Source: Alphaproteobacteria bacterium
GTDB lineage: Bacteria > Pseudomonadota > Alphaproteobacteria > ATCC43930 > Allostellaceae
Assembly (NCBI GenBank): GCA_020852355.1
Contig: JADZBA010000012.1
Span: 1 to 55,982, forward strand
DNA: 55,982 bases
Direction of reading: 5' to 3'
Below, in pieces: positions 1 to 55,982 of this stretch (position 1 is its first letter; each line of letters starts with the position of its first letter). The translations under genes were made by a program, and so were the position numbers. The notes under the pieces were generated by a model, which saw only the letters and a program-made list of their open reading frames with translations, was not told where the DNA came from and made no database searches.

Positions 1-380
1 CCCCATTCGTCGGCCAGCCCGTCCGGCACCGTGGCGAGGTTCGTGAGCTTCCTCGGGTCGAACTCGTCGAATGCGCCGACGTCGAGGCCGCTGACGCGCG
101 GGCCGGGGTCGAGCACGAAGACGTCGAAGCTCGGCCGGCCGCGCGCCGCCCGCGCCTTGGCGATCTGGTCGACGGCGTAGAGCGGCTGCATCTCCAGCTC
201 GACGTCGTGCGCCTTCTTCAGCGCCGGCCGGACGATGGCGCGGAACGCCTCCTCCCAGGAGCCGGGATACATGGCGGCGGTCACCGATCCCTTGGCGATG
301 GCCGGCCGCGTGAGGAGCCCGGCGGCGCCGAAGGCGGCGGCCCCGGCGAGGAAGGTGCGTCGCTTCACCGGGATGGTCAT
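1..380 (-). CDS. ABC transporter solute-binding protein, N-terminal part (truncated by the window edge)
   Basis: Only the first 126 codons are present; the gene runs off the left edge. The product starts MTIPVKRRTFLAGAAAFGAAG, with twin arginines before a hydrophobic stretch and an alanine-rich end (AIAKG), so a Tat-type signal peptide is likely. The mature part reads VTAAMYPGSWEEAF and later FDVFVLDPGP, which fits periplasmic binding proteins of the polyamine/iron type (PotD/SBP_bac_6/8-like). Such proteins bind a solute and pass it to an ABC permease; no permease gene is visible here. The start at 380 is the only ATG in frame ahead of the signal sequence. Family placement is moderate, substrate unknown. 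Confidence 0.72.
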   Translation of the reverse strand, partial: MTIPVKRRTFLAGAAAFGAAGLLTRPAIAKGSVTAAMYPGSWEEAFRAIVRPALKKAHDVELEMQPLYAVDQIAKARAARGRPSFDVFVLDPGPRVSGLDVGAFDEFDPRKLTNLATVPDGLADEW

Positions 381-513
381 GGCTCGTCCCTTTCCCACGG
401 GCGTGCACGGGCTTGCGGTCATGCCGTCCCGCCGCCACCGACGGCGACACGTCCCCGTTCTCCTCGGCTCCTCGGCGGCGAGAAGCAAGAGATGCGCAAT
501 CCCCCGGCGCGGA

Positions 514-1398
514 TCAGGGCGCCGCCGCCTCCTCCAGCAGCCAGGCGACGAAGATCCCGATCGCCGGCTTCGCGCGCGTGTCGGGCCGGGTGACGACGTA
601 GTAGGCGAACGCGGTCGGGCTGGGCAGGTCGAGGGCGAGGCGCAGCCGGCCGGCGCGCACCTCGTCGGCGGAATAGACGTCGCTCATCAGGGCGAGGCCC
701 TGGCCGGCGAGCGCCGCGCGCAGGACGAGATAGTCGTCGGCGAAGCCCGTTCCGTCGGTGGCGCGCGGGTCGGCGATGCCGTGCGCGGCCAGCCACAGCC
801 CCCAATCCGAGCGGCCGTCGTCGTGGAGCAGCGGATAGCGCAGGCAGTCGGCGGGTCCGCGGATCGGCGGCCCCGCGTCGAGCAGGGCCGGGCTGCCGAC
901 CGGGACCAGGCTGAGGGGAAGCAGCTTCGTCACGACGTGGCCGGGATATTCGCCGAGGCCGTGCCGGATGGCGATGTCGACGCGGCCGCGGCGCAGGTCG
1001 ACGACCTCGCGGGTCGCCTCGACGCGCACCTCGACGCCGGGATGGCGGGTGACGAAGCGCCCCAGCCGCGGCACCAGCCAGGTCGCAGCGAAGGACGGCA
1101 CCGTGGTGATCGTCAGGGTCGTCTTTCCCATCAGGTCGGCTAAATCCGCGAGCGCCCCCTCCATCTGGTCGAAGGCGCGCACGAGCGCCGGCAGCACGCG
1201 GGCGCCTGCCTCGGTCGGGCGGAGCGTCCGGCCGCGACGCTCGAACAGCCTCGCGCCGACGCGATCCTCCAGCAGGCGGATTTGTTGGCTGACGGCTCCC
1301 GGCGTCACCCCCATGACCCGGGCGGCGGCCGTGACGCTGCCCAGCCGCCCGGTCTCGGTGAAGGCCCGCAGCCCGAGGAGAGGAAGCACTCTGCCCAT
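514..1398 (-). CDS. LysR-family transcriptional regulator (GcvA-like)
   Basis: This 294-residue protein has the normal LysR length. Residues about 8-65 form the winged helix-turn-helix (FTETGRLGSVTAAARVMG, then TPGAVSQQIRLLEDRVGARLF), followed by a linker helix and a periplasmic-binding-like effector domain from about residue 90. The TPGAVSQQI recognition helix and the TTVPSFAATWLVPRL stretch resemble GcvA-type regulators. It is divergent from the MFS transporter at 1503, and a T-N11-A dyad lies 9 bases before its start codon, so it probably controls that transporter and itself. The effector is not evident from sequence. Confidence 0.9.
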   Translation of the reverse strand: MGRVLPLLGLRAFTETGRLGSVTAAARVMGVTPGAVSQQIRLLEDRVGARLFERRGRTLRPTEAGARVLPALVRAFDQMEGALADLADLMGKTTLTITTVPSFAATWLVPRLGRFVTRHPGVEVRVEATREVVDLRRGRVDIAIRHGLGEYPGHVVTKLLPLSLVPVGSPALLDAGPPIRGPADCLRYPLLHDDGRSDWGLWLAAHGIADPRATDGTGFADDYLVLRAALAGQGLALMSDVYSADEVRAGRLRLALDLPSPTAFAYYVVTRPDTRAKPAIGIFVAWLLEEAAAP

Positions 1399-1406
1399 CC
1401 AGGATG

Positions 1407-1421
1407 TTTAGTTCATCTAAA
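1407..1421. promoter_or_regulatory. Putative LysR-box dyad in the lysR/MFS divergent gap
   Basis: TTTAG, five bases, then CTAAA form a perfect inverted repeat that contains a T-N11-A core, the usual LysR-family binding motif. It is AT-rich inside very GC-rich DNA and sits between the divergent regulator (start 1398) and MFS gene (start 1503). Binding by the adjacent regulator is inferred. Confidence 0.5.
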
Positions 1422-1502
1422 TTCACGAGGCAATAGATCGGGTTTGGCGCGCGGCCGGGCCGGCGCCATGGTCCACCGATCGTTCCCTGCCGCGAGGATC
1501 CG

Positions 1503-2780
1503 GTGCTGCACGATCATTGTCTCCGCCCCTCCGCCGCCGCCCGGCTGCTCGTGGCGCTGGGCTTCCTGGCGCTCGCCCTGTCGTTCTCGGTGCGTGCCGT
1601 GCTCGGGCTGGTGATGCCCGTCTGGCAGGCGGAGCTCGGCTGGACGCGCGGCTTCATCGCCGGCGGCGCGTCGACGGCCCTCGTCACGATGGCGGCGGCG
1701 ACGCCCTTCGCCGGAGCCGCCGTCGACCGCTGGGGCGCCCGTCCGCTGCTCGCGGGCGGGCTGGCCGCCATCGCCGCGGCGTCCGCCGCGGTGGCGGCCA
1801 TGGACGGGCCGCTGGTGTTTCTCCTGGCATTCGGCGTCGTCGCGGCGCTCGGCTTCGCCGCGGTCGGCACCAACGTCGTCGGCACCGCGATCGCGCAAGC
1901 CTGGACGACCGGGCGCGGGCTCGCGACGGGGATCGGCACCGCCGGCGCAACCGCCGGTCAGCTCGCCCTGGTGCCGGCGGCGGCGGTGATGGTCGCCGCC
2001 GGTGCGTGGCGCGCGGCCTTCGCCGCGCTGGCGGTCGGCGCCCTCGCCCTCGCGGTCCTGTCGCTGCTGCTGGTCCGCGACCACCGGCCGGCGTCGTCGC
2101 GCCCGTCACCGCGAGCGGGCGTGGCGCCGTCGTTGCCCGCCGATCTCGGGTTCCTGCTCGGCCGGCCGGCGTTCCACCTGCTGTTCTGGAGCTTCGCGTT
2201 CTGCGGCTTCACCACGACCGGGGTGATCGAGACGCATCTCCTGCCGTTCGCGGCCTTCTGCGGCTTCCCGCCGCTGCCCAGCGCCGCCGCCTACGGCATC
2301 CTTTCGGCGGTCAACCTCGCGGGCATGGTGGCCGCGGGCTGGCTGTCCGACCGCATCCACCGTCCGGCGCTGCTGGGCGGCATCTACGTCGCCCGCGCGC
2401 TCGCCTTCGCCGTCCTGCTGGCGATGCCACCGGACATCGCCTGGCTCTACGTCTTCGCCGTGCTGTTCGGGCTCTTCGACTATTCGACGGTTCCGGTGAC
2501 GATCAGCCTCGTCGCCAGCCATCTCGGCATGCGCCGGCTGGGCCTGGCCTCCGGGCTGGTGTCGGCGGGCCACGCCCTGGGCGGCGCGGCCGGCGCCTTC
2601 GCGGGCGGGCGGCTGTTCGACCTCTTCGCCGGCTACGCCGAGATCTGGTCGGCCTCGCTCGCCCTCGCCCTGCTGGCCGGTCTGCTGTCCTTCGCCCTCC
2701 GCCACACGCGCGAGGTCCCGGAGAGCGCGTCGCGCATGGGCCGGCGGGCGGCTTGCGCCGTGCGGACGGTAATGGATTGA
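1503..2780 (+). CDS. MFS transporter
   Basis: The 425-residue product is almost entirely hydrophobic, with about twelve predicted membrane helices in two halves separated by a charged loop near residue 200 (LLLVRDHRPASSRPSPRAG). The loop between helices 2 and 3 has the MFS pattern (AGAAVDRWGARPLL), and the matching loop in the second half reads GWLSDRIHRPALLG. These are typical of monocarboxylate/oxalate-formate-like MFS carriers (CynX/OxlT-like), but the substrate cannot be read from sequence. The start is a GTG preceded by GAGG; the next possible start is well inside helix 1. It is divergent from the LysR gene at 514-1398, its likely regulator. Confidence 0.87.
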   Translation: MLHDHCLRPSAAARLLVALGFLALALSFSVRAVLGLVMPVWQAELGWTRGFIAGGASTALVTMAAATPFAGAAVDRWGARPLLAGGLAAIAAASAAVAAMDGPLVFLLAFGVVAALGFAAVGTNVVGTAIAQAWTTGRGLATGIGTAGATAGQLALVPAAAVMVAAGAWRAAFAALAVGALALAVLSLLLVRDHRPASSRPSPRAGVAPSLPADLGFLLGRPAFHLLFWSFAFCGFTTTGVIETHLLPFAAFCGFPPLPSAAAYGILSAVNLAGMVAAGWLSDRIHRPALLGGIYVARALAFAVLLAMPPDIAWLYVFAVLFGLFDYSTVPVTISLVASHLGMRRLGLASGLVSAGHALGGAAGAFAGGRLFDLFAGYAEIWSASLALALLAGLLSFALRHTREVPESASRMGRRAACAVRTVMD

Positions 2781-2812
2781 TGCGGGGGTGCATCGTCCCG
2801 TAGGAGCCGCCC

Positions 2813-3442
2813 ATGCCCCTGGAGCACTGGATCGCCTTCGTCGCCGCTTCGGTCGTGCTGCTCGCCATTCCCGGACCGACGGTGCTGCTCGTCGTCTCCT
2901 ACGCGCTGGGCCACGGCAGGCGCTCGGCCGCCGCCACCGTCGCGGGCGTGGCGCTCGGCGATTTCACGGCGATGACCGGGTCGCTGCTCGGCCTGGGTGC
3001 CGTGCTGGCAGCGTCGGCGACCTTGTTCCTGGCACTGAAATGGGTGGGTGCGGCGTACCTGATCTATCTCGGCGTCAAGCTGTGGCGGGCACCGGTCGGG
3101 GCCGGCTCCGGCCTCGTGGCTGCACCCGCCGCGCGGCCCGGCCGAATCTTCCTCCATGCCTACGCGGTGACGGCCCTCAATCCCAAGAGCCTCGTCTTCT
3201 TCGTCGCCTTCCTGCCGCAGTTCGTCGATCACCACGGCGACGTGCCCGTCCAGCTCGCCGTCTTCGGCGCCACCTTCCTGGTGCTGGCGACGGCGAACGC
3301 GCTCGCCTACGCGATGCTGGCCGCGGCGGCGCGGCGGGTGATCCGCCGGCCCGGCGTCCAGCGCGCGGTCAACCGCACCGGCGGTGGGTTCCTGGTCGGC
3401 GCCGGCCTGCTGACCGCGCTGTGGCGGCGCCAGCCCGCATAG
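2813..3442 (+). CDS. LysE/RhtB family amino-acid exporter
   Basis: The 209-residue length and six hydrophobic segments match the LysE/RhtB translocators, inner-membrane exporters of amino acids such as homoserine, threonine or lysine. The diagnostic N-terminal pattern is present (LAIPGPTVLLVVSYALGHGR, the usual PGP motif), followed by GVALGDFTAM and KWVGAAYLIYLGVKLWR. A TAGGAG sequence just ahead of the ATG at 2813 supports this start. It follows the MFS gene by 32 bases on the same strand and could be cotranscribed with it. Substrate unknown. Confidence 0.9.
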   Translation: MPLEHWIAFVAASVVLLAIPGPTVLLVVSYALGHGRRSAAATVAGVALGDFTAMTGSLLGLGAVLAASATLFLALKWVGAAYLIYLGVKLWRAPVGAGSGLVAAPAARPGRIFLHAYAVTALNPKSLVFFVAFLPQFVDHHGDVPVQLAVFGATFLVLATANALAYAMLAAAARRVIRRPGVQRAVNRTGGGFLVGAGLLTALWRRQPA

Positions 3443-3573
3443 TCGTTTTGCCGCACGATCCACGGCGAACTTCGCCATAATGGGCACGGCGGACGGTCGG
3501 GCATGACCCGTCGCTCCGCCTCCCCGAGATTCGTGCGCTCCTCCGCCGCCGCCTGGAAGGATTCCCCGAGGTA

Positions 3574-5283
3574 ATGCCCCATCACACCCCGCTCATCGCC
3601 ACCATCGTCGTCGGTCTCGGCCTCGCCTTCGTGCTCGGCGTGCTCGCCCATCGCCTGCGGATCCCGCCGCTGGTCGGCTACCTGCTGGCCGGCATCCTGG
3701 TCGGCCCCTTCACCCCCGGCTTCGTCGCCGACCAGGGCCTGGCCGTCGAGCTGGCGGAGATCGGCGTCATCCTGCTGATGTTCGGCGTCGGCCTGCATTT
3801 CTCCCTGGCCGACCTCCTGTCGGTGAAGGCGATCGCGATTCCGGGGGCGGTCGTGCAGATCGCGGTGGCCACGGCATTCGGCGTGGGGCTGGCGTGGCTG
3901 ATGGGCTGGTCGGCCGGTGCGGGCATCGTCTTCGGGCTCGCGCTCTCGGTGGCGAGCACGGTGGTCCTGCTGCGCGCGCTGCAGGAGCGGCGGATCCTCG
4001 AGACCCGGCGTGGCCGCATCGCCGTCGGCTGGCTCATCGTCGAGGACCTGGCGATGGTCCTGACCCTGGTCCTGCTGCCTGCCCTCGCCGGGCTGCTGAA
4101 GGGCGAGGCCGGGGTGCTGGCCTGGGACGACCTCGCCCGCACCGTCGGGCTGACCCTGCTGAAGGTGGCCGCCTTCGTCGCGCTGATGCTCGTCGTCGGC
4201 CGACGGGTGATCCCCTGGGTGCTGCACTACGTCGCTCATTCCGGGTCGCGCGAGCTGTTCCGGCTGGCCGTGCTGGCAGTGGCGCTCGGCGTGGCGTTCG
4301 GGGCGGCCATGCTCTTCGACGTGTCGTTCGCCCTCGGTGCGTTCTTCGCGGGGATGATCCTCAGCGAATCGCCCCTCAGCCAGCGCGCGGCAGAGGAATC
4401 GCTTCCCCTGCGCGACGCCTTCGCGGTGCTGTTCTTCGTCTCCGTCGGCATGCTGCTCGACCCCGCGGTGCTGCTGCGCCAGGCGCTGCCGGTGCTGGCG
4501 ACCTTCCTCATCATCGTCCTGGCAAAGTCGGCGGCCGCCTACCTCATCGTCCGCGCCTTCGGCCATCCGCGCATCACGGCGCTCACCATCTCTGCCAGCC
4601 TCGCCCAGATCGGCGAGTTCTCGTTCATCCTGGCCGGCCTGGGCGTCGGGCTCGGCATCATGCCGGCCGAGGCCCGCGATCTCGTGCTCGCCGGCGCCAT
4701 CCTGTCGATCCTCGCCAACCCCCTGTTCTTCGCGCTGCTCGACCGGATCAAGGCGCGGATGGATCGCGGTGCCGAGGCCGCCCTGGCCGCAACGGCCGGC
4801 GAGGAGGATGCCGTGCTGAAGCCGACGTCGCTCTCGGGCCATGACGTGGTCGTCGGCTACGGCCGCGTCGGCAGCGCGATCGGCGAGGGCCTGCTGCGGA
4901 CGGGGAGGCCCTTCCTCGTCATCGAGGAGCGCCGGGCGGCGATCGATGCCCTGCGTGCCCAGGGTATCGAGGCGATCGCGGGCAACGGCGCCGATCCGCG
5001 CATCGTGCGTGCCGCCGGCCTGCCGGTGGCACGTACCCTCTACGTGGCGATTCCAGAGGCCTTCGAGGCGGGCCAGATCGTCGCGCAGGCGCGCGCACTG
5101 GGCCCCGAGCTGGAGATCATCGCCCGGGCGCATTTCGACGCCGAGGTCGAGCATCTCGAGCGGGTCGGCGCCGACATCATCGTCATGGGCGAGCGCGAGA
5201 TCGCGCGCGCCATGCTGGAGCACGCGGCGGCGAAGGCGCCGCCGTCGCGGCCGGAAGGCGACGGGGCACCGGCGGCGGCCTGA
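3574..5283 (+). CDS. ybaL: YbaL-type monovalent cation:proton antiporter with a TrkA-N domain
   Basis: The 569-residue protein has a CPA2-type Na+/H+-exchanger domain of about 12 helices (residues about 5-390; motifs RIPPLVGYLLAGILVGPFTP and EIGVILLMFGVGLHFSL). A cytoplasmic TrkA-N (RCK) nucleotide-binding domain begins near residue 422 with VVVGYGRVGSAIGEG. This layout and length match YbaL/KefB-like potassium or cation/proton antiporters, in which the RCK domain gates transport in response to nucleotide or glutathione adducts. It is followed after 12 bases by the phospholipase D-like gene, so the two are probably cotranscribed. YbaL rather than KefB/KefC is chosen on overall resemblance; ion specificity is inferred. 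Confidence 0.88.
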   Translation: MPHHTPLIATIVVGLGLAFVLGVLAHRLRIPPLVGYLLAGILVGPFTPGFVADQGLAVELAEIGVILLMFGVGLHFSLADLLSVKAIAIPGAVVQIAVATAFGVGLAWLMGWSAGAGIVFGLALSVASTVVLLRALQERRILETRRGRIAVGWLIVEDLAMVLTLVLLPALAGLLKGEAGVLAWDDLARTVGLTLLKVAAFVALMLVVGRRVIPWVLHYVAHSGSRELFRLAVLAVALGVAFGAAMLFDVSFALGAFFAGMILSESPLSQRAAEESLPLRDAFAVLFFVSVGMLLDPAVLLRQALPVLATFLIIVLAKSAAAYLIVRAFGHPRITALTISASLAQIGEFSFILAGLGVGLGIMPAEARDLVLAGAILSILANPLFFALLDRIKARMDRGAEAALAATAGEEDAVLKPTSLSGHDVVVGYGRVGSAIGEGLLRTGRPFLVIEERRAAIDALRAQGIEAIAGNGADPRIVRAAGLPVARTLYVAIPEAFEAGQIVAQARALGPELEIIARAHFDAEVEHLERVGADIIVMGEREIARAMLEHAAAKAPPSRPEGDGAPAAA

Positions 5284-5295
5284 CCGGTCCCGACC

Positions 5296-6660
5296 ATGGA
5301 CGCATCGCCGCACATCCCGTTTCCGGCGTCGGGGTCGTATCCCGTGCGCGCCGGCAATGCCGTGCGCCCGCTGGTCGACGGCGCGGCCGCCTTCGGGCGC
5401 ATCTGTGCCGCGATCGCGGCCGCACGGCACAGCGTCTGGGCCACCATCGCGTTCGTCGCGCCGGAGTTCCGGATGCCCGGCGGGCACGGCTCGCTCTTCG
5501 ACGTGCTCGACCGCGCGGTCGCGCGCGGCCTCGACGTGCGCGTCATCTTCTGGCGTCCCGCGGCCGCGGACGGCGCGCCCGTCCGGACCTTCGCAGGCAG
5601 CGCGGCCGATCGCGCCATGCTGGGCGAGCGCGGCTCACGCTTCCGGGCCCGCTGGGACCGGGCGCATGGCGGCTTCTGCCAGCACCAGAAGAGCTGGCTG
5701 GTGGACGCCGGCCGGCCCTCCGCGACCGCCTTCGTAGGCGACCTCAATCCTCGCGCGCTCGCCGACCCCGGCCATGACGGCGAGGAGCAGATTCACGACC
5801 TCTATGTCGAGGTCGCCGGACCCGCGGCCGCAGATGTGCATCACAACTTCGTCCAGCGCTGGAACGAGGCGAGCGAGCGCGCGGCCGGGGACGGCGTCTG
5901 GGGCCATGACGGCGACGACGACCTGCCTTTCCCGGATGGCGTCCCGTCGCCCCGCGGCGCGGCGCTGGTGCAGATCCAGCGCACGGTGCACGCCGGTCGC
6001 TATCGCGACGGCCGCGCCGTCCCCGGGGGCCGGCCCCATGATATCCACGGCGGCGAGCGGTCGATCCTCGATCAGTATCTCCTGGCGATCGGTGCCGCGC
6101 GGCGCGCGCTCTACATCGAGAACCAGGCGGTACCGGTGCCCGAGGTGGCGGCTGCGCTCGACGCGGCGCTGGCGCGCGGCGTCGACGTCGTGCTGCTGGT
6201 TCCCGCCCGGCCGGAGGACCAGGTGCGCGCCGCCCGCCGCGCGCCGGAGCGCCGCCCGCTGTTCGACGCGCTCGCCGCGCTGGGCCGGCACGAGCGCTTC
6301 GCGCTGGTCGGGATCGCCGGCCGCGACGGGCGGGGCGGGCGCGCCGACGTCTATGTGCACGCCAAGGCCATGCTGGTCGACGACGCCTGGGCGACGATCG
6401 GGTCGTGCAACCTCCACGCCGCCTCGCTGCTCGGCAATACCGAGATGAACGCCTCGTTCCGGGACCCGGCGGTCGTGCGGGCCTTGCGCTGCGCGCTGCT
6501 GGCCGAGCATCTCGGCTCGGACACCGCGGATCTCGACGATGGCAGGGCGCTCGCCCTCTATCGGCGGATCGCGCGGGAGAACCGGCGCCGGCGGGATGCC
6601 GGCGACAGCGACTGGCGGGGGCTGGCGTTCAGCCTCGATCCCGCGGCCTACGGCGCATAG
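5296..6660 (+). CDS. Phospholipase D-like phosphatidyltransferase (two HKD motifs)
   Basis: This 454-residue protein contains two PLD catalytic motifs: HQKSWLVD near residue 131, followed by FVGDLNP, and HAKAMLVDD near residue 355, followed by IGSCNLHAAS. Both keep His and Lys plus the downstream acidic residue, so the enzyme should be active. It cleaves or transfers a phosphodiester through a phosphohistidine intermediate. Unlike bacterial cardiolipin synthases it has no N-terminal membrane helices, so it resembles soluble PLD-family enzymes. The segment between the motifs (about residues 140-345) includes a charged Asp/Gly-rich stretch. It follows ybaL closely and converges on the formate dehydrogenase operon. 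Phospholipid is the likely but unproven substrate. Confidence 0.85.
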   Translation: MDASPHIPFPASGSYPVRAGNAVRPLVDGAAAFGRICAAIAAARHSVWATIAFVAPEFRMPGGHGSLFDVLDRAVARGLDVRVIFWRPAAADGAPVRTFAGSAADRAMLGERGSRFRARWDRAHGGFCQHQKSWLVDAGRPSATAFVGDLNPRALADPGHDGEEQIHDLYVEVAGPAAADVHHNFVQRWNEASERAAGDGVWGHDGDDDLPFPDGVPSPRGAALVQIQRTVHAGRYRDGRAVPGGRPHDIHGGERSILDQYLLAIGAARRALYIENQAVPVPEVAAALDAALARGVDVVLLVPARPEDQVRAARRAPERRPLFDALAALGRHERFALVGIAGRDGRGGRADVYVHAKAMLVDDAWATIGSCNLHAASLLGNTEMNASFRDPAVVRALRCALLAEHLGSDTADLDDGRALALYRRIARENRRRRDAGDSDWRGLAFSLDPAAYGA

Positions 6661-6682
6661 GAGCGAAGGCGGGCCGCGACGC

Positions 6683-6898
6683 CTACGCCGCGGCCACGTG
6701 CAGCCGGCGGACCGCGTCGCGGGCGACGGCAGAGAGGCCGGCACCGCCGGCGGCCTCGTGGGCGAGGATGTCGCGGCGCATGCGCGGCTCCCAGAACTTG
6801 GCGAGATGATCGGCGGTCGCGGCTGCCGCGTCGCCGTGCTGGCCCGCGAAGAAGGCGGCGATCTGGTTCGCCATGTGGACCAGCTTCTCAGGCGACAT
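6683..6898 (-). CDS. fdsD: NAD-dependent formate dehydrogenase delta subunit
   Basis: The 71-residue product reads MSPEKLVHMANQIAAFF and later HLAKFWEPRMRRDILAH, the signature of FdsD, a small subunit needed for assembly of the soluble NAD-linked formate dehydrogenase. Length and position, last gene of an fdsG-B-A-C-D order, both fit. Its start overlaps the end of fdhD by 11 bases, suggesting translational coupling. It converges on the phospholipase D-like gene, with 22 bases between the stop codons. Confidence 0.92.
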   Translation of the reverse strand: MSPEKLVHMANQIAAFFAGQHGDAAAATADHLAKFWEPRMRRDILAHEAAGGAGLSAVARDAVRRLHVAAA

Positions 6899-7727
6899 GG
6901 GCGTCGGCTTCCAGGGCGATGCGGTCGGATCGGCTGAAGATCTCGAAGCCGTCGCCGCGCGCGACGGCGACGAGCGTGATGCCGGCGGCCTCGGCCGTGC
7001 GCACGGCGAGCGCGGTCGGCGCGGAGACGGCGATCACTACCGGGGCGGCGATGGCGGCGGCCTTCTGGATCATCTCGATCGACACCCGGCTGGTCAGCAG
7101 CACGGCGCCGCCGGCGCCCGACATGCCGTCGCGGGCGAGGGCGCCGGCAAGCTTGTCGAGGGCGTTGTGCCGGCCGACGTCCTCGCGCACCGCGACGAGG
7201 CCGCGATCGGGCCGCCAGAAGCCGGCGGCATGCACGGCATGAGTCGCGTGGTTGACGGGCTGGGCAGCCTCCAGCGCGGCGACCGCGGCCAGGATCGCCG
7301 ATGGCGGCAGGCGCATCGCCTGCGCCACGGCCGGCGGCGAGCGCATCGCCTCCTCCAGGCTCTCGATGCCGCACAGGCCGCAGCCGGTCGGGCCCGCGAC
7401 ATGGCGGCGCCGGTCGGCCAGCGCCGCGGCGTCGGGGGCGGCCAGCCACATGCGCAACTCGATGCCGAGATCCTGCTCGACGATGTCGAGCGCCTCGATC
7501 CCCGCGGTGTCGGCGACGATCCGCTCGGTCAGGCTGAAGCCGACCGCGAAGTCCTCCAGGTCCCCGGGCGTCGCCATCATCACGGCGTAGGTCGAGCCCT
7601 GGTAGGCGATGGCGACCGCGGTCTCCTCGGGGATGCGGCGGCGGCCGGCCTCGCCCCCCGCGCCGCGAGCGCCTCCCCGCCAGCGCAATCGCGCGACGTC
7701 GCGGACGGCGGGCCGCATCCACCTCAT
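6888..7727 (-). CDS. fdhD: Formate dehydrogenase accessory sulfurtransferase FdhD (FdsC)
   Basis: FdhD receives sulfur from IscS and places it on the molybdenum of bis-MGD cofactor, which activates formate dehydrogenase. The 279-residue protein has the conserved cysteine pair in GCGLC (C116 and C119), the early motif YAVMMATPGDLEDFAVGFSL, and the C-terminal REDVGRHNALDKL and SRVSIEMIQKAA signatures. The start at 7727 is chosen because its ATG overlaps the fdsA stop codon (ATGA); the open frame extends far upstream but only as a shadow of fdsA. In Cupriavidus-type operons this gene is called fdsC. It lies between fdsA and fdsD, as expected. Confidence 0.95.
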   Translation of the reverse strand: MRWMRPAVRDVARLRWRGGARGAGGEAGRRRIPEETAVAIAYQGSTYAVMMATPGDLEDFAVGFSLTERIVADTAGIEALDIVEQDLGIELRMWLAAPDAAALADRRRHVAGPTGCGLCGIESLEEAMRSPPAVAQAMRLPPSAILAAVAALEAAQPVNHATHAVHAAGFWRPDRGLVAVREDVGRHNALDKLAGALARDGMSGAGGAVLLTSRVSIEMIQKAAAIAAPVVIAVSAPTALAVRTAEAAGITLVAVARGDGFEIFSRSDRIALEADAHVA

Positions 7728-10564
7728 TCCGCGGCCGCGGGACGGACGACGCGGCGGCTCTCGTGCGCGAACGCGTCGTAGGTCCGCTGCCATTCGTTGG
7801 GGCCGTTGGACGGGCTGACCTGGACCGCCGTCACCTTGTACTCCGGGCAGTCCGTCGCCCAGTCGGTGTACTCGGTCGTCACCACGTTCGCCTGCGTCGT
7901 CGGGTGGTGGAAGGTCGTGTAGACCACACCCGGCGCCACCCGGTCGGTGACGCGCGCCCTGAGGCAGGTCTCGCCCGTACGGCTCGCCAGCCTTACCCAG
8001 TCGCCGTCCTGGACGCCGCGCTGCTCGGCGTCGTGAGGATGGATCTCGAGCACGTCCTCCTCGTGCCAGGCGACGTTCGCGGTGCGCCGGGTCTGCGCGC
8101 CGACATTGTACTGGGTGAGGATGCGGCCGGTGGTCAGCAGCAGCGGGAAGCGCGGGCCGGTCCGCTCGTCGGTCGGGACGTACTCGGTCAGCATGAACTT
8201 GCCGCGGCCGCGCACGAAGCCGGCGCCGTGCATCACCGGCGTGCCCTCCGGCGCCTTCTCGTTGCACGGCCACTGGATGGAGCCGAGTGCGTCGATCCGC
8301 TGGAACGACACGCCGGCGAAGCTGGGCGTCAGCCGCGCGATCTCGTCCATCACCTCGGAAGGGTGCGAATAGGGCATCGCGAACCCCAGCGCCTCGGCCA
8401 GGGCCACGGTGATCTCCCAGTCGGCCATGCCCGACCGCGGTTCCATCACCTTCCGGACCCGCTGGATGCGCCGCTCGGCGTTGGTGAAGGTCCCGTCCTT
8501 CTCCAGGAAGGTCGAGCCCGGCAGGAAGACGTGCGCGTAGCTGGCGGTCTCGTTGAGGAAGAGGTCCTGCACGACGACGCATTCCATCGCCGCCAGCCCG
8601 GCCGCCACATGGTGCGTGTTGGGGTCGGACTGCAGGATGTCCTCGCCCTGGATGTAGATGCCCTTGAAGGTGCCGTCGACCGCGGCGTCCAGCATGTTGG
8701 GGATGCGCAGGCCCGGCTCGCGGTCGATCGCGACCCCCCACAGGCTCTCGAACATCGACCGCGTCGCGTCGTCGCCGACGTGGCGGTAGCCCGACAGCTC
8801 GTGCGGGAACGACCCCATGTCGCAGGCGCCCTGCACGTTGTTCTGGCCGCGCAGCGGGTTCACGCCGACGCCGGGCCGGCCGAGATTGCCGGTCGCCATG
8901 GCGAGATTGGCGATCGCCATCACCGTGGTCGTGCCCTGGCTGTGCTCGGTGACGCCGAGGCCGTAGTAGATCGCGCCGTTGCCGCCGGTCGCATAGAGGC
9001 GCGCCGCGCCGCGGATGAGGTCGGCCGGCACGCCGGACACGCGCTCCACCGCCTCCGGGCTGTTGCGCGCCTCGGCGACGAAGGCGGCCCATTCCTGGAA
9101 ATCGTCCCAGTCGCAGCGCTCGCGCACGAAGGCCTCGTCGACCAGCCCCTCGGTGACCACGACATGGGCCAGCGCGTCGAGGACAGCGACGTTGGTGCCG
9201 GGCCGCAGCGGCAGGTGATAGGCGGCCTCGACGTGCGGCGTGCGCACCAGGTCGATGCGCCTGGGGTCGATGACGATCAACTGCGCTCCCTCGCGCAGGC
9301 GCTTCTTCAGGCGCGAGGCGAACACCGGATGGCCGTCGGTCGGGTTGGCGCCGATGACGATCACGACGTCGGCCTGCTCGACGGAATCGAAGTCCTGGGT
9401 GCCGGCCGACGTGCCGAACGCCGTCTTCAGGCCATAGCCCGTCGGCGAGTGGCAGACGCGCGCGCAGGTGTCGACGTTGTTGTTGCCCAGGGCGGCGCGC
9501 ACCAGCTTCTGCACCAGGAACGTCTCCTCGTTGGTGCAGCGCGAGGACGTGATGCCGCCGACGGCGCCCTTGCCGTGGGTGGCCTGGATGCGCCGGAGCT
9601 CGGCGGCGGCGTGGGCGATCGCCGTCTCCCAGGACACTTCCTGCCAGGGGTCGGTGATGCGCGCGCGGATCATCGGCTTCAGGATGCGCTCGCGGTGGGT
9701 CGCGTAGCCCCAGGCGAAGCGGCCCTTGACGCAGGAATGGCCGTGGTTCGCCTTGCCGTCCTTGTAGGGCACCATGCGCACCAGCTCGTCGCCGCGCATC
9801 TCCGCCTTGTAGGCGCAGCCGACGCCGCAATAGGCGCAGGTGGTCACCACCGAATGCTCGGGCTGGCCGATCTCGACGACCGACTTCTCGATCAGGGTCG
9901 CCGTCGGGCAGGCCTGGACGCAGGCGCCGCACGAGACGCACTCCGAATCCATGAATGCCTCGCCCATGCCGGGCGAGACGCGGGACTCGAAGCCGCGGCC
10001 GGCGATCGTCAGCGCGAAGGTGCCCTGCACCTCCTCGCAGGCGCGCACGCAGCGCGAGCAGACGATGCACTTCGCCGGGTCGTAGGCGAAGTAGGGGTTC
10101 GAGAGGTCCTTGGCCTCGCCCAGATGGTTCTCGCCGGCGTAGCCGTAGCGCACCTCGCGCAGGCCGACCGCGCCCGCCATGTCCTGCAGCTCGCAGTCGC
10201 CGTTGGCCGCACACGTCAGGCAGTCGAGCGGATGGTCGGAGATGTAGAGCTCCATGACGCCGCGGCGCAGCGTCTTCAGGCGCTCGGTCTGGGTGCGCAC
10301 CGCCATGCCCTCGGCGACCGGCGTGGTGCAGGAGGCGGGCGTCCCCGGCCGGCCGTCGATCTCGACGAGGCAGAGCCGGCAGGAGCCGAAGGCGGCCACC
10401 GAATCCGTCGCGCACAGCTTCGGGATCTGCGTGCCGCCGGCCATCGCCGCGCGCATGATCGACGTGCCCTCGGGCGCCTCGACCGTTCTGCCGTCGATGG
10501 TCAGCCGCACGATGCGCCCGGTCCGTGCGGGCGTGCCGTAATCGATCTCCTGAACCATCGTCAT
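7724..10564 (-). CDS. fdsA: NAD-dependent formate dehydrogenase, molybdenum catalytic alpha subunit
   Basis: FdsA oxidises formate to CO2 at a bis-MGD molybdenum centre in the cytoplasm. The 946-residue protein begins with a NuoG-like region: a 2Fe-2S domain (FGSCRLCLVEIDG), a His-Cys cluster segment (DHPLDCLTCAANGDCELQ) and a ferredoxin part with two CxxCxxC groups (CIVCSRCVRAC; CVSCGACVQAC). A 4Fe-4S molybdopterin domain starts at TCAYCGVGC. The molybdenum ligand is Cys371 (ARVCHSPT), not selenocysteine. The C-terminal guanine-dinucleotide-binding domain ends the protein. The start at 10564 is preceded by GAGGAG; the frame is open far upstream but that part is a shadow of fdsB. Eleven bases separate it from fdsB. 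Confidence 0.97.
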   Translation of the reverse strand: MTMVQEIDYGTPARTGRIVRLTIDGRTVEAPEGTSIMRAAMAGGTQIPKLCATDSVAAFGSCRLCLVEIDGRPGTPASCTTPVAEGMAVRTQTERLKTLRRGVMELYISDHPLDCLTCAANGDCELQDMAGAVGLREVRYGYAGENHLGEAKDLSNPYFAYDPAKCIVCSRCVRACEEVQGTFALTIAGRGFESRVSPGMGEAFMDSECVSCGACVQACPTATLIEKSVVEIGQPEHSVVTTCAYCGVGCAYKAEMRGDELVRMVPYKDGKANHGHSCVKGRFAWGYATHRERILKPMIRARITDPWQEVSWETAIAHAAAELRRIQATHGKGAVGGITSSRCTNEETFLVQKLVRAALGNNNVDTCARVCHSPTGYGLKTAFGTSAGTQDFDSVEQADVVIVIGANPTDGHPVFASRLKKRLREGAQLIVIDPRRIDLVRTPHVEAAYHLPLRPGTNVAVLDALAHVVVTEGLVDEAFVRERCDWDDFQEWAAFVAEARNSPEAVERVSGVPADLIRGAARLYATGGNGAIYYGLGVTEHSQGTTTVMAIANLAMATGNLGRPGVGVNPLRGQNNVQGACDMGSFPHELSGYRHVGDDATRSMFESLWGVAIDREPGLRIPNMLDAAVDGTFKGIYIQGEDILQSDPNTHHVAAGLAAMECVVVQDLFLNETASYAHVFLPGSTFLEKDGTFTNAERRIQRVRKVMEPRSGMADWEITVALAEALGFAMPYSHPSEVMDEIARLTPSFAGVSFQRIDALGSIQWPCNEKAPEGTPVMHGAGFVRGRGKFMLTEYVPTDERTGPRFPLLLTTGRILTQYNVGAQTRRTANVAWHEEDVLEIHPHDAEQRGVQDGDWVRLASRTGETCLRARVTDRVAPGVVYTTFHHPTTQANVVTTEYTDWATDCPEYKVTAVQVSPSNGPNEWQRTYDAFAHESRRVVRPAAAE

Positions 10565-10575
10565 CGGTCGTCTCC

Positions 10576-12147
10576 TCACTCCGCCGCGGCGAGCCGCGGG
10601 CCGGAGCGGAAATCCTCCGGGAAATGGGTCAGGGCGCTCATCACCGGATAGGGGGTGAGTCCGCCCAGGGCGCACAACGAGCCGAGCTTCATCGTCGTGC
10701 ACAGCTCTTCCAGCAGCGCGAGGTTCGCCTCGCGGGCCGTGCCGGCGACGATGCGGTCGACGACCTCGACGCCCCGGGTCGCACCGATGCGGCAGGGCGT
10801 GCACTTGCCGCAGCTCTCGATGGCGCAGAACTCCATGGCGAAGCGCGCCTGCTGCGCCATGTCGACGCTGTCGTCGAAGACGACGACCCCGCCATGGCCG
10901 ATCAGGCCGTCGCGCGCGGCGAAGGCCTCGTAGTCGAAGGGCGTGTCGAACAGTGCGCGCGGGAAGTAGGCGCCGAGCGGCCCGCCGACCTGCACGGCGC
11001 GCACCGGCCGGCCGCTCGCCGTGCCGCCGCCGACGTCGTCGACCAGCTCGCCCAGCGTCATGCCGAAGGCCGCCTCGAACAGCCCGCCGCGGCGGACGTT
11101 GCCGGCGAGCTGGATCGGCATCGTGCCGCGCGAGCGGCCGTAGCCGCAGTCGCGGAACGCCGCCGCGCCGTTGGCGAGGATGAACGGCGCCGACGCCAGC
11201 GAGACGACGTTGTTGATCACCGTCGGCTTGCCGAACAGGCCGGCATGGGCCGGCAGCGGCGGCTTGGCGCGCACCTGGCCGCGGCGTCCTTCCAGGCTCT
11301 CCAGGAGGGCCGTCTCCTCGCCGCAAACATAGGCGCCGGCGCCGACCCGGACCGCGATGTCGAAATCGTGGCTCGAGCCGAGGATGCCCGCGCCGAGGAC
11401 GCCCGCCCCGCGTGCCGCGTCGATCGCCGCCTGCGCCGCCGCGACGGCGTGCGGATACTCCGAGCGGATATAGAGATAGCCGCGCGTGGCGCCGGCGGCG
11501 ACGCCGGCGATCGCCATGCCTTCGATGACGACGAACGGATCGCCTTCCAGCAGCATGCGGTCGGCGAAGGTGCCGCTGTCGCCCTCGTCGGCGTTGCACA
11601 CGACGTATTTGGGCGCGCCGGCGGCGGCCGCGACCGTGCGCCACTTGATCCCCGTCGGGAAACCGGCGCCGCCGCGCCCGCGCAGGCCGGATTCGACGAT
11701 CGTCTCGACCGTCGCCTGCGGCCCGATCGCGATCGCGCGCGCCAGGCCCTGCAGGCCGCCGTTCGCCCGGTAGTCGTCGAGCGACAGCGGGTCGACGATG
11801 CCGCAGCGGGCGAAGACGAGCCGGGTCTGGCGGGCGAGGAAGGGGATCGCCTCGGGCGGCCCGAGACGCAGCCGGTGGGGAGCGCCCTCGAGCAGGCCCA
11901 CGTCGAGCAGGCCCGCGTCGAGGAGGCCGGGAACGTCGTCCTCCGCCACCGGCCCATAGGCGATCCGGCCCGCCGGCGTCGCGATCTCGACCATCGGCTC
12001 CAGCCAGTAGAGGCCGCGCGATCCGGTGCGCACGATCCGGGCGGCGATGCCGCGTGCCGCCGCGCCGGCGGCGAGCGCCTGCGCGACGCGCTCCGCCCCG
12101 ACGGCCAGCGCCCCGGCGTCCCGCGGCACATAGAGCGTGGCTGTCAT
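10576..12147 (-). CDS. fdsB: NAD-dependent formate dehydrogenase, FMN/NAD beta subunit
   Basis: FdsB passes electrons from the iron-sulfur chain through FMN to NAD+. The 523-residue protein has a NuoE/thioredoxin-like N-terminal part (residues about 1-110) fused to a NuoF core. The core has the FMN/NADH motifs GLRGRGGAGFPTGIKW and CNADEGDSGTFADR, the GAYVCGEETALLESLEG segment, and a C-terminal 4Fe-4S site (ESCGKCTPCRIG). Its ATG overlaps the fdsG stop codon by four bases (ATGA), so the two are translationally coupled. Length is normal for the family. Confidence 0.96.
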   Translation of the reverse strand: MTATLYVPRDAGALAVGAERVAQALAAGAAARGIAARIVRTGSRGLYWLEPMVEIATPAGRIAYGPVAEDDVPGLLDAGLLDVGLLEGAPHRLRLGPPEAIPFLARQTRLVFARCGIVDPLSLDDYRANGGLQGLARAIAIGPQATVETIVESGLRGRGGAGFPTGIKWRTVAAAAGAPKYVVCNADEGDSGTFADRMLLEGDPFVVIEGMAIAGVAAGATRGYLYIRSEYPHAVAAAQAAIDAARGAGVLGAGILGSSHDFDIAVRVGAGAYVCGEETALLESLEGRRGQVRAKPPLPAHAGLFGKPTVINNVVSLASAPFILANGAAAFRDCGYGRSRGTMPIQLAGNVRRGGLFEAAFGMTLGELVDDVGGGTASGRPVRAVQVGGPLGAYFPRALFDTPFDYEAFAARDGLIGHGGVVVFDDSVDMAQQARFAMEFCAIESCGKCTPCRIGATRGVEVVDRIVAGTAREANLALLEELCTTMKLGSLCALGGLTPYPVMSALTHFPEDFRSGPRLAAAE

Positions 12148-12614
12148 CGGATCGCCCGGAGCATGCGCTCGGCGGCCGCCTCGTCGAGCCGGCCGATCAC
12201 CTCGCCGTCGACCATGGCGGCCGGGGCGGTGGCACAGAGGCCGAGGCAGTAGACGGCCTCCAGCGTGACGCGACCGTCGGGCGTCGTCCCGCCCCACGAC
12301 ACGCCGAGGCGCGTCCGGACGCCGTCGGCGACGGCGCGGCCTCCGGCGGACTGGCAGGCCTCGGCGCGACACAGCTTCACCACGTGCCGGCCCGGCGGCG
12401 CGCGCCGGAAGTCGTGGTAGAAGGTGACGACGCCGTGCACCTCGGCGCGCGTCAGGTTGAGGGCCGCGGCGATCATCGGCACGGCCGCTTCCGGGACATG
12501 GCCGAAGGCTTCCTGCAGGGCATGGAGGATGGGCAGCGTCGCGCCCTCGGCGGCGCCGTGGGCCGCAATGATCTCCGACGCTCGCTCGGCGTTCCAGGGA
12601 TGACTGGGAAGCAT
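12144..12614 (-). CDS. fdsG: NAD-dependent formate dehydrogenase, 2Fe-2S gamma subunit
   Basis: The 156-residue product is NuoE-like and carries one 2Fe-2S cluster. The four cysteine ligands are visible as LCRAEACQS (C-x4-C) and YCLGLCA (C-x3-C), and the helical N-terminal half includes VHGVVTFYHDFR. It is the first gene of the fdsGBACD operon and overlaps fdsB by four bases. A 101-base gap separates it from the LysR gene on the same strand; the promoter is expected there. Confidence 0.95.
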   Translation of the reverse strand: MLPSHPWNAERASEIIAAHGAAEGATLPILHALQEAFGHVPEAAVPMIAAALNLTRAEVHGVVTFYHDFRRAPPGRHVVKLCRAEACQSAGGRAVADGVRTRLGVSWGGTTPDGRVTLEAVYCLGLCATAPAAMVDGEVIGRLDEAAAERMLRAIR

Positions 12615-12700
12615 TCCTCGCCCGGTCGCGTGTTATTGAATTCCTTGATGAATCCTGGGCCGCACCCGTTCGGGTATCAAGTGGCAAGTTCAATTGCTGC

Positions 12701-12717
12701 GATAGAACAATCCTATC
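12701..12717. promoter_or_regulatory. LysR-type dyad upstream of fdsG
   Basis: GATAG, seven bases, then CTATC form a perfect 5-bp inverted repeat with a T-N11-A core, the textbook LysR recognition arrangement. It lies about 87-103 bases before the fdsG start codon and overlaps the last codons of the LysR gene. A second small palindrome (CAATCC, two bases, GGATTG) follows at 12717-12730 inside that coding end. The local sequence is unusually AT-rich for this genome. Confidence 0.55.
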
Positions 12718-13615
12718 AATCCTCGGATTGGAGCGTCGGCGCCAGGGCTTTCGCCTCGGCGACCAGGGCGGCGGCGAGCGGGGTCATCGGCTCGCGGTGC
12801 GGCAGGACCAGGCCGATCGTATGCGCCGCCTCCGGCTCGACGATGGGGATCGACCGCACCGTATCGGTCAGCCCCAGCGTGGCGGCCAGCTTCGCCGGCA
12901 TGACGCTGGCCCAGCGCCCGGTGCGAACATGGGCGAAGAGCGCGATCATCGAGTCCGATTCCAGCATCGGCGCGGCGACGGCGCCGGCCGACTGGAGCAG
13001 GCGGTCGATGATCCGCCGGTTCTGCATGTCGGGCGTCAGCAGGCAGAGCGGCACCCGCCCGACCTCTGCCCAGGTGACGCGGTCGCGGTCGCCCAGCGGC
13101 GCCTCGGCCGCGGTCAGCAGCCGGTAGCGCTCGCGGTAGAGCGGCACGACGCTGACGCGGCCGAGCGGCTCGTTGTCGAGGTAGGTCAGGCCGGCATCGA
13201 TCTCCAGGTCCTCGAGCAGCGCCAGGATCTCGCTGGAGGTGCGCGACAGGATGGTGAAGCGCACGCCGGGATGGTGGGCGCGATAGGGGGTGGTGAGCGT
13301 CTGGACCATGGCCAGCGCCGTCGGAATCGCCGCGATCCGCAGGTGCCCGGCGAGGCCGCGCTTCAGGGCCTCGATCTCCTGGCGCATGGCGCGCTGGTCG
13401 CCGACGATGCGTCGCGCCCAGTGCAGCACGCGCTCGCCCTCGGGGGTGAAGCCGAGGAAGCGCGAGCCGCGCCGCACCAGCAGCACGCCCAGGGTCTCCT
13501 CGATCTGCTTGAGGCCGGCGGAAAGGGTCGGTTGCGTCACTCCGCACGCCGCCGCGGCGCGGCCGAAATGCCGCTCGCGGGCGAGCGCGATGACGAACTC
13601 CAGCTTGTCGATCAT
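12716..13615 (-). CDS. LysR-family regulator, probable regulator of the formate dehydrogenase operon
   Basis: The 299-residue protein has a LysR DNA-binding domain at residues about 1-60 (ALARERHFGRAAAACGV, then TQPTLSAGLKQIEETLG) and an effector domain from about residue 88. It is immediately upstream of fdsG and reads in the same direction, with a T-N11-A dyad between them, so it is the natural candidate for the FdsR role. In Cupriavidus FdsR is divergent rather than codirectional, which makes this arrangement different. The start at 13615 puts the normal MIDKLEFVIAL beginning in place; an ATG three codons upstream is also possible. Confidence 0.87.
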   Translation of the reverse strand: MIDKLEFVIALARERHFGRAAAACGVTQPTLSAGLKQIEETLGVLLVRRGSRFLGFTPEGERVLHWARRIVGDQRAMRQEIEALKRGLAGHLRIAAIPTALAMVQTLTTPYRAHHPGVRFTILSRTSSEILALLEDLEIDAGLTYLDNEPLGRVSVVPLYRERYRLLTAAEAPLGDRDRVTWAEVGRVPLCLLTPDMQNRRIIDRLLQSAGAVAAPMLESDSMIALFAHVRTGRWASVMPAKLAATLGLTDTVRSIPIVEPEAAHTIGLVLPHREPMTPLAAALVAEAKALAPTLQSED

Positions 13616-13681
13616 GGTCTCGGGAGCGCCCAGGGAACCGTTGATGCAGCGGCCCGCCGTCATGATACGCTGATCGCCGCC

Positions 13682-14479
13682 ATGGCCCAGGTTCCGCTCG
13701 CGGTCCGTCTCCATCGCCTGCTCGATCCGGGCGGGCAGGGCTCGACGGGGGCCGGCTGGATCAACCGGGTGCTCGCCGCCAGCATCGTGGCGAGCGCGAT
13801 CGTCGCCGTCCTCGAGACCGAGGATTCCGTGTCGTCGCGCGCGCCGCTGTTCTTTCTCTGGACGGAGCGGCTGTTCGGCGCGGTGTTCCTGGCGGAATAC
13901 GTCGCCCGCATGATCGCCGTCGGCGAAGACCCGCGCTACCGCGGCCTCGGCGGCCGGCTGCGCTACGCGGCGAGCCCGATGGCGCTGGTCGACCTCGTGG
14001 CGGTGCTCCCGCTGTTCCTGGGCGAGCTGGTGGGCGACACCCAGGTGGTGCGCCTCCTGCGGCTCTTCCGGCTGCTGCGCTTCTCGCGCCTCGGGCCGTT
14101 CTCCCGCGCCGCCGCGATCCTGCTGACGACGCTGCGCGGCCGGCTGCCGGAGCTGCTGCTCAGCCTGCTCGTGGCGCTCGTCGTGCTGATCTTCTCGGCC
14201 ACCCTTATGTACCTGATCGAGGGGGCGGACCAGCCGGCCGCATTCGGCAGCATACCGCGGGCGATGTGGTGGGCGATCGCCACCTTGACCACCGTCGGCT
14301 ATGGCGACGTCTACCCCGTGACCGCGCTGGGGCGGGTGCTGGCGGGCATGACGGCGCTGGCCGCGATCGGGCTGATCGCGGCGCCGACCGGTATCCTCGC
14401 CACCGCCTTCGCCGAGGCGTTGCGCCAGCACCACGCGGAGCCGGGCGGCGAGACCGCCGGCGCCAAGCCGGCGGAGTAG
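13682..14479 (+). CDS. Voltage-gated-like potassium channel (six-helix)
   Basis: The 265-residue protein has about six membrane segments. The fourth, RLLRLFRLLRFSRL (near residues 122-135), carries regularly spaced arginines like a voltage sensor S4, and the pore loop contains the K+ selectivity filter TVGYGD near residue 204. It should form a tetrameric K+ channel in the inner membrane. It is divergent from the LysR gene by 66 bases and converges on the exported protein at 14481 with one base between the stop codons. Earlier in-frame ATGs fall inside the LysR gene. Confidence 0.9.
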   Translation: MAQVPLAVRLHRLLDPGGQGSTGAGWINRVLAASIVASAIVAVLETEDSVSSRAPLFFLWTERLFGAVFLAEYVARMIAVGEDPRYRGLGGRLRYAASPMALVDLVAVLPLFLGELVGDTQVVRLLRLFRLLRFSRLGPFSRAAAILLTTLRGRLPELLLSLLVALVVLIFSATLMYLIEGADQPAAFGSIPRAMWWAIATLTTVGYGDVYPVTALGRVLAGMTALAAIGLIAAPTGILATAFAEALRQHHAEPGGETAGAKPAE

Positions 14480-14480
14480 G

Positions 14481-15860
14481 TCAGCGCGGCAGGACGTCCG
14501 CGATGTAGAACACCGCCGCCATCGTCAGCGGGAAGGCGGCGCGGTCGACCAGCTCCTCGATCTGGGCGGTCTCCAGGCGGTCGGGGGCCTGGACCTCGAC
14601 CTCGCCGCTGGCGACCAGCGGCAGGGTCGGATGCATCCAGGCGCAGCGCGCCGCGAGGTGGCGGCCGGGGCTGAAGGCGAGCAGGCAGCGCAGCTCGACC
14701 GTGCCGATGCCCGCGTCTGCCCACTGCCGGCGCGACCGCTGCGCGTACTGGCCGCCATGCTCGGTCAGGTCCTCCAGGCTGCGCGTCGCGGCCACGCGGT
14801 CGCCATGGACGGCCACGGCGAGGATCGATTTCTTCCCGACGCCCTCAAGTCGCAGGAGGATCTGCTCCACCAGCCCGGGGGCAGGGGGCGGCGAGGCGGT
14901 GAGCCGGCCGGGCTCGCCCAGGCCGCGCGCCAGGGTGGGAAGGTAGGACGAGGTCTCGCGCAACCGGTCGCGGATCTGCTCGGGCGGCAGGAGTGGGGCG
15001 GGCATGCCGCCGACGGAGCCGTTGATGTTCCAGGTCCGGCTCGCCGATACGGGCCAGATGATCCAGCGCGGCCACGGATAGGAGCGGTCGAAGGACAGCG
15101 CGGCCCGCTCGGCCCGGCCACGCATGCCGAGGAGCTGCGCCCGGCGCTCGGCCTCGGCCAGGTCGAGGAAGCGGTCGGGGATCGCCTCGCGCCCGGTGAG
15201 GTCGTAGCGCCCGCCCGGCCAGACCTCGCCCGCGGCATTGCCGGGGGTGACGGAGAGGATGAACTGCTCGGACGGCGAATAGAGGCGGAAGCCGATCTCG
15301 TACGCGTCTTCCGGCGGGCGCGGTGCCAGCGTCGGCGGCCGGCGCGTCGCTTCGATCTCGTAGAGGATGGCGTCGGGCCGCTGCGTCCGTGCCGTCGTCA
15401 CCGCGCGGCGCGCCATCTCCGGCAGGGTCCGCGGCCAGGGCGCGGCGGCGGCGGGCGGCGTTCCGCCCGCGCGCTGCCAGGTGCCGGGGCCGAGGCGGCC
15501 GGCGAAGAAGACCATGTCGGGGCTCAGCACCTGGTAGATGCCCGAATCGGTCCAGCCCGCCTGCCCGGTGGCCGCCTCCAGCGACCAGCGGCCGTCGACG
15601 AAGGCGGCGCGCCCGGAATGGGCCGCCGGCCCGCCGGTCCCCTCGCTGCGGAAGCCGTAGCCGCCGTCGGGCCGGATCTCCCAGAGATAGCGCAGCGCGG
15701 CACCCTGCGGATTGATCGTCTGCAGCGACCAGGTGCCGACGACGCGCGGGTCGACCGCGGCCTGCTGCTGGGCGGGGGTGGACGGCGAGGCCGCGAGCAG
15801 CACCAGGACGGCGCCCAGCCGCAGGCCCGTGTGGCGAAGCAGCGCTCGGACAGCTCCCAT
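14481..15860 (-). CDS. Exported protein of unknown function
   Basis: I do not recognise this 459-residue protein. It starts with a Sec-type signal peptide (RHTGLRLGAVLVLLAASPSTPAQ), so it is probably periplasmic or outer-membrane associated. Residues about 35-130 look like a lipocalin/META-type beta domain (VVGTWSLQTINPQGAALRYLWEI, then DGRWSLEAATGQAGWTDSG, ending MVFFAGRLGPGTWQR). A Pro/Ala-rich linker follows near residues 130-140, then a larger mixed domain with EIGFRLYSPSEQFILSVTP and SFDRSYPWPRWIIWPVSAS. There are no cysteine pairs of note and no obvious catalytic motif. It is monocistronic by position, converging on the ion channel. Confidence 0.72.
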   Translation of the reverse strand: MGAVRALLRHTGLRLGAVLVLLAASPSTPAQQQAAVDPRVVGTWSLQTINPQGAALRYLWEIRPDGGYGFRSEGTGGPAAHSGRAAFVDGRWSLEAATGQAGWTDSGIYQVLSPDMVFFAGRLGPGTWQRAGGTPPAAAAPWPRTLPEMARRAVTTARTQRPDAILYEIEATRRPPTLAPRPPEDAYEIGFRLYSPSEQFILSVTPGNAAGEVWPGGRYDLTGREAIPDRFLDLAEAERRAQLLGMRGRAERAALSFDRSYPWPRWIIWPVSASRTWNINGSVGGMPAPLLPPEQIRDRLRETSSYLPTLARGLGEPGRLTASPPPAPGLVEQILLRLEGVGKKSILAVAVHGDRVAATRSLEDLTEHGGQYAQRSRRQWADAGIGTVELRCLLAFSPGRHLAARCAWMHPTLPLVASGEVEVQAPDRLETAQIEELVDRAAFPLTMAAVFYIADVLPR

Positions 15861-15909
15861 CCCCGATCCTCCGGCCAGCCGGGCCGACTATAGCGCGGAT
15901 CGCGGCGGC

Positions 15910-16686
15910 TCAGCCGGGATGCACGTCGACGCCCATGGCGGCCAGCAGGAGATGCTGCTGGTCCTGCTCGATCCTGAGACCGGCGAAGCCGGCGAGCGCC
16001 GTCAGGTCGAGCCCGGCGATGTCCGCGCCGCGCAGGTCGGCGCCGGCGAGCACGGCGTCGCGCAGGTTCGCCTGGACGAGGTCGCTGCCGCCGAGGTCGG
16101 CGTCGGTGAGGTCGCAGCCCTGGAGGTCGGCCTCGCGCAGCCGGCAGCGCGCGAAGGTGCAGCCGGCGAGCCGCAGGCCGGAGAGGTCCGCCAGCTCCAG
16201 GTTGCAGTCGCGGAAGCTGCCGCGAGCGGCCACGACCTTGCGGCCGAAGGCGCGGGCGAAGTCGCTGCGCTCGAAGCGGGCGCCGCGCAGGTTGCAGCCC
16301 TCCATCGCGATCGCGTGCAGGCCCGACTGCTCGAAGGCGCAGAAGGACATGTCGCAACGGCGCAGGCGCGCGCCGCGCAGGTCGGCGAACGCGAAGGTCG
16401 TGCCGAGCGCGCCCGGCCCGGTGAAGGAGCAGTCCTCGAACGTGGCGTCGTGCAGGACGGCATGGCTGAAGCGGCAGCGCCGGAACCGGCACCCTTCGAA
16501 GCTCGCCCCGGTCAGCCGCGGCGCCCGCAGCACGGCGTCGGCGACGAGGCAGCCGCTGAAGCGCGCGTCGTCGCCGGGCAACTCGTCCCAGTCGACCGCG
16601 GAGAGGTCGGCGTCGGCGATCGGCCGCCCCGCGGCGAGCGCGGCGCGGAAGGCGGCATCGGCCAGCGGCGGCGGGGCGGGATCCAT
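15910..16686 (-). CDS. Pentapeptide-repeat protein
   Basis: The 258-residue protein consists largely of A(D/N)LXX-type five-residue repeats that form a right-handed quadrilateral beta-helix. Examples are ATFEDCSFTG, ADLRGARLRRCDMSFC and, most regular, the C-terminal run from about residue 195 (DLQGCDLTDADLGGSDLVQ). It has no signal peptide or membrane helix and should be cytoplasmic. Qnr- and MfpA-type relatives mimic DNA and bind gyrase, but most family members have no known role, and nothing here points to gyrase. The start at 16686 is chosen because the repeats begin soon after; the longer frame upstream lies opposite the ligase gene. It is divergent from that gene with 87 bases between starts. 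Confidence 0.85.
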   Translation of the reverse strand: MDPAPPPLADAAFRAALAAGRPIADADLSAVDWDELPGDDARFSGCLVADAVLRAPRLTGASFEGCRFRRCRFSHAVLHDATFEDCSFTGPGALGTTFAFADLRGARLRRCDMSFCAFEQSGLHAIAMEGCNLRGARFERSDFARAFGRKVVAARGSFRDCNLELADLSGLRLAGCTFARCRLREADLQGCDLTDADLGGSDLVQANLRDAVLAGADLRGADIAGLDLTALAGFAGLRIEQDQQHLLLAAMGVDVHPG

Positions 16687-16773
16687 GGCCGCCCATCCTG
16701 CGGTGGGGGAGCGGCGCCGGCAACCCGCCGCTTGCACCGCCCCTGGCCATGCCGTAGAGCGGTCCGGTCCGTC

Positions 16774-18372
16774 ATGGCCGCGACCCTGCCGCAGCTCCTC
16801 GATACGATCGCCGCCCGGCAGGGCGACGCGGTCGCGCTGTGGTACGGCGCGGGCAGCCGGTCGTGGGCCGACCTGGCGGCGGAAAGCCGCCGTGTCGCCG
16901 GCGGGCTCGCGCGGCTCGGCATCGGCGTGGACGACCGCGTCGCCCTGTGGCTGCCGAACGGACCGGCGTGGCTGACGCTGCTGTTCGGCATCGCGCGCCG
17001 GGGTGCCGTCGCGTTCGCCGTGAACACCCGCTTCCGCCAGCGCGAGATGGCCGACGTGCTGGGCCGCAGCCGGGTGCGCGCCCTGGTGCTGTGGCCGGGC
17101 TTCAAGGGGCTGGGCTTCCTCGACATCCTGGCGGCGACGGACCCGGCCGCGCTCGCCCGCATCGACACGGTGGTCCTCTATGACGAGGGCGAGGCGGCGC
17201 CGGCGTTGCCGGCCGTCCTCGCCCACGCCCGGATCGTCCGCTACGCCGACCTCGCCTCGGCTCCCGGGCAGGCGGCGAACCTCGCGGCGCCGGGCATGGG
17301 TGTCGCGGCCTTCACCACCTCGGGCACCACCAGCGCGCCCAAGTTCGTACTGCATCCCCACCGCTCGATCACCGCGCACGCGCCGCTCGCCGCCCGCGCG
17401 CTGGGCTTCGCCGATGCCGGGTCGGCGACGCTGCAGGCGCTGCCCTTCTGCGGCGTCTTCGGCTTCTGCCAGGCGATGGCGAGCATCGCCGCGGCGGCAC
17501 CCATGGCGGTCCAGCCCTTCTTCGACCCGACCGGCGCCCTCGCCGCCATCGGGCGGCACCGCCTGACGGCGACCAATGCCACCGACGACATGCTGGAGCG
17601 GCTGCTGGCCGAGGATCCCCTGGGGCGCCGGCTGGGCGGGCTGCGGCGCTGCGGCTTCGCCGCCTTCAAGGCTCCCGAGCGCAGCGACCTCGTCGCCGCC
17701 TGCGATCGCTTCGGCACGTCCCTCGTCGGCCTCTACGGGATGAGCGAGGTGCAGGCGCTCTACGCCGCCCAGCCGGCCGATGCCGCGGCCGTGGTGCGGG
17801 TGCGCGCCGGCGGCGTCCCGGTCTCTCCCGACGCGTCGGTGCGCATCAGGGCGATCGACGGCGACGCGTTGCTGCCGGACGGCGAAGCGGGCCTGATCGA
17901 GGCGTCTGGGCCGAGCCTGATGGCGGAATATCTCGACGACCCAGCGGCGACGGCGGCCGCATTCACCGAGGACGGCTTCCTGCGCACCGGCGACATCGGC
18001 CACCGCGAGGCCGACGGCAGCTTCGTCTACCTGACGCGCTCGGGCGACGTGCTGCGCCTGCAGGGGTTCCTCGTCTCACCGCGCGAGATCGAGGCGTTCC
18101 TGGAGGACGAGGCGGCAGTCGACCGCGCCCAGGTGGTCGCCGCCGAGGGGCCCGACGGGCGGCGCGCCGTCGCGTTCGTGACGCTGCATCCCGGGGCAGC
18201 CCTCGCCGAGGCCGAACTCACGGCACGCGCCCGTGCCGCCCTCGCCAGCTACAAGGTGCCGGCGCGCATTGTCGCGGTGGACGCCTTCCCGATGACCGAG
18301 AGCGCCAACGGCATGAAGATCCAGCGCGCGAAGCTGCGCGAGGCTGCTGCGCGGCTGCTGCGCGCAGGATGA
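16774..18372 (+). CDS. AMP-binding acyl-CoA ligase-like enzyme
   Basis: The 532-residue protein has the adenylate-forming enzyme motifs in order: the phosphate loop TTSGTTSAPKFVLHPHRS (near residue 187), GLYGMSEVQ (A5, near residue 327), FLRTGDIGHREADGSFVYLTR with R-x4-G (about residues 406-430) and a late lysine in NGMKIQRAKLRE (A10). It should activate a carboxylic acid as the acyl-adenylate and transfer it to CoA. The gap between the A3 and A5 motifs is typical of medium-chain or aromatic acid ligases, but the acid is unknown. It is followed after 57 bases by a DAO oxidoreductase on the same strand and may be cotranscribed with it. Confidence 0.88.
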   Translation: MAATLPQLLDTIAARQGDAVALWYGAGSRSWADLAAESRRVAGGLARLGIGVDDRVALWLPNGPAWLTLLFGIARRGAVAFAVNTRFRQREMADVLGRSRVRALVLWPGFKGLGFLDILAATDPAALARIDTVVLYDEGEAAPALPAVLAHARIVRYADLASAPGQAANLAAPGMGVAAFTTSGTTSAPKFVLHPHRSITAHAPLAARALGFADAGSATLQALPFCGVFGFCQAMASIAAAAPMAVQPFFDPTGALAAIGRHRLTATNATDDMLERLLAEDPLGRRLGGLRRCGFAAFKAPERSDLVAACDRFGTSLVGLYGMSEVQALYAAQPADAAAVVRVRAGGVPVSPDASVRIRAIDGDALLPDGEAGLIEASGPSLMAEYLDDPAATAAAFTEDGFLRTGDIGHREADGSFVYLTRSGDVLRLQGFLVSPREIEAFLEDEAAVDRAQVVAAEGPDGRRAVAFVTLHPGAALAEAELTARARAALASYKVPARIVAVDAFPMTESANGMKIQRAKLREAAARLLRAG

Positions 18373-18429
18373 CCGGGACACCGGCGTCGCCGGCGACGGC
18401 CCGGCGCGGTTCTGCTAGAGAGGCGCGCC

Positions 18430-19629
18430 ATGAACCAGCCCTTGTCCTCCCCGCCCGAGAGCGCCGACGTGGTCGTCGTCGGCGGCGGCATTGTCGGCTC
18501 CTCGACGGCGTATTTCCTGACCGCCGACCCCGTCTTCTCCGGCCGCGTCGTCGTCGTCGAGCGCGACCCGACCTACGAGCGCGCCTCGACGGTGCGGTCG
18601 GCCGGCTCGATCCGCCAGCAGTTCTCCACGCCCGAGAACATCCGCATGTCGCAGTTCGGCATGGCGTTCCTGCGCGACATCGATCGCCGTCTCGGCGTCG
18701 ACGGGGAGCGCATCGACGTCGGCTTCCGCGAGAACGGCTACCTGTTCCTGGCGACCGAGGCGGGCCGGGCGGTGCTGGAGGCCAACCACGCCACCCAGCG
18801 CGCCTGCGGCGCCGCCGTGGCGCTGCTCGACCCGGCCGGGCTGGCGGCCCGCTTTCCGTGGCTCTCGACCGCGGGCATCGCGGCCGGGTCCCTCGGCACG
18901 GCCAACGAGGGCTGGTTCGACCCGCACACCCTGCTGATGGCGTTCCGCCGCAAGGCACGCGCCCAGGGTGCCATCTACCTGCACGACGAGGTGGTCGCGG
19001 TCGAGCGCACCGGCGACCGCGTCGACGCCGTCCGCCTGGCTTCGGGCGGGCGCATCACCTGCGGCACCATGGTCTGCGCCGCCGGGCCGAATGCCGGCCG
19101 CGTCGCGGCGCTGGCGGGGACCGAGCTGCCGGTCGAGCACCGCAAGCGATTCGTCTACGTCTTCGATTGCCGCGAGCGCTTTCCCGCCATGCCGCTGGTC
19201 ATCTGTCCGAACGGCGTCTGGGTCCGGCCGGAGGGGGCGGGCTACGTCTGCGGAACCTCCCCGCCCGAGGAGGAGGATCCCGACTGCCCGGACCTCGAGC
19301 TCGACTACCGTCTCTTCGAGGATGTCGTGTGGCCGACCATCGCCGAGCGCGTTCCCGCCTTCGAATCGATCAGGCTGTCGAATGCCTGGGCCGGCCACTA
19401 CGACTACAACACGGTGGACCATAACGGCATCATCGGCCGCCATCCCGCCGTCGCCAATCTGGTCTTCGCCAACGGCTTCTCGGGCCACGGGCTGCAGCAG
19501 GCACCCGCGACCGGCCGCGCCGTCTCGGAGCTGGTGGTGCACGGCCGCTTCGTCACGCTCGACCTGGCGCGCTTCGCCTACACGCGCTTCGCGGAGGGCC
19601 GGCCGGTGCTGGAGCTGAACGTCGTCTGA
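18430..19629 (+). CDS. FAD-dependent oxidoreductase, DAO (sarcosine/glycine oxidase-like) family
   Basis: The 399-residue protein begins with an FAD-binding Rossmann motif (DVVVVGGGIVGSSTAYFL, GxGxxG) and ends with the usual second nucleotide-contact segment NGFSGHGLQQAPATGRAV. The RSAGSIRQQFSTPENIRMS stretch near residue 55 resembles the FAD-attachment region of sarcosine dehydrogenase/FOXRED1-like enzymes. Such enzymes oxidise N-methyl or other secondary and primary amino acids, producing an imine. The substrate cannot be assigned. It lies downstream of the acyl-CoA ligase and converges on the methyltransferase gene with 13 bases between ends. Confidence 0.9.
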   Translation: MNQPLSSPPESADVVVVGGGIVGSSTAYFLTADPVFSGRVVVVERDPTYERASTVRSAGSIRQQFSTPENIRMSQFGMAFLRDIDRRLGVDGERIDVGFRENGYLFLATEAGRAVLEANHATQRACGAAVALLDPAGLAARFPWLSTAGIAAGSLGTANEGWFDPHTLLMAFRRKARAQGAIYLHDEVVAVERTGDRVDAVRLASGGRITCGTMVCAAGPNAGRVAALAGTELPVEHRKRFVYVFDCRERFPAMPLVICPNGVWVRPEGAGYVCGTSPPEEEDPDCPDLELDYRLFEDVVWPTIAERVPAFESIRLSNAWAGHYDYNTVDHNGIIGRHPAVANLVFANGFSGHGLQQAPATGRAVSELVVHGRFVTLDLARFAYTRFAEGRPVLELNVV

Positions 19630-19642
19630 GCCGCCGTCGGCA

Positions 19643-20398
19643 TCAGCCGGGATCGGCCTTCGTCCGTGCCGCGAGCCGCTGCTCGGCGTCGACGAGGCGG
19701 GTGAGCGCGTTCTGCAGGCTGGTCATCCGCGACAGAAACACTTCCGGATGGACGAGCGACAGGCGGCGTCGGTCGGTGCGCGCCGCCGCCTCGGCCAGCG
19801 CCGGGCGCGCCGCCAGCGCGTCCCGCGAGGCGAACAGCAGCATGTTCTGGCGATACCACCAGGCTACCCGGCGGTCCGTCCACACCGCCGGGCGGATGGC
19901 GTCGATCACTTCGTAGCCGCGGCTGCGGAAGCGGGTGACCCAGGAATCCTGCCATGCCTCGTTGATGTGGCCGGCCCCGGTCTGTCCCGGCACCGCGGCG
20001 GAGAACAGGACGACCGGCGCCAGGGCGACGAGATCGACGACGAAGCCGATCGAGCGCTCGCGCGGCAGGTGCTCGGCCACCTCCAGCGACATCGCGAGGT
20101 CGAAGCGCTCGGGCGAGCGTACCGGGCGGGCGAGATCGACGGGGTAGAAATCCGCGGGCGGGATCATGAGCCGGTCGCGCTCGACATAGTCGCCGTCGAG
20201 GCCGACGCAGCGGGCGACGCCGGCGCGGCGGAACTCCGACAGCCAGGCTCCCAGGCTGCAGCCGACATCGACCACCGAGCGGACCGGGCCCAGCAGGTCG
20301 AGCACCAGGGGCACGATCACCCGGGCTGCGGGAAGCGCATCCTTGTGGAGATCGTCGTGGAAAGCACGGTCGTAGAGCGGGGCCGTCGGGCGATCCAT
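19643..20398 (-). CDS. SAM-dependent methyltransferase
   Basis: The 251-residue protein has a class I methyltransferase fold. Motif I is SVVDVGCSLGAWL (near residue 40), the acidic residue after beta2 is in VGLDGDYVERDRL, and motif II/post-II is RFDLAMSLEVAEHLP. A C-terminal tail of about 80 residues reads as mixed helices. Genes of this kind next to a glycosyltransferase often modify sugars of polysaccharides or lipids. It follows the GT2 gene by 47 bases on the same strand, at the tail of the peptide-ABC permease run. Substrate unknown. Confidence 0.83.
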   Translation of the reverse strand: MDRPTAPLYDRAFHDDLHKDALPAARVIVPLVLDLLGPVRSVVDVGCSLGAWLSEFRRAGVARCVGLDGDYVERDRLMIPPADFYPVDLARPVRSPERFDLAMSLEVAEHLPRERSIGFVVDLVALAPVVLFSAAVPGQTGAGHINEAWQDSWVTRFRSRGYEVIDAIRPAVWTDRRVAWWYRQNMLLFASRDALAARPALAEAAARTDRRRLSLVHPEVFLSRMTSLQNALTRLVDAEQRLAARTKADPG

Positions 20399-20445
20399 CG
20401 GCGGCAGTATCGGCGCGGCCGGCGGCCGCCTTCAAGCGCGACGGC

Positions 20446-21330
20446 TCACCGGCCTCCACTCGCGATGCGCTGCCGCAGATAGGCGGCGGCACCTTCGAAC
20501 TCGGTCGCCAGGCGGTCGAGATCCCTCGCGGTGCCGCCGCGAGGCCCCATGAAGCGCCTCCGCCACATCAGCCATGCCTGGTCGACCTCCTGCGCCAGCA
20601 GTTTGGCATGGTAGGCGCCGCGGCCGCGCGCGTAGGACGCCAGCACCCGGCGGGCCTCCACGCTGTCACGCCCGCGCCGATGGTCGTGACGCACGACGAG
20701 GTCCGGGATGACCGCGCCGACGAAGCCGCCGAGCGAGGCCCGCGTCGCCATCTCGATGTCCTCGCAGACATAGGGCGTCCCCGCCCCGAGCATGGGATCG
20801 AACAGGCCGACCTTCGCGAAGACGCGGCGATGGACGAACATGTTGGCGCCCTGGATGCAGCCGTCGGGCAGCACCGTATGCGGCGGCACGCGGCCGAGCT
20901 TCGGGATGACCCGGATGGCCATGCGCGGATCGTCGCCGGGTGCGAAGGGAAGGACCTGGCCGCCGCCATAGTGGAAGGCGATCGTCGCCAGGTGCCGGCG
21001 CAGCGCCGGGAAGTATCCGGCATCGACGTAGCAGTCGTCGTCGACGAAGACGAGGAAGTCGCCGGTGGCCGCGGCGATGCCGGCGTTGCGTGCCCGCGAT
21101 ACCCCCGGCGCCGGCTCCAGCACGCTGCGTGCGTGCGCCGGGTGCGCGGCGACGAACCGTGCGATGACGGAGGCGGTCTCGTCCGTCGAACCGTTGTCGA
21201 CGACGACCACCTCGACGTTTCCGTCCACGATCTCGGCGATCGGCAGCCGGCGCAGGCATTCGTCGATCTGCCCGGCACGGTCGCGCGTGGGAATGACGAG
21301 GGACATCTTCATCGTCGCACCGGCGGACAT
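20446..21330 (-). CDS. Glycosyltransferase family 2
   Basis: The 294-residue protein has a GT-A fold. It starts MKMSLVIPTRDRAGQIDECL, then VEVVVVDNGSTDETASVI, the conserved GVSRARNAGIAAATGDFLVFVDD region with the metal-binding DDD, and later CEDIEMATRA, the likely catalytic-base (ED) motif. It probably transfers a sugar from a nucleotide-sugar to a glycan or lipid in the cytoplasm. No membrane helices are evident. It starts 4 bases after the dppC-like permease stop, so it is likely cotranscribed with the ABC genes, which is unusual company. A start at the second methionine (MKMSLV) is possible. Confidence 0.87.
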   Translation of the reverse strand: MSAGATMKMSLVIPTRDRAGQIDECLRRLPIAEIVDGNVEVVVVDNGSTDETASVIARFVAAHPAHARSVLEPAPGVSRARNAGIAAATGDFLVFVDDDCYVDAGYFPALRRHLATIAFHYGGGQVLPFAPGDDPRMAIRVIPKLGRVPPHTVLPDGCIQGANMFVHRRVFAKVGLFDPMLGAGTPYVCEDIEMATRASLGGFVGAVIPDLVVRHDHRRGRDSVEARRVLASYARGRGAYHAKLLAQEVDQAWLMWRRRFMGPRGGTARDLDRLATEFEGAAAYLRQRIASGGR

Positions 21331-21334
21331 CTCA

Positions 21335-22207
21335 TCATCCTTCCCGCGGGTCGAACGCGTCGCGCAGGCCGTCGCCGAGCAGGTTGAAGGCGAGCACGAC
21401 GGTGACGATGGCGAGGCCCGGCCACCACGACATCCACGGTGCCTGGCCGATGAAGTTACGGGCGATGTTCAGCATGCTGCCCCAGGACGGCGCCGGCGGC
21501 TGCTGGCCGAGGCCGAGGAAGGACAGGGCCGCCTCGGCGATGATGGCGCTCGCCATGGCGAGCGTCGCCTGGACGAGGATCGGCGGCAGGACGTTGGGCA
21601 GGACGTGGCGGACGGCGATCCGCAGGTGCGGGTTGCCCAGCGCGCGGGCCGCCTCGACATAGTCCTCGACGACGACCGCGAGCACCTGGCCGCGCGTCAG
21701 GCGGATGAAGATGGGGGTCGCCGTGATGCCGATCGCGATCATCGCGTTGGTCAGGCTCGGCCCGAGGAAGGCGGCCATGGCGATGGCGAGGATGAGGGCG
21801 GGGCAGGCGAGCAGCCCGTCGGTGATGCGCATCAGCAGCCCGTCGACCCAGCCGCGCACATAGCCCGAGAGCAGGCCGAGCGGCACGCCGACGGCGAGCG
21901 CGATCGCCACCGAGACGACGCCGGCCAGGAGCGAGGCGCGCGCGCCCCACAGCACGCGCGAGAGGACGTCGCGGCCGATTTCGTCGGTGCCCATCCAGTG
22001 GAGGCCCGAGGGCGGCTTGCGCACCAGGAGGAAGTTGGTCTTGAGCGGGTCGTAGGGAGCGATCCACGGCGCCGCCAGGGCCAGCGCCACGAACGCGGCG
22101 ACCACGACGAGCCCGACCATGGCGGCCGGCCGGCGGCGCAGCCGGCGCCAGGCGCGCCAGCGATCGCGTGGCGCCGCGGCGACGGCGGCGGCGACGACGG
22201 CGGTCAT
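21335..22207 (-). CDS. Peptide/nickel-type ABC transporter permease (DppC-like)
   Basis: The 290-residue inner-membrane protein has the OppC N-terminal region (APWIAPYDPLKTNF) with HWMGTDEIGRDVLSRVLWGARASL, and the EAA loop DYVEAARALGNPHLRIAVRHVLPN that contacts the ATPase. The end FNLLGDGLRDAFDPR is diagnostic for DppC/OppC. It pairs with the DppB-like permease directly upstream; the genes overlap by four bases (ATGA), which fixes the start at 22207. The binding protein is the next gene up (23176). Confidence 0.93.
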   Translation of the reverse strand: MTAVVAAAVAAAPRDRWRAWRRLRRRPAAMVGLVVVAAFVALALAAPWIAPYDPLKTNFLLVRKPPSGLHWMGTDEIGRDVLSRVLWGARASLLAGVVSVAIALAVGVPLGLLSGYVRGWVDGLLMRITDGLLACPALILAIAMAAFLGPSLTNAMIAIGITATPIFIRLTRGQVLAVVVEDYVEAARALGNPHLRIAVRHVLPNVLPPILVQATLAMASAIIAEAALSFLGLGQQPPAPSWGSMLNIARNFIGQAPWMSWWPGLAIVTVVLAFNLLGDGLRDAFDPREG

Positions 22208-23154
22208 CCGCGCATCCGCGGGTTGACGAGGAAGTAGAGGAGATCGGCGGCGAGGTTGAGGAGGATGAAGAGCAGCGCCGTCGTCAGCACCACCCCCTGG
22301 ACCACGGCATAGTCGCGGTTGAAGACGGCGTCGACGATGAGCTTGCCGAAGCCGGGGATCGAGAACACCTGCTCGGTCAGCACCGCGCCGCCCAGCAGCT
22401 CGCCGAGCTGGATGGCGCCCAGCGTCACCACCGGCACCAGCGCATTGCGCAGGGCGTGGCGGCGGACCACCCGCTTTTCGCGCAGCCCCTTGGCGCGCGC
22501 GGTGCGGACGTAGTCGGCGTTGAGCACGGTCAGCATCGCCGACCGGGTGTGGCGCATCAGCACGGCGGCGATCCCCGATCCCAGCACGAAGGAGGGCATG
22601 GCGAGGGCGGCGAGGTTGCCGACCGGATCCTCGAACGGGCTGACATAGCCCGAGGCCGGCAGCCAGCCGAGCTGTACCGAGAACAGCAGGATCATCATGA
22701 TCCCGAGCCAGAAGTTGGGGATCGACAGGCCGGCGAGGCCGATGGCGCTCGCCGACCAGTCCCAAAGCGTGTCGCGCTTGACGGCCGAGACGATCCCGGC
22801 CGGCACCCCGATCGCGACCGCCCAGAGCATCGAGAGGACCGCGAGCTGCGCGGTCACCCACAGCTTGGTGGCGACCAGGCCGCCGACGGTCTCCTTGAGG
22901 CGGATCGATTCGCCGAGATCGCCGCGCACGACGCGGAACACCCACTCGCCGTACTGCATCCAGATCGGCTCGTCGAGATGATAGAGCCGGCGCATGTAGG
23001 CGATGACCTCGGGGTCGCGATCCTCGCCCGCCAGCGCCAGCGCCGGGTCGCCGGGCAGCAGGAGCTGCAGCCCGAACACCACGAAGGAGACGACGAGCAG
23101 CGTCGGTACCGCCACCGCGGCCCGCCGCGCGATGTAGGCGAGGAGGCCGCCCAT
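22204..23154 (-). CDS. Peptide/nickel-type ABC transporter permease (DppB-like)
   Basis: The 316-residue protein has the DppB/OppB layout. Helix 1 reads AVPTLLVVSFVVFGLQLLLPGDPA, followed by the periplasmic segment MRRLYHLDEPIWMQYGEW. The EAA loop is DYVRTARAKGLREKRVVRRHALRNAL and the C-terminal part ends LAADLLYFLVNPRMRG. About six membrane helices are visible. It forms the heterodimeric channel with the DppC-like protein (21335-22207) and lies 21 bases after the binding-protein gene. Confidence 0.93.
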   Translation of the reverse strand: MGGLLAYIARRAAVAVPTLLVVSFVVFGLQLLLPGDPALALAGEDRDPEVIAYMRRLYHLDEPIWMQYGEWVFRVVRGDLGESIRLKETVGGLVATKLWVTAQLAVLSMLWAVAIGVPAGIVSAVKRDTLWDWSASAIGLAGLSIPNFWLGIMMILLFSVQLGWLPASGYVSPFEDPVGNLAALAMPSFVLGSGIAAVLMRHTRSAMLTVLNADYVRTARAKGLREKRVVRRHALRNALVPVVTLGAIQLGELLGGAVLTEQVFSIPGFGKLIVDAVFNRDYAVVQGVVLTTALLFILLNLAADLLYFLVNPRMRG

Positions 23155-23175
23155 GCTCGGGTCCGGGCCGTTCCC

Positions 23176-24678
23176 CTAGCCGAGCTTCAGCCCCTGGATG
23201 CGGATCAGGCCGTCGGGCACCGGGCGGAAGCCCTGGAGGCGGCCGGAGAGGCCATAGAACCAAGTGCGATGGTAGAGATAGATGATCGGCACGTCCTGGG
23301 CGGCGACCTTCACCGCCTGCTCGTAGGCCGCCATGCGCCGCTCACGGTCGTTGGTCGAGCGCGCCTCCTTCAGCCACTTGTCCAGCTCGGGATTGCAGTA
23401 CTTGCTGTCGTTCTGGGCGGCCTCGCAGGACACGAAGGTCCAGATGTTGCCGTCGGGATCGACGCGGCCGGACCAGCCGATGAAGTAGGCCTCGAAATCG
23501 CCCTTGGTCGCCATCTGCAGCGAGGTCGCGAACTCCAGCGTGCGCAGCTTCATGTCGATGCCCGCCTCCTGGAGCATCGCCTGGAGGACCTGGACGACCT
23601 GGGCGTTCTCGTTGCCGGACGGCACGTTGAGCGTGAAGGACAGGTTGGGCACGCCGGCGGCCTGCAGCAGCGCCTTGGCCTTGGCCACGTCGCGCTTGGG
23701 CACGGGCACCGACTTCGCGTACCAGGGGCTCTGCGGCGACACCCACTGGTTGCCCGGGTTGAATCGACCCTCGAACACCACTTGGTTCAGCGCCTCGCGG
23801 TCGATCGCCGCCGCGATCGCCTGGCGGACGCGCGGGTCCCGGGCGAGCGGCGTCTTCGCCTTGTCGCCATTGGCGATGTTGAAGGTGATGCCGAGGTAGC
23901 CGAGTTCCGTCACCTGGGCCAGGTGCAGGCGGCTGTTCTTCCTGACCGTGTCGACATCGGTCGCAGCCACGCGCTCGACCATGTCGATCTGACCGGACTG
24001 CAGGTTGGCCAGGCGCACCGTCGCGTCGGTGATCGGCAGGTAGACGATGCGGTCGAAGGCGACCGCGCCCTTGTCCCAGTAGTCGGCGAAACGCTCGACG
24101 ACGATGCGGTCCTGCTGCACCCGCTCGACCCACCTGTAGGGGCCGGCGCAGACCGGGGCCGAGCCGAACTTGTCGCCCATCGCCTCGGCCGCCTTGGGCG
24201 ACACGATCATGCCGGCGCGGTCGGTGAGCTGGGCGATCAGCGGCGCGAACGGTACCGACAGATCGAGCCGGACGGTCAGCGGGTCGATCACGGTGATGGC
24301 CTTGATCTGGCTGATCTCGCCCTTGCGCCGCGAGCCCGGGAACTTGAGGTGCCGTTCCAGGCTGTACTTCACCGCGGCGGCGTCCATCGGCTCGCCGTCG
24401 TGGAACTTGACGTTCGGCCGCAGGGTCAGGGTCAGGGATTTCTGGTCGTCGGACCATTTCCACTGGGTGGCGAGCTGCGGCACCAGGTTGAGGTCCTTGT
24501 CGGTGTCGAGCAGCTTGTCGCAGACCGCGGCGAAGACGATGCGCCCGACGAAGGTGCGGGCGGTCGTCGGGTCCATGACGTCGGGATCCTCGGCGAGGCC
24601 GATGCGCAGCGTCGTCTGGGCGGCCGCCGCGCCGGCGGCCAGCGTCGCCGCCACGGCGAGGGCGATGAGGCGCTTCAT
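23176..24678 (-). CDS. Peptide/nickel-type ABC transporter solute-binding protein (SBP family 5)
   Basis: The 500-residue protein begins with a Sec signal peptide (MKRLIALAVAATLAAGAAAAQ). It has the family 5 hallmarks LRIGLAEDPDVMDPTTARTF and LTLTLRPNVKFHDGEPMDAAAVKYSLERH, then FEAYFIGWSGRVDPDGNI near residue 395. It captures the substrate in the periplasm for the DppB/DppC-like permeases downstream. GAGGAG is 8 bases ahead of the ATG at 24678, supporting this start. The expected ATPase genes are not adjacent; the nearest unassigned pair is at 28360-30422. Substrate unknown; peptides, glutathione or opines are all possible. Confidence 0.92.
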   Translation of the reverse strand: MKRLIALAVAATLAAGAAAAQTTLRIGLAEDPDVMDPTTARTFVGRIVFAAVCDKLLDTDKDLNLVPQLATQWKWSDDQKSLTLTLRPNVKFHDGEPMDAAAVKYSLERHLKFPGSRRKGEISQIKAITVIDPLTVRLDLSVPFAPLIAQLTDRAGMIVSPKAAEAMGDKFGSAPVCAGPYRWVERVQQDRIVVERFADYWDKGAVAFDRIVYLPITDATVRLANLQSGQIDMVERVAATDVDTVRKNSRLHLAQVTELGYLGITFNIANGDKAKTPLARDPRVRQAIAAAIDREALNQVVFEGRFNPGNQWVSPQSPWYAKSVPVPKRDVAKAKALLQAAGVPNLSFTLNVPSGNENAQVVQVLQAMLQEAGIDMKLRTLEFATSLQMATKGDFEAYFIGWSGRVDPDGNIWTFVSCEAAQNDSKYCNPELDKWLKEARSTNDRERRMAAYEQAVKVAAQDVPIIYLYHRTWFYGLSGRLQGFRPVPDGLIRIQGLKLG

Positions 24679-24754
24679 GGTCCGTCTCCTCCTCGGGAGC
24701 GCGATCGTAACCATGTGCGCCCGCCATCGTGCAACCATCGATGGCGGCGGCGGG

Positions 24755-26551
24755 TCAGCGCAGCGGGAAGACCAGCGGCAGCAGGAGGACGCAGGTCGCC
24801 AGCAAGAGGAGGTCCAGCGGCAGGCCGAGGCGCCAGTAGTCGGCAAACCGGTAGCCGCCCGGCGCCAGGATCAAAGTGTTGTTCTGGTGGCCGAACGGCG
24901 TCAGGAAATCGCAGCTCGCCGCGATGGCGACCGCCATCAGGAAGGCGTCGGGTGCGACGCCGAGCTGCTGGGCGATGCCGACCGCGATCGGCGCCATGAC
25001 GATCACCGTGGCGGCGTTGTTCAGCATCGGCGTGATCACCAGCGTCACGACCAGGACGAGGGCCAGCATGCCGCGCTCCGGCAGGAACGCCCCGGCGGCA
25101 GCGATCTTGTCGGCGACCATCGCGGCGAGGCCGGTCGATTCGAGCACGCCGCCGACCGGGATCATGGCGCCCAGCAGGACGACGACCGGCCAGTCGATGG
25201 CGGTATAGAGTTCGCGCAGCGGGATGATGCGCAGCGCCAGGATGGCCAGCACGCCGAGCGCGAAGGCGATCGACGCCGGCGCCAGGTCCGCGACGACGAG
25301 CGCGATCGATGCCGCGAAGACGGCCACCGGCGCGTAGATGCGGAACGGCTCCAGCGCGATGCGCCGGTCGGCGAGCGGCAGGCAGCCCATGTCGCGCACG
25401 GCGTCGGGCAGGCCGTCGATGTCGCCCTCCAGGAGGAGCACGTCCCCCGCCGAGAGCGGGGTATCGCGCACCCGGCGGGTCACCGGACGGCCCTGGCGCG
25501 AGATCGCCAGGAGATTGACGCCGAAGCGGGCGCGCAGGCGCAGGCTGCGCGCCGTCGCACCCTGCAGCCAGGCATTGGGCGGCACCACCACCTCGGCGGT
25601 CTCCAGGCTGCCGGGCTCGGCCGGCGCCGCCTTCGCTCCCGTGGTGGTATGGGCGGCGACCAGCTCGAGGGCCCCGCCGCGCACCAGCTCCTGCAAGAGC
25701 TCGGCGTCGGCCTGCACGACGAGGTGATCGCCCGGCTCGAGCCTGGTCGAGCGGAAGCGGCCGCGCAGACGGATGCCCTGGCGGCGCATGGCGATGACGG
25801 CGAGGCGCTCGCCGGCTTCCTCCTCGGCCTCGCGCACCGTCCTGCCCGCCAGAGACGAGCGCTCGGGAACCGCGACCTCGGTCACGTAGTGGCCGACATC
25901 GAAGCGCTCGATGGCGGCGGCCTCACCCTTGCGGTCGGAAGGCAGCACCCGCGGCGCCAGCAGCGCCATCAGGGCGATGCCGAGGAGAGTGAGGGCGACG
26001 CCCATGGGGGTGAAGTCGAAGAAATCGAACGGTTCCTCGGCGTAGCGCGCGCGGAAGCCGGCGGCGAGCAGGTTGGGCGGCGTGCCGATGAGCGTGCACA
26101 TGCCGCCCAGCATGGTGGCGAAGGACAGCGGCATCAGGACGAGCGACGGCGCGAAGCCGAAGCGGCGTGCCCCGGCGAGCGCGATCGGCATCATGATCGC
26201 CAGGGCGCCGACATTGTTCATGAAGGCGGAGAGCGCCGCGCCGAGCCCGCACAGGACGAGGAGCTGCTGCGTCGGGGTGGAGACGAGGCGGCCCATCCAT
26301 TGGCCGGCGAGCGCGACGACGCCGGAGCGGGCCAGGGCGTGGCTCAGCACCAATACCGCGGCGACCGTCACCACCGCGACGTTGCCGAAGCCGAGGAACG
26401 CCTTGTCCGGCTCGATCAGGCCGGTCAGGACGCAGGCGAGCAGCGCCGCCACCGCCACCAGGTCGTAGCGGACGCGATCCCAGACGAAGCCTGCGATGGC
26501 GAGCGCGAAGATCGCCAGCGCGAGGAGCTGTGACGTGCTCAAGCAGACCAT
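24755..26551 (-). CDS. SLC13-family permease with two TrkA-C domains
   Basis: The 598-residue inner-membrane protein has two halves of transport helices. The first half has the hairpin motif SAFMNNVGALAIMMPIAL and CTLIGTPPNLLAAGF; the second has VVVLLGAMIPVGGVLE and MLNNAATVIVMAPIAVG. Between them, about residues 205-385, lie two RCK_C (TrkA-C) domains, for example RLRGRFRSTRLEPGDHLVVQA and PLSAGDVLLLEG. This layout is that of DASS/YfbS-like carriers for sulfate, di/tricarboxylates or other anions. It is divergent from modA, and a Mo-box-like palindrome lies in the shared 109-base gap, so an oxyanion substrate is tempting but unproven. Confidence 0.88.
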   Translation of the reverse strand: MVCLSTSQLLALAIFALAIAGFVWDRVRYDLVAVAALLACVLTGLIEPDKAFLGFGNVAVVTVAAVLVLSHALARSGVVALAGQWMGRLVSTPTQQLLVLCGLGAALSAFMNNVGALAIMMPIALAGARRFGFAPSLVLMPLSFATMLGGMCTLIGTPPNLLAAGFRARYAEEPFDFFDFTPMGVALTLLGIALMALLAPRVLPSDRKGEAAAIERFDVGHYVTEVAVPERSSLAGRTVREAEEEAGERLAVIAMRRQGIRLRGRFRSTRLEPGDHLVVQADAELLQELVRGGALELVAAHTTTGAKAAPAEPGSLETAEVVVPPNAWLQGATARSLRLRARFGVNLLAISRQGRPVTRRVRDTPLSAGDVLLLEGDIDGLPDAVRDMGCLPLADRRIALEPFRIYAPVAVFAASIALVVADLAPASIAFALGVLAILALRIIPLRELYTAIDWPVVVLLGAMIPVGGVLESTGLAAMVADKIAAAGAFLPERGMLALVLVVTLVITPMLNNAATVIVMAPIAVGIAQQLGVAPDAFLMAVAIAASCDFLTPFGHQNNTLILAPGGYRFADYWRLGLPLDLLLLATCVLLLPLVFPLR

Positions 26552-26624
26552 CCTTGTGAGCCGTCGCGGCGCAACGCGGCGCCCGGGCCGGCGGTTCCGA
26601 AAGGGCTTCCGCGTCGCAGCGGTT

Positions 26625-26648
26625 CGTTATATTCAGTGGAATATATCG
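26625..26648. promoter_or_regulatory. ModE-type Mo-box upstream of modA
   Basis: Arms CGTTATATTC and GAATATATCG, separated by AGTG, form a 10-bp inverted repeat with one mismatch. They match the general ModE target pattern (CG-TATAT arms facing ATATA-CG arms). The site ends 12 bases before the modA start codon and just before its GGAGG, so a bound repressor would block transcription. It is strikingly AT-rich here. No modE gene is in the window; the assignment rests on pattern and on the adjacent modA. Confidence 0.68.
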
Positions 26649-26660
26649 TGGAGGTCGGAG

Positions 26661-27437
26661 ATGATCGGTCGTCGGTGGATCCTGGGTGGCGTGCTGGCAG
26701 CGCTGGTGGCGAGCGGCACGCCGGCCGCGGCGCAGCAGCCGGGACCGCTGGTGTTCGCCGCCGCGAGCCTCAAGAACGCGCTCGACGAGATCAACGCCGC
26801 GTGGCGCGCGGAGACGGGGAAGACGGCCCGCATCTCCTTCGCCGCGAGCTCGACCCTGGCCCGGCAGGTGGAGCAGGGGGCGCCCGCCGACATCTTGATC
26901 TCGGCCGACCTCGACTGGATGGACTGGCTGCAGCAGCGCGACCTGATCCAGCCGGCGACGCGCGTGAACCTGCTCGGCAACCGCCTCGTGCTGATCGTGC
27001 CGGCGAGCGCGACGGCGACCGTCGACATCCGGCCCGGCTTCGACCTCGCCGGGCTGCTCGGCCCCGGCGGCCGTCTCGCCATGGGCGAGACGCGGTCGGT
27101 GCCGGCGGGCAAGTACGGCCGGGCGGCGCTGGAGCATCTCGGCGTCTGGCCGTCGGTGCAGGCCCGCATCGCCCAGGCCGAGAGCGTCCGCGCCGCGCTC
27201 GTCCTGGTGGCGCGCGGCGAGGCGCCGGTCGGCATCGTCTATCGGACCGATGCCGTCGCCGAGCCGGGCGTGCGCGTCGCCGGCACCTTCCCGGAGGAAA
27301 CCCATCCGCCGATCATCTACCCGGTGGCGCTGACCCGCACGGCGGCCGGGTCCGATGCAGCCGCACTCGTCGCCTATCTGCGCGGCGCGGCGGCGTCGCG
27401 CCTGTTCGAGAAGCAGGGCCTCACGGTGCTGCGCTGA
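26661..27437 (+). CDS. modA: Molybdate ABC transporter substrate-binding protein
   Basis: ModA binds molybdate or tungstate in the periplasm. The 258-residue protein has a signal peptide (RRWILGGVLAALVASGTPAAAQ) and the typical ModA openings LVFAAASLKNALDEI, FAASSTLARQVEQGAPADILISAD, GETRSVPAGKYGRAALEHLG and GIVYRTDA. The family's oxyanion ligands (Ser/Ala/Val/Tyr) fall in these segments. GGAGG is 6 bases before the ATG, supporting this start; the longer frame upstream is an artefact. No modB or modC follows: the next gene converges and overlaps its end by 17 bases. The molybdate it supplies would feed the Mo-dependent formate dehydrogenase at 6683-12614. Confidence 0.93.
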   Translation: MIGRRWILGGVLAALVASGTPAAAQQPGPLVFAAASLKNALDEINAAWRAETGKTARISFAASSTLARQVEQGAPADILISADLDWMDWLQQRDLIQPATRVNLLGNRLVLIVPASATATVDIRPGFDLAGLLGPGGRLAMGETRSVPAGKYGRAALEHLGVWPSVQARIAQAESVRAALVLVARGEAPVGIVYRTDAVAEPGVRVAGTFPEETHPPIIYPVALTRTAAGSDAAALVAYLRGAAASRLFEKQGLTVLR

Positions 27438-28299
27438 CGACGTCAGCCTGCGCGGTCGTGCCCTTCTGTTCGGCCGTCGCGGGCTTGCGTCCCGCGGCGC
27501 GCAGCTTGAGCGCCTCGCCCAGGATGTTGAACCAGAACTGCGTGCCGAGCGAGGCGGCGAAGGCCGTCAGCAGCCAGCCGGCGACCGCAGCCAGCAGGGG
27601 CCACCACCGCCCCTCGGCGTCGCGGCCGAAGACCTCGCTCCAGCGCCGGTCGGTCCAGCCGATCGGCAGCTTCAGCTCGTCGATCTGCCGGCGAAAGGTC
27701 TCGATCGAAGCCGGCTTCGCGGCGTCCGGCGCCTGCGTGCGATAGAACGTCTCGGCCTGGGCCGCGACCGCGGCGCGCAGCGGTGGCGTCGTCCACAGGG
27801 CGTCGGCGATCCGGAGCGTGCTGATGTCGAGCAGCGCGCTGATCGCCAGGCCGATCGCGAGCAGCACCACCTGAACGCGCCGCCGGTACCATCCGGACAC
27901 GCGCTCCATCATGTCGTCGAACCAGCCCGCCAGCTCTGCCCTGAGCGCGTCCGCGTCGCCCGCCGTCTCGCGCTGCAGGAAGGCGAGCGCGGTCCCGGCG
28001 GCGGGCGGCGACGTCTTCAGGATGTCGACCAGGGCCCGCGCGAAGATGGTGCTCGGAATATAGCTCGGGAGCTGCCCGGGCTGCGCCAGGGTGGCGACCA
28101 GGGGGTGCGCGTAGAGCTTGCCGGCGAGCCCCTGCAGCATCGGGTCCTCGAGCATGGTCCCGATGCCCGATCGCAGGTTCCTCGCCCGCCAGGCGATGGC
28201 CGACGCGATCAGCTCCTGCACGACGCTGACCAGCAGCGAGACCAGGAGGAACACGAAGACGAGGCCGATGGCGACCTCGAGGACGGCCATGGTCGACAT
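27421..28299 (-). CDS. Membrane protein of unknown function
   Basis: I do not recognise this 292-residue protein. It has one hydrophobic helix at residues about 7-30 (IGLVFVFLLVSLLVSVVQELI), a soluble part with GIGTMLEDPMLQGLAGKLYAHP, a second helix near residues 142-160 (VQVVLLAIGLAISALLDI), and a third near residues 233-250 (WPLLAAVAGWLLTAFAASLG). It ends in a Lys/Ala-rich tail. The ASAIAWRARNLRSGIGTML motif after helix 1 is familiar from uncharacterised alphaproteobacterial proteins, but no function is known to me. Its last 17 bases overlap the 3' end of modA on the other strand. The start could also be three codons later (MAVLEV). Confidence 0.72.
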   Translation of the reverse strand: MSTMAVLEVAIGLVFVFLLVSLLVSVVQELIASAIAWRARNLRSGIGTMLEDPMLQGLAGKLYAHPLVATLAQPGQLPSYIPSTIFARALVDILKTSPPAAGTALAFLQRETAGDADALRAELAGWFDDMMERVSGWYRRRVQVVLLAIGLAISALLDISTLRIADALWTTPPLRAAVAAQAETFYRTQAPDAAKPASIETFRRQIDELKLPIGWTDRRWSEVFGRDAEGRWWPLLAAVAGWLLTAFAASLGTQFWFNILGEALKLRAAGRKPATAEQKGTTAQADVVSAAP

Positions 28300-28359
28300 G
28301 GGGCACCCCTTCGCGGCCGAGACGCAGCGCCCGATGATCGGCGCCGCGCGGTGCCATCG

Positions 28360-29421
28360 TCAATGCGGCCGCCGGAATGCTCCCTGCAGCGCCGCCAGGC
28401 GGGGATTGGCCGGCACCTCCGATCGCGTCGGGACGATCGGCCCGGCGGGGCCGATGTCGCGCCAGCGATGGCAGGCGACGGCGTGGCCGTCGGCCGTCGC
28501 CTCCTCCGCCGGGTCCTCGACGCGGCAGCGGGCGGCGGCGAACGGACAGCGGGTATGGAAGCGGCAGCCCGGCGGCGGCGCCATCGGGCTCGGCACGTCG
28601 CCCTCCAGGATCGGCCGGTCGCGCCGCAGCCGCGGGTCGGCGACCGGGATCGCGGCCAGCAGGGCGCGCGTGGAGGGGTGGCGGGGTGCGGCGAAGAGCG
28701 CCGCCTTGGGCGCCTGCTCGACGAAGCGGCCGAGATACATGACCGCGACGCGGTCGGCGATGTGCTTCACCACCGCCAGGTCGTGGGCGATCAGCAGGTA
28801 GGCGAGGCCGAAGCGCCGCTGCAGGTCCTGCAGCAGGTTGATGACCTGGGCGCGGATCGAGACGTCGAGGGCCGACACCGGCTCGTCGCCGACCACCAGC
28901 TGCGGCCCGGCGGCCAGCGCGCGGGCGATCCCGATGCGCTGGCGCTGGCCGCCGGAGAACTCGTGCGGGAAGCGCCCGGCATGCTCGCCCGACAGCCCGA
29001 CCAGGCCGAGCAGCTCGGCGACCCGCGCATCGGCCGTCCGGCCGGTGGCGATGCCGTGCAGCATCAGCGGCTCGGCGATCATCTCGCCGACCGTGAGGCG
29101 CGGGTTGAGCGAGGCGTAGGGGTCCTGGAAGACGATCTGCATCTGGCGCCGCAGCGCGCGCATGCGGCCGGGCGCGAGCGCCAGCACGTCCTCACCCTTC
29201 CACTCGACGCTGCCGGCGGTCGGCTCGACGAGGCGCAGGACGAGGCGCCCGAGCGTCGACTTGCCGCAGCCCGATTCGCCGACGATGGCCAGCGTCTCGC
29301 CGGCCGCGAGGTCGAACCCGACGCCGTCCACCGCCTTGACATGGCCGGCGATGCGCTGCAGCACGCCCCGGCGGATCGGGAAGTGCTTGGCGAGACCGCG
29401 CACGCGCAGCAGCGCCGTCAT
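28360..29421 (-). CDS. Peptide/nickel-type ABC transporter ATPase (DppF-like)
   Basis: The 353-residue ATPase has Walker [10 protein letters not shown] (near residue 69), Q-loop [14 protein letters not shown], signature [16 protein letters not shown] and Walker [13 protein letters not shown], then an oligopeptide-transporter C-terminal domain with [14 protein letters not shown]. The N-terminal [22 protein letters not shown] is typical of DppF/OppF. It overlaps the DppD-like gene by four bases (ATGA). No permease gene adjoins it; the DppB/C-like permeases on the same strand lie about 6 kb downstream (21335-23154) and are its probable partners. Confidence 0.92.
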
Positions 29422-30422
29422 GCCGCCGCCGCGATGGGAATCGGTGCGCGCCGGCAGGCCACGGCGTGGTCGTCGGCGACCATGCGCAGCGCCGGCTCGT
29501 CGGCGACGCAGGCCGGCTCGGCGAACGGGCAGCGCGGATGGAAGCGGCAGCCCGCGGGCGGGGCGGCGGGGCTCGGCACCTGGCCTTCGATCGCCGCCAG
29601 CCGCTCCTGATCGAGATGGAGCTGCGGCACGGAGCCCATCAGGCCGATCGTGTAGGGATGCTGCGGGTCGGCGAAGAGCGCCACGGCCGGTGCCCGCTCG
29701 ACCACCTTGCCCGCGTACATGACGACGACCTCGTCGGCCATCTCGGCGACGACCCCGAGGTCGTGGGTGATGAGCAGGAGGGCGAGGCCGGAATCGGCGC
29801 GCAGCCGGCGCAGCAGGTCGAGGATCTGCGCCTGGATGGTGACGTCGAGCGCGGTGGTCGGCTCGTCGGCGATCAGCAGGTCGGGGTCGCAGGCGAGCGC
29901 CAGCGCGATCATCACCCGCTGGCGCATGCCGCCCGACAGCTTGTGGGGATACTCGCCGAAGCGCTGCTCCGGGGCGGGGATGCGCACGCGGCGCAGCAGC
30001 TCGATGGTCCGCGCCCTGGCGGCGGCCGCGCTCGCGCCGCGATGGCGCACGATCGCCTCGGCGATCTGGTCGCCGACGGTGAAAGCCGGGTTGAGCGACG
30101 TCATCGGTTCCTGGAACACCATGGCGATGCGGTCGCCGCGGATGTCCTGCAGGCGCTCCAGCGGCATGGCGAGCAGGTCCTCGCCCTCGAACATGACCCG
30201 TCCGGCGGCGATCTCTGCCGGCGGTCGCTGCACCAGGCCCATGATCGAGAGGGCGGTGACGCTCTTGCCGCAGCCCGATTCGCCGACGATGGCCAGCGTG
30301 CGGCCGCGCGCCAGGGTGAACGACACGCCGTCGACCGCACGGATGACCCCGCGATCGGTATGGAACCGGGTGACGAGACCTTCGACCCGGAGCAGCGGGT
30401 CGTCCCCGGCGGGATCGCCCAC
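29418..30422 (-). CDS. Peptide/nickel-type ABC transporter ATPase (DppD-like)
   Basis: The 334-residue ATPase has Walker [10 protein letters not shown] (near residue 44), Q-loop [14 protein letters not shown], signature [16 protein letters not shown] and Walker [13 protein letters not shown], ending with the oligopeptide-type [14 protein letters not shown]. It is the DppD half of a DppDF pair with the next gene. Its GTG start overlaps the stop codon of the lipoprotein gene by one base (TAGTG), which suggests coupled translation and fixes the start at 30422. A later start is possible, since the conserved region begins at LLRVEGLVT. Confidence 0.92.
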
Positions 30423-30823
30423 TACTCGATCTTCAGCGGCGGCGCGCCGGCCGGCGTCGACACGGGCGGGCCCGCGGCGCGGCAGCCCTCATAGGGGCCG
30501 CCCAAGGCGCCCTCCAGCGTCGCCTCCTCACCCTGCAGTTGCAGGGTGATGCCGCCCAGGACGTAGCGGCCGGTGGTCGCGACCTTGGCGTCGTCCCCCG
30601 CCTTGGCGTCGCCCTCCGCGCGCGGCAGCAGCAGGCGCTGGCGGCCGGTGTCGAGGACGACGCGCTCGGAGCCCGGCCGCACCACGACCGAGAAGCCGCG
30701 GCCGAGGCCGCACTGGTACGCGGTCGTCTCCGAGGCGGGCGGCGGACTCGAGCCGCAGCCGGCGACGAGAAGGACGACCCACGCGGTGGTTGCAAAGCGG
30801 CGAGGAAGCGCTTTCATCGCCAA
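30422..30823 (-). CDS. Lipoprotein with a C-type lysozyme inhibitor (MliC)-like domain
   Basis: The 133-residue product has a lipoprotein signal peptide ending in the lipobox LVAGC, so Cys23 should be lipidated. The remainder has the MliC pattern: [49 protein letters not shown] and a final Y-x-x-C (YEGC), giving the two cysteines that usually form the disulfide. MliC/PliC proteins protect the cell wall by inhibiting host c-type lysozyme. The assignment is by motif spacing only; overall identity is low and the loop between strands is longer ([15 protein letters not shown]). It lies directly upstream of, and overlaps, the DppD-like ATPase. Confidence 0.62.
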
Positions 30824-30868
30824 TGGGATAGCGCGGACCGGCCCGTCCTGCCAGCCCCCCCGCGCGGT

Positions 30869-30967
30869 TCAAGGCAGGAGGACGCCCATCCAGTAGAGGG
30901 CGAGGCAAGCCACCAGCGCGATGGCGATGCCCTTGGCGGCGGTGTCCTGGATGTCGTGCATCAGCAT
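30869..30967 (-). CDS. Very small single-helix membrane protein (paralogue of the one at 33790)
   Basis: The predicted 32-residue product (MLMHDIQDTAAKG, then a hydrophobic run ending ALYWMGVLLP) has one membrane helix with a short polar N-terminus. It is listed because a second small frame at 33790-33882 encodes a similar peptide sharing A-K-(G/S)-(I/L)-A and ALYW-x-G-x-L at the same spacing. The start is uncertain: ATGs at 30961, 30967, 30976 and 30979 are all in frame, and none has a strong ribosome binding site. No function is known to me. Confidence 0.5.
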   Translation of the reverse strand: MLMHDIQDTAAKGIAIALVACLALYWMGVLLP

Positions 30968-30979
30968 GGCGCGCATCAT

Positions 30980-31248
30980 CCGAGAGCGATGTTGCGCGCG
31001 CGTGACCGGCCGGTGAACGGAGGAAGATCTGCGCGGACAGTCCGCCCCGGTGCTCGCGTCGTGACGGGCGGGCGCCGGCCAGCGCTGCCCGGCAGCGACC
31101 GCAGGGCCATTGACCGCGGACACCGGATATGTGGGGGACCTTCACGAGCATCGAGGTCGCCGGCGTCGGCGAGCGGTTCGGCAGCTTCACCGCCTGCTCC
31201 GGCGTCGACCTCCGGGTCGGCGGCGGGCGGGGTAGAGCGCGGCGCGCC
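30980..31248. other. Intergenic stretch with no supported gene
   Basis: About 270 bases lie between the tiny membrane-protein gene and the first of the paired exported-protein genes. Frames on both strands cross it, but their translations are low-complexity Arg/Pro/Gly-rich and resemble nothing. I see no clear promoter, terminator or repeat in it. Confidence 0.5.
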
Positions 31249-31677
31249 CTATTGCAGGGTGCAGCCCTGAATCCCGACCTCTCCCGTGCTCTGGGCCGGG
31301 GCGTCGTAGAACGGGCGGAAGGAGCTCGCCGTGGTGCTGGTGTCGGTCAGGGGCACGTTCGCGAACGCGAATGCGTAGGAACGTCCGGCGCTCGCCTTGA
31401 TGTTCGAGAGGCTGGCGGCGGTCGGAGTGAGCCCCGCCGGAAGCGGGCCCACGGTGACGGTCTCCACCGTCAACGTCTGGGTCGTCGAGAGATTGGTGAT
31501 CCGGACGGACGCATAGCGCGGGTTGCTCCCGACCACCGAGAAGGAGACGGAGGCGACGGCCTGGCAGACCTCCGCCCGCGCGGGCGCCACCGCAGCGAGG
31601 GACAGCGCCGCCGCCGCGGCGGCGAGCAGGCACGTCGGGCGGCGCATCGCGCGGGAGAGCCGGATCTTCAGGGTCAT
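31249..31677 (-). CDS. Exported protein of unknown function, member of a tandem pair
   Basis: The 142-residue product has a signal peptide (MRRPTCLLAAAAAALSLAAVAPARA, then EVCQ) and a mature part of about 107 residues. That part looks all-beta: VSFSVVGSNPRYASVRITN, TQTLTVETVTVG and FRPFYDAPAQS, ending VGIQGCTLQ. It is a paralogue of the protein encoded just upstream (31720-32154). Both share a first-strand cysteine, LTV-x-x-(V/I)-T-(V/I)-G, YDAPA-x-S and VGIQGC-x-L, so the two cysteines probably form a disulfide. The fold may be pilin- or coat-U-like, but that is a guess. An alternative start at 31713 gives a 36-base-longer gene beginning 6 bases after the previous stop. Confidence 0.68.
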   Translation of the reverse strand: MTLKIRLSRAMRRPTCLLAAAAAALSLAAVAPARAEVCQAVASVSFSVVGSNPRYASVRITNLSTTQTLTVETVTVGPLPAGLTPTAASLSNIKASAGRSYAFAFANVPLTDTSTTASSFRPFYDAPAQSTGEVGIQGCTLQ

Positions 31678-31719
31678 GGCAAGTGCACCAGGTTGGTTGA
31701 TCAGGCGGGGCATGGGGGC

Positions 31720-32154
31720 CTACGGGACGAGCGCGCAGCCCTGGATTCCGACCTGCAAGGCCTGCGAGTCCGCCGGCGCGTCGTACACGGCCTGGTAGAC
31801 GAGCGGCGAGAAGGTGGGATCGGTCGTCTTCGCGAACGTCCAGGCCGAGCTGCGGTGCGCCTGGATCGTCAGATTCTCGCGGGTCATGTTGACGAGAGTC
31901 AGCGACGGCGCCAGAAGGCCGATCGTGATCTGCGTCACCGTCAGCTTGCCGGCGTTGTCGTTGAAGATCCGATAGTAGACGTCGCGGATGGGCGCGGCGC
32001 CGGCGAGGCCGAACTCGATCCTGGCGAGCTCCTGGCACGTGGCGGCCTGCGCGGGGGCCGATGCGGCAACCGAAGCGGCAAGCGCGGCCGCAGCGAAAAG
32101 CATGCGGGAGCGCCCGGGGTCACCCGCAGCCAAACGTCGTTCGGTGATCTGCAT
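31720..32154 (-). CDS. Exported protein of unknown function, member of a tandem pair
   Basis: The 144-residue product has a signal peptide (RMLFAAAALAASVAASAPAQA, then ATCQ) and a small beta-rich mature part: ELARIEFGLAGAAP, VYYRIFNDNAGKLTVTQITIG, FSPLVYQAVYDAPADS, ending VGIQGCALVP. It resembles the following gene product along its whole mature length, so the pair arose by tandem duplication. Both keep two cysteines near the ends of the domain. The genes are a few bases apart and probably cotranscribed from this one. I know no characterised relative; surface or periplasmic location is inferred from the signal peptide. Confidence 0.7.
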   Translation of the reverse strand: MQITERRLAAGDPGRSRMLFAAAALAASVAASAPAQAATCQELARIEFGLAGAAPIRDVYYRIFNDNAGKLTVTQITIGLLAPSLTLVNMTRENLTIQAHRSSAWTFAKTTDPTFSPLVYQAVYDAPADSQALQVGIQGCALVP

Positions 32155-32282
32155 GGCGGAGAATCGCGTTCCTTGGGCGACGGCAGCGCAACCTTATATT
32201 GATCGGACGGAGCGCAGGAAAGACCTTGTGCGAGACCTCGCCCCGGCGATGATTATCGGGTCGCCGACCGGAGGACCGCCCC

Positions 32283-33779
32283 ATGCCCCGCGCCCCGAGC
32301 CAGCTGTTCGACCGCATCTCGCCGCTGCTGCCGGACAGCGGGGCGAGCCTGCCCGATCCCTTCGTCTACGACCTGTCGCCGGGGGCCCTGCGCCGCAAGG
32401 TGGTCGCCTGGGCGGCCAAGCGCTACGTCGACATGCTCTACGTGACCGGCCTCGACCAGCCGACCGCCGACCGGCATTTCCGCATCCGCGCGGCCGGCCT
32501 GTCGGGCGATCTCGGCAGCGAGCCGGACGGCAAGGTGCTGCAGGCGGAGGTCGACGCGGCCTGGAAGGCCGGGCACATCACCGTCACGGCCGACGACTCC
32601 GAGCGGCGTGTCACGGTCCGCTGGGACGATCCGGCCTTCGGCGCCCCGGCCATCGGCCGGGCCATCGCGCGGCCGGGCTACGGCGGCATCGTGCTCGGCC
32701 CGCACGCGGCACCGGCGTTCGATCCGGCGCCGATCGCCCGGCCGGCGCGCCCGGCCGGCGCCTGGCCGCTCGGCGATGGCGGCGCCGTGCCCGGCCGCAA
32801 CCGCGGGCCGGCGGAGCTGGAGCAGGCGATCGAGCGGCTGTTCCAGACCTCGGCCGGCGTCTACGGCGTCCTCGTCGCCCGGCCCGACGGCGTCGTCGCC
32901 GAACGCTACGGGGTGGCCGGCGGCCCGGACCGGCCGACGCCGAGCTGGTCGATGACCAAGGCGATCACCGCGACCGTGCTGGCGCGCATGCTGCACGAGG
33001 GGTGGATCGCCTCGGTCTACGACCCGGCGCCCGCGCCGATGTGGCGCGATCCACGCGCGATCCAGCGCCTCGTGACCCTCGACGACCTGATGCGCATGCG
33101 CTCGGGCCTCGCCTTTCCTGCCGTCGACGGCGAGGGCCGGAGCCGCGTCGTCTTCGAGAACAGCTTCGTCTACTACGACGGCGAGGACGCCTTCGCGACG
33201 GCCCAGCGTGCGATCGTCGCGACCCGGCCGGGCTCGGTCTTCCGCTACATCAACACCGGCGTCAACGTCATCGGCGCGATCATCCGCGACCGCATCGAGG
33301 CGCGCGGGCTGCCCTACCACCAGACGGTCTACGGCCTGCTGGCCGACCGCATCGGCATGACCAGCTACCAGCACTCGGCCGACCGCTTCGGCAACTTCGT
33401 GGCCTCGGGCTCGGGTGCGGCCGTGCTGCGCGACTACGCGCGCCTCGGCGTTCTCTATCTCCAGGACGGCGTATGGAACGGCGAGCGCCTGCTGCCCGAG
33501 GGGTGGGTCGACTATGCCCTGACGCCGACCCATGTCGGCTCGCACTACGCCGCCTGCTTCCGCACCAATCTCGACCGCATGTTCCCGAGCCTGCCGACCG
33601 ACGCCGCCTGGGCGTCGGGGGCCTCCGATCAGAAGGTCATCATCCTGCGCGGCCACCGGCTGGTGATCGCCGTCGCCAACGAGACCGACCACCCGCTCGA
33701 CCTCGCGGCGCTGGACGGGGTCGGGGCGGCGGCGATCGCGACGGTGCCGGGCGCGGCGCAGCGGATAGCGGCGGAGTAG
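32283..33779 (+). CDS. Serine hydrolase of the beta-lactamase/class C (esterase-like) family
   Basis: The 498-residue protein has an N-terminal region of about 175 residues before a beta-lactamase-fold domain. The catalytic Ser-x-x-Lys is SMTK at residues 223-226 (PSWSMTKAITATVLARML), the second-motif tyrosine is in FRYINTGVNVIG, and a late GASDQKVIILRGHRLVIAVAN strand region stands where HTG-type motifs occur. No signal peptide is evident, so it is likely cytoplasmic. Relatives are esterases, D-amino-acid amidases and 6-aminohexanoate-dimer (nylon oligomer) hydrolases. It precedes the HyuAB-fusion gene by about 260 bases on the same strand and may act on an amide or ester in the same pathway. 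Confidence 0.83.
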   Translation: MPRAPSQLFDRISPLLPDSGASLPDPFVYDLSPGALRRKVVAWAAKRYVDMLYVTGLDQPTADRHFRIRAAGLSGDLGSEPDGKVLQAEVDAAWKAGHITVTADDSERRVTVRWDDPAFGAPAIGRAIARPGYGGIVLGPHAAPAFDPAPIARPARPAGAWPLGDGGAVPGRNRGPAELEQAIERLFQTSAGVYGVLVARPDGVVAERYGVAGGPDRPTPSWSMTKAITATVLARMLHEGWIASVYDPAPAPMWRDPRAIQRLVTLDDLMRMRSGLAFPAVDGEGRSRVVFENSFVYYDGEDAFATAQRAIVATRPGSVFRYINTGVNVIGAIIRDRIEARGLPYHQTVYGLLADRIGMTSYQHSADRFGNFVASGSGAAVLRDYARLGVLYLQDGVWNGERLLPEGWVDYALTPTHVGSHYAACFRTNLDRMFPSLPTDAAWASGASDQKVIILRGHRLVIAVANETDHPLDLAALDGVGAAAIATVPGAAQRIAAE

Positions 33780-33789
33780 CGAGCCCCCT

Positions 33790-33882
33790 CTACGTCAGAG
33801 CCCCCGCCCAGTAGAGGGCGGCGAGCACGGCGCAGATCACGGCGAGGCTCTTCGCCAGGGTCTCGAGATGCTCGTGCAGCAT
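33790..33882 (-). CDS. Very small single-helix membrane protein (paralogue of the one at 30869)
   Basis: A 30-codon frame encodes MLHEHLETLAKSLAV followed by a hydrophobic run ending ALYWAGALT. It matches the small protein at 30869-30967 in size, in a polar N-terminus, in the A-K-(G/S)-(I/L)-A entry to the helix and in the ALYW-x-G-x-L end. It lies on the minus strand between two plus-strand genes, 11 bases from the serine hydrolase stop. The start ATG at 33882 has no strong ribosome binding site. Function unknown; similarity between two separate loci is the main reason to accept it. Confidence 0.48.
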   Translation of the reverse strand: MLHEHLETLAKSLAVICAVLAALYWAGALT

Positions 33883-33909
33883 GGTGCCATGTTCGCCGCC
33901 GGCCGGCTG

Positions 33910-33933
33910 CCGGCAACCGAGAAAAATTGCCGG
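33910..33933. repeat. Inverted repeat in the hyuAB upstream region
   Basis: CCGGCAA and TTGCCGG form 7-bp arms around a 10-base A-rich loop. The site lies between the minus-strand small membrane-protein gene and the plus-strand hyuAB fusion, where an operator or a hairpin could act on either. Nothing more specific is visible. Confidence 0.35.
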
Positions 33934-34038
33934 TCGACCCCGAGCGCCGTTTGTGCGCCGGATTGACGCGCGGCGCCCGTGCGTTGTCTCCTGGCAGCGA
34001 ACGTGCATGGACCGCGCGTCCCACGGAGTCGCCCTGCC

Positions 34039-37000
34039 ATGACCGCTGCCCGCTATCGCCTGGGATTCGACATCGGCGGAACCTTCACCGATTTCGTCCT
34101 GCTGGATGACGAGACGCGGGCCGTGCGCCTGCACAAGTGCCTGACGACGCCGCAGGATCCGGCCGAGGGTGCGCTGCAGGGCATCCGGGCGATCACGGCG
34201 GAGGCGGGCATCGCGCCGGACGAGATCGGCGAGCTGCTGCACGGCACGACGCTGGTCACCAACGCGATCATCGAGCGGCGCGGTGCGAGGCTCGGGCTGA
34301 TCACGACCAAGGGTTTCCGCGACAATCTGGAGTTCGGGATCGAGCAGCGCTACGACATCTACGACCTGTTCCTGCGCTTTCCCGACCCGCTGGTGCCGCG
34401 CCGACACCGCCGCGAGGTCGCCGAGCGGGTCGCCTATGACGGCCGGGTCGTGGTGCCGCTCGACGAGGCGGCCGTGCGCGAGGAAGGGGCGCGCCTGGTC
34501 GCCGAGGGCTGCACCGCCGTCGCGGTCTGCTTCCTGCACTCCTACGCGAACGCCGCCCACGAGCAGGCGGCCGGCCGCATCCTGCGCGCGGCCTTCCCGC
34601 AGCTCGCCGTCAGCCTGTCCTGCGAAGTCGCGCCCGAGATCCGCGAATACGACCGCTGCGCGACCACCTGCGCCAACGCCTTCGTGCAGCCGCTGATGAG
34701 CCGCTACATCGGCCGTCTCGGCGACGAGCTGGCGGCCCTCGGCTTCACCGGCGCGCTGCGGCTGATGCAGTCCGACGGCGGCCTCTGCGCACCGGAGGTC
34801 GCCCAGGCCTTCCCGATCCGCCTGCTCGAATCGGGGCCGGCCGGTGGCGCATTGGCGACCGTGCTGTTCGCCCGCGAGGCCGGGCTGCCGGACGCGCTCG
34901 CCTTCGACATGGGCGGCACCACGGCCAAGTCCTGCCTCATCGAGAACGGCCGCGCCGAAGTGGCGCCGATGATGGAGGCGGCCCGCGTCCACCGCTTCAA
35001 GCGCGGCTCGGGGCTGCCGATCAAGACGCCGGTCGTCGACATGATCGAGATCGGCGCGGGCGGCGGCTCGATCGCCAGCGTCGACGAGACGGGTCTCCTC
35101 AAGGTCGGCCCCGGCTCGGCCGGGGCGGAACCGGGCCCCGCCTGCTACGGCCGCGGCGGCACGGAAGCCACCGTGACCGACGCCAACCTGCTGCTCGGCT
35201 ACTATGACCCGGGGTTCTTCCTGGGCGGCGCCATGACCCTCGACAAGGCGGCGGCCGAGGCGGCGCTGGCGCGTCTGGGCGCCCGGCTCGGCCTGTCGGC
35301 GATCGAGACCGCCTGGGGCATCCACGCCATCGTCTGCGAGACGATGGCCTCCTCGACGCGCGTCCATCTCGTCGAGAAGGGGCGCGATCCGCGGCGCTAC
35401 GCCATGGTCGGCTTCGGCGGCGCCGGGCCGGCCCATGCCGCGCGCGTCGCCCGCATCCTCGGCGTCGGCGAGGTCCTGGTGCCGCCCGCCTCGGGCGCCG
35501 CCTCGGCCCTCGGCTTCCTCGCGGCACCGCTGGCCTACGAGCAGGTGCGCTCGTCGCTGACCCGGCTCGCCGAGGACACCGACTGGGCGACGGTCAACGG
35601 CACCTTCGCCGCGCTGGAGGCGGAAGCCCGCGCGAAGCTGCGCGCGGCCGGCGTCGACGACGCCGCGGTCGCCGTGGAGCGCACGGCCGAGATGCGCCTC
35701 GTCGGGCAGCTCCATCAGATCGTGGTGGCGCTGCCGGACGGGCCGCTGTCGGCCGCCCGGCTGCCGGAGATCCGCGAGGCCTTCGCCCGCACCTACCAGC
35801 GCCTCTACACCCGCGTCGTCGAGGGCGTGGACATCGAGCTGCTGTCCTTCCGCGTGCGCGTCGCCGGCCCGCAGCCGGAGGTCGGCCTGTCCGGCGCGGT
35901 CGCCGGCGGCGACGGGGCCGGCAGCTCGCTCAAGGGGCATCGCCGCGCCTGGTTCGACGGCAGCTCCTACGACTGCCCGGTCCACGACCGCTACCGGCTG
36001 CGACCGGGCGACACCATCGCCGGCCCGGCGATCGTCGAGGAGCGCGAGGCGACGACGGTGGTGGCGCCGGGCGACGTGCTGACGGTCGACGGCGTCCTCA
36101 ACCTGCGCATCCGCATCGGCGCCACCGCCGCGCCGGCCGCCCTCGTCACGGCGGGGATGACGCTGGCGGAGGCCAAGGCGCGCATCGAGGCCGATCCGAT
36201 CGCGCTGGAGATCATGTGGTCGCGCCTCATCTCCATCGTCGAGGAGATGTGGCAGACGGTGGTGCGCACCGCCTATTCGCTGATCATCGCCGAGGCGCAG
36301 GACTTCGCGAACGAGCTGCTCGACCCGCGCGGCAACCCGCTCGCCCACTCGCCCAGGGCCATGCCGCTCTTCAACCTGACCCTGACGCGCTGCGTGAAGG
36401 CGCTGCTGGAGGAGTTCCCGGCCGAGACGCTGAAGCCGGGCGACGTGCTGGTGACCAACGATCCGTGGCTGTGCGCCGGCCATCTCTTCGACATCGCCCT
36501 GGTGACGCCGGTCTTCCGCGGCGGGCGGGTCGTGGCGCTGATGGCCACCGTCGGGCACGTCAGCGACATCGGCGGCGTCAAGGACCCGATGAGCGCGCGG
36601 GAGAGCTACGACGAGGGCATCCTCGTCCCGCCGATGAAGATCTACGACGCCGGCAGGTCCGACCGCTCGATCTGGAAGATGCTGGGCGCCAACGTGCGCA
36701 ACCCCGACCAGGTGCTGGGCGACATCCAGTCGCTGATCACCGCCAACGCGCTGGGCGCCGAGCGTCTGCTCGCCTTCATGGCCGAGTACGGGCTGGAGGA
36801 CCTGGAGGCGCTGGCCGTGGTCGTGCAGGGCCGCAGCGAGGCTGCGACGCGCGCGGCGATCCGTGCCGTGCCGGACGGCATCTACGAGAGCGTCGTCGAG
36901 AACCGCATCCTGGGCGAGGTCCTGCGCTACCCCGTGCGCGTCCACAAGAACGGCGACGACCTGCTCGTCGAGCACTACGACACGCCGCGACAGCTTCCCC

Positions 37001-37938
37001 GCGGCGGCGTCAACTGCGTGATGAACGTCACCGCCGGCCATTCCAGCTACCCGCTGAAATGCATGCTGACGCCGACCATCCGCGGCAATTCCGGGTGCTA
37101 CGTGCCGATCGCGGTAACGGCGCCCGAGGGCAGCGCGCTCAACTGCACGCGGCCGGCCTCGGTTGCGCACCGCACGCGCATCTCCTGGTTCATCGGCCCC
37201 AATCTCTACCGCGCCCTCGCGCCGGCGATCCCCGACAAGGTGCAGGCCTTCACCGGCATGCCGAAGTCGTTCCAGTTCTACGGGCGCAACACGCGCGGCC
37301 GCACCTCGGGCGATCATTTCTTCATGGGCGGCGGGCAGGGCGCCTCGTTCCATGGCGACGGCAAGTCCGGCCTGCTCTACCCGACGTCGGCGGCCAACAC
37401 CCCGGTCGAGCTGCTGGAGAGCCGCATGCCCGTCCTGATCCTGGAGAAGGCGATGGTGCCGGACACCGGCGGCCCCGGGCGCCATCGCGGCGGCCTCGGC
37501 CAGCGCATGCGCGCCCGCCGGCTCGACGGCGGCACCGACCCGATCCTGGTCGGGCTGGCGACGGACGGCCTGCCCGCCCAGCCGGAAGGGCTGTTCGGCG
37601 GCCGGCCGGGCGGCAAGGCGACGGCGCTGGTCCACGGGCCGGACGGCGCGCGGCCGCAGGACACCAGTGCCAGCGAGCTCGTCAGCCTGTTCGACGCCGA
37701 GACGGTCATCGAGGGCCAGATCGCCGGCGGCGCCGGCTTCGGGCCGCCGGCCGAGCGCGCGCTCGCGGCGATCGCCGCCGACCTGGAGGACGGCTACGTC
37801 ACGCCCGAAGGGGCGGCACGCGACTATGGCTGCGTGCTCGACGACGCCGGCCGCATCGACCCCGTCGCGACCGCCCGGCGGCGCGCCGACCTCGCAATCA
37901 CCGCCGGCCGCGAGGCGGCGGGCATCAGCGGAGACTGA
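34039..37938 (+). CDS. Fused hydantoinase A/B (5-oxoprolinase-like) ATP-dependent lactamase
   Basis: The 1299-residue protein joins HyuA and HyuB in one chain, as in eukaryotic-type 5-oxoprolinase. The HyuA half (residues about 1-690) has the actin-like ATPase phosphate motif RLGFDIGGTFTDFVLL, then ESGPAGGAL, AFDMGGTTAKSCLIENG and FGGAGPAHAARVA. The HyuB half starts near residue 707 (EADPIALEIMWSRLISIVEEM) and contains VTNDPWLCAGHLFDI, HVSDIGGV and PDTGGPGRHRGGLGQ. Family members open a lactam or hydantoin ring with ATP, through a phosphorylated intermediate; the exact substrate is unknown. It is followed after 2 bases by an ABC binding protein and looks like the head of an uptake/degradation operon. 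The start at 34039 is the first ATG giving the conserved opening. Confidence 0.92.
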   Translation: MTAARYRLGFDIGGTFTDFVLLDDETRAVRLHKCLTTPQDPAEGALQGIRAITAEAGIAPDEIGELLHGTTLVTNAIIERRGARLGLITTKGFRDNLEFGIEQRYDIYDLFLRFPDPLVPRRHRREVAERVAYDGRVVVPLDEAAVREEGARLVAEGCTAVAVCFLHSYANAAHEQAAGRILRAAFPQLAVSLSCEVAPEIREYDRCATTCANAFVQPLMSRYIGRLGDELAALGFTGALRLMQSDGGLCAPEVAQAFPIRLLESGPAGGALATVLFAREAGLPDALAFDMGGTTAKSCLIENGRAEVAPMMEAARVHRFKRGSGLPIKTPVVDMIEIGAGGGSIASVDETGLLKVGPGSAGAEPGPACYGRGGTEATVTDANLLLGYYDPGFFLGGAMTLDKAAAEAALARLGARLGLSAIETAWGIHAIVCETMASSTRVHLVEKGRDPRRYAMVGFGGAGPAHAARVARILGVGEVLVPPASGAASALGFLAAPLAYEQVRSSLTRLAEDTDWATVNGTFAALEAEARAKLRAAGVDDAAVAVERTAEMRLVGQLHQIVVALPDGPLSAARLPEIREAFARTYQRLYTRVVEGVDIELLSFRVRVAGPQPEVGLSGAVAGGDGAGSSLKGHRRAWFDGSSYDCPVHDRYRLRPGDTIAGPAIVEEREATTVVAPGDVLTVDGVLNLRIRIGATAAPAALVTAGMTLAEAKARIEADPIALEIMWSRLISIVEEMWQTVVRTAYSLIIAEAQDFANELLDPRGNPLAHSPRAMPLFNLTLTRCVKALLEEFPAETLKPGDVLVTNDPWLCAGHLFDIALVTPVFRGGRVVALMATVGHVSDIGGVKDPMSARESYDEGILVPPMKIYDAGRSDRSIWKMLGANVRNPDQVLGDIQSLITANALGAERLLAFMAEYGLEDLEALAVVVQGRSEAATRAAIRAVPDGIYESVVENRILGEVLRYPVRVHKNGDDLLVEHYDTPRQLPRGGVNCVMNVTAGHSSYPLKCMLTPTIRGNSGCYVPIAVTAPEGSALNCTRPASVAHRTRISWFIGPNLYRALAPAIPDKVQAFTGMPKSFQFYGRNTRGRTSGDHFFMGGGQGASFHGDGKSGLLYPTSAANTPVELLESRMPVLILEKAMVPDTGGPGRHRGGLGQRMRARRLDGGTDPILVGLATDGLPAQPEGLFGGRPGGKATALVHGPDGARPQDTSASELVSLFDAETVIEGQIAGGAGFGPPAERALAAIAADLEDGYVTPEGAARDYGCVLDDAGRIDPVATARRRADLAITAGREAAGISGD

Positions 37939-37940
37939 CG

Positions 37941-39533
37941 ATGACCCTGTTCACCTCCCGCCGTGCGGTCCTGAAGGGGGCGGCCGCCCTGTCCGCGCTG
38001 GCCCCGTCCATGAGCTGGTCGTTCGAGCGCGAGGGCGACCGCAAGGTGCTGGTCTTCTCCGGCGCCCAGGCGGTGCCGGTGCTCGACCCGCACGTGCGCT
38101 ACGACTGGTCGACGCGGATGATCCAGCAGTCCGTCTACGATGCGCTGACCAAGTACGTCGACAATCCCGCGCGGATCGTGCCGTGGCTCGCCGAGCGCTG
38201 GGAGACCTCGGCGGACGGGCTGACCTACACCTTCCACCTCGTGCGCAACGCGAAGTTCCACAACGGCGACCCCGTCGACGCCGAGGCGGTGCGCTTCTCC
38301 TTCGAGCGCGGGCTGAAGCTCAACGCCGGCATCGCCTGGATGCTGAAGGACTTCCTGAAGCCCGCGAACATCAAGGCGGTCGATGCCCACACCGTGACCT
38401 TCACGCTGGACCGGCCGTTCGGGCCGTTCCTCGCCTACGTGCCATGGTGGTACATCGTCAACCCGAAGCAGGTCATGGCCAACCAGGCCGACGGCGACCT
38501 CGGCCGCAAGTGGCTGACCGAGAACGAAGCGGGCTCCGGCCCGTTCAAGCTGCGCCGCTTCGACGGCAACGCGCTGATCCACATCGACACGGTGCCCGAC
38601 TACTGGAAGGGCTGGCCGATGGGCGAGGGCAAGCGGCTGGCCGGCATCATCTACCGCATCGTGCGCGAAGGTGCCCCGCGCAAGGCCGGCCTGCTGCGGC
38701 GCGAGATCGATTCGATCACCGGCGTCACGCCCGAGGACGTGGGCCAGCTCGAGAAGACGCCGGGCATCAAGCTCGAGAACCACGCGGGCTCGACGGCCTT
38801 CGGCATCAAGTTCAACTGCCAGAGCGGGCCGACCGCCGACCGCAACATGCGCAAGGCGATCTGCTACGCCTTCGACTACGACGCGTTGCTGTCCATCCAC
38901 AACGGCCTGGCGAAGCTGATGACCAGCCCGTTCCCGCAGAGCATCGTCGGCCATATCGACGTGCCGGACATGCCGCGCAAGAACCTCGACAAGGCGCGCG
39001 AGTTCCTGGCGAAGACGCAGTGGCCCAAGGGCGGCATCGAGCTCGAATACGTCCACGTCCAGGGGCTGGAGGATTCGCGCAAGATCGGCCTGGCGCTGCT
39101 CGACAGCCTGCGCGCGCTCGACATCAAGCTGAACATCGTCGGCCAGCCCTGGACCACCATGGTCAGCCGCGGCTCGAAGCCCGACACCGCGCCCAACATG
39201 ACCTCGGTCTACGTCACGCCGCTGGCCACCGATCCCGACACGGTCGCCTACCAGTATCACCGCGATTCCTGGGGCCTGTATTACGGCATGAGCCACTACG
39301 AGAATCCCGAGGTCTGGAAGATGATCGCCGACGCGCGCGGCGAGGTCGACCCGGCCAGGAGGACGGCGCTCTACGCCGAGATCCAGAAGCGCATCGTCGA
39401 CGACCAGCCCGAGCTGTTCGGCATGGTCGCCAACCGCCTCTGGGCGAACCGCGACTACGTGAAGGGGTTCACCTTCAGCCCGATCCGCTTCACCGGCGAG
39501 GTCGACTTCTACCCGATGCACATCGACGCGTGA
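37941..39533 (+). CDS. Peptide-type ABC transporter solute-binding protein (SBP family 5), Tat-exported
   Basis: The 530-residue protein begins with a twin-arginine signal (SRRAVLKGAAALSALAPSMS), so it is probably exported folded. The mature part has family 5 features: VLDPHVRYDWSTRMIQQSVYDAL, LTYTFHLVRNAKFHNGDPVDAEAVRFSFER and FGPFLAYVPWWYIVNPK. It starts 2 bases after the hyuAB fusion stop and so is almost certainly cotranscribed with it. It supplies substrate to the permeases at 39918 and 40928; a 384-base gap with a repeat separates them. This operon also has a second, unrelated-looking binding protein at 45364, with a Sec signal. Confidence 0.92.
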   Translation: MTLFTSRRAVLKGAAALSALAPSMSWSFEREGDRKVLVFSGAQAVPVLDPHVRYDWSTRMIQQSVYDALTKYVDNPARIVPWLAERWETSADGLTYTFHLVRNAKFHNGDPVDAEAVRFSFERGLKLNAGIAWMLKDFLKPANIKAVDAHTVTFTLDRPFGPFLAYVPWWYIVNPKQVMANQADGDLGRKWLTENEAGSGPFKLRRFDGNALIHIDTVPDYWKGWPMGEGKRLAGIIYRIVREGAPRKAGLLRREIDSITGVTPEDVGQLEKTPGIKLENHAGSTAFGIKFNCQSGPTADRNMRKAICYAFDYDALLSIHNGLAKLMTSPFPQSIVGHIDVPDMPRKNLDKAREFLAKTQWPKGGIELEYVHVQGLEDSRKIGLALLDSLRALDIKLNIVGQPWTTMVSRGSKPDTAPNMTSVYVTPLATDPDTVAYQYHRDSWGLYYGMSHYENPEVWKMIADARGEVDPARRTALYAEIQKRIVDDQPELFGMVANRLWANRDYVKGFTFSPIRFTGEVDFYPMHIDA

Positions 39534-39917
39534 GGGAGGAGTGGTCGCGGGATCGATCCTCTTGAGCAGATCGATATTTCCTCATCCCGAGCCTGCCTTG
39601 AACGTCGACCGGTATGCGCCGGACGTGGAGGCGTGCTCCCTCTCCGCCCTTCAGGGCGGAGAGGGTCGGGGTGAGGTGGGCGCCGCGTGCGCGGCGCATA
39701 TGAATCCTGGTGACCGAAGCCGGATGCGGTGGCGCCGCCCACCTCACCCTCCCCACCGCTGGGCGGCGGGTCCCCTCCCTCTCCGCCCTGAAGGGCGGAG
39801 AGGGCGCAAGTGTGGCACCGGCCCCTTTCTCCAATCGTGGTGCGCGCCCGCGCCCTGGTCGTCTCAGGGTGAGGATCTGATCGCGGTGCGGGTTGCTGGC
39901 GTCGGCCCACCGCTTCC
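39534..39917. other. Intergenic gap between binding-protein and permease genes
   Basis: These 384 bases contain the BIME-like repeat described at 39638-39804 and no credible gene. Frames crossing it translate to the kind of Leu-Thr-Pro-Thr-Leu-Ser-type peptide produced by such repeats. The remaining flanks (39534-39637 and 39805-39917) show no clear promoter; the downstream permease ATG at 39918 lacks a strong ribosome binding site. Confidence 0.7.
39638..39804. repeat. BIME-like extragenic palindromic repeat
   Basis: Two copies of a 28-base hairpin, with 13-bp arms CCCTCTCCGCCCT and AGGGCGGAGAGGG around a 2-base loop, lie at 39638-39665 and 39777-39804. The second copy is the exact reverse complement of the first (loop TC versus GA). 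Between them, GGGTGAGGTGGGCG at 39669-39682 pairs with CGCCCACCTCACCC at 39736-39749, so the whole 167-base element is a large nested inverted repeat. Elements of this style are common in alphaproteobacterial intergenic DNA and are usually thought to be REP/BIME- or MITE-derived. It could fold in the mRNA between two transporter genes. Confidence 0.8.
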
Positions 39918-40925
39918 ATGCTGATCTACGTCATCCGGCGCATCGGTCTGGCGGCGCTGATGCTGTTCGGGCTGGTCTGCATCACCTTCACCATCGCCAA
40001 CGTGGCACCCTCCGATCCCGCGGCACTCGCCGCCGGACCGGACGCCAGCCGCTCGCAGATCGAGCAGGCGCGCCGCGACTACGGGCTCGACAAGCCGCTG
40101 CCCGAGCAGTTCCTGCGCTACGTCTCCGATCTCGCCCAGGGCAGGTTCGGGCGGTCGGTCGCGACCGGCCGCGACGTCGGCACCGACCTCGCGCGCTACT
40201 TCCCGGCGACGCTGGAGCTGTGCGTGCTGGCGATGCTGACGGGCGTGCTGGTCGGGCTGCCGCTCGGCATGCTGTCCGCCCTGCACAAGGACGGGCCGAT
40301 CGACCATGTCACGCGCATCTTCGCGGTCTCCGGCATCGCCCTGCCGCCCTTCTGGTTCGGCCTCCTGCTGCAGCTCCTGATCGCGACCTGGCTCGGCTGG
40401 CTGCCGACCAGCGGCCGGCTGTCGGTGGTGACGGAGCCGCCCGACCCGATCACCGGGCTGCTGCTGCTCGATGCGCTGCTGCGCGGGCAGGGCGGGATCT
40501 TCGTCGAGGGTCTCACCTACATGATCCTGCCGGCCCTCGTGCTGTCCTTCCCATGCCTCGCCTCGATCCTGCGCGTGAACCGCAGCGAGATGGTCGAGGC
40601 CCTGCGCGCGGACTACGTCGTCTCGGCGCGCGCCCACGGCGTCACGCCCTGGCGCATCGTCGCGGTCCACGCGCTGAAGAACGCCATGCTGCCGACGCTC
40701 GCCATCATCGGCCTGCGCTGGGGCTGGATGATGAGCTCGACGGTGCTGGTCGAGACGGTGTTCGACTGGCCCGGCATCGGCCTCTACGCCGTCTCCTCGG
40801 CGATCTCCGGCGACTTCAAGCCGGTCATGGGCGTGACGATGATCGTCGGCGTCAACTTCATGATCGCCAACCTGCTGGTCGACCTGCTCTACGGGGTGCT
40901 CGACCCGCGCCTCAGGAGCGCGTGA
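39918..40925 (+). CDS. Peptide-type ABC transporter permease (DppB-like)
   Basis: The 335-residue protein has the DppB/OppB form: the first helix with ALMLFGLVCITFTIANVAPSDPA, the segment IEQARRDYGLDKPLPEQFLRY, and the EAA loop DYVVSARAHGVTPWRIVAVHALKNA. A C-terminal domain ends NLLVDLLYGVLDPRLRSA. About six membrane helices are visible. It begins the permease/ATPase part of the operon and is followed after 2 bases by the DppC-like permease. Unlike the other set (22204-23154), it belongs to the hyuAB-linked transporter. Confidence 0.92.
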   Translation: MLIYVIRRIGLAALMLFGLVCITFTIANVAPSDPAALAAGPDASRSQIEQARRDYGLDKPLPEQFLRYVSDLAQGRFGRSVATGRDVGTDLARYFPATLELCVLAMLTGVLVGLPLGMLSALHKDGPIDHVTRIFAVSGIALPPFWFGLLLQLLIATWLGWLPTSGRLSVVTEPPDPITGLLLLDALLRGQGGIFVEGLTYMILPALVLSFPCLASILRVNRSEMVEALRADYVVSARAHGVTPWRIVAVHALKNAMLPTLAIIGLRWGWMMSSTVLVETVFDWPGIGLYAVSSAISGDFKPVMGVTMIVGVNFMIANLLVDLLYGVLDPRLRSA

Positions 40926-40927
40926 GG

Positions 40928-41833
40928 ATGGCCGACGTGTTGCCCGTCGAGGCCGCATCGGCCGGCGTGTCGGGCGGCCGCGGCCGGAAGTGGCGGCTCG
41001 CCGCCTGGCTGCTCGGGCGCTCCTTCTCCTCGCGTCTCGGCCTGGCGCTGGTCGTGCTGGTCGTCGGGCTGGCGCTCGCCGGCCCGTGGATCGTGCCCTA
41101 TCCCGACGACGTCGCGGGTGCGGTCAATCTCGCCCGCAAGCTGCAGCCGCCCTCGGCCGCGCACTGGTTCGGCACCGACGAGGTCGGCAACGACATCCTC
41201 ACCCGCGTCATCGTCGGCGCGCGCCTGTCGCTGCTCGTCGGCATCGGCATCATGCTGGCAGCCGCCGGCATCGGCGTGCCCCTCGGCATCCTCGCCGGCA
41301 TGAGCAGTGGCCGCCTGCGCGAGACGATCATGCGGCTGACCGACATGTTCCTGTCGGTGCCGGGCCTGGTGCTCGCCATCGCCATCGTCGCGGCGCTGGG
41401 TCCCGGCATCGGCAACGCCATGGTGGCGCTGGTCCTCGTGTGGTGGCCGGGCTATGTCCGGCTCGCCGAGGCCAAGGCGCTGTCGATCCGCGAGGAGCCG
41501 TACATCGAGGCCGCCCGCGTCGCCGGCGCCTCGCGCCTGCGCATCCTGTGGCGGCACGTGCTGCCCAACAGCCTGTCGCCGCTGATCGTCAAGATGAGCA
41601 TGGACATCGGCCAGGCGATCCTCGCCGTGGCCTCGCTGGGCTTCATCGGGCTGGGCGCCAAGCCGCCGACGCCGGAATGGGGGGCGATGATCGCCATCGC
41701 CCGCGGCTACCTGCCCGAATGGTGGTGGTACGCGCTGTTTCCGGGGCTCGCCATCTATCTCTCCGTGCTGGGCTTCAACCTGCTGGGCGACGGGCTGCGC
41801 GACATCCTCGACCCGCGGAGCCATCGCGGGTGA
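40928..41833 (+). CDS. Peptide-type ABC transporter permease (DppC-like)
   Basis: The 301-residue protein starts with a hydrophilic N-terminus (ASAGVSGGRGRKWR), then helix 1 and the OppC-type segment LQPPSAAHWFGTDEVGNDILTR. The EAA loop is PYIEAARVAGASRLRILWRHVLPN, and the end FNLLGDGLRDILDPRSH is diagnostic. It pairs with the DppB-like permease. Its GTG-overlapped end couples it to the ATPase that follows. Confidence 0.92.
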   Translation: MADVLPVEAASAGVSGGRGRKWRLAAWLLGRSFSSRLGLALVVLVVGLALAGPWIVPYPDDVAGAVNLARKLQPPSAAHWFGTDEVGNDILTRVIVGARLSLLVGIGIMLAAAGIGVPLGILAGMSSGRLRETIMRLTDMFLSVPGLVLAIAIVAALGPGIGNAMVALVLVWWPGYVRLAEAKALSIREEPYIEAARVAGASRLRILWRHVLPNSLSPLIVKMSMDIGQAILAVASLGFIGLGAKPPTPEWGAMIAIARGYLPEWWWYALFPGLAIYLSVLGFNLLGDGLRDILDPRSHRG

Positions 41834-42816
41834 CGACGCTGCTGGAGATCGCCGACTACCGCCTCGCCTTCGACACCTTCGACGGCACGCACCATGTGCT
41901 CGACGGCATCGACCTGCGGCTCGATGCCGGGGAGACGCTGGGCGTCGTCGGCGAGACCGGCTGCGGCAAGTCGGTGCTGGCGCGCAGCCTGCTGCAGCTC
42001 AACCCCAGCCCGCCGGCACGCGTCGTCTCGGGCGCCATCCGCTTCCGCGGCGAGGATCTGCTGCGCCTGGAGGAGGCGGCGCTGCGCCGGCTGCGCGGCC
42101 GCGCCATCGCCATGGTCTTCCAGGACCCGGCCAGCTATCTCAACCCGCTGCTCGCGGTGGCGACCCAGATGGAGGACGCCATCCGCGGCCAGGACAGCGC
42201 CGCGGGCGGCCGTCCGCGCCCGCGCCGCGCCGCACGCGCGCTGGCGGCCGAGCTGCTGTCCGCGGTCGGCCTGCCGGAGCCGCAGCGGCTGCTCGCCAGC
42301 CACCCGCACCAGCTTTCCGGCGGCATGCGCCAGCGCGTGCTGATCGCCATGGCGCTCGCCGGCGAGCCGGCGCTGCTCGTCGCCGACGAGCCGACGACGG
42401 CGCTCGACGTGACGGTGCAGGCGCAGGTGCTGGCGCTCATCGACGGGCTGGTGCGCGCGCGCGGGCTGGCGCTGATGCTGATCAGCCACGACCTCGGCGT
42501 CGTCTCGGCGAGCTGTGCGCGCGTCGCCGTCATGTATGCCGGCACGGTGGTCGAGGAGGCGCCGACGCCGGAGCTGATCGCCCGGCCGCTGCATCCCTAC
42601 GCCCAGGGCCTCATCGCCGCCGTCCCTGACCTCGGCCGCCCGGAGGCGAAGCCGCGCGGCATGCCCGGCAGCATCCCCAGCCTGCTGCATCCCCCGTCCG
42701 GCTGCCGCTTCCATCCGCGCTGCCCGCTGGCGAGCGAGCGCTGCCGCGTCGAGAAGCCGCTGCGCCGCACGCTGCTGCCGGGGCGCAGCGTCGCCTGCCA
42801 CCACGCGACGCCATGA
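41830..42816 (+). CDS. Peptide-type ABC transporter ATPase (DppD-like)
   Basis: The 328-residue ATPase starts at GTG 41830, overlapping the previous stop (GTGA). Walker A is GETGCGKSV, the Q-loop AMVFQDPASYLNPL, the signature [17 protein letters not shown], Walker [13 protein letters not shown]. The C-terminal oligopeptide domain has [14 protein letters not shown]. It forms the ATPase heterodimer with the next gene and powers the permeases directly upstream. Confidence 0.93.
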   Translation: MTTLLEIADYRLAFDTFDGTHHVLDGIDLRLDAGETLGVVGETGCGKSVLARSLLQLNPSPPARVVSGAIRFRGEDLLRLEEAALRRLRGRAIAMVFQDPASYLNPLLAVATQMEDAIRGQDSAAGGRPRPRRAARALAAELLSAVGLPEPQRLLASHPHQLSGGMRQRVLIAMALAGEPALLVADEPTTALDVTVQAQVLALIDGLVRARGLALMLISHDLGVVSASCARVAVMYAGTVVEEAPTPELIARPLHPYAQGLIAAVPDLGRPEAKPRGMPGSIPSLLHPPSGCRFHPRCPLASERCRVEKPLRRTLLPGRSVACHHATP

Positions 42817-43823
42817 CCGCGCCGCTGCCGGAGGCGCCACTGCTCGAAGCGCGGGGGCTCGCCAAGACGTACCTGACCCCGCGCACCGCCTTCCGGCCGC
42901 CCGGCCGCGTCGCCGCGGTCGCCGGGGTCGACGTCACGCTGGAGGCCGGCGCGTCACTGGGACTGGTCGGCGAGAGCGGCTGCGGCAAGTCCACCCTGGC
43001 GCGCCTGCTGCTGCGCCTGGTGCCGCTCTCGGGCGGCAGCATCCGCTTCGCCGGCCAGGACATCACCGACCTCTCCGAGCGCGCCATGCGCCGCTTGCGT
43101 CGGCGCATGCAGCTCATCCACCAGAACCCCTCGGCCGCTCTCGACCCGCGCCTCACCGTGATGTCGGCGGTGGCGGAGCCGCTGCGCATCCAGGGCATCG
43201 CCCGCGGCCGCGCGCTGCACGACCGTGTGGCGGCGCTGCTGGCCGAGGTCGGGCTGCCGGGGGACTTCCTGCACCGCCACCCCCACGAGCTGTCGGGCGG
43301 GCAGAAGCAGCGCGTCTGCATCGCCCGCGCGCTGGCGCTGGAGCCGCAGCTCGTCGTCCTCGACGAGCCGACGTCGGCCCTCGACGTCTCGGTGCAGGCG
43401 CAGATCCTCGACTTCCTCGGCGCGCTGCGCCGGCAACGCGGCCTCTCCTATCTCTTCATCAGCCACAACCTCGCGGTCGTCCGGCAGGTCTGCGAGCGCG
43501 TCGCCGTCATGTATCTCGGCCGCATCGTCGAGGAGGGGCCGGCCGCCGAGGTGCTGGAGCGGCCGCAGCACCCCTACACGCGGGCGCTGCTGGCCTCGGT
43601 CCCGCGCCTGGGCGTCGCCGGCGTGGCGGCGGCGGCGCCGGGCGATCCCCCCAACCCGGCCGACCCGCCGCCCGGCTGCGCCTTCCATCCGCGCTGCCTG
43701 GTGGCCGAGCCCGCCTGCCGCACGACCGCGCCGGCGCTGAATTTCGCCCGAGGCGAGGATCACCGCGTCGCATGCCACGTGGCGGCGCGACGAGGCCTTC
43801 CCGAGATGACGGAGACGACATGA
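42813..43823 (+). CDS. Peptide-type ABC transporter ATPase (DppF-like)
   Basis: The 336-residue ATPase begins at an ATG overlapping the previous stop by four bases. It has Walker [11 protein letters not shown]-loop QLIHQNPSAALDPR, signature LSGGQKQRVCIARALA, Walker B LVVLDEPTSALD and the C-terminal CAFHPRCLVAEPAC. The His in place of Phe before the Q-loop glutamine is a natural variant. It completes the ABC transporter and overlaps the amidohydrolase gene by four bases, so enzyme and transporter are made together. Confidence 0.93.
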   Translation: MTAPLPEAPLLEARGLAKTYLTPRTAFRPPGRVAAVAGVDVTLEAGASLGLVGESGCGKSTLARLLLRLVPLSGGSIRFAGQDITDLSERAMRRLRRRMQLIHQNPSAALDPRLTVMSAVAEPLRIQGIARGRALHDRVAALLAEVGLPGDFLHRHPHELSGGQKQRVCIARALALEPQLVVLDEPTSALDVSVQAQILDFLGALRRQRGLSYLFISHNLAVVRQVCERVAVMYLGRIVEEGPAAEVLERPQHPYTRALLASVPRLGVAGVAAAAPGDPPNPADPPPGCAFHPRCLVAEPACRTTAPALNFARGEDHRVACHVAARRGLPEMTETT

Positions 43824-45346
43824 GCACGACCTGGATCAGGAAGGCCGACTGGGTGGTCGCCTACGATGCGGCCGCCGACCGGCACGTCTATCTGCGCGAT
43901 GCCGACGTGGTGTTCCGCGACGGCACGCTGATCCATGTCGGCCGAGGCTATGCGGGCGCCGCGGACACCATCGTCGACGGCACGGACCGGCTGATCCTGC
44001 CGGGCTTCGTCAATATCCATGCCCACCCGACCTCCGAGCCGCTGCTGCGCGGGCTGACGGAGGAGCACAAGAGTCGGAAACTGGGGATGAGCACGCTCTA
44101 CGAATACACCGTGCTCGTCGGCCGCTCGAACTACACGACGACGCTGGCGGAAAGCCAGGCCGCCCGCGACAACCCGCAGATCTACCAGGACGACGGCGCC
44201 CGCAGCGCCGCCTTCCGCATGGCGGCTTGGGAGATGTTGAAGAGCGGCGTCACGACGCTGGTCGACTACTCGCCCAACCGGGCGAACTGGATCGACGAGG
44301 TGCTGGGCACCGGCATGCGGGTATGCCTCGCGCCCTCGTTCCGCTCGGGCTACTGGTACACCCCCAACGGGCATGAGGTGCTCTACGAGTTCGACGAGGC
44401 GGCCGGCCGCCGCGCGTTCGACGAGGCGGTGCGCCTGCTGGATACGGTTGCGGCCCATCCCTCTGACCGCATCTTCGGCATGATGGCTCCCGGCCAGATC
44501 GACACCTGCAAACCCGACCTGCTGCAGGACGCGCGCGACGCGGCGCTGGAGCGCGGCCTGCCGATGACGCTGCACGCCGCGCAGAGCGTCGTCGAGTTCC
44601 GCGAGATGGTGCGCCGGCACGGCAAGACGCCGATCGAGTGGCTGGAATCGATCGGTCTTCTGGCGCCCAACTTCATCATCGGCCACGCGATCTTCATCGA
44701 CGAGCATTCCTGGATCGAGTGGCCGGAGAAGCGCGACCTCGCGCGCATCGCGGAATCCGGCTCGCACGTCGCGCACTGCCCGCACAACTTCGTGCGCGGC
44801 GGCGTCGTGCTGCAGCATTTCGGCAAGTACCGCAGGGCAGGGGTGAACATCGGGCTCGGCACCGATTCCTACCCGCACAACTTCGTCGACGAGATGCGCT
44901 GGGCGGCGGTGATGGGCAAGGTCGCGGCCCGCGATGTCGGCGCCACCAAGGTCGAGGACGTGTTCTATGCCGGCACGGTCGGCGGCGCCAAGGCGCTGCA
45001 GCGCGACGACATCGGCCGGCTGGCGCCCGGCTGCAGGGCCGACATCGTCGTCGTCGATTGCCGCCATCCGATGATGCAGCCGCTGCGCGACCCGCTGCGC
45101 AGCCTGATCTTCTCCGCCCTCGAGCGGCCGATCACCGACGTCTATGTCGACGGGCACCTGGTCGTGCAGGGCGGCGAGGTGCTGACGGTCGACGTCAGCA
45201 AGGCCGGGGAGGAGCTGACCGCGGGGCAGCAGCGCGCGCTCCTGCGCGTGCCGGACAAGGACTGGGCGAAGCGGACCGCCGACCAGGCATTCCCGCTTGC
45301 CCTGGACACCGTCGACTCGCTGCCGGCAACGGACTTGCACCAGTAG
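43820..45346 (+). CDS. Amidohydrolase of the chlorohydrolase (TrzN/AtzB/SsnA-like) family
   Basis: The 508-residue metal-dependent hydrolase has the amidohydrolase metal site: HxH in LILPGFVNIHAHPTSEP (about residues 67-69), a later His in PMTLHAAQS, another in FIIGHAIFIDEHSW, and the Asp in INIGLGTDSYPHN. It probably deaminates or hydrolyses an N-containing ring or amide in the cytoplasm. TrzN/AtzB-type relatives act on s-triazines and others on guanine, cytosine or hydantoin-like compounds; which applies here is unknown. Translation is coupled to the DppF-like gene by an ATGA overlap, so its substrate is probably what the ABC transporter brings in. Confidence 0.88.
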   Translation: MSTTWIRKADWVVAYDAAADRHVYLRDADVVFRDGTLIHVGRGYAGAADTIVDGTDRLILPGFVNIHAHPTSEPLLRGLTEEHKSRKLGMSTLYEYTVLVGRSNYTTTLAESQAARDNPQIYQDDGARSAAFRMAAWEMLKSGVTTLVDYSPNRANWIDEVLGTGMRVCLAPSFRSGYWYTPNGHEVLYEFDEAAGRRAFDEAVRLLDTVAAHPSDRIFGMMAPGQIDTCKPDLLQDARDAALERGLPMTLHAAQSVVEFREMVRRHGKTPIEWLESIGLLAPNFIIGHAIFIDEHSWIEWPEKRDLARIAESGSHVAHCPHNFVRGGVVLQHFGKYRRAGVNIGLGTDSYPHNFVDEMRWAAVMGKVAARDVGATKVEDVFYAGTVGGAKALQRDDIGRLAPGCRADIVVVDCRHPMMQPLRDPLRSLIFSALERPITDVYVDGHLVVQGGEVLTVDVSKAGEELTAGQQRALLRVPDKDWAKRTADQAFPLALDTVDSLPATDLHQ

Positions 45347-45363
45347 CAATGAGGAGGTTCGCG

Positions 45364-46959
45364 ATGCACCGCACCCTGACGGCGCCGGCGACGCTGGCCA
45401 TCGGCCTGCTGCTCGCGGGTACGGCGGCCGACGCCAAGTCGTTCCGCTTCTCCTATCGCGGCGACCTCAACTCGTTCGATCCCTACGCGCTGAACGAGAC
45501 CTTCACGCACAGCATGCAGGGGAACGTCTACGAGCCCCTGATCGGGCGCGGCAAGGCGCTGGAGCTGGAGCCCGCCCTGGCGGTGCGCTGGGAGAATCCC
45601 GAGCCGGCGCTGTGGCGCTTCCATCTCAGGCCGAACGTGAAGTTCCAAAACGGCGCGCCGTTCACGGCCGATGACGTCGTCTTCTCCTGGGAGCGTGCGC
45701 TGGCGGAGGGCTCCGACATCGCCAGCAAGGTGACCTCGATCAAGCAGGCGCGGAAGGTCGACGACCTGACCGTCGAGTTCGTCACCGCCGGACCGAACCC
45801 GATCCTGCCGCAGGAGATCACCACTTGGTACATCCTGGACAAGGAGTGGGCCGAGGCGAACGGCGCGACGAAGCCGGGCAGCGTCGCAAGGAAGGTCGAG
45901 AACTACGCGACGCGCCACGCCAACGGCACCGGACCCTTCCGTGTGCGCAGCTACGAACCCGATGTGAAGACGGTCCTCGTGCCGAACCCGGACTGGTGGG
46001 GCAAGGTCGAGCATAATCTGACCGAGGCCGTGTTCACGCCGATCAAGTCCGACCCGACGCGCGTCTCCGCGCTGCTCTCTGGCGCGGTCGACATGATCTA
46101 TCCGGTGCCGCTGCAGGACGTCGCCCGAATCTCTGCTGCGGGCCTCAAGGTGCTGCAGGGGCCGGAGCTGCGCACGATCTTCCTCGGCATGGACGTCGAG
46201 CGCGACCAGCTTCTCGAATCGAACGTGACGGGGAAGAACCCGCTGAAGGACGTGCGCGTCCGCAAGGCGATGTACCAGGCGATCGACATCGAGGCGATCC
46301 GCGACAAGGTGATGCGCGGCGCCTCGACGCCGAGCGCCCTGATGGCCGCCCCCGGGATCAACGGCTTCGATGCCGCGCTCAACACGCGCTGGCCCTACGA
46401 TCCCGAGGCGGCGCGCAAGCTGCTGGCCGAGGCGGGCTATCCCGACGGCTTCGAGATCGGCATGGACTGCCCCAACGACCGCTACGTCAACGACGAGGCG
46501 ATCTGCATGGCGGTGGTGCCGATGCTGGCCCGTGTCGGCATCAAGGTGCGCCTCAACGCCCAGACCAAGAGCATCTACTTCCAGAAGGTCTTGTCGCGGA
46601 ACACCTCCTTCTTCCTGCTCGGCTGGCAGCCCTCCAGCTACGATGCGCACAGCCCGCTCTTCAACGTGATGGGAACGCGCGCCGAGCTCCGGCCGGGCGC
46701 GCAGAAGGGGCAGGGCAGCTACAATCCCGGCGGCTACTCCAATGCCCGCGTCGACGCGCTGCAGGAGCAGGTGCGCTCCGAGACCGATCCGGTGAAGCGC
46801 AACGCGATGATCCGCGAGGCTTTCCAGATCCACAAGGACGAGGTCGGCCACATCCCGCTGCACCAGCAGGCGCTCGCCTGGGCGGTGCGCCCGGGCATCT
46901 CGCTCGTCCAGCGTGCCGACGACGCGCTCGCACTGTGGTGGGTGCGGGTCGAGAACTGA
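45364..46959 (+). CDS. Peptide-type ABC transporter solute-binding protein (SBP family 5), second of the operon
   Basis: The 531-residue protein has a Sec signal peptide (HRTLTAPATLAIGLLLAGTAADA). Family 5 features are SFRFSYRGDLNSFDPYALNETF, LWRFHLRPNVKFQNGAPFTADDVVFSWER and FFLLGWQPSSYDAHSPLFN. An AGGAGG is 6 bases before the ATG at 45364, which favours this over an in-frame ATG 15 bases upstream that lies inside the ribosome binding site. The overall sequence is clearly different from the binding protein at 37941, so the transporter may accept two related substrates, or this protein may serve another permease. Confidence 0.92.
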   Translation: MHRTLTAPATLAIGLLLAGTAADAKSFRFSYRGDLNSFDPYALNETFTHSMQGNVYEPLIGRGKALELEPALAVRWENPEPALWRFHLRPNVKFQNGAPFTADDVVFSWERALAEGSDIASKVTSIKQARKVDDLTVEFVTAGPNPILPQEITTWYILDKEWAEANGATKPGSVARKVENYATRHANGTGPFRVRSYEPDVKTVLVPNPDWWGKVEHNLTEAVFTPIKSDPTRVSALLSGAVDMIYPVPLQDVARISAAGLKVLQGPELRTIFLGMDVERDQLLESNVTGKNPLKDVRVRKAMYQAIDIEAIRDKVMRGASTPSALMAAPGINGFDAALNTRWPYDPEAARKLLAEAGYPDGFEIGMDCPNDRYVNDEAICMAVVPMLARVGIKVRLNAQTKSIYFQKVLSRNTSFFLLGWQPSSYDAHSPLFNVMGTRAELRPGAQKGQGSYNPGGYSNARVDALQEQVRSETDPVKRNAMIREAFQIHKDEVGHIPLHQQALAWAVRPGISLVQRADDALALWWVRVEN

Positions 46960-46992
46960 CGGACCGTTGCCCGGCGCCGGTCAACAGCGCCG

Positions 46993-47020
46993 TTGAATAA
47001 GGTTGCGTCCTCTCTATGCT
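46993..47020 (+). promoter_or_regulatory. Sigma-70-like promoter of the second (sugar-type) ABC operon
   Basis: TTGAAT and TATGCT are separated by 16 bases, a good -35/-10 pair for a housekeeping sigma factor, in a locally AT-richer gap. It lies 59 bases before the binding-protein start codon. It marks 47079-51235 as a separate transcription unit from the hyuAB operon. Confidence 0.48.
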
Positions 47021-47078
47021 TCGGGGTGCTGGAAGACCGGCTCTCGCGAAGATGCCGGTCGCGGCAGGGGAGGACAGC

Positions 47079-48350
47079 ATGCGGGTCGGTGGCCGTTCGG
47101 CGCTCGTCGCGATCTCTCTGGGTGTTCTCGCCTGGGCCGCAGCGGCGGCGCAGGCGAAGGAACTGACGTTCTGGAGCCATTGGGCGGCCGAACTGCCCAA
47201 GCGCGAGTTCGTCGAAGCCGTCATCAAGGAGTTCGAGGCGAAGAACCCGGGGACGACGATCAAGGCGACCTGGTACGAGAAGACCGCGCTCTATGCGGGC
47301 CTCAAGACCGCGCTTCGCGCCGGGCAGGCACCCGACATCTTCTACGCCGAGCCCGACCAGGCCGAGTACATGGACAACGGCTTCCTGCTCGACCTGTCGG
47401 GGCTCGACTGGTCGAAGGTGGAGCCCTGGGCCAAGGAGGCCTGGACCCATAAGGGCAAGCCCTACGGCCTGCCGCTCGAAGCCTGGACGATGGAGCTCTA
47501 CTACAACACGAAGATGATGGAGGGGCTCGGCGTCCAGGTTCCGGACAACCGCCAGATGTCGCCCGACGCCTTCATGGACATGGTGAAGAAGGCCAAGGCC
47601 AAGGGCATCACGCCGATGGCTCTCGGCGTCGGCGACCGGCCCTATCCCGGCGCGCACCTGACGCACGAGGCGCTGGTGAAGCGGCTCGGTACCGACGACT
47701 ACGACAAGCTGCTGCGCGGCAAGCTGCCGTGGACGGACCCGCGGGTCGTCGACACGCTGAAATGGATCCGCAGCCTGACCGAGGCGGGCCTGTTGCCCAA
47801 CACCTTCAGCACGCTGAAGCTTGCCGAGGCGCACGTCTATTTCCACACCAACCCCGGCGCGCTCACCTTCCTCAACGGCAGCTGGTACACCTCGCGCGCC
47901 TTCAATCCGGTCGACAAGGGCGGCCAGCCCAAGGACTTCCCGCTCGGCATCATGCAGTTTCCCGCGGTCCCGGGCGCGGTGTGCAACGAATGCCGCACCA
48001 TCGCCATCGGCGGCAGCTACGTCGCCAACGCCGAGACCAAGAACCGCAAGGAGGTGCTGGCCTTCCTCGGCACGTTCCTGTCGCAGGAGGTCGGCAACCG
48101 CTGGCTGGAGAAGGTGCAGGTGCAGACCGGCATCAAGACCGACGCGTCGAAGGTCAAGGACACCCAGGCTGCCGCGTATTTCAGCATGATCGAGAAGACC
48201 AACGCCGGCGCGAAGTACTACTTCGGCATCCCGATCCAGGTCATGACCGGCAAGCCGAAGGAGGTCTACATCCAGGTCTTCAACAACGCCTTCCCGGCAG
48301 GGATCATCAGCGTCGAGGACGCGGTGAAGCAGCAGGCCGCCGCGTACTGA
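47079..48350 (+). CDS. Carbohydrate-type ABC transporter solute-binding protein (SBP family 1)
   Basis: The 423-residue protein has a signal peptide (SALVAISLGVLAWAAAAAQAKE) and the MalE/UgpB-type opening LTFWSHWAAELPKREFVEAVIKEFEAKNPG. GQAPDIFYAEPDQAEYMDNGFLLDL follows, then PYGLPLEAWTMELYYNTKMM. Family 1 proteins bind sugars, polyols or glycerol-phosphates in the periplasm. AGGGGAGG shortly before the ATG at 47079 supports this start over the upstream ATG at 47016. It heads a four-gene operon with two permeases and one ATPase. Confidence 0.9.
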   Translation: MRVGGRSALVAISLGVLAWAAAAAQAKELTFWSHWAAELPKREFVEAVIKEFEAKNPGTTIKATWYEKTALYAGLKTALRAGQAPDIFYAEPDQAEYMDNGFLLDLSGLDWSKVEPWAKEAWTHKGKPYGLPLEAWTMELYYNTKMMEGLGVQVPDNRQMSPDAFMDMVKKAKAKGITPMALGVGDRPYPGAHLTHEALVKRLGTDDYDKLLRGKLPWTDPRVVDTLKWIRSLTEAGLLPNTFSTLKLAEAHVYFHTNPGALTFLNGSWYTSRAFNPVDKGGQPKDFPLGIMQFPAVPGAVCNECRTIAIGGSYVANAETKNRKEVLAFLGTFLSQEVGNRWLEKVQVQTGIKTDASKVKDTQAAAYFSMIEKTNAGAKYYFGIPIQVMTGKPKEVYIQVFNNAFPAGIISVEDAVKQQAAAY

Positions 48351-48375
48351 GGGCGCGGCCCGGGCGGGGTGCGCG

Positions 48376-49287
48376 ATGGGCGAGGCGCCGGCCCATCGCG
48401 ACGACGGGTTGCGCAAGCCCTGGGGCACCATCGTCGCGTTCCTGCTGCCGGCGGTGACCATCTATGTCGCGCTGACGGCCTACCCCGCGGTCCGGACCCT
48501 GTGGAACAGCTTCCACAAGGTCCTGCCGCGTCGCGACGAGTATGTCGGCCTCGCCAACTACGTCGAACTGGCGGGCGACGAGATCTTCTGGAAGGCAGTC
48601 CGCAATACCATCGTCTGGGCCTGCACCTCGCCGCTGGTCGAGGTCTCCGTGGCGATGCTCCTGGCGCTCGCGCTCTACGCCAAGGTGCCGGGCGCGCGCT
48701 TTTTCCGGGTCGCGTGGTTCACCCCGGTGCTGATGTCCTATGTCGTCGTCGGCATCCTCTGGCTGTGGATCTACAACTACGACTGGGGGCCGGTGAACGC
48801 CGCGCTGCGGGCGCTGGGGCTGGGCGCGCTCGCCCATCCCTGGCTGGGCGACCCGGCGACGGCGCTGCCGTCACTGATCTTCGTGACGAGCTGGATGTGG
48901 ACCGGCTTCAACATGGTCGTGCTGCTGGCCGCCCTGCACTCGCTGCCGCGCGAAGTGATCGAGGCCGCCGAGCTGGACAACTGCGGCTGGGGCGGCAAGC
49001 TCGTCTTCGTCATCCTGCCGCTCACCCGGGCGACGGTGCTGAACCTCATCGTGCTTTCCTTCATCGGCAAGATGAAGATCTTCGACCTCGTGTGGATCAC
49101 CACCAAGGGCAACCCGCTGTGGGCGACCGAGACGGTCTCGACCTACGTCTACAAGCGCGCCTTCGAGTGGACGACCTTCGATCTCGGCTACCCCTCGACG
49201 ATCGCTACGGTGTGGTTCGTCATCGTGCTGACGACGGTGCTCGCCATGACCTGGGCGTTCCGCCGGCGCGAGAAGCTGGAGTTCTGA
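48376..49287 (+). CDS. Carbohydrate-type ABC transporter permease (MalF/UgpA-like)
   Basis: The 303-residue inner-membrane protein has about six helices, an N-terminal GTIVAFLLPAVTIYVALTAYPAVRTLWNSF, and the EAA loop EVIEAAELDNCGWGGKLVFVILPLTR. This fits the first (MalF/UgpA-type) permease of a carbohydrate transporter. It is 25 bases after the binding-protein gene and 3 bases before the second permease. Confidence 0.92.
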   Translation: MGEAPAHRDDGLRKPWGTIVAFLLPAVTIYVALTAYPAVRTLWNSFHKVLPRRDEYVGLANYVELAGDEIFWKAVRNTIVWACTSPLVEVSVAMLLALALYAKVPGARFFRVAWFTPVLMSYVVVGILWLWIYNYDWGPVNAALRALGLGALAHPWLGDPATALPSLIFVTSWMWTGFNMVVLLAALHSLPREVIEAAELDNCGWGGKLVFVILPLTRATVLNLIVLSFIGKMKIFDLVWITTKGNPLWATETVSTYVYKRAFEWTTFDLGYPSTIATVWFVIVLTTVLAMTWAFRRREKLEF

Positions 49288-49290
49288 GCG

Positions 49291-50115
49291 GTGACTGCGT
49301 CGGTATTGAAGCGCACCCTGCTGCTGCTCGGCCTCAGCCTCTATACGGCGTTCGCATCCGGTCCGTTCGTCTGGGCGGCGATGATGTCGCTGAGGACGAC
49401 GACCGAGATCCACCGCTCCCACTTCGCCCTGCCGTTCCCGGCGCACTGGCACAAGTTTCCGGAGGCGTGGTTCAACTCCAACTACGCCACCTACTTCGGC
49501 AACTCGGTGCAGGTGGTGGTGACGGCCGTCGTCATCCTGACGGTGGTCGGCGCGATGGCCGCGCACTGCCTGGCGCGCTACCGGTTCCGCCTCAACCGGG
49601 TGATCTACTTCGTGCTCTTCTCGACGATCATCTTCCCGCCGCAGATCACCATCATCTCGCTGTTCCAGATCCTGGTGCAGTACGGGCTCTACAACAGCAA
49701 GGTCGGCCTGACGCTGGTCTATGTGGCGATCCAGCTACCGCTGACGATCTACATCCTGGAGAGCTTCTTCGCGCGCATCCCGTCCGACCTGTTCGACGCT
49801 GCGCGCATGGACGGCTACTCCGACTGGGAGATCTTCTGGCGGGTGGCGCTGCCGATCGCGCTGCCGGCGGTCGCCACCACGATCATCCTCAACTTCATCC
49901 TGCTGTGGAATGAGTTCCTCTACGCCGTCGTGCTGATCACCGACGAGGACAACCGCACGCTGCCGCTCGGCATCCAGCGCTTCATCGGCGACACCCAGGA
50001 GGACGTGGGCATGATCGCGACCGGGCTGATGATCGCCATCATCCCGGTGGTCGTCGTCTATGCCTTCTTCTCGGAGAAGCTCATCCAGGGGATGACCGCG
50101 GGCGCGGTCAAGTGA
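49291..50115 (+). CDS. Carbohydrate-type ABC transporter permease (MalG/UgpE-like)
   Basis: The 274-residue protein starts at GTG 49291. It has the typical MalG/UgpE features SGPFVWAAMMSLRTTTEI, NSVQVVVTAVVILTVVGAMAAHCLARYRF and the EAA loop DLFDAARMDGYSDWEIFWRVALPIALPA. It forms the permease heterodimer with the preceding gene. GTG is the first start after the stop of that gene. Confidence 0.92.
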   Translation: MTASVLKRTLLLLGLSLYTAFASGPFVWAAMMSLRTTTEIHRSHFALPFPAHWHKFPEAWFNSNYATYFGNSVQVVVTAVVILTVVGAMAAHCLARYRFRLNRVIYFVLFSTIIFPPQITIISLFQILVQYGLYNSKVGLTLVYVAIQLPLTIYILESFFARIPSDLFDAARMDGYSDWEIFWRVALPIALPAVATTIILNFILLWNEFLYAVVLITDEDNRTLPLGIQRFIGDTQEDVGMIATGLMIAIIPVVVVYAFFSEKLIQGMTAGAVK

Positions 50116-50128
50116 GACGGTTGCACGC

Positions 50129-51235
<1,107 letters not shown>

Positions 51236-51455
51236 GGGCGGCGGCCCAAGGAAATCTCAAGGCGGGCACGAACATTTCTCGTTTGTCGGTTCCCAGCCCC
51301 CGGGCGATGGTCCACCTGCCCGCGGCTCCGGCGGCGGGATCCGGGCCGGGAGGCCCCGCGGCAATTTGACGGAAGCAGCTTGCGCCGCGTCACCAAACGC
51401 TAAAGCGCCACGAGCACGCTTCGTGGCTCCGGCACGAGATGCGAGGAGACCGACG

Positions 51456-51494
51456 ATGACCGGCACCCGGCGAATGTGTAGCCGCGCCGCCTGA
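51456..51494 (+). CDS. Leader peptide (12 codons) of a probable attenuator
   Basis: ATG-started, 12-codon frame MTGTRRMCSRAA. A perfect GAGGAG lies 7 bases before the ATG, a strength that most full-size genes here lack. The peptide is rich in arginine (three) with one cysteine. Its stop codon falls in the loop of the first of two hairpins (51486-51502 and 51507-51518), so ribosome position could decide which hairpin forms. It precedes two small genes at 51594 and 51800. The amino acid sensed, if any, would be Arg or Cys by composition; this is inference. Confidence 0.58.
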   Translation: MTGTRRMCSRAA

Positions 51495-51518
51495 GCGGCG
51501 GCCCTCGGGCGAGCGCCC
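51486..51518 (+). terminator. Two adjacent hairpins overlapping the leader peptide stop
   Basis: GCCGCC and GGCGGC (51486-51491, 51497-51502) form a 6-bp stem whose loop TGAGC contains the leader peptide stop. GGGCG and CGCCC (51507-51511, 51514-51518) form a second stem right after it. No T-run follows, so a Rho-independent terminator is not proven; they could instead be an attenuator, pausing or translation-coupling structure. Confidence 0.45.
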
Positions 51519-51593
51519 TCGAGCGCCCGCTTCCCCACACGGCAACTCATCGGCATCGCCGCGCCGCCCCAGGGCGGGCGCCAGGGAGCAGTC

Positions 51594-51803
51594 ATGGCTG
51601 ACGCATTCGCCATCGTCGTCGACGACGTCACCGCCGGCATCGTCGTCCGGCACGAGCGGGAGAAGGGCTTCCGCTTCTACGCCTCGGAGCGCCGCTTCTA
51701 CCCGATCGACGGCAAGATCTTCCGCAACCCGCGCGCCGCAATCCGCTCTGCCGGCCGATTGCTGGTCCGCGACGCCGAAGGCGCGTGGGGGAGGGCGGCA
51801 TGA
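51594..51803 (+). CDS. Small protein of unknown function
   Basis: The 69-residue protein begins MADAFAIVVDDVTAGIVVRH, followed by KGFRFYASERRFYPIDGKIFRNPRAAIRSAGRLL. A GGGAG precedes its ATG. The predicted shape is a short beta-hairpin followed by a helix (the Pro-Arg-Ala-Ala-rich part), cytoplasmic, no membrane segment. I recognise similar small proteins in other alphaproteobacteria only as hypothetical. It overlaps the next small gene by four bases (ATGA), a sign of real coupled genes, and sits behind the leader peptide and hairpins. Confidence 0.72.
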   Translation: MADAFAIVVDDVTAGIVVRHEREKGFRFYASERRFYPIDGKIFRNPRAAIRSAGRLLVRDAEGAWGRAA

Positions 51804-51988
51804 GCCGGAACCTGCCGTTCACCCTGCTGGCGGATGTCGATTCCGGCGCGCTGCTCCACGGCGAGCCGGCGCGGCACGAGATCGAGCTGGTCGAGCTGCC
51901 GCGCCGTTTCTGCCGGGGCGCCCCGGTCGGGGTCGCCGCGCGCCGTCAAATCGGATCCTTGGCGATGGTCAGGCCGCCGCAGACATAG
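51800..51988 (+). CDS. Small protein of unknown function, coupled to the previous gene
   Basis: A 62-residue frame beginning MSRNLPFTLLADVDSGALLHG starts in the ATGA overlap with the preceding gene. Its last 43 bases lie over the 3' end of the SDR gene on the opposite strand, so the C-terminal part (about the last 14 residues) may be a shadow and the annotation is less safe there. No motif is recognised. Confidence 0.5.
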   Translation: MSRNLPFTLLADVDSGALLHGEPARHEIELVELPRRFCRGAPVGVAARRQIGSLAMVRPPQT

Positions 51989-52668
51989 AGCACCTGGCCG
52001 GTGACGAAGCCCGCGTCCTCGCCGGCGAAGAAGACGAAGGCCGCGACCACCTCGTCGGGCTGTCCCATGCGCTTCATGGGCATGGCGGCGAGGATGGCCG
52101 CGCGCGCCGCGCTGCCGGGCGGCTGGCCCCTGCGGAACAGCTCGGTCTCGATCGGGCCGGGGGCGACGCAGTTGACGGTGACGCCCTCGGCCGCCAGCTC
52201 CAGCGCCCAGGTGCGGGTGAAGCCGGTGACGCCCGCCTTGGTCGCGCCGTAGACGCCGCGGCCTTCCTTGCCGAGGCCGGCGCGGCTGCCGACGTTGACG
52301 ACGCGGCCCCAGCCCTGCGTGCGCATGTGCGGCAGGCAGGCCCGGGTCGCGACCAGCATGGCGGTCAGGTTGAGGCGGACGATGGTATCGAAGTCCTCCA
52401 GCCGGACCTCGCCCAGCAGGGACGAGCGGCCGGCCCCGGCGTTGTTGACCAGCACGTCCACCGGTGTCGCGGCGACGATCGGGGCGAGCCGCTCCGCCAG
52501 GTCGGGGGCGGCGAGGTCGACGCTGTGGAAGGTGCCGGGAAAGCCGTCGGGCGCCGCCGAGCGGGCGATGCCGACCACGCGGTGGCCGAGGGCGGCGAAA
52601 CGGTGCGCGGCGGCGAGCCCGATGCCGCGGCTCGCGCCGGTGATGAGGACGGTGCGTTGGATTGCCAT
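51946..52668 (-). CDS. SDR-family oxidoreductase
   Basis: The 240-residue protein has the classical short-chain dehydrogenase motifs: TGASRGIGLAAAHRF (cofactor, TGxxxGxG), NNAGAGR, a catalytic serine in VNVGSRAG, and Tyr-x3-Lys in YGATKAG. The end VLYVCGGLTIAKD is typical of the FabG/3-oxoacyl-reductase and glucose-dehydrogenase side of the family. It should use NAD(P)H on an alcohol or ketone; the substrate is unknown. It is divergent from the dehydratase-like gene by 69 bases. Confidence 0.91.
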   Translation of the reverse strand: MAIQRTVLITGASRGIGLAAAHRFAALGHRVVGIARSAAPDGFPGTFHSVDLAAPDLAERLAPIVAATPVDVLVNNAGAGRSSLLGEVRLEDFDTIVRLNLTAMLVATRACLPHMRTQGWGRVVNVGSRAGLGKEGRGVYGATKAGVTGFTRTWALELAAEGVTVNCVAPGPIETELFRRGQPPGSAARAAILAAMPMKRMGQPDEVVAAFVFFAGEDAGFVTGQVLYVCGGLTIAKDPI

Positions 52669-52737
52669 CAGGCGCGGACAATAGAACGGGCCGTCCGCGG
52701 CGTGCTAGCGTCCGCCCCTGCCCAAGGGAGACGCCCC

Positions 52738-53727
52738 ATGCCCGACACGGCCACCGCCGCCCCGCTCATCACCCTCGACGAGATCCGCGCCGTGCGCGCC
52801 GCGATGCCCGCCGTCATCCGCCGCACGCCGATCCTGCCGCTGGCGCGCGAGCCGCTGGAGATCGGGGCGGAGCGACTGTTCCTCAAGCTGGAGACCCATC
52901 AGGTGACCGGCGCCTACAAGCCGCGGGCCGCCTTCGCGGTGATGAACGCGCTGTCGCCGGCGGCGCGGGCCAAGGGCGTGGTGATGACGTCCTCGGGCAA
53001 CTTCGCCCAGGGCTTCGCGCTGGCGGGGCGGATCATGAAGGTGCCCGTCGTCGTGGTGATGCTCGACCGCACCAGCCCCTACAAGGTGGCGGCGACGCGG
53101 GCGCACGGCGCCGAGGTGTTCTTCAGCGGCACCGATGCCGCCCAGCGCCAGCCGACCGTCGAGCGCGTCGCCCGCGAGCGCGGCATGACCGCGATCGACA
53201 CCTGGGAGGACCGGCCGGTCGCACTCGGCCATGCCGGGATCGGGCTGGAGATCGTCGAGGACATGCCCGACGTCGAGCAGGTGCTGGTGCCGGTCTCCTC
53301 GGGCGGCATGGCGGCCGGCACGGCGACGGCGATCAAGCTGCTGCGGCCGGACATCAAGGTGATCGGCGTGCAGCCCGAGCGCGCCAACGCCTACTGGGTC
53401 TCACGCCAGAGGGGCGAGCCGACCCTGATCGACTACTGGGACAGCATGGCCGACGGGCTGTCGGCGGTGCGCCCGGGCGAGTTCCCGTTCCGCCACCTGC
53501 AGAAGTACATGGACGACGTCGTGCTGATCCGCGAGCAGGACATCGCCGACGCGTTCCGCATGCTGCTGTTCCGCGGCAAGGTGCTGGGCGAGCCGGCCGG
53601 CGTCGTCGCCGCGGCGGGCTTCCTCGCCGGCAAGGTCGACCAGTCGAAGAAGACGCTCGCCGTCGTCACCGGCGGCAACCTGACCGAGGAGATGGTCGGC
53701 AAGCTGCTGGCGATGAGCAAGGGATAG
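52738..53727 (+). CDS. PLP-dependent threonine/serine dehydratase-like enzyme
   Basis: The 329-residue protein is a fold-type II PLP enzyme. The PLP lysine is in HQVTGAYKPRAAF (near residue 60), the cofactor-phosphate loop is VSSGGMAAGTATA, the asparagine motif is SSGNFAQGFALA, and VVTGGNL is at the end. Such enzymes deaminate threonine or serine, or racemise serine; the short C-terminus without an ACT domain fits catabolic or racemase-type members. No isoleucine-pathway genes are near. It is divergent from the SDR gene. Confidence 0.9.
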   Translation: MPDTATAAPLITLDEIRAVRAAMPAVIRRTPILPLAREPLEIGAERLFLKLETHQVTGAYKPRAAFAVMNALSPAARAKGVVMTSSGNFAQGFALAGRIMKVPVVVVMLDRTSPYKVAATRAHGAEVFFSGTDAAQRQPTVERVARERGMTAIDTWEDRPVALGHAGIGLEIVEDMPDVEQVLVPVSSGGMAAGTATAIKLLRPDIKVIGVQPERANAYWVSRQRGEPTLIDYWDSMADGLSAVRPGEFPFRHLQKYMDDVVLIREQDIADAFRMLLFRGKVLGEPAGVVAAAGFLAGKVDQSKKTLAVVTGGNLTEEMVGKLLAMSKG

Positions 53728-53827
53728 GCAGGCGGGCCCGGTTCGTCGGCGGTGTCGCTGTCGCTGACGGCCGTTCCGACCGGTCGGCCTGCACCGCGAG
53801 TGAGGCGACGATCGCGGCATGCTGCCG

Positions 53828-55429
53828 CTACGCCGCCGCGCCGAGGATCATGTCCGCGCCCTTCTCGGCGATCATGATGGCGGTGGCGTTGGTGTTGCCC
53901 GACACCACCGTCGGCATGATCGAGGCGTCGATGACCCTGAGGCGCTCCATGCCCTTGACGCGCAGGCCGGTGTCGACCACCGCGGTCGGGTGCGGGCCCA
54001 TCATGCAGGTGCTGGTCTGGTGGAAGGTCGTGCCGGCGGTGGCCCGGACGTGGTCGAGGATCTGCTCGTCGGTGACCGCGCCGGGGCCGGGCATGAACTC
54101 CTCGCTGACGACGCGGCGCATCGCCGGCGTGGCGAAGACGGCGCGGGCGGCGCGCAGGCCGGCCACCATCGTGTCGCGGTCGCCCTGCGTCGAGAGGTAG
54201 TTCGCCAGCATCTTCGGCGCGACCGTCGGATCGGGCGACTGGATGCGCAGCCACCCCCGGCTCTCCGGCCGGCAGGGGATGGCGACGATGGTGCAGCCCG
54301 GGAAGTCGTGCATCGCCTCGCCCGCCTTGGGCGAGCTGCCGGCGAGGAACTGGTACTGGATGTCGGGCGAGGCCAGCTCCGGCCGCGTCTTGAGGAAGAG
54401 GCCGATCGGCGCGGCACCGGTCATCAGCGCGCCGCGGCGGAAGACGTATTCCAGCCCGGTGATCCCCTTGCGCCACCAGGAGTGCGAGATCTCGTTCAGC
54501 GTGTTCGCCCGGCGCACCCGGTAGATCAGCCGGCCGCCGAGATGGTCCTGCAGGTTCTCGCCCACGCCCGGCAGGTCGTGCACCACCGCGACGCCGTGCG
54601 CCTGCAGCAGCCCGCCCGGCCCGATGCCCGAGAGCTGCAGGATCTGTGGCGAATGGATGGTGCCGCCGCAGAGCAGCACCTCGCGGCGCGCGCGGACGGT
54701 GCGCACCTGCCCGTGCTGCGCGTACTCGACGCCGACCGCGCGGCGGCCCTCGGTCAGCACGCGGCGGGTCAGCGCGTGGACCTCGACCCTGAGGTTCGGC
54801 CGCCGCATGGCCGGGCGCAGGTAGCCGCGGGCCGCGCTGCAGCGGCGATGGCCGCGCACCGTCACCTGCAGCGGCCCGACGCCGGCCTGGTCGGCGCCGT
54901 TGAAGTCGCGATTGTAGGGGTGCCCGGCCTCCTGGGCGCCGGCCATGAAGGCGTCGTAGAGCTCATGGCGCGTGCGCAGCTCGGAGACGGCCAGCGGCCC
55001 GCCGGTGCCGTGATAGGCGTCGGCCCCGTTCTCCTGGTCCTCGGACTTGCGGAAATAGGGCAGCACGTCGTCGTAGGACCAGCCCGCATTGCCCATCTGC
55101 CGCCAGAGGTCGAAGTCCTCCTTCTGGCCGCGGATGTAGATGAGGCCGTTGATCGAGCTCGACCCGCCCAGCACCTTGCCGCGGGGCCAGGGGATGCGGC
55201 GGTTCAGCATCTGCGGCTCGGGTTCGGTCTCGAAGCGCCAGGCGACCCTCGGGTTGTAGATGTTGCGGTAGAAGCCGGCGGGGATGTGGATCCACGGGTC
55301 GGTGTCCTTGCCGCCCGCCTCGAGCAGCAGGACCGTGGTCCGGCCGTCGGCGGTCAGCCGGTTGGCCAGCACGCACCCGGCCGACCCGGCCCCGACGATC
55401 ACGAAATCGAACTCGCCCGCTTCCTGCAT
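53828..55429 (-). CDS. GMC-family oxidoreductase (choline/alcohol dehydrogenase-like)
   Basis: The 533-residue flavoenzyme has the N-terminal FAD motif FDFVIVGAGSAGCVLANRL with EAGG, the GMC signature 1 GKVLGGSSSINGLIYIRG and signature 2 GTIHSPQILQLSGIGP. Near the C-terminus are the catalytic His region FHQTSTCMMG and the Asn-containing MPTVVSGNTNATAIMIAEKGAD. It oxidises alcohols, for example choline, or polyethylene-glycol-like substrates, to aldehydes. The start at 55429 (MQEAGEFDFV) gives the usual short lead before the FAD motif; the longer frame upstream has no homologous look. Confidence 0.93.
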   Translation of the reverse strand: MQEAGEFDFVIVGAGSAGCVLANRLTADGRTTVLLLEAGGKDTDPWIHIPAGFYRNIYNPRVAWRFETEPEPQMLNRRIPWPRGKVLGGSSSINGLIYIRGQKEDFDLWRQMGNAGWSYDDVLPYFRKSEDQENGADAYHGTGGPLAVSELRTRHELYDAFMAGAQEAGHPYNRDFNGADQAGVGPLQVTVRGHRRCSAARGYLRPAMRRPNLRVEVHALTRRVLTEGRRAVGVEYAQHGQVRTVRARREVLLCGGTIHSPQILQLSGIGPGGLLQAHGVAVVHDLPGVGENLQDHLGGRLIYRVRRANTLNEISHSWWRKGITGLEYVFRRGALMTGAAPIGLFLKTRPELASPDIQYQFLAGSSPKAGEAMHDFPGCTIVAIPCRPESRGWLRIQSPDPTVAPKMLANYLSTQGDRDTMVAGLRAARAVFATPAMRRVVSEEFMPGPGAVTDEQILDHVRATAGTTFHQTSTCMMGPHPTAVVDTGLRVKGMERLRVIDASIMPTVVSGNTNATAIMIAEKGADMILGAAA

Positions 55430-55500
55430 CGCGCCTGCGCTCCCCGTGCCGCGGATTCGCCGCGGCTGCGGGGCGGAGTATGCCATCGATGCCGCCGGCG

Positions 55501-55982
55501 TCACGCCGCCGGCTGCGCCAGGGCGCGCGGCCGCGGCGTCCGTGCCGCCAGGGCCAGCAGGGCGGCGACGATGCAGGCCGCCCCCGCGACGTAGAAGGCC
55601 GGCAGGTAGCTCGCCAGCGCGTCGCGGCTGAAGCCGGCGCCGAACGCCGCCACCGCCGCGCCGAGCTGGTGGCCGGTGAAGATCCAGCCGAAGACCAGCG
55701 GCGCCCGCTCGCGCCCGAAGGCCTGGCCGGCCAGCTTCACGGTCGGCGGCACCGTGGCGATCCAGTCGAGGCCGTAGAACACCGCGAACAGCGACAGGCC
55801 GTAGAGCGTGAAGGTGCTCGTCGGCAGGAACAGCAGCGAGAGGCCGCGCAGGCCGTAGTACCAGAACAGCAGCTTGCGGTTGTCGTAGCGGTCCGACAGC
55901 CAGCCCGAGACGATGGTGCCGACGAAGTCGAAGGCGCCCATCATCGCCAGCACCGAGGCGGCCTGGACCTCGGCCATGCCGA
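55501..55982 (-). CDS. MFS transporter, C-terminal part (truncated by the window edge)
   Basis: Only the last 160 codons are present. The visible part has about four to five helices with the MFS interhelix motif GTIVSGWLSDRYDNRKLLFWYY and the C-terminal hydrophobic run FYVAGAACIVAALLALAA. The conserved AFGRERAPLVFGWIFTGHQLGAAVAAFGAG is typical of monocarboxylate-type MFS carriers. The frame continues past the window end without a stop. It lies 71 bases upstream of the GMC gene on the same strand. Confidence 0.85.
   Translation of the reverse strand, partial: GMAEVQAASVLAMMGAFDFVGTIVSGWLSDRYDNRKLLFWYYGLRGLSLLFLPTSTFTLYGLSLFAVFYGLDWIATVPPTVKLAGQAFGRERAPLVFGWIFTGHQLGAAVAAFGAGFSRDALASYLPAFYVAGAACIVAALLALAARTPRPRALAQPAA

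Follow-up and report, generated by a model that had tools for sequence, protein, structure and literature searches.

The SAM-II riboswitch (SAM_alpha, RF00521) is known at the metA and metZ genes of S. meliloti (PMC1273637, PMC9373788), and a regulon survey listed SAM_alpha in none of 9 Rhodospirillales (PMC4239095). Short upstream open reading frames (uORFs) with Cys codons have also been described: uORFC-8-2 precedes cysS in Rhodobacterales (PMC8632094), and in Actinobacteria, cys operons with polycysteine leaders are reported (PMC1262725; Canestrari 2020 as cited in PMC13236596). Finally, a B12 riboswitch is combined with a translated uORF at metE and ppe2 of M. tuberculosis (PMC11260477).

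In the window, the whole 55,982-nt stretch of alphaproteobacterial DNA analyzed here, a SAM-II-type RNA, a short Cys-containing ORF and a gene for a 69-residue protein stand in a row (Table 1). With SAM-II, the RNA has in common P1, the H-type pseudoknot P2 and the AUUUGA and GCUAAA core, and elsewhere it likewise precedes sulfur amino acid genes; however, the sites described here mostly score below the Rfam cut-off (20-41 bits) and carry additional P0 and P3 hairpins, and the start under control would be that of a leader peptide. Like uORFC-8-2, the leader is an alphaproteobacterial short ORF with Cys codons for which ribosome-mediated attenuation is proposed, but uORFC-8-2 has an intrinsic terminator, no upstream riboswitch and a different downstream gene. 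The actinobacterial leaders are similar in having consecutive Cys codons close to their stop and in Cys-responsive attenuation, whereas they occur in another phylum and in biosynthetic operons, and no SAM riboswitch is reported there. At M. tuberculosis metE and ppe2, too, a riboswitch and a translated uORF govern the downstream gene, but there the aptamer is a B12 aptamer, and no amino-acid sensing by the uORF is described. Each of the components is thus known, whereas their combination and the protein family look new; a search of open-licence literature found no report of either the riboswitch/Cys-leader combination or the small-protein family, although an earlier report in a subscription journal is possible.

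We consider it likely, with a probability of roughly 0.7, that the SAM-II-type RNA and the Cys leader constitute a two-input sulfur switch controlling a small sulfur-poor protein. If true, this would be a natural case of a metabolite riboswitch acting in series with an aminoacyl-tRNA-sensing leader, it would add a SAM-II subclass to alphaproteobacterial groups for which none had been listed, and it would point to an unannotated small-protein family, likely acting in sulfur limitation.

Table 1. Features of the locus in the window
Feature	Position	Strand	Basis or remark
Riboswitch element including P0 and P3	51343-51426		upstream of the leader ORF
P0 hairpin, GGGCC-GGGA-GGCCC, abutting the 5' side of the aptamer	51343..51356	+	hairpin next to P1 in most of 83 sites
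SAM-II-type aptamer	51357..51408	+	Rfam SAM_alpha, own model R1 and structure kept; P1, 51357-51361/51385-51389; pseudoknot P2, 51375-51383/51399-51408
P3 hairpin, CCACGA..TTCGTGG	51408..51426	+	kept in 29/29 sequences
Leader Shine-Dalgarno, GAGGAG	51443..51448	+	sequence; pairing with CTCC at 51427-51430 possible
Leader ORF, MTGTRRMCSRAA	51456..51494	+	position and Cys content kept in relatives; ATG at 51456, 12 codons, Cys codon TGT at 51477-51479, TGA stop at 51492-51494 in the loop of hairpin GCCGCC (51486-51491)/GGCGGC (51497-51502)
Candidate attenuator segment 1, GCCGCGCCGCC (leader codons 9-12)	51481..51491	+	exact repeat of 51558-51568; proposed role
Candidate attenuator segment 2, GCGGCGGC	51495..51502	+	complementary to segments 1 and 3; proposed role
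Candidate attenuator segments 3 and 4, GCCGCGCCGCC + GGGCGGGC	51558..51579	+	proposed role; hairpin directly 5' of the small gene's Shine-Dalgarno
Small-gene Shine-Dalgarno, GGGAG	51584..51588	+	sequence
Small gene, 69 aa	51594..51803	+	conserved family; without Cys or internal Met
Second ORF, 62 aa	51800..51988	+	ATGA-coupled (51800-51803), coding-like; outside the conserved module

The preliminary description of this locus began at the leader frame and missed the SAM-II-type riboswitch directly upstream; the feature starts about 110 nt before the start given there. All homologues examined first had this upstream element in common. With cmscan, SAM_alpha matched positions 51348-51423 at 21.2 bits (E 0.013), whereas at the Rfam gathering threshold of 36 bits no match was obtained in the window. 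The same model gave 20-27 bits at four relatives and 26-41 bits at other sites found with R1, a model that we built from sequences of this element; two of these sites exceeded 36 bits. R1 itself scored the window, one of its training sequences, at 86 bits. Despite the score below the cut-off, the structure defining RF00521, that is, P1, the pseudoknot P2 and the AUUUGA, UUGC and GCUAAA motifs, is present in the window. P1 and P2, the latter formed by UUGC/GC[U]AA and GCaGC/GCGC, are kept in nearly all of 29 sequences, among which two pairs in P2a show compensatory changes (C-G to U-A and G-C to A-U); these sequences were selected by GCTAAAG, which fixes those columns, but not P1, the 5' strand of P2a or P3. 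Furthermore, P0 covaries, with a mean stem score of 4.6 versus 2.15 after shuffling at 83 sites of differing sequence.

The window score of just 21 bits, together with seven homologues in which a Cys leader is present and a SAM-II core is not recognizable, would fit a different reading, namely that the Cys leader alone matters, as a Cys-responsive attenuator, and that this genome retains the SAM-II-like RNA in degenerate or vestigial form. We regard this as unlikely: the window has an intact P1, P2 and P3 as well as an intact core (AUUUGA, CUUGC and GCUAAAG), and R1-type RNA precedes sulfur genes that lack a leader.

R1 sites were found in 93 of 386 alphaproteobacterial genomes. Away from the small gene, they precede genes for MetN, MetX, MetZ, MetY, MetE, CysG and a sulfate-binding protein (sbp), and also for a nitrite/sulfite reductase-like protein, a 1-Cys peroxiredoxin and a porin. 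The context typical of RF00521, upstream of methionine/SAM metabolism genes, is that of these other sites, the window gene encoding a small protein of an apparently new family. In the genome that contains the window, a PLP enzyme of Cys/Met metabolism is in addition preceded by a canonical SAM-II (70 bits). Where a long gene follows an R1 site, its start lies 51-75 nt after GCTAAA, and the first 25 residues of such genes contain 0.7% Cys; at the small-gene sites, it is the short ORF that starts 42-71 nt after the GCTAAAG core. The start codon of the window leader, 57 nt 3' of GCTAAAG, is inside the ranges for both leaders (47-71 nt) and main genes (51-75 nt) elsewhere. Sites at MetN and porin genes also occur with Cys leaders (RRMCRCRCRT, MTTCCP, MTCCCP).

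Several further arrangements were observed. Five R1-type sites lie within 25 kb of a single contig (contig 116 of one genome, about 73-96 kb), several of them with different Cys leaders (MTHNRCS, MVRYLCCRYT), and tandem pairs of SAM-II-like sites 110-160 nt apart were seen at seven loci. In Niveispirillum and relatives, the six-codon leaders MTTCCP and MTCCCP are located 3' of the riboswitch at six loci, one of which has the porin downstream. We also considered whether the RNA is a SAM riboswitch variant of the spermidine type; the variant described in the literature is of the SAM-I class (PMC10853860), whereas the SAM-II core is intact here, and this candidate was rejected.

Most relatives of the 69-residue protein show the same order of SAM-II-type RNA, short frame and small gene, and this arrangement accompanies the small protein in dozens of related soil bacteria; in one family, the RNA sits 157-348 nt before the small gene in 71 of 72 RNA-bearing genomes. 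Leaders were chosen by position and Shine-Dalgarno only, blind to their content. Cys was nevertheless present in 28/28 of them (11.8% Cys, versus 3.3% +/- 0.8% in shuffles), in 29/29 within one family, and in 57/57 at small-gene loci of named genomes (58 loci, one without a pick); these samples overlap and consist of homologous sequences, and are thus not independent. Among 15 leaders of one genus, the Cys26-Cys27 pair is invariant, and the frame and a few other codons are held while much of the rest drifts. Single-Cys leaders (MRGC, MRAC), too, are conserved, in a group of five loci (f50).

The preliminary description had correctly counted three Arg and one Cys in the window peptide and proposed supply of either amino acid, or Arg-targeting peptides, as the signal. 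Its Cys option is supported by the leaders of the relatives, whereas Arg, though common (103 of 652 residues), is neither clustered nor a conserved feature; Arg was therefore rejected as the signal, Cys being the conserved leader residue. The short ORF, its Shine-Dalgarno and the conservation of codons specifying a single amino acid together match what is expected of a leader-peptide attenuator, translation being predicted. Judged by sequence, the short frame is real and part of a conserved switch. The opposite view, that it is a chance ORF in GC-rich DNA, could draw on its shortness, its single Cys and the unexceptional folding of the region, but is highly improbable given that the same position, Shine-Dalgarno and Cys recur in all leader-bearing relatives. 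Equally improbable is that, in the manner proposed for CruR, the nascent-peptide Cys residues bind copper or another metal. The leaders do contain CC, CxC and CxxC patterns, and there is a known uORF with CXXC that senses Cu (PMC9426467), but the number and spacing of Cys vary between leaders, the context is sulfur metabolism, and in several leaders the only Cys is encoded by the final codon and would therefore still be in the ribosome.

The layout of the locus had been read as ribosome-mediated attenuation, and the features behind that reading, a 12-codon frame with GAGGAG whose stop lies in a hairpin loop, are present as described. The check that the preliminary description itself proposed, whether the short frame is kept beside homologues of the 69-residue protein, came out in favor of the attenuation layout. 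The hairpins are likewise present, but the region folds no more strongly than dinucleotide shuffles (z = +1.03 and +0.34). Searches of the region found no recognizable promoter and no terminator-like site, whereas a transcription-type attenuator would have an intrinsic terminator. With such folding, no terminator and GC-rich DNA, the hairpins alone would be unremarkable; at the sequence level, it is conservation in relatives that decisively places the feature beyond chance.

Across 34 loci, the small-gene Shine-Dalgarno was unpaired at 0.220 in the full leader RNA, compared with 0.324 +/- 0.026 after shuffling of the leaders (none of 60 sets reached so low a value); imitating a ribosome stall at the first Cys codon gave 0.374. 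This hiding is a family average, with 6 of the 34 loci going the opposite way, and for the window 53 of 60 shuffles hid the site equally well or better; the window result is thus not significant and is no evidence by itself. The family average also agrees with mutually exclusive structures. The window, although not significant alone, has the repeat of segments 1 and 3: an exact 11-nt sequence present at 51481 and 51558, locally above chance (matched by 19 of 2000 shuffles), the two copies of which would compete for segment 2.

The leader might instead act through coupling, its translation blocking Rho or allowing reinitiation at the small gene and the Cys codons setting the speed, so that control would be by transcription termination rather than by hiding of the ribosome site. 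Such a scheme would accommodate the lack of a predicted intrinsic terminator and the wide variation of the spacers (33-119 nt), and there are precedents for Rho or reinitiation with uORFs (PMC1262725, PMC11260477). We think it possible but rather unlikely, as the ribosome site is hidden by the leader more than in shuffles across the family, although the two mechanisms are compatible.

The two-input switch can be formulated more strictly as a serial AND gate, to which we give about even odds: a SAM riboswitch, of a SAM-II subclass that has flanking P0 and P3 and mostly escapes the current model, would act on a Cys leader, and the leader on a nearly sulfur-free protein of a new family, made only if SAM and charged tRNA-Cys are both low. 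The geometry, which corresponds to that at main genes elsewhere, suggests that the riboswitch acts on the leader start and the leader on the small gene. The SAM-bound riboswitch, with its flanking P0 and P3, would repress a translation start about 55 nt downstream, a slot that holds the 12-codon leader, with its Cys codon near the end, instead of a main gene. At low SAM the leader would be translated. With ample charged tRNA-Cys, the ribosome would finish, the leader RNA would re-pair and a hairpin would hide the ribosome site of the small gene; with scarce Cys, the ribosome would stall, segment 2 would pair with segment 3 and the small gene would be translated. From these serial steps it would follow that low SAM together with low Cys turns the small gene on. 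Given two putative sulfur sensors in a row and the recurrence of the arrangement beside the same protein, the latter is probably made only under sulfur shortage. Counting against the two-input switch are the window element below the Rfam cut-off, the single Cys codon of the window leader, the unremarkable folding, the unrecognized promoter, the seven Cys leaders without a SAM-II core and the absence of the 69-residue protein from all three congeners of the window genome that were searched.

A protein-based scan of genome contigs likewise gave no close relatives of the window protein, but by profile searches members were detected in 38 of the 386 alphaproteobacterial genomes and, within one family, in 79 of 82. 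The window protein is 33-48% identical to distant homologues from its order, and named holders include Azospirillum, with the module present in the non-pathogenic laboratory species Azospirillum brasilense, Niveispirillum, Bosea, Chelatococcus, Microvirga, Inquilinus and Labrys. Annotated members are labelled hypothetical protein, and Pfam, NCBIfam, PHROG and PADLOC contain no family common to them. The 2591 residues of leader-linked members include 1 Cys and 8 Met, whereas neighbouring ORFs contain 1.07% and 1.84%, respectively; members without a leader have 24 such residues in 1309, compared with 9 in 2591 (Fisher p 6e-6), although these p-values are optimistic because the members are related. 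Near absence of Cys and Met is what would be expected of a protein made under sulfur starvation.

AlphaFold2 predicts a beta-beta-beta-alpha-alpha fold with confidence (mean pLDDT 88). No solved structure in the PDB matched the model (best E 0.48, YkuJ), and thus no function can be read from the fold; regulation, neighbours and composition suggest that the protein acts in sulfur limitation. Of 34 loci, 18 have the following gene on the opposite strand; elsewhere it is often MetN, an SsuA-like or a sulfate-binding protein, once a thioredoxin-like protein, with a LysR regulator in a trio. The relatives are monocistronic or lead sulfur-uptake genes. The two small ORFs of the window are indeed ATGA-coupled, as first described, and the second is coding-like (GC3 = 0.94 in the part before its overlap with a convergent SDR gene); however, only the first gene of this supposed two-protein mini-operon is conserved. 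No conserved counterpart of the second was found beside relatives of the 69-residue protein, and it was therefore excluded from the module.

Immediately upstream of the locus, at 47016-51235, the window contains a complete and apparently unrelated sugar-type ABC transporter operon (solute-binding protein, two permeases, ATPase). Lastly, the alphaproteobacterial module, in a version close to that of Inquilinus, is present in one record titled Mycobacterium sp. KBS0706, probably a mislabelled genome.
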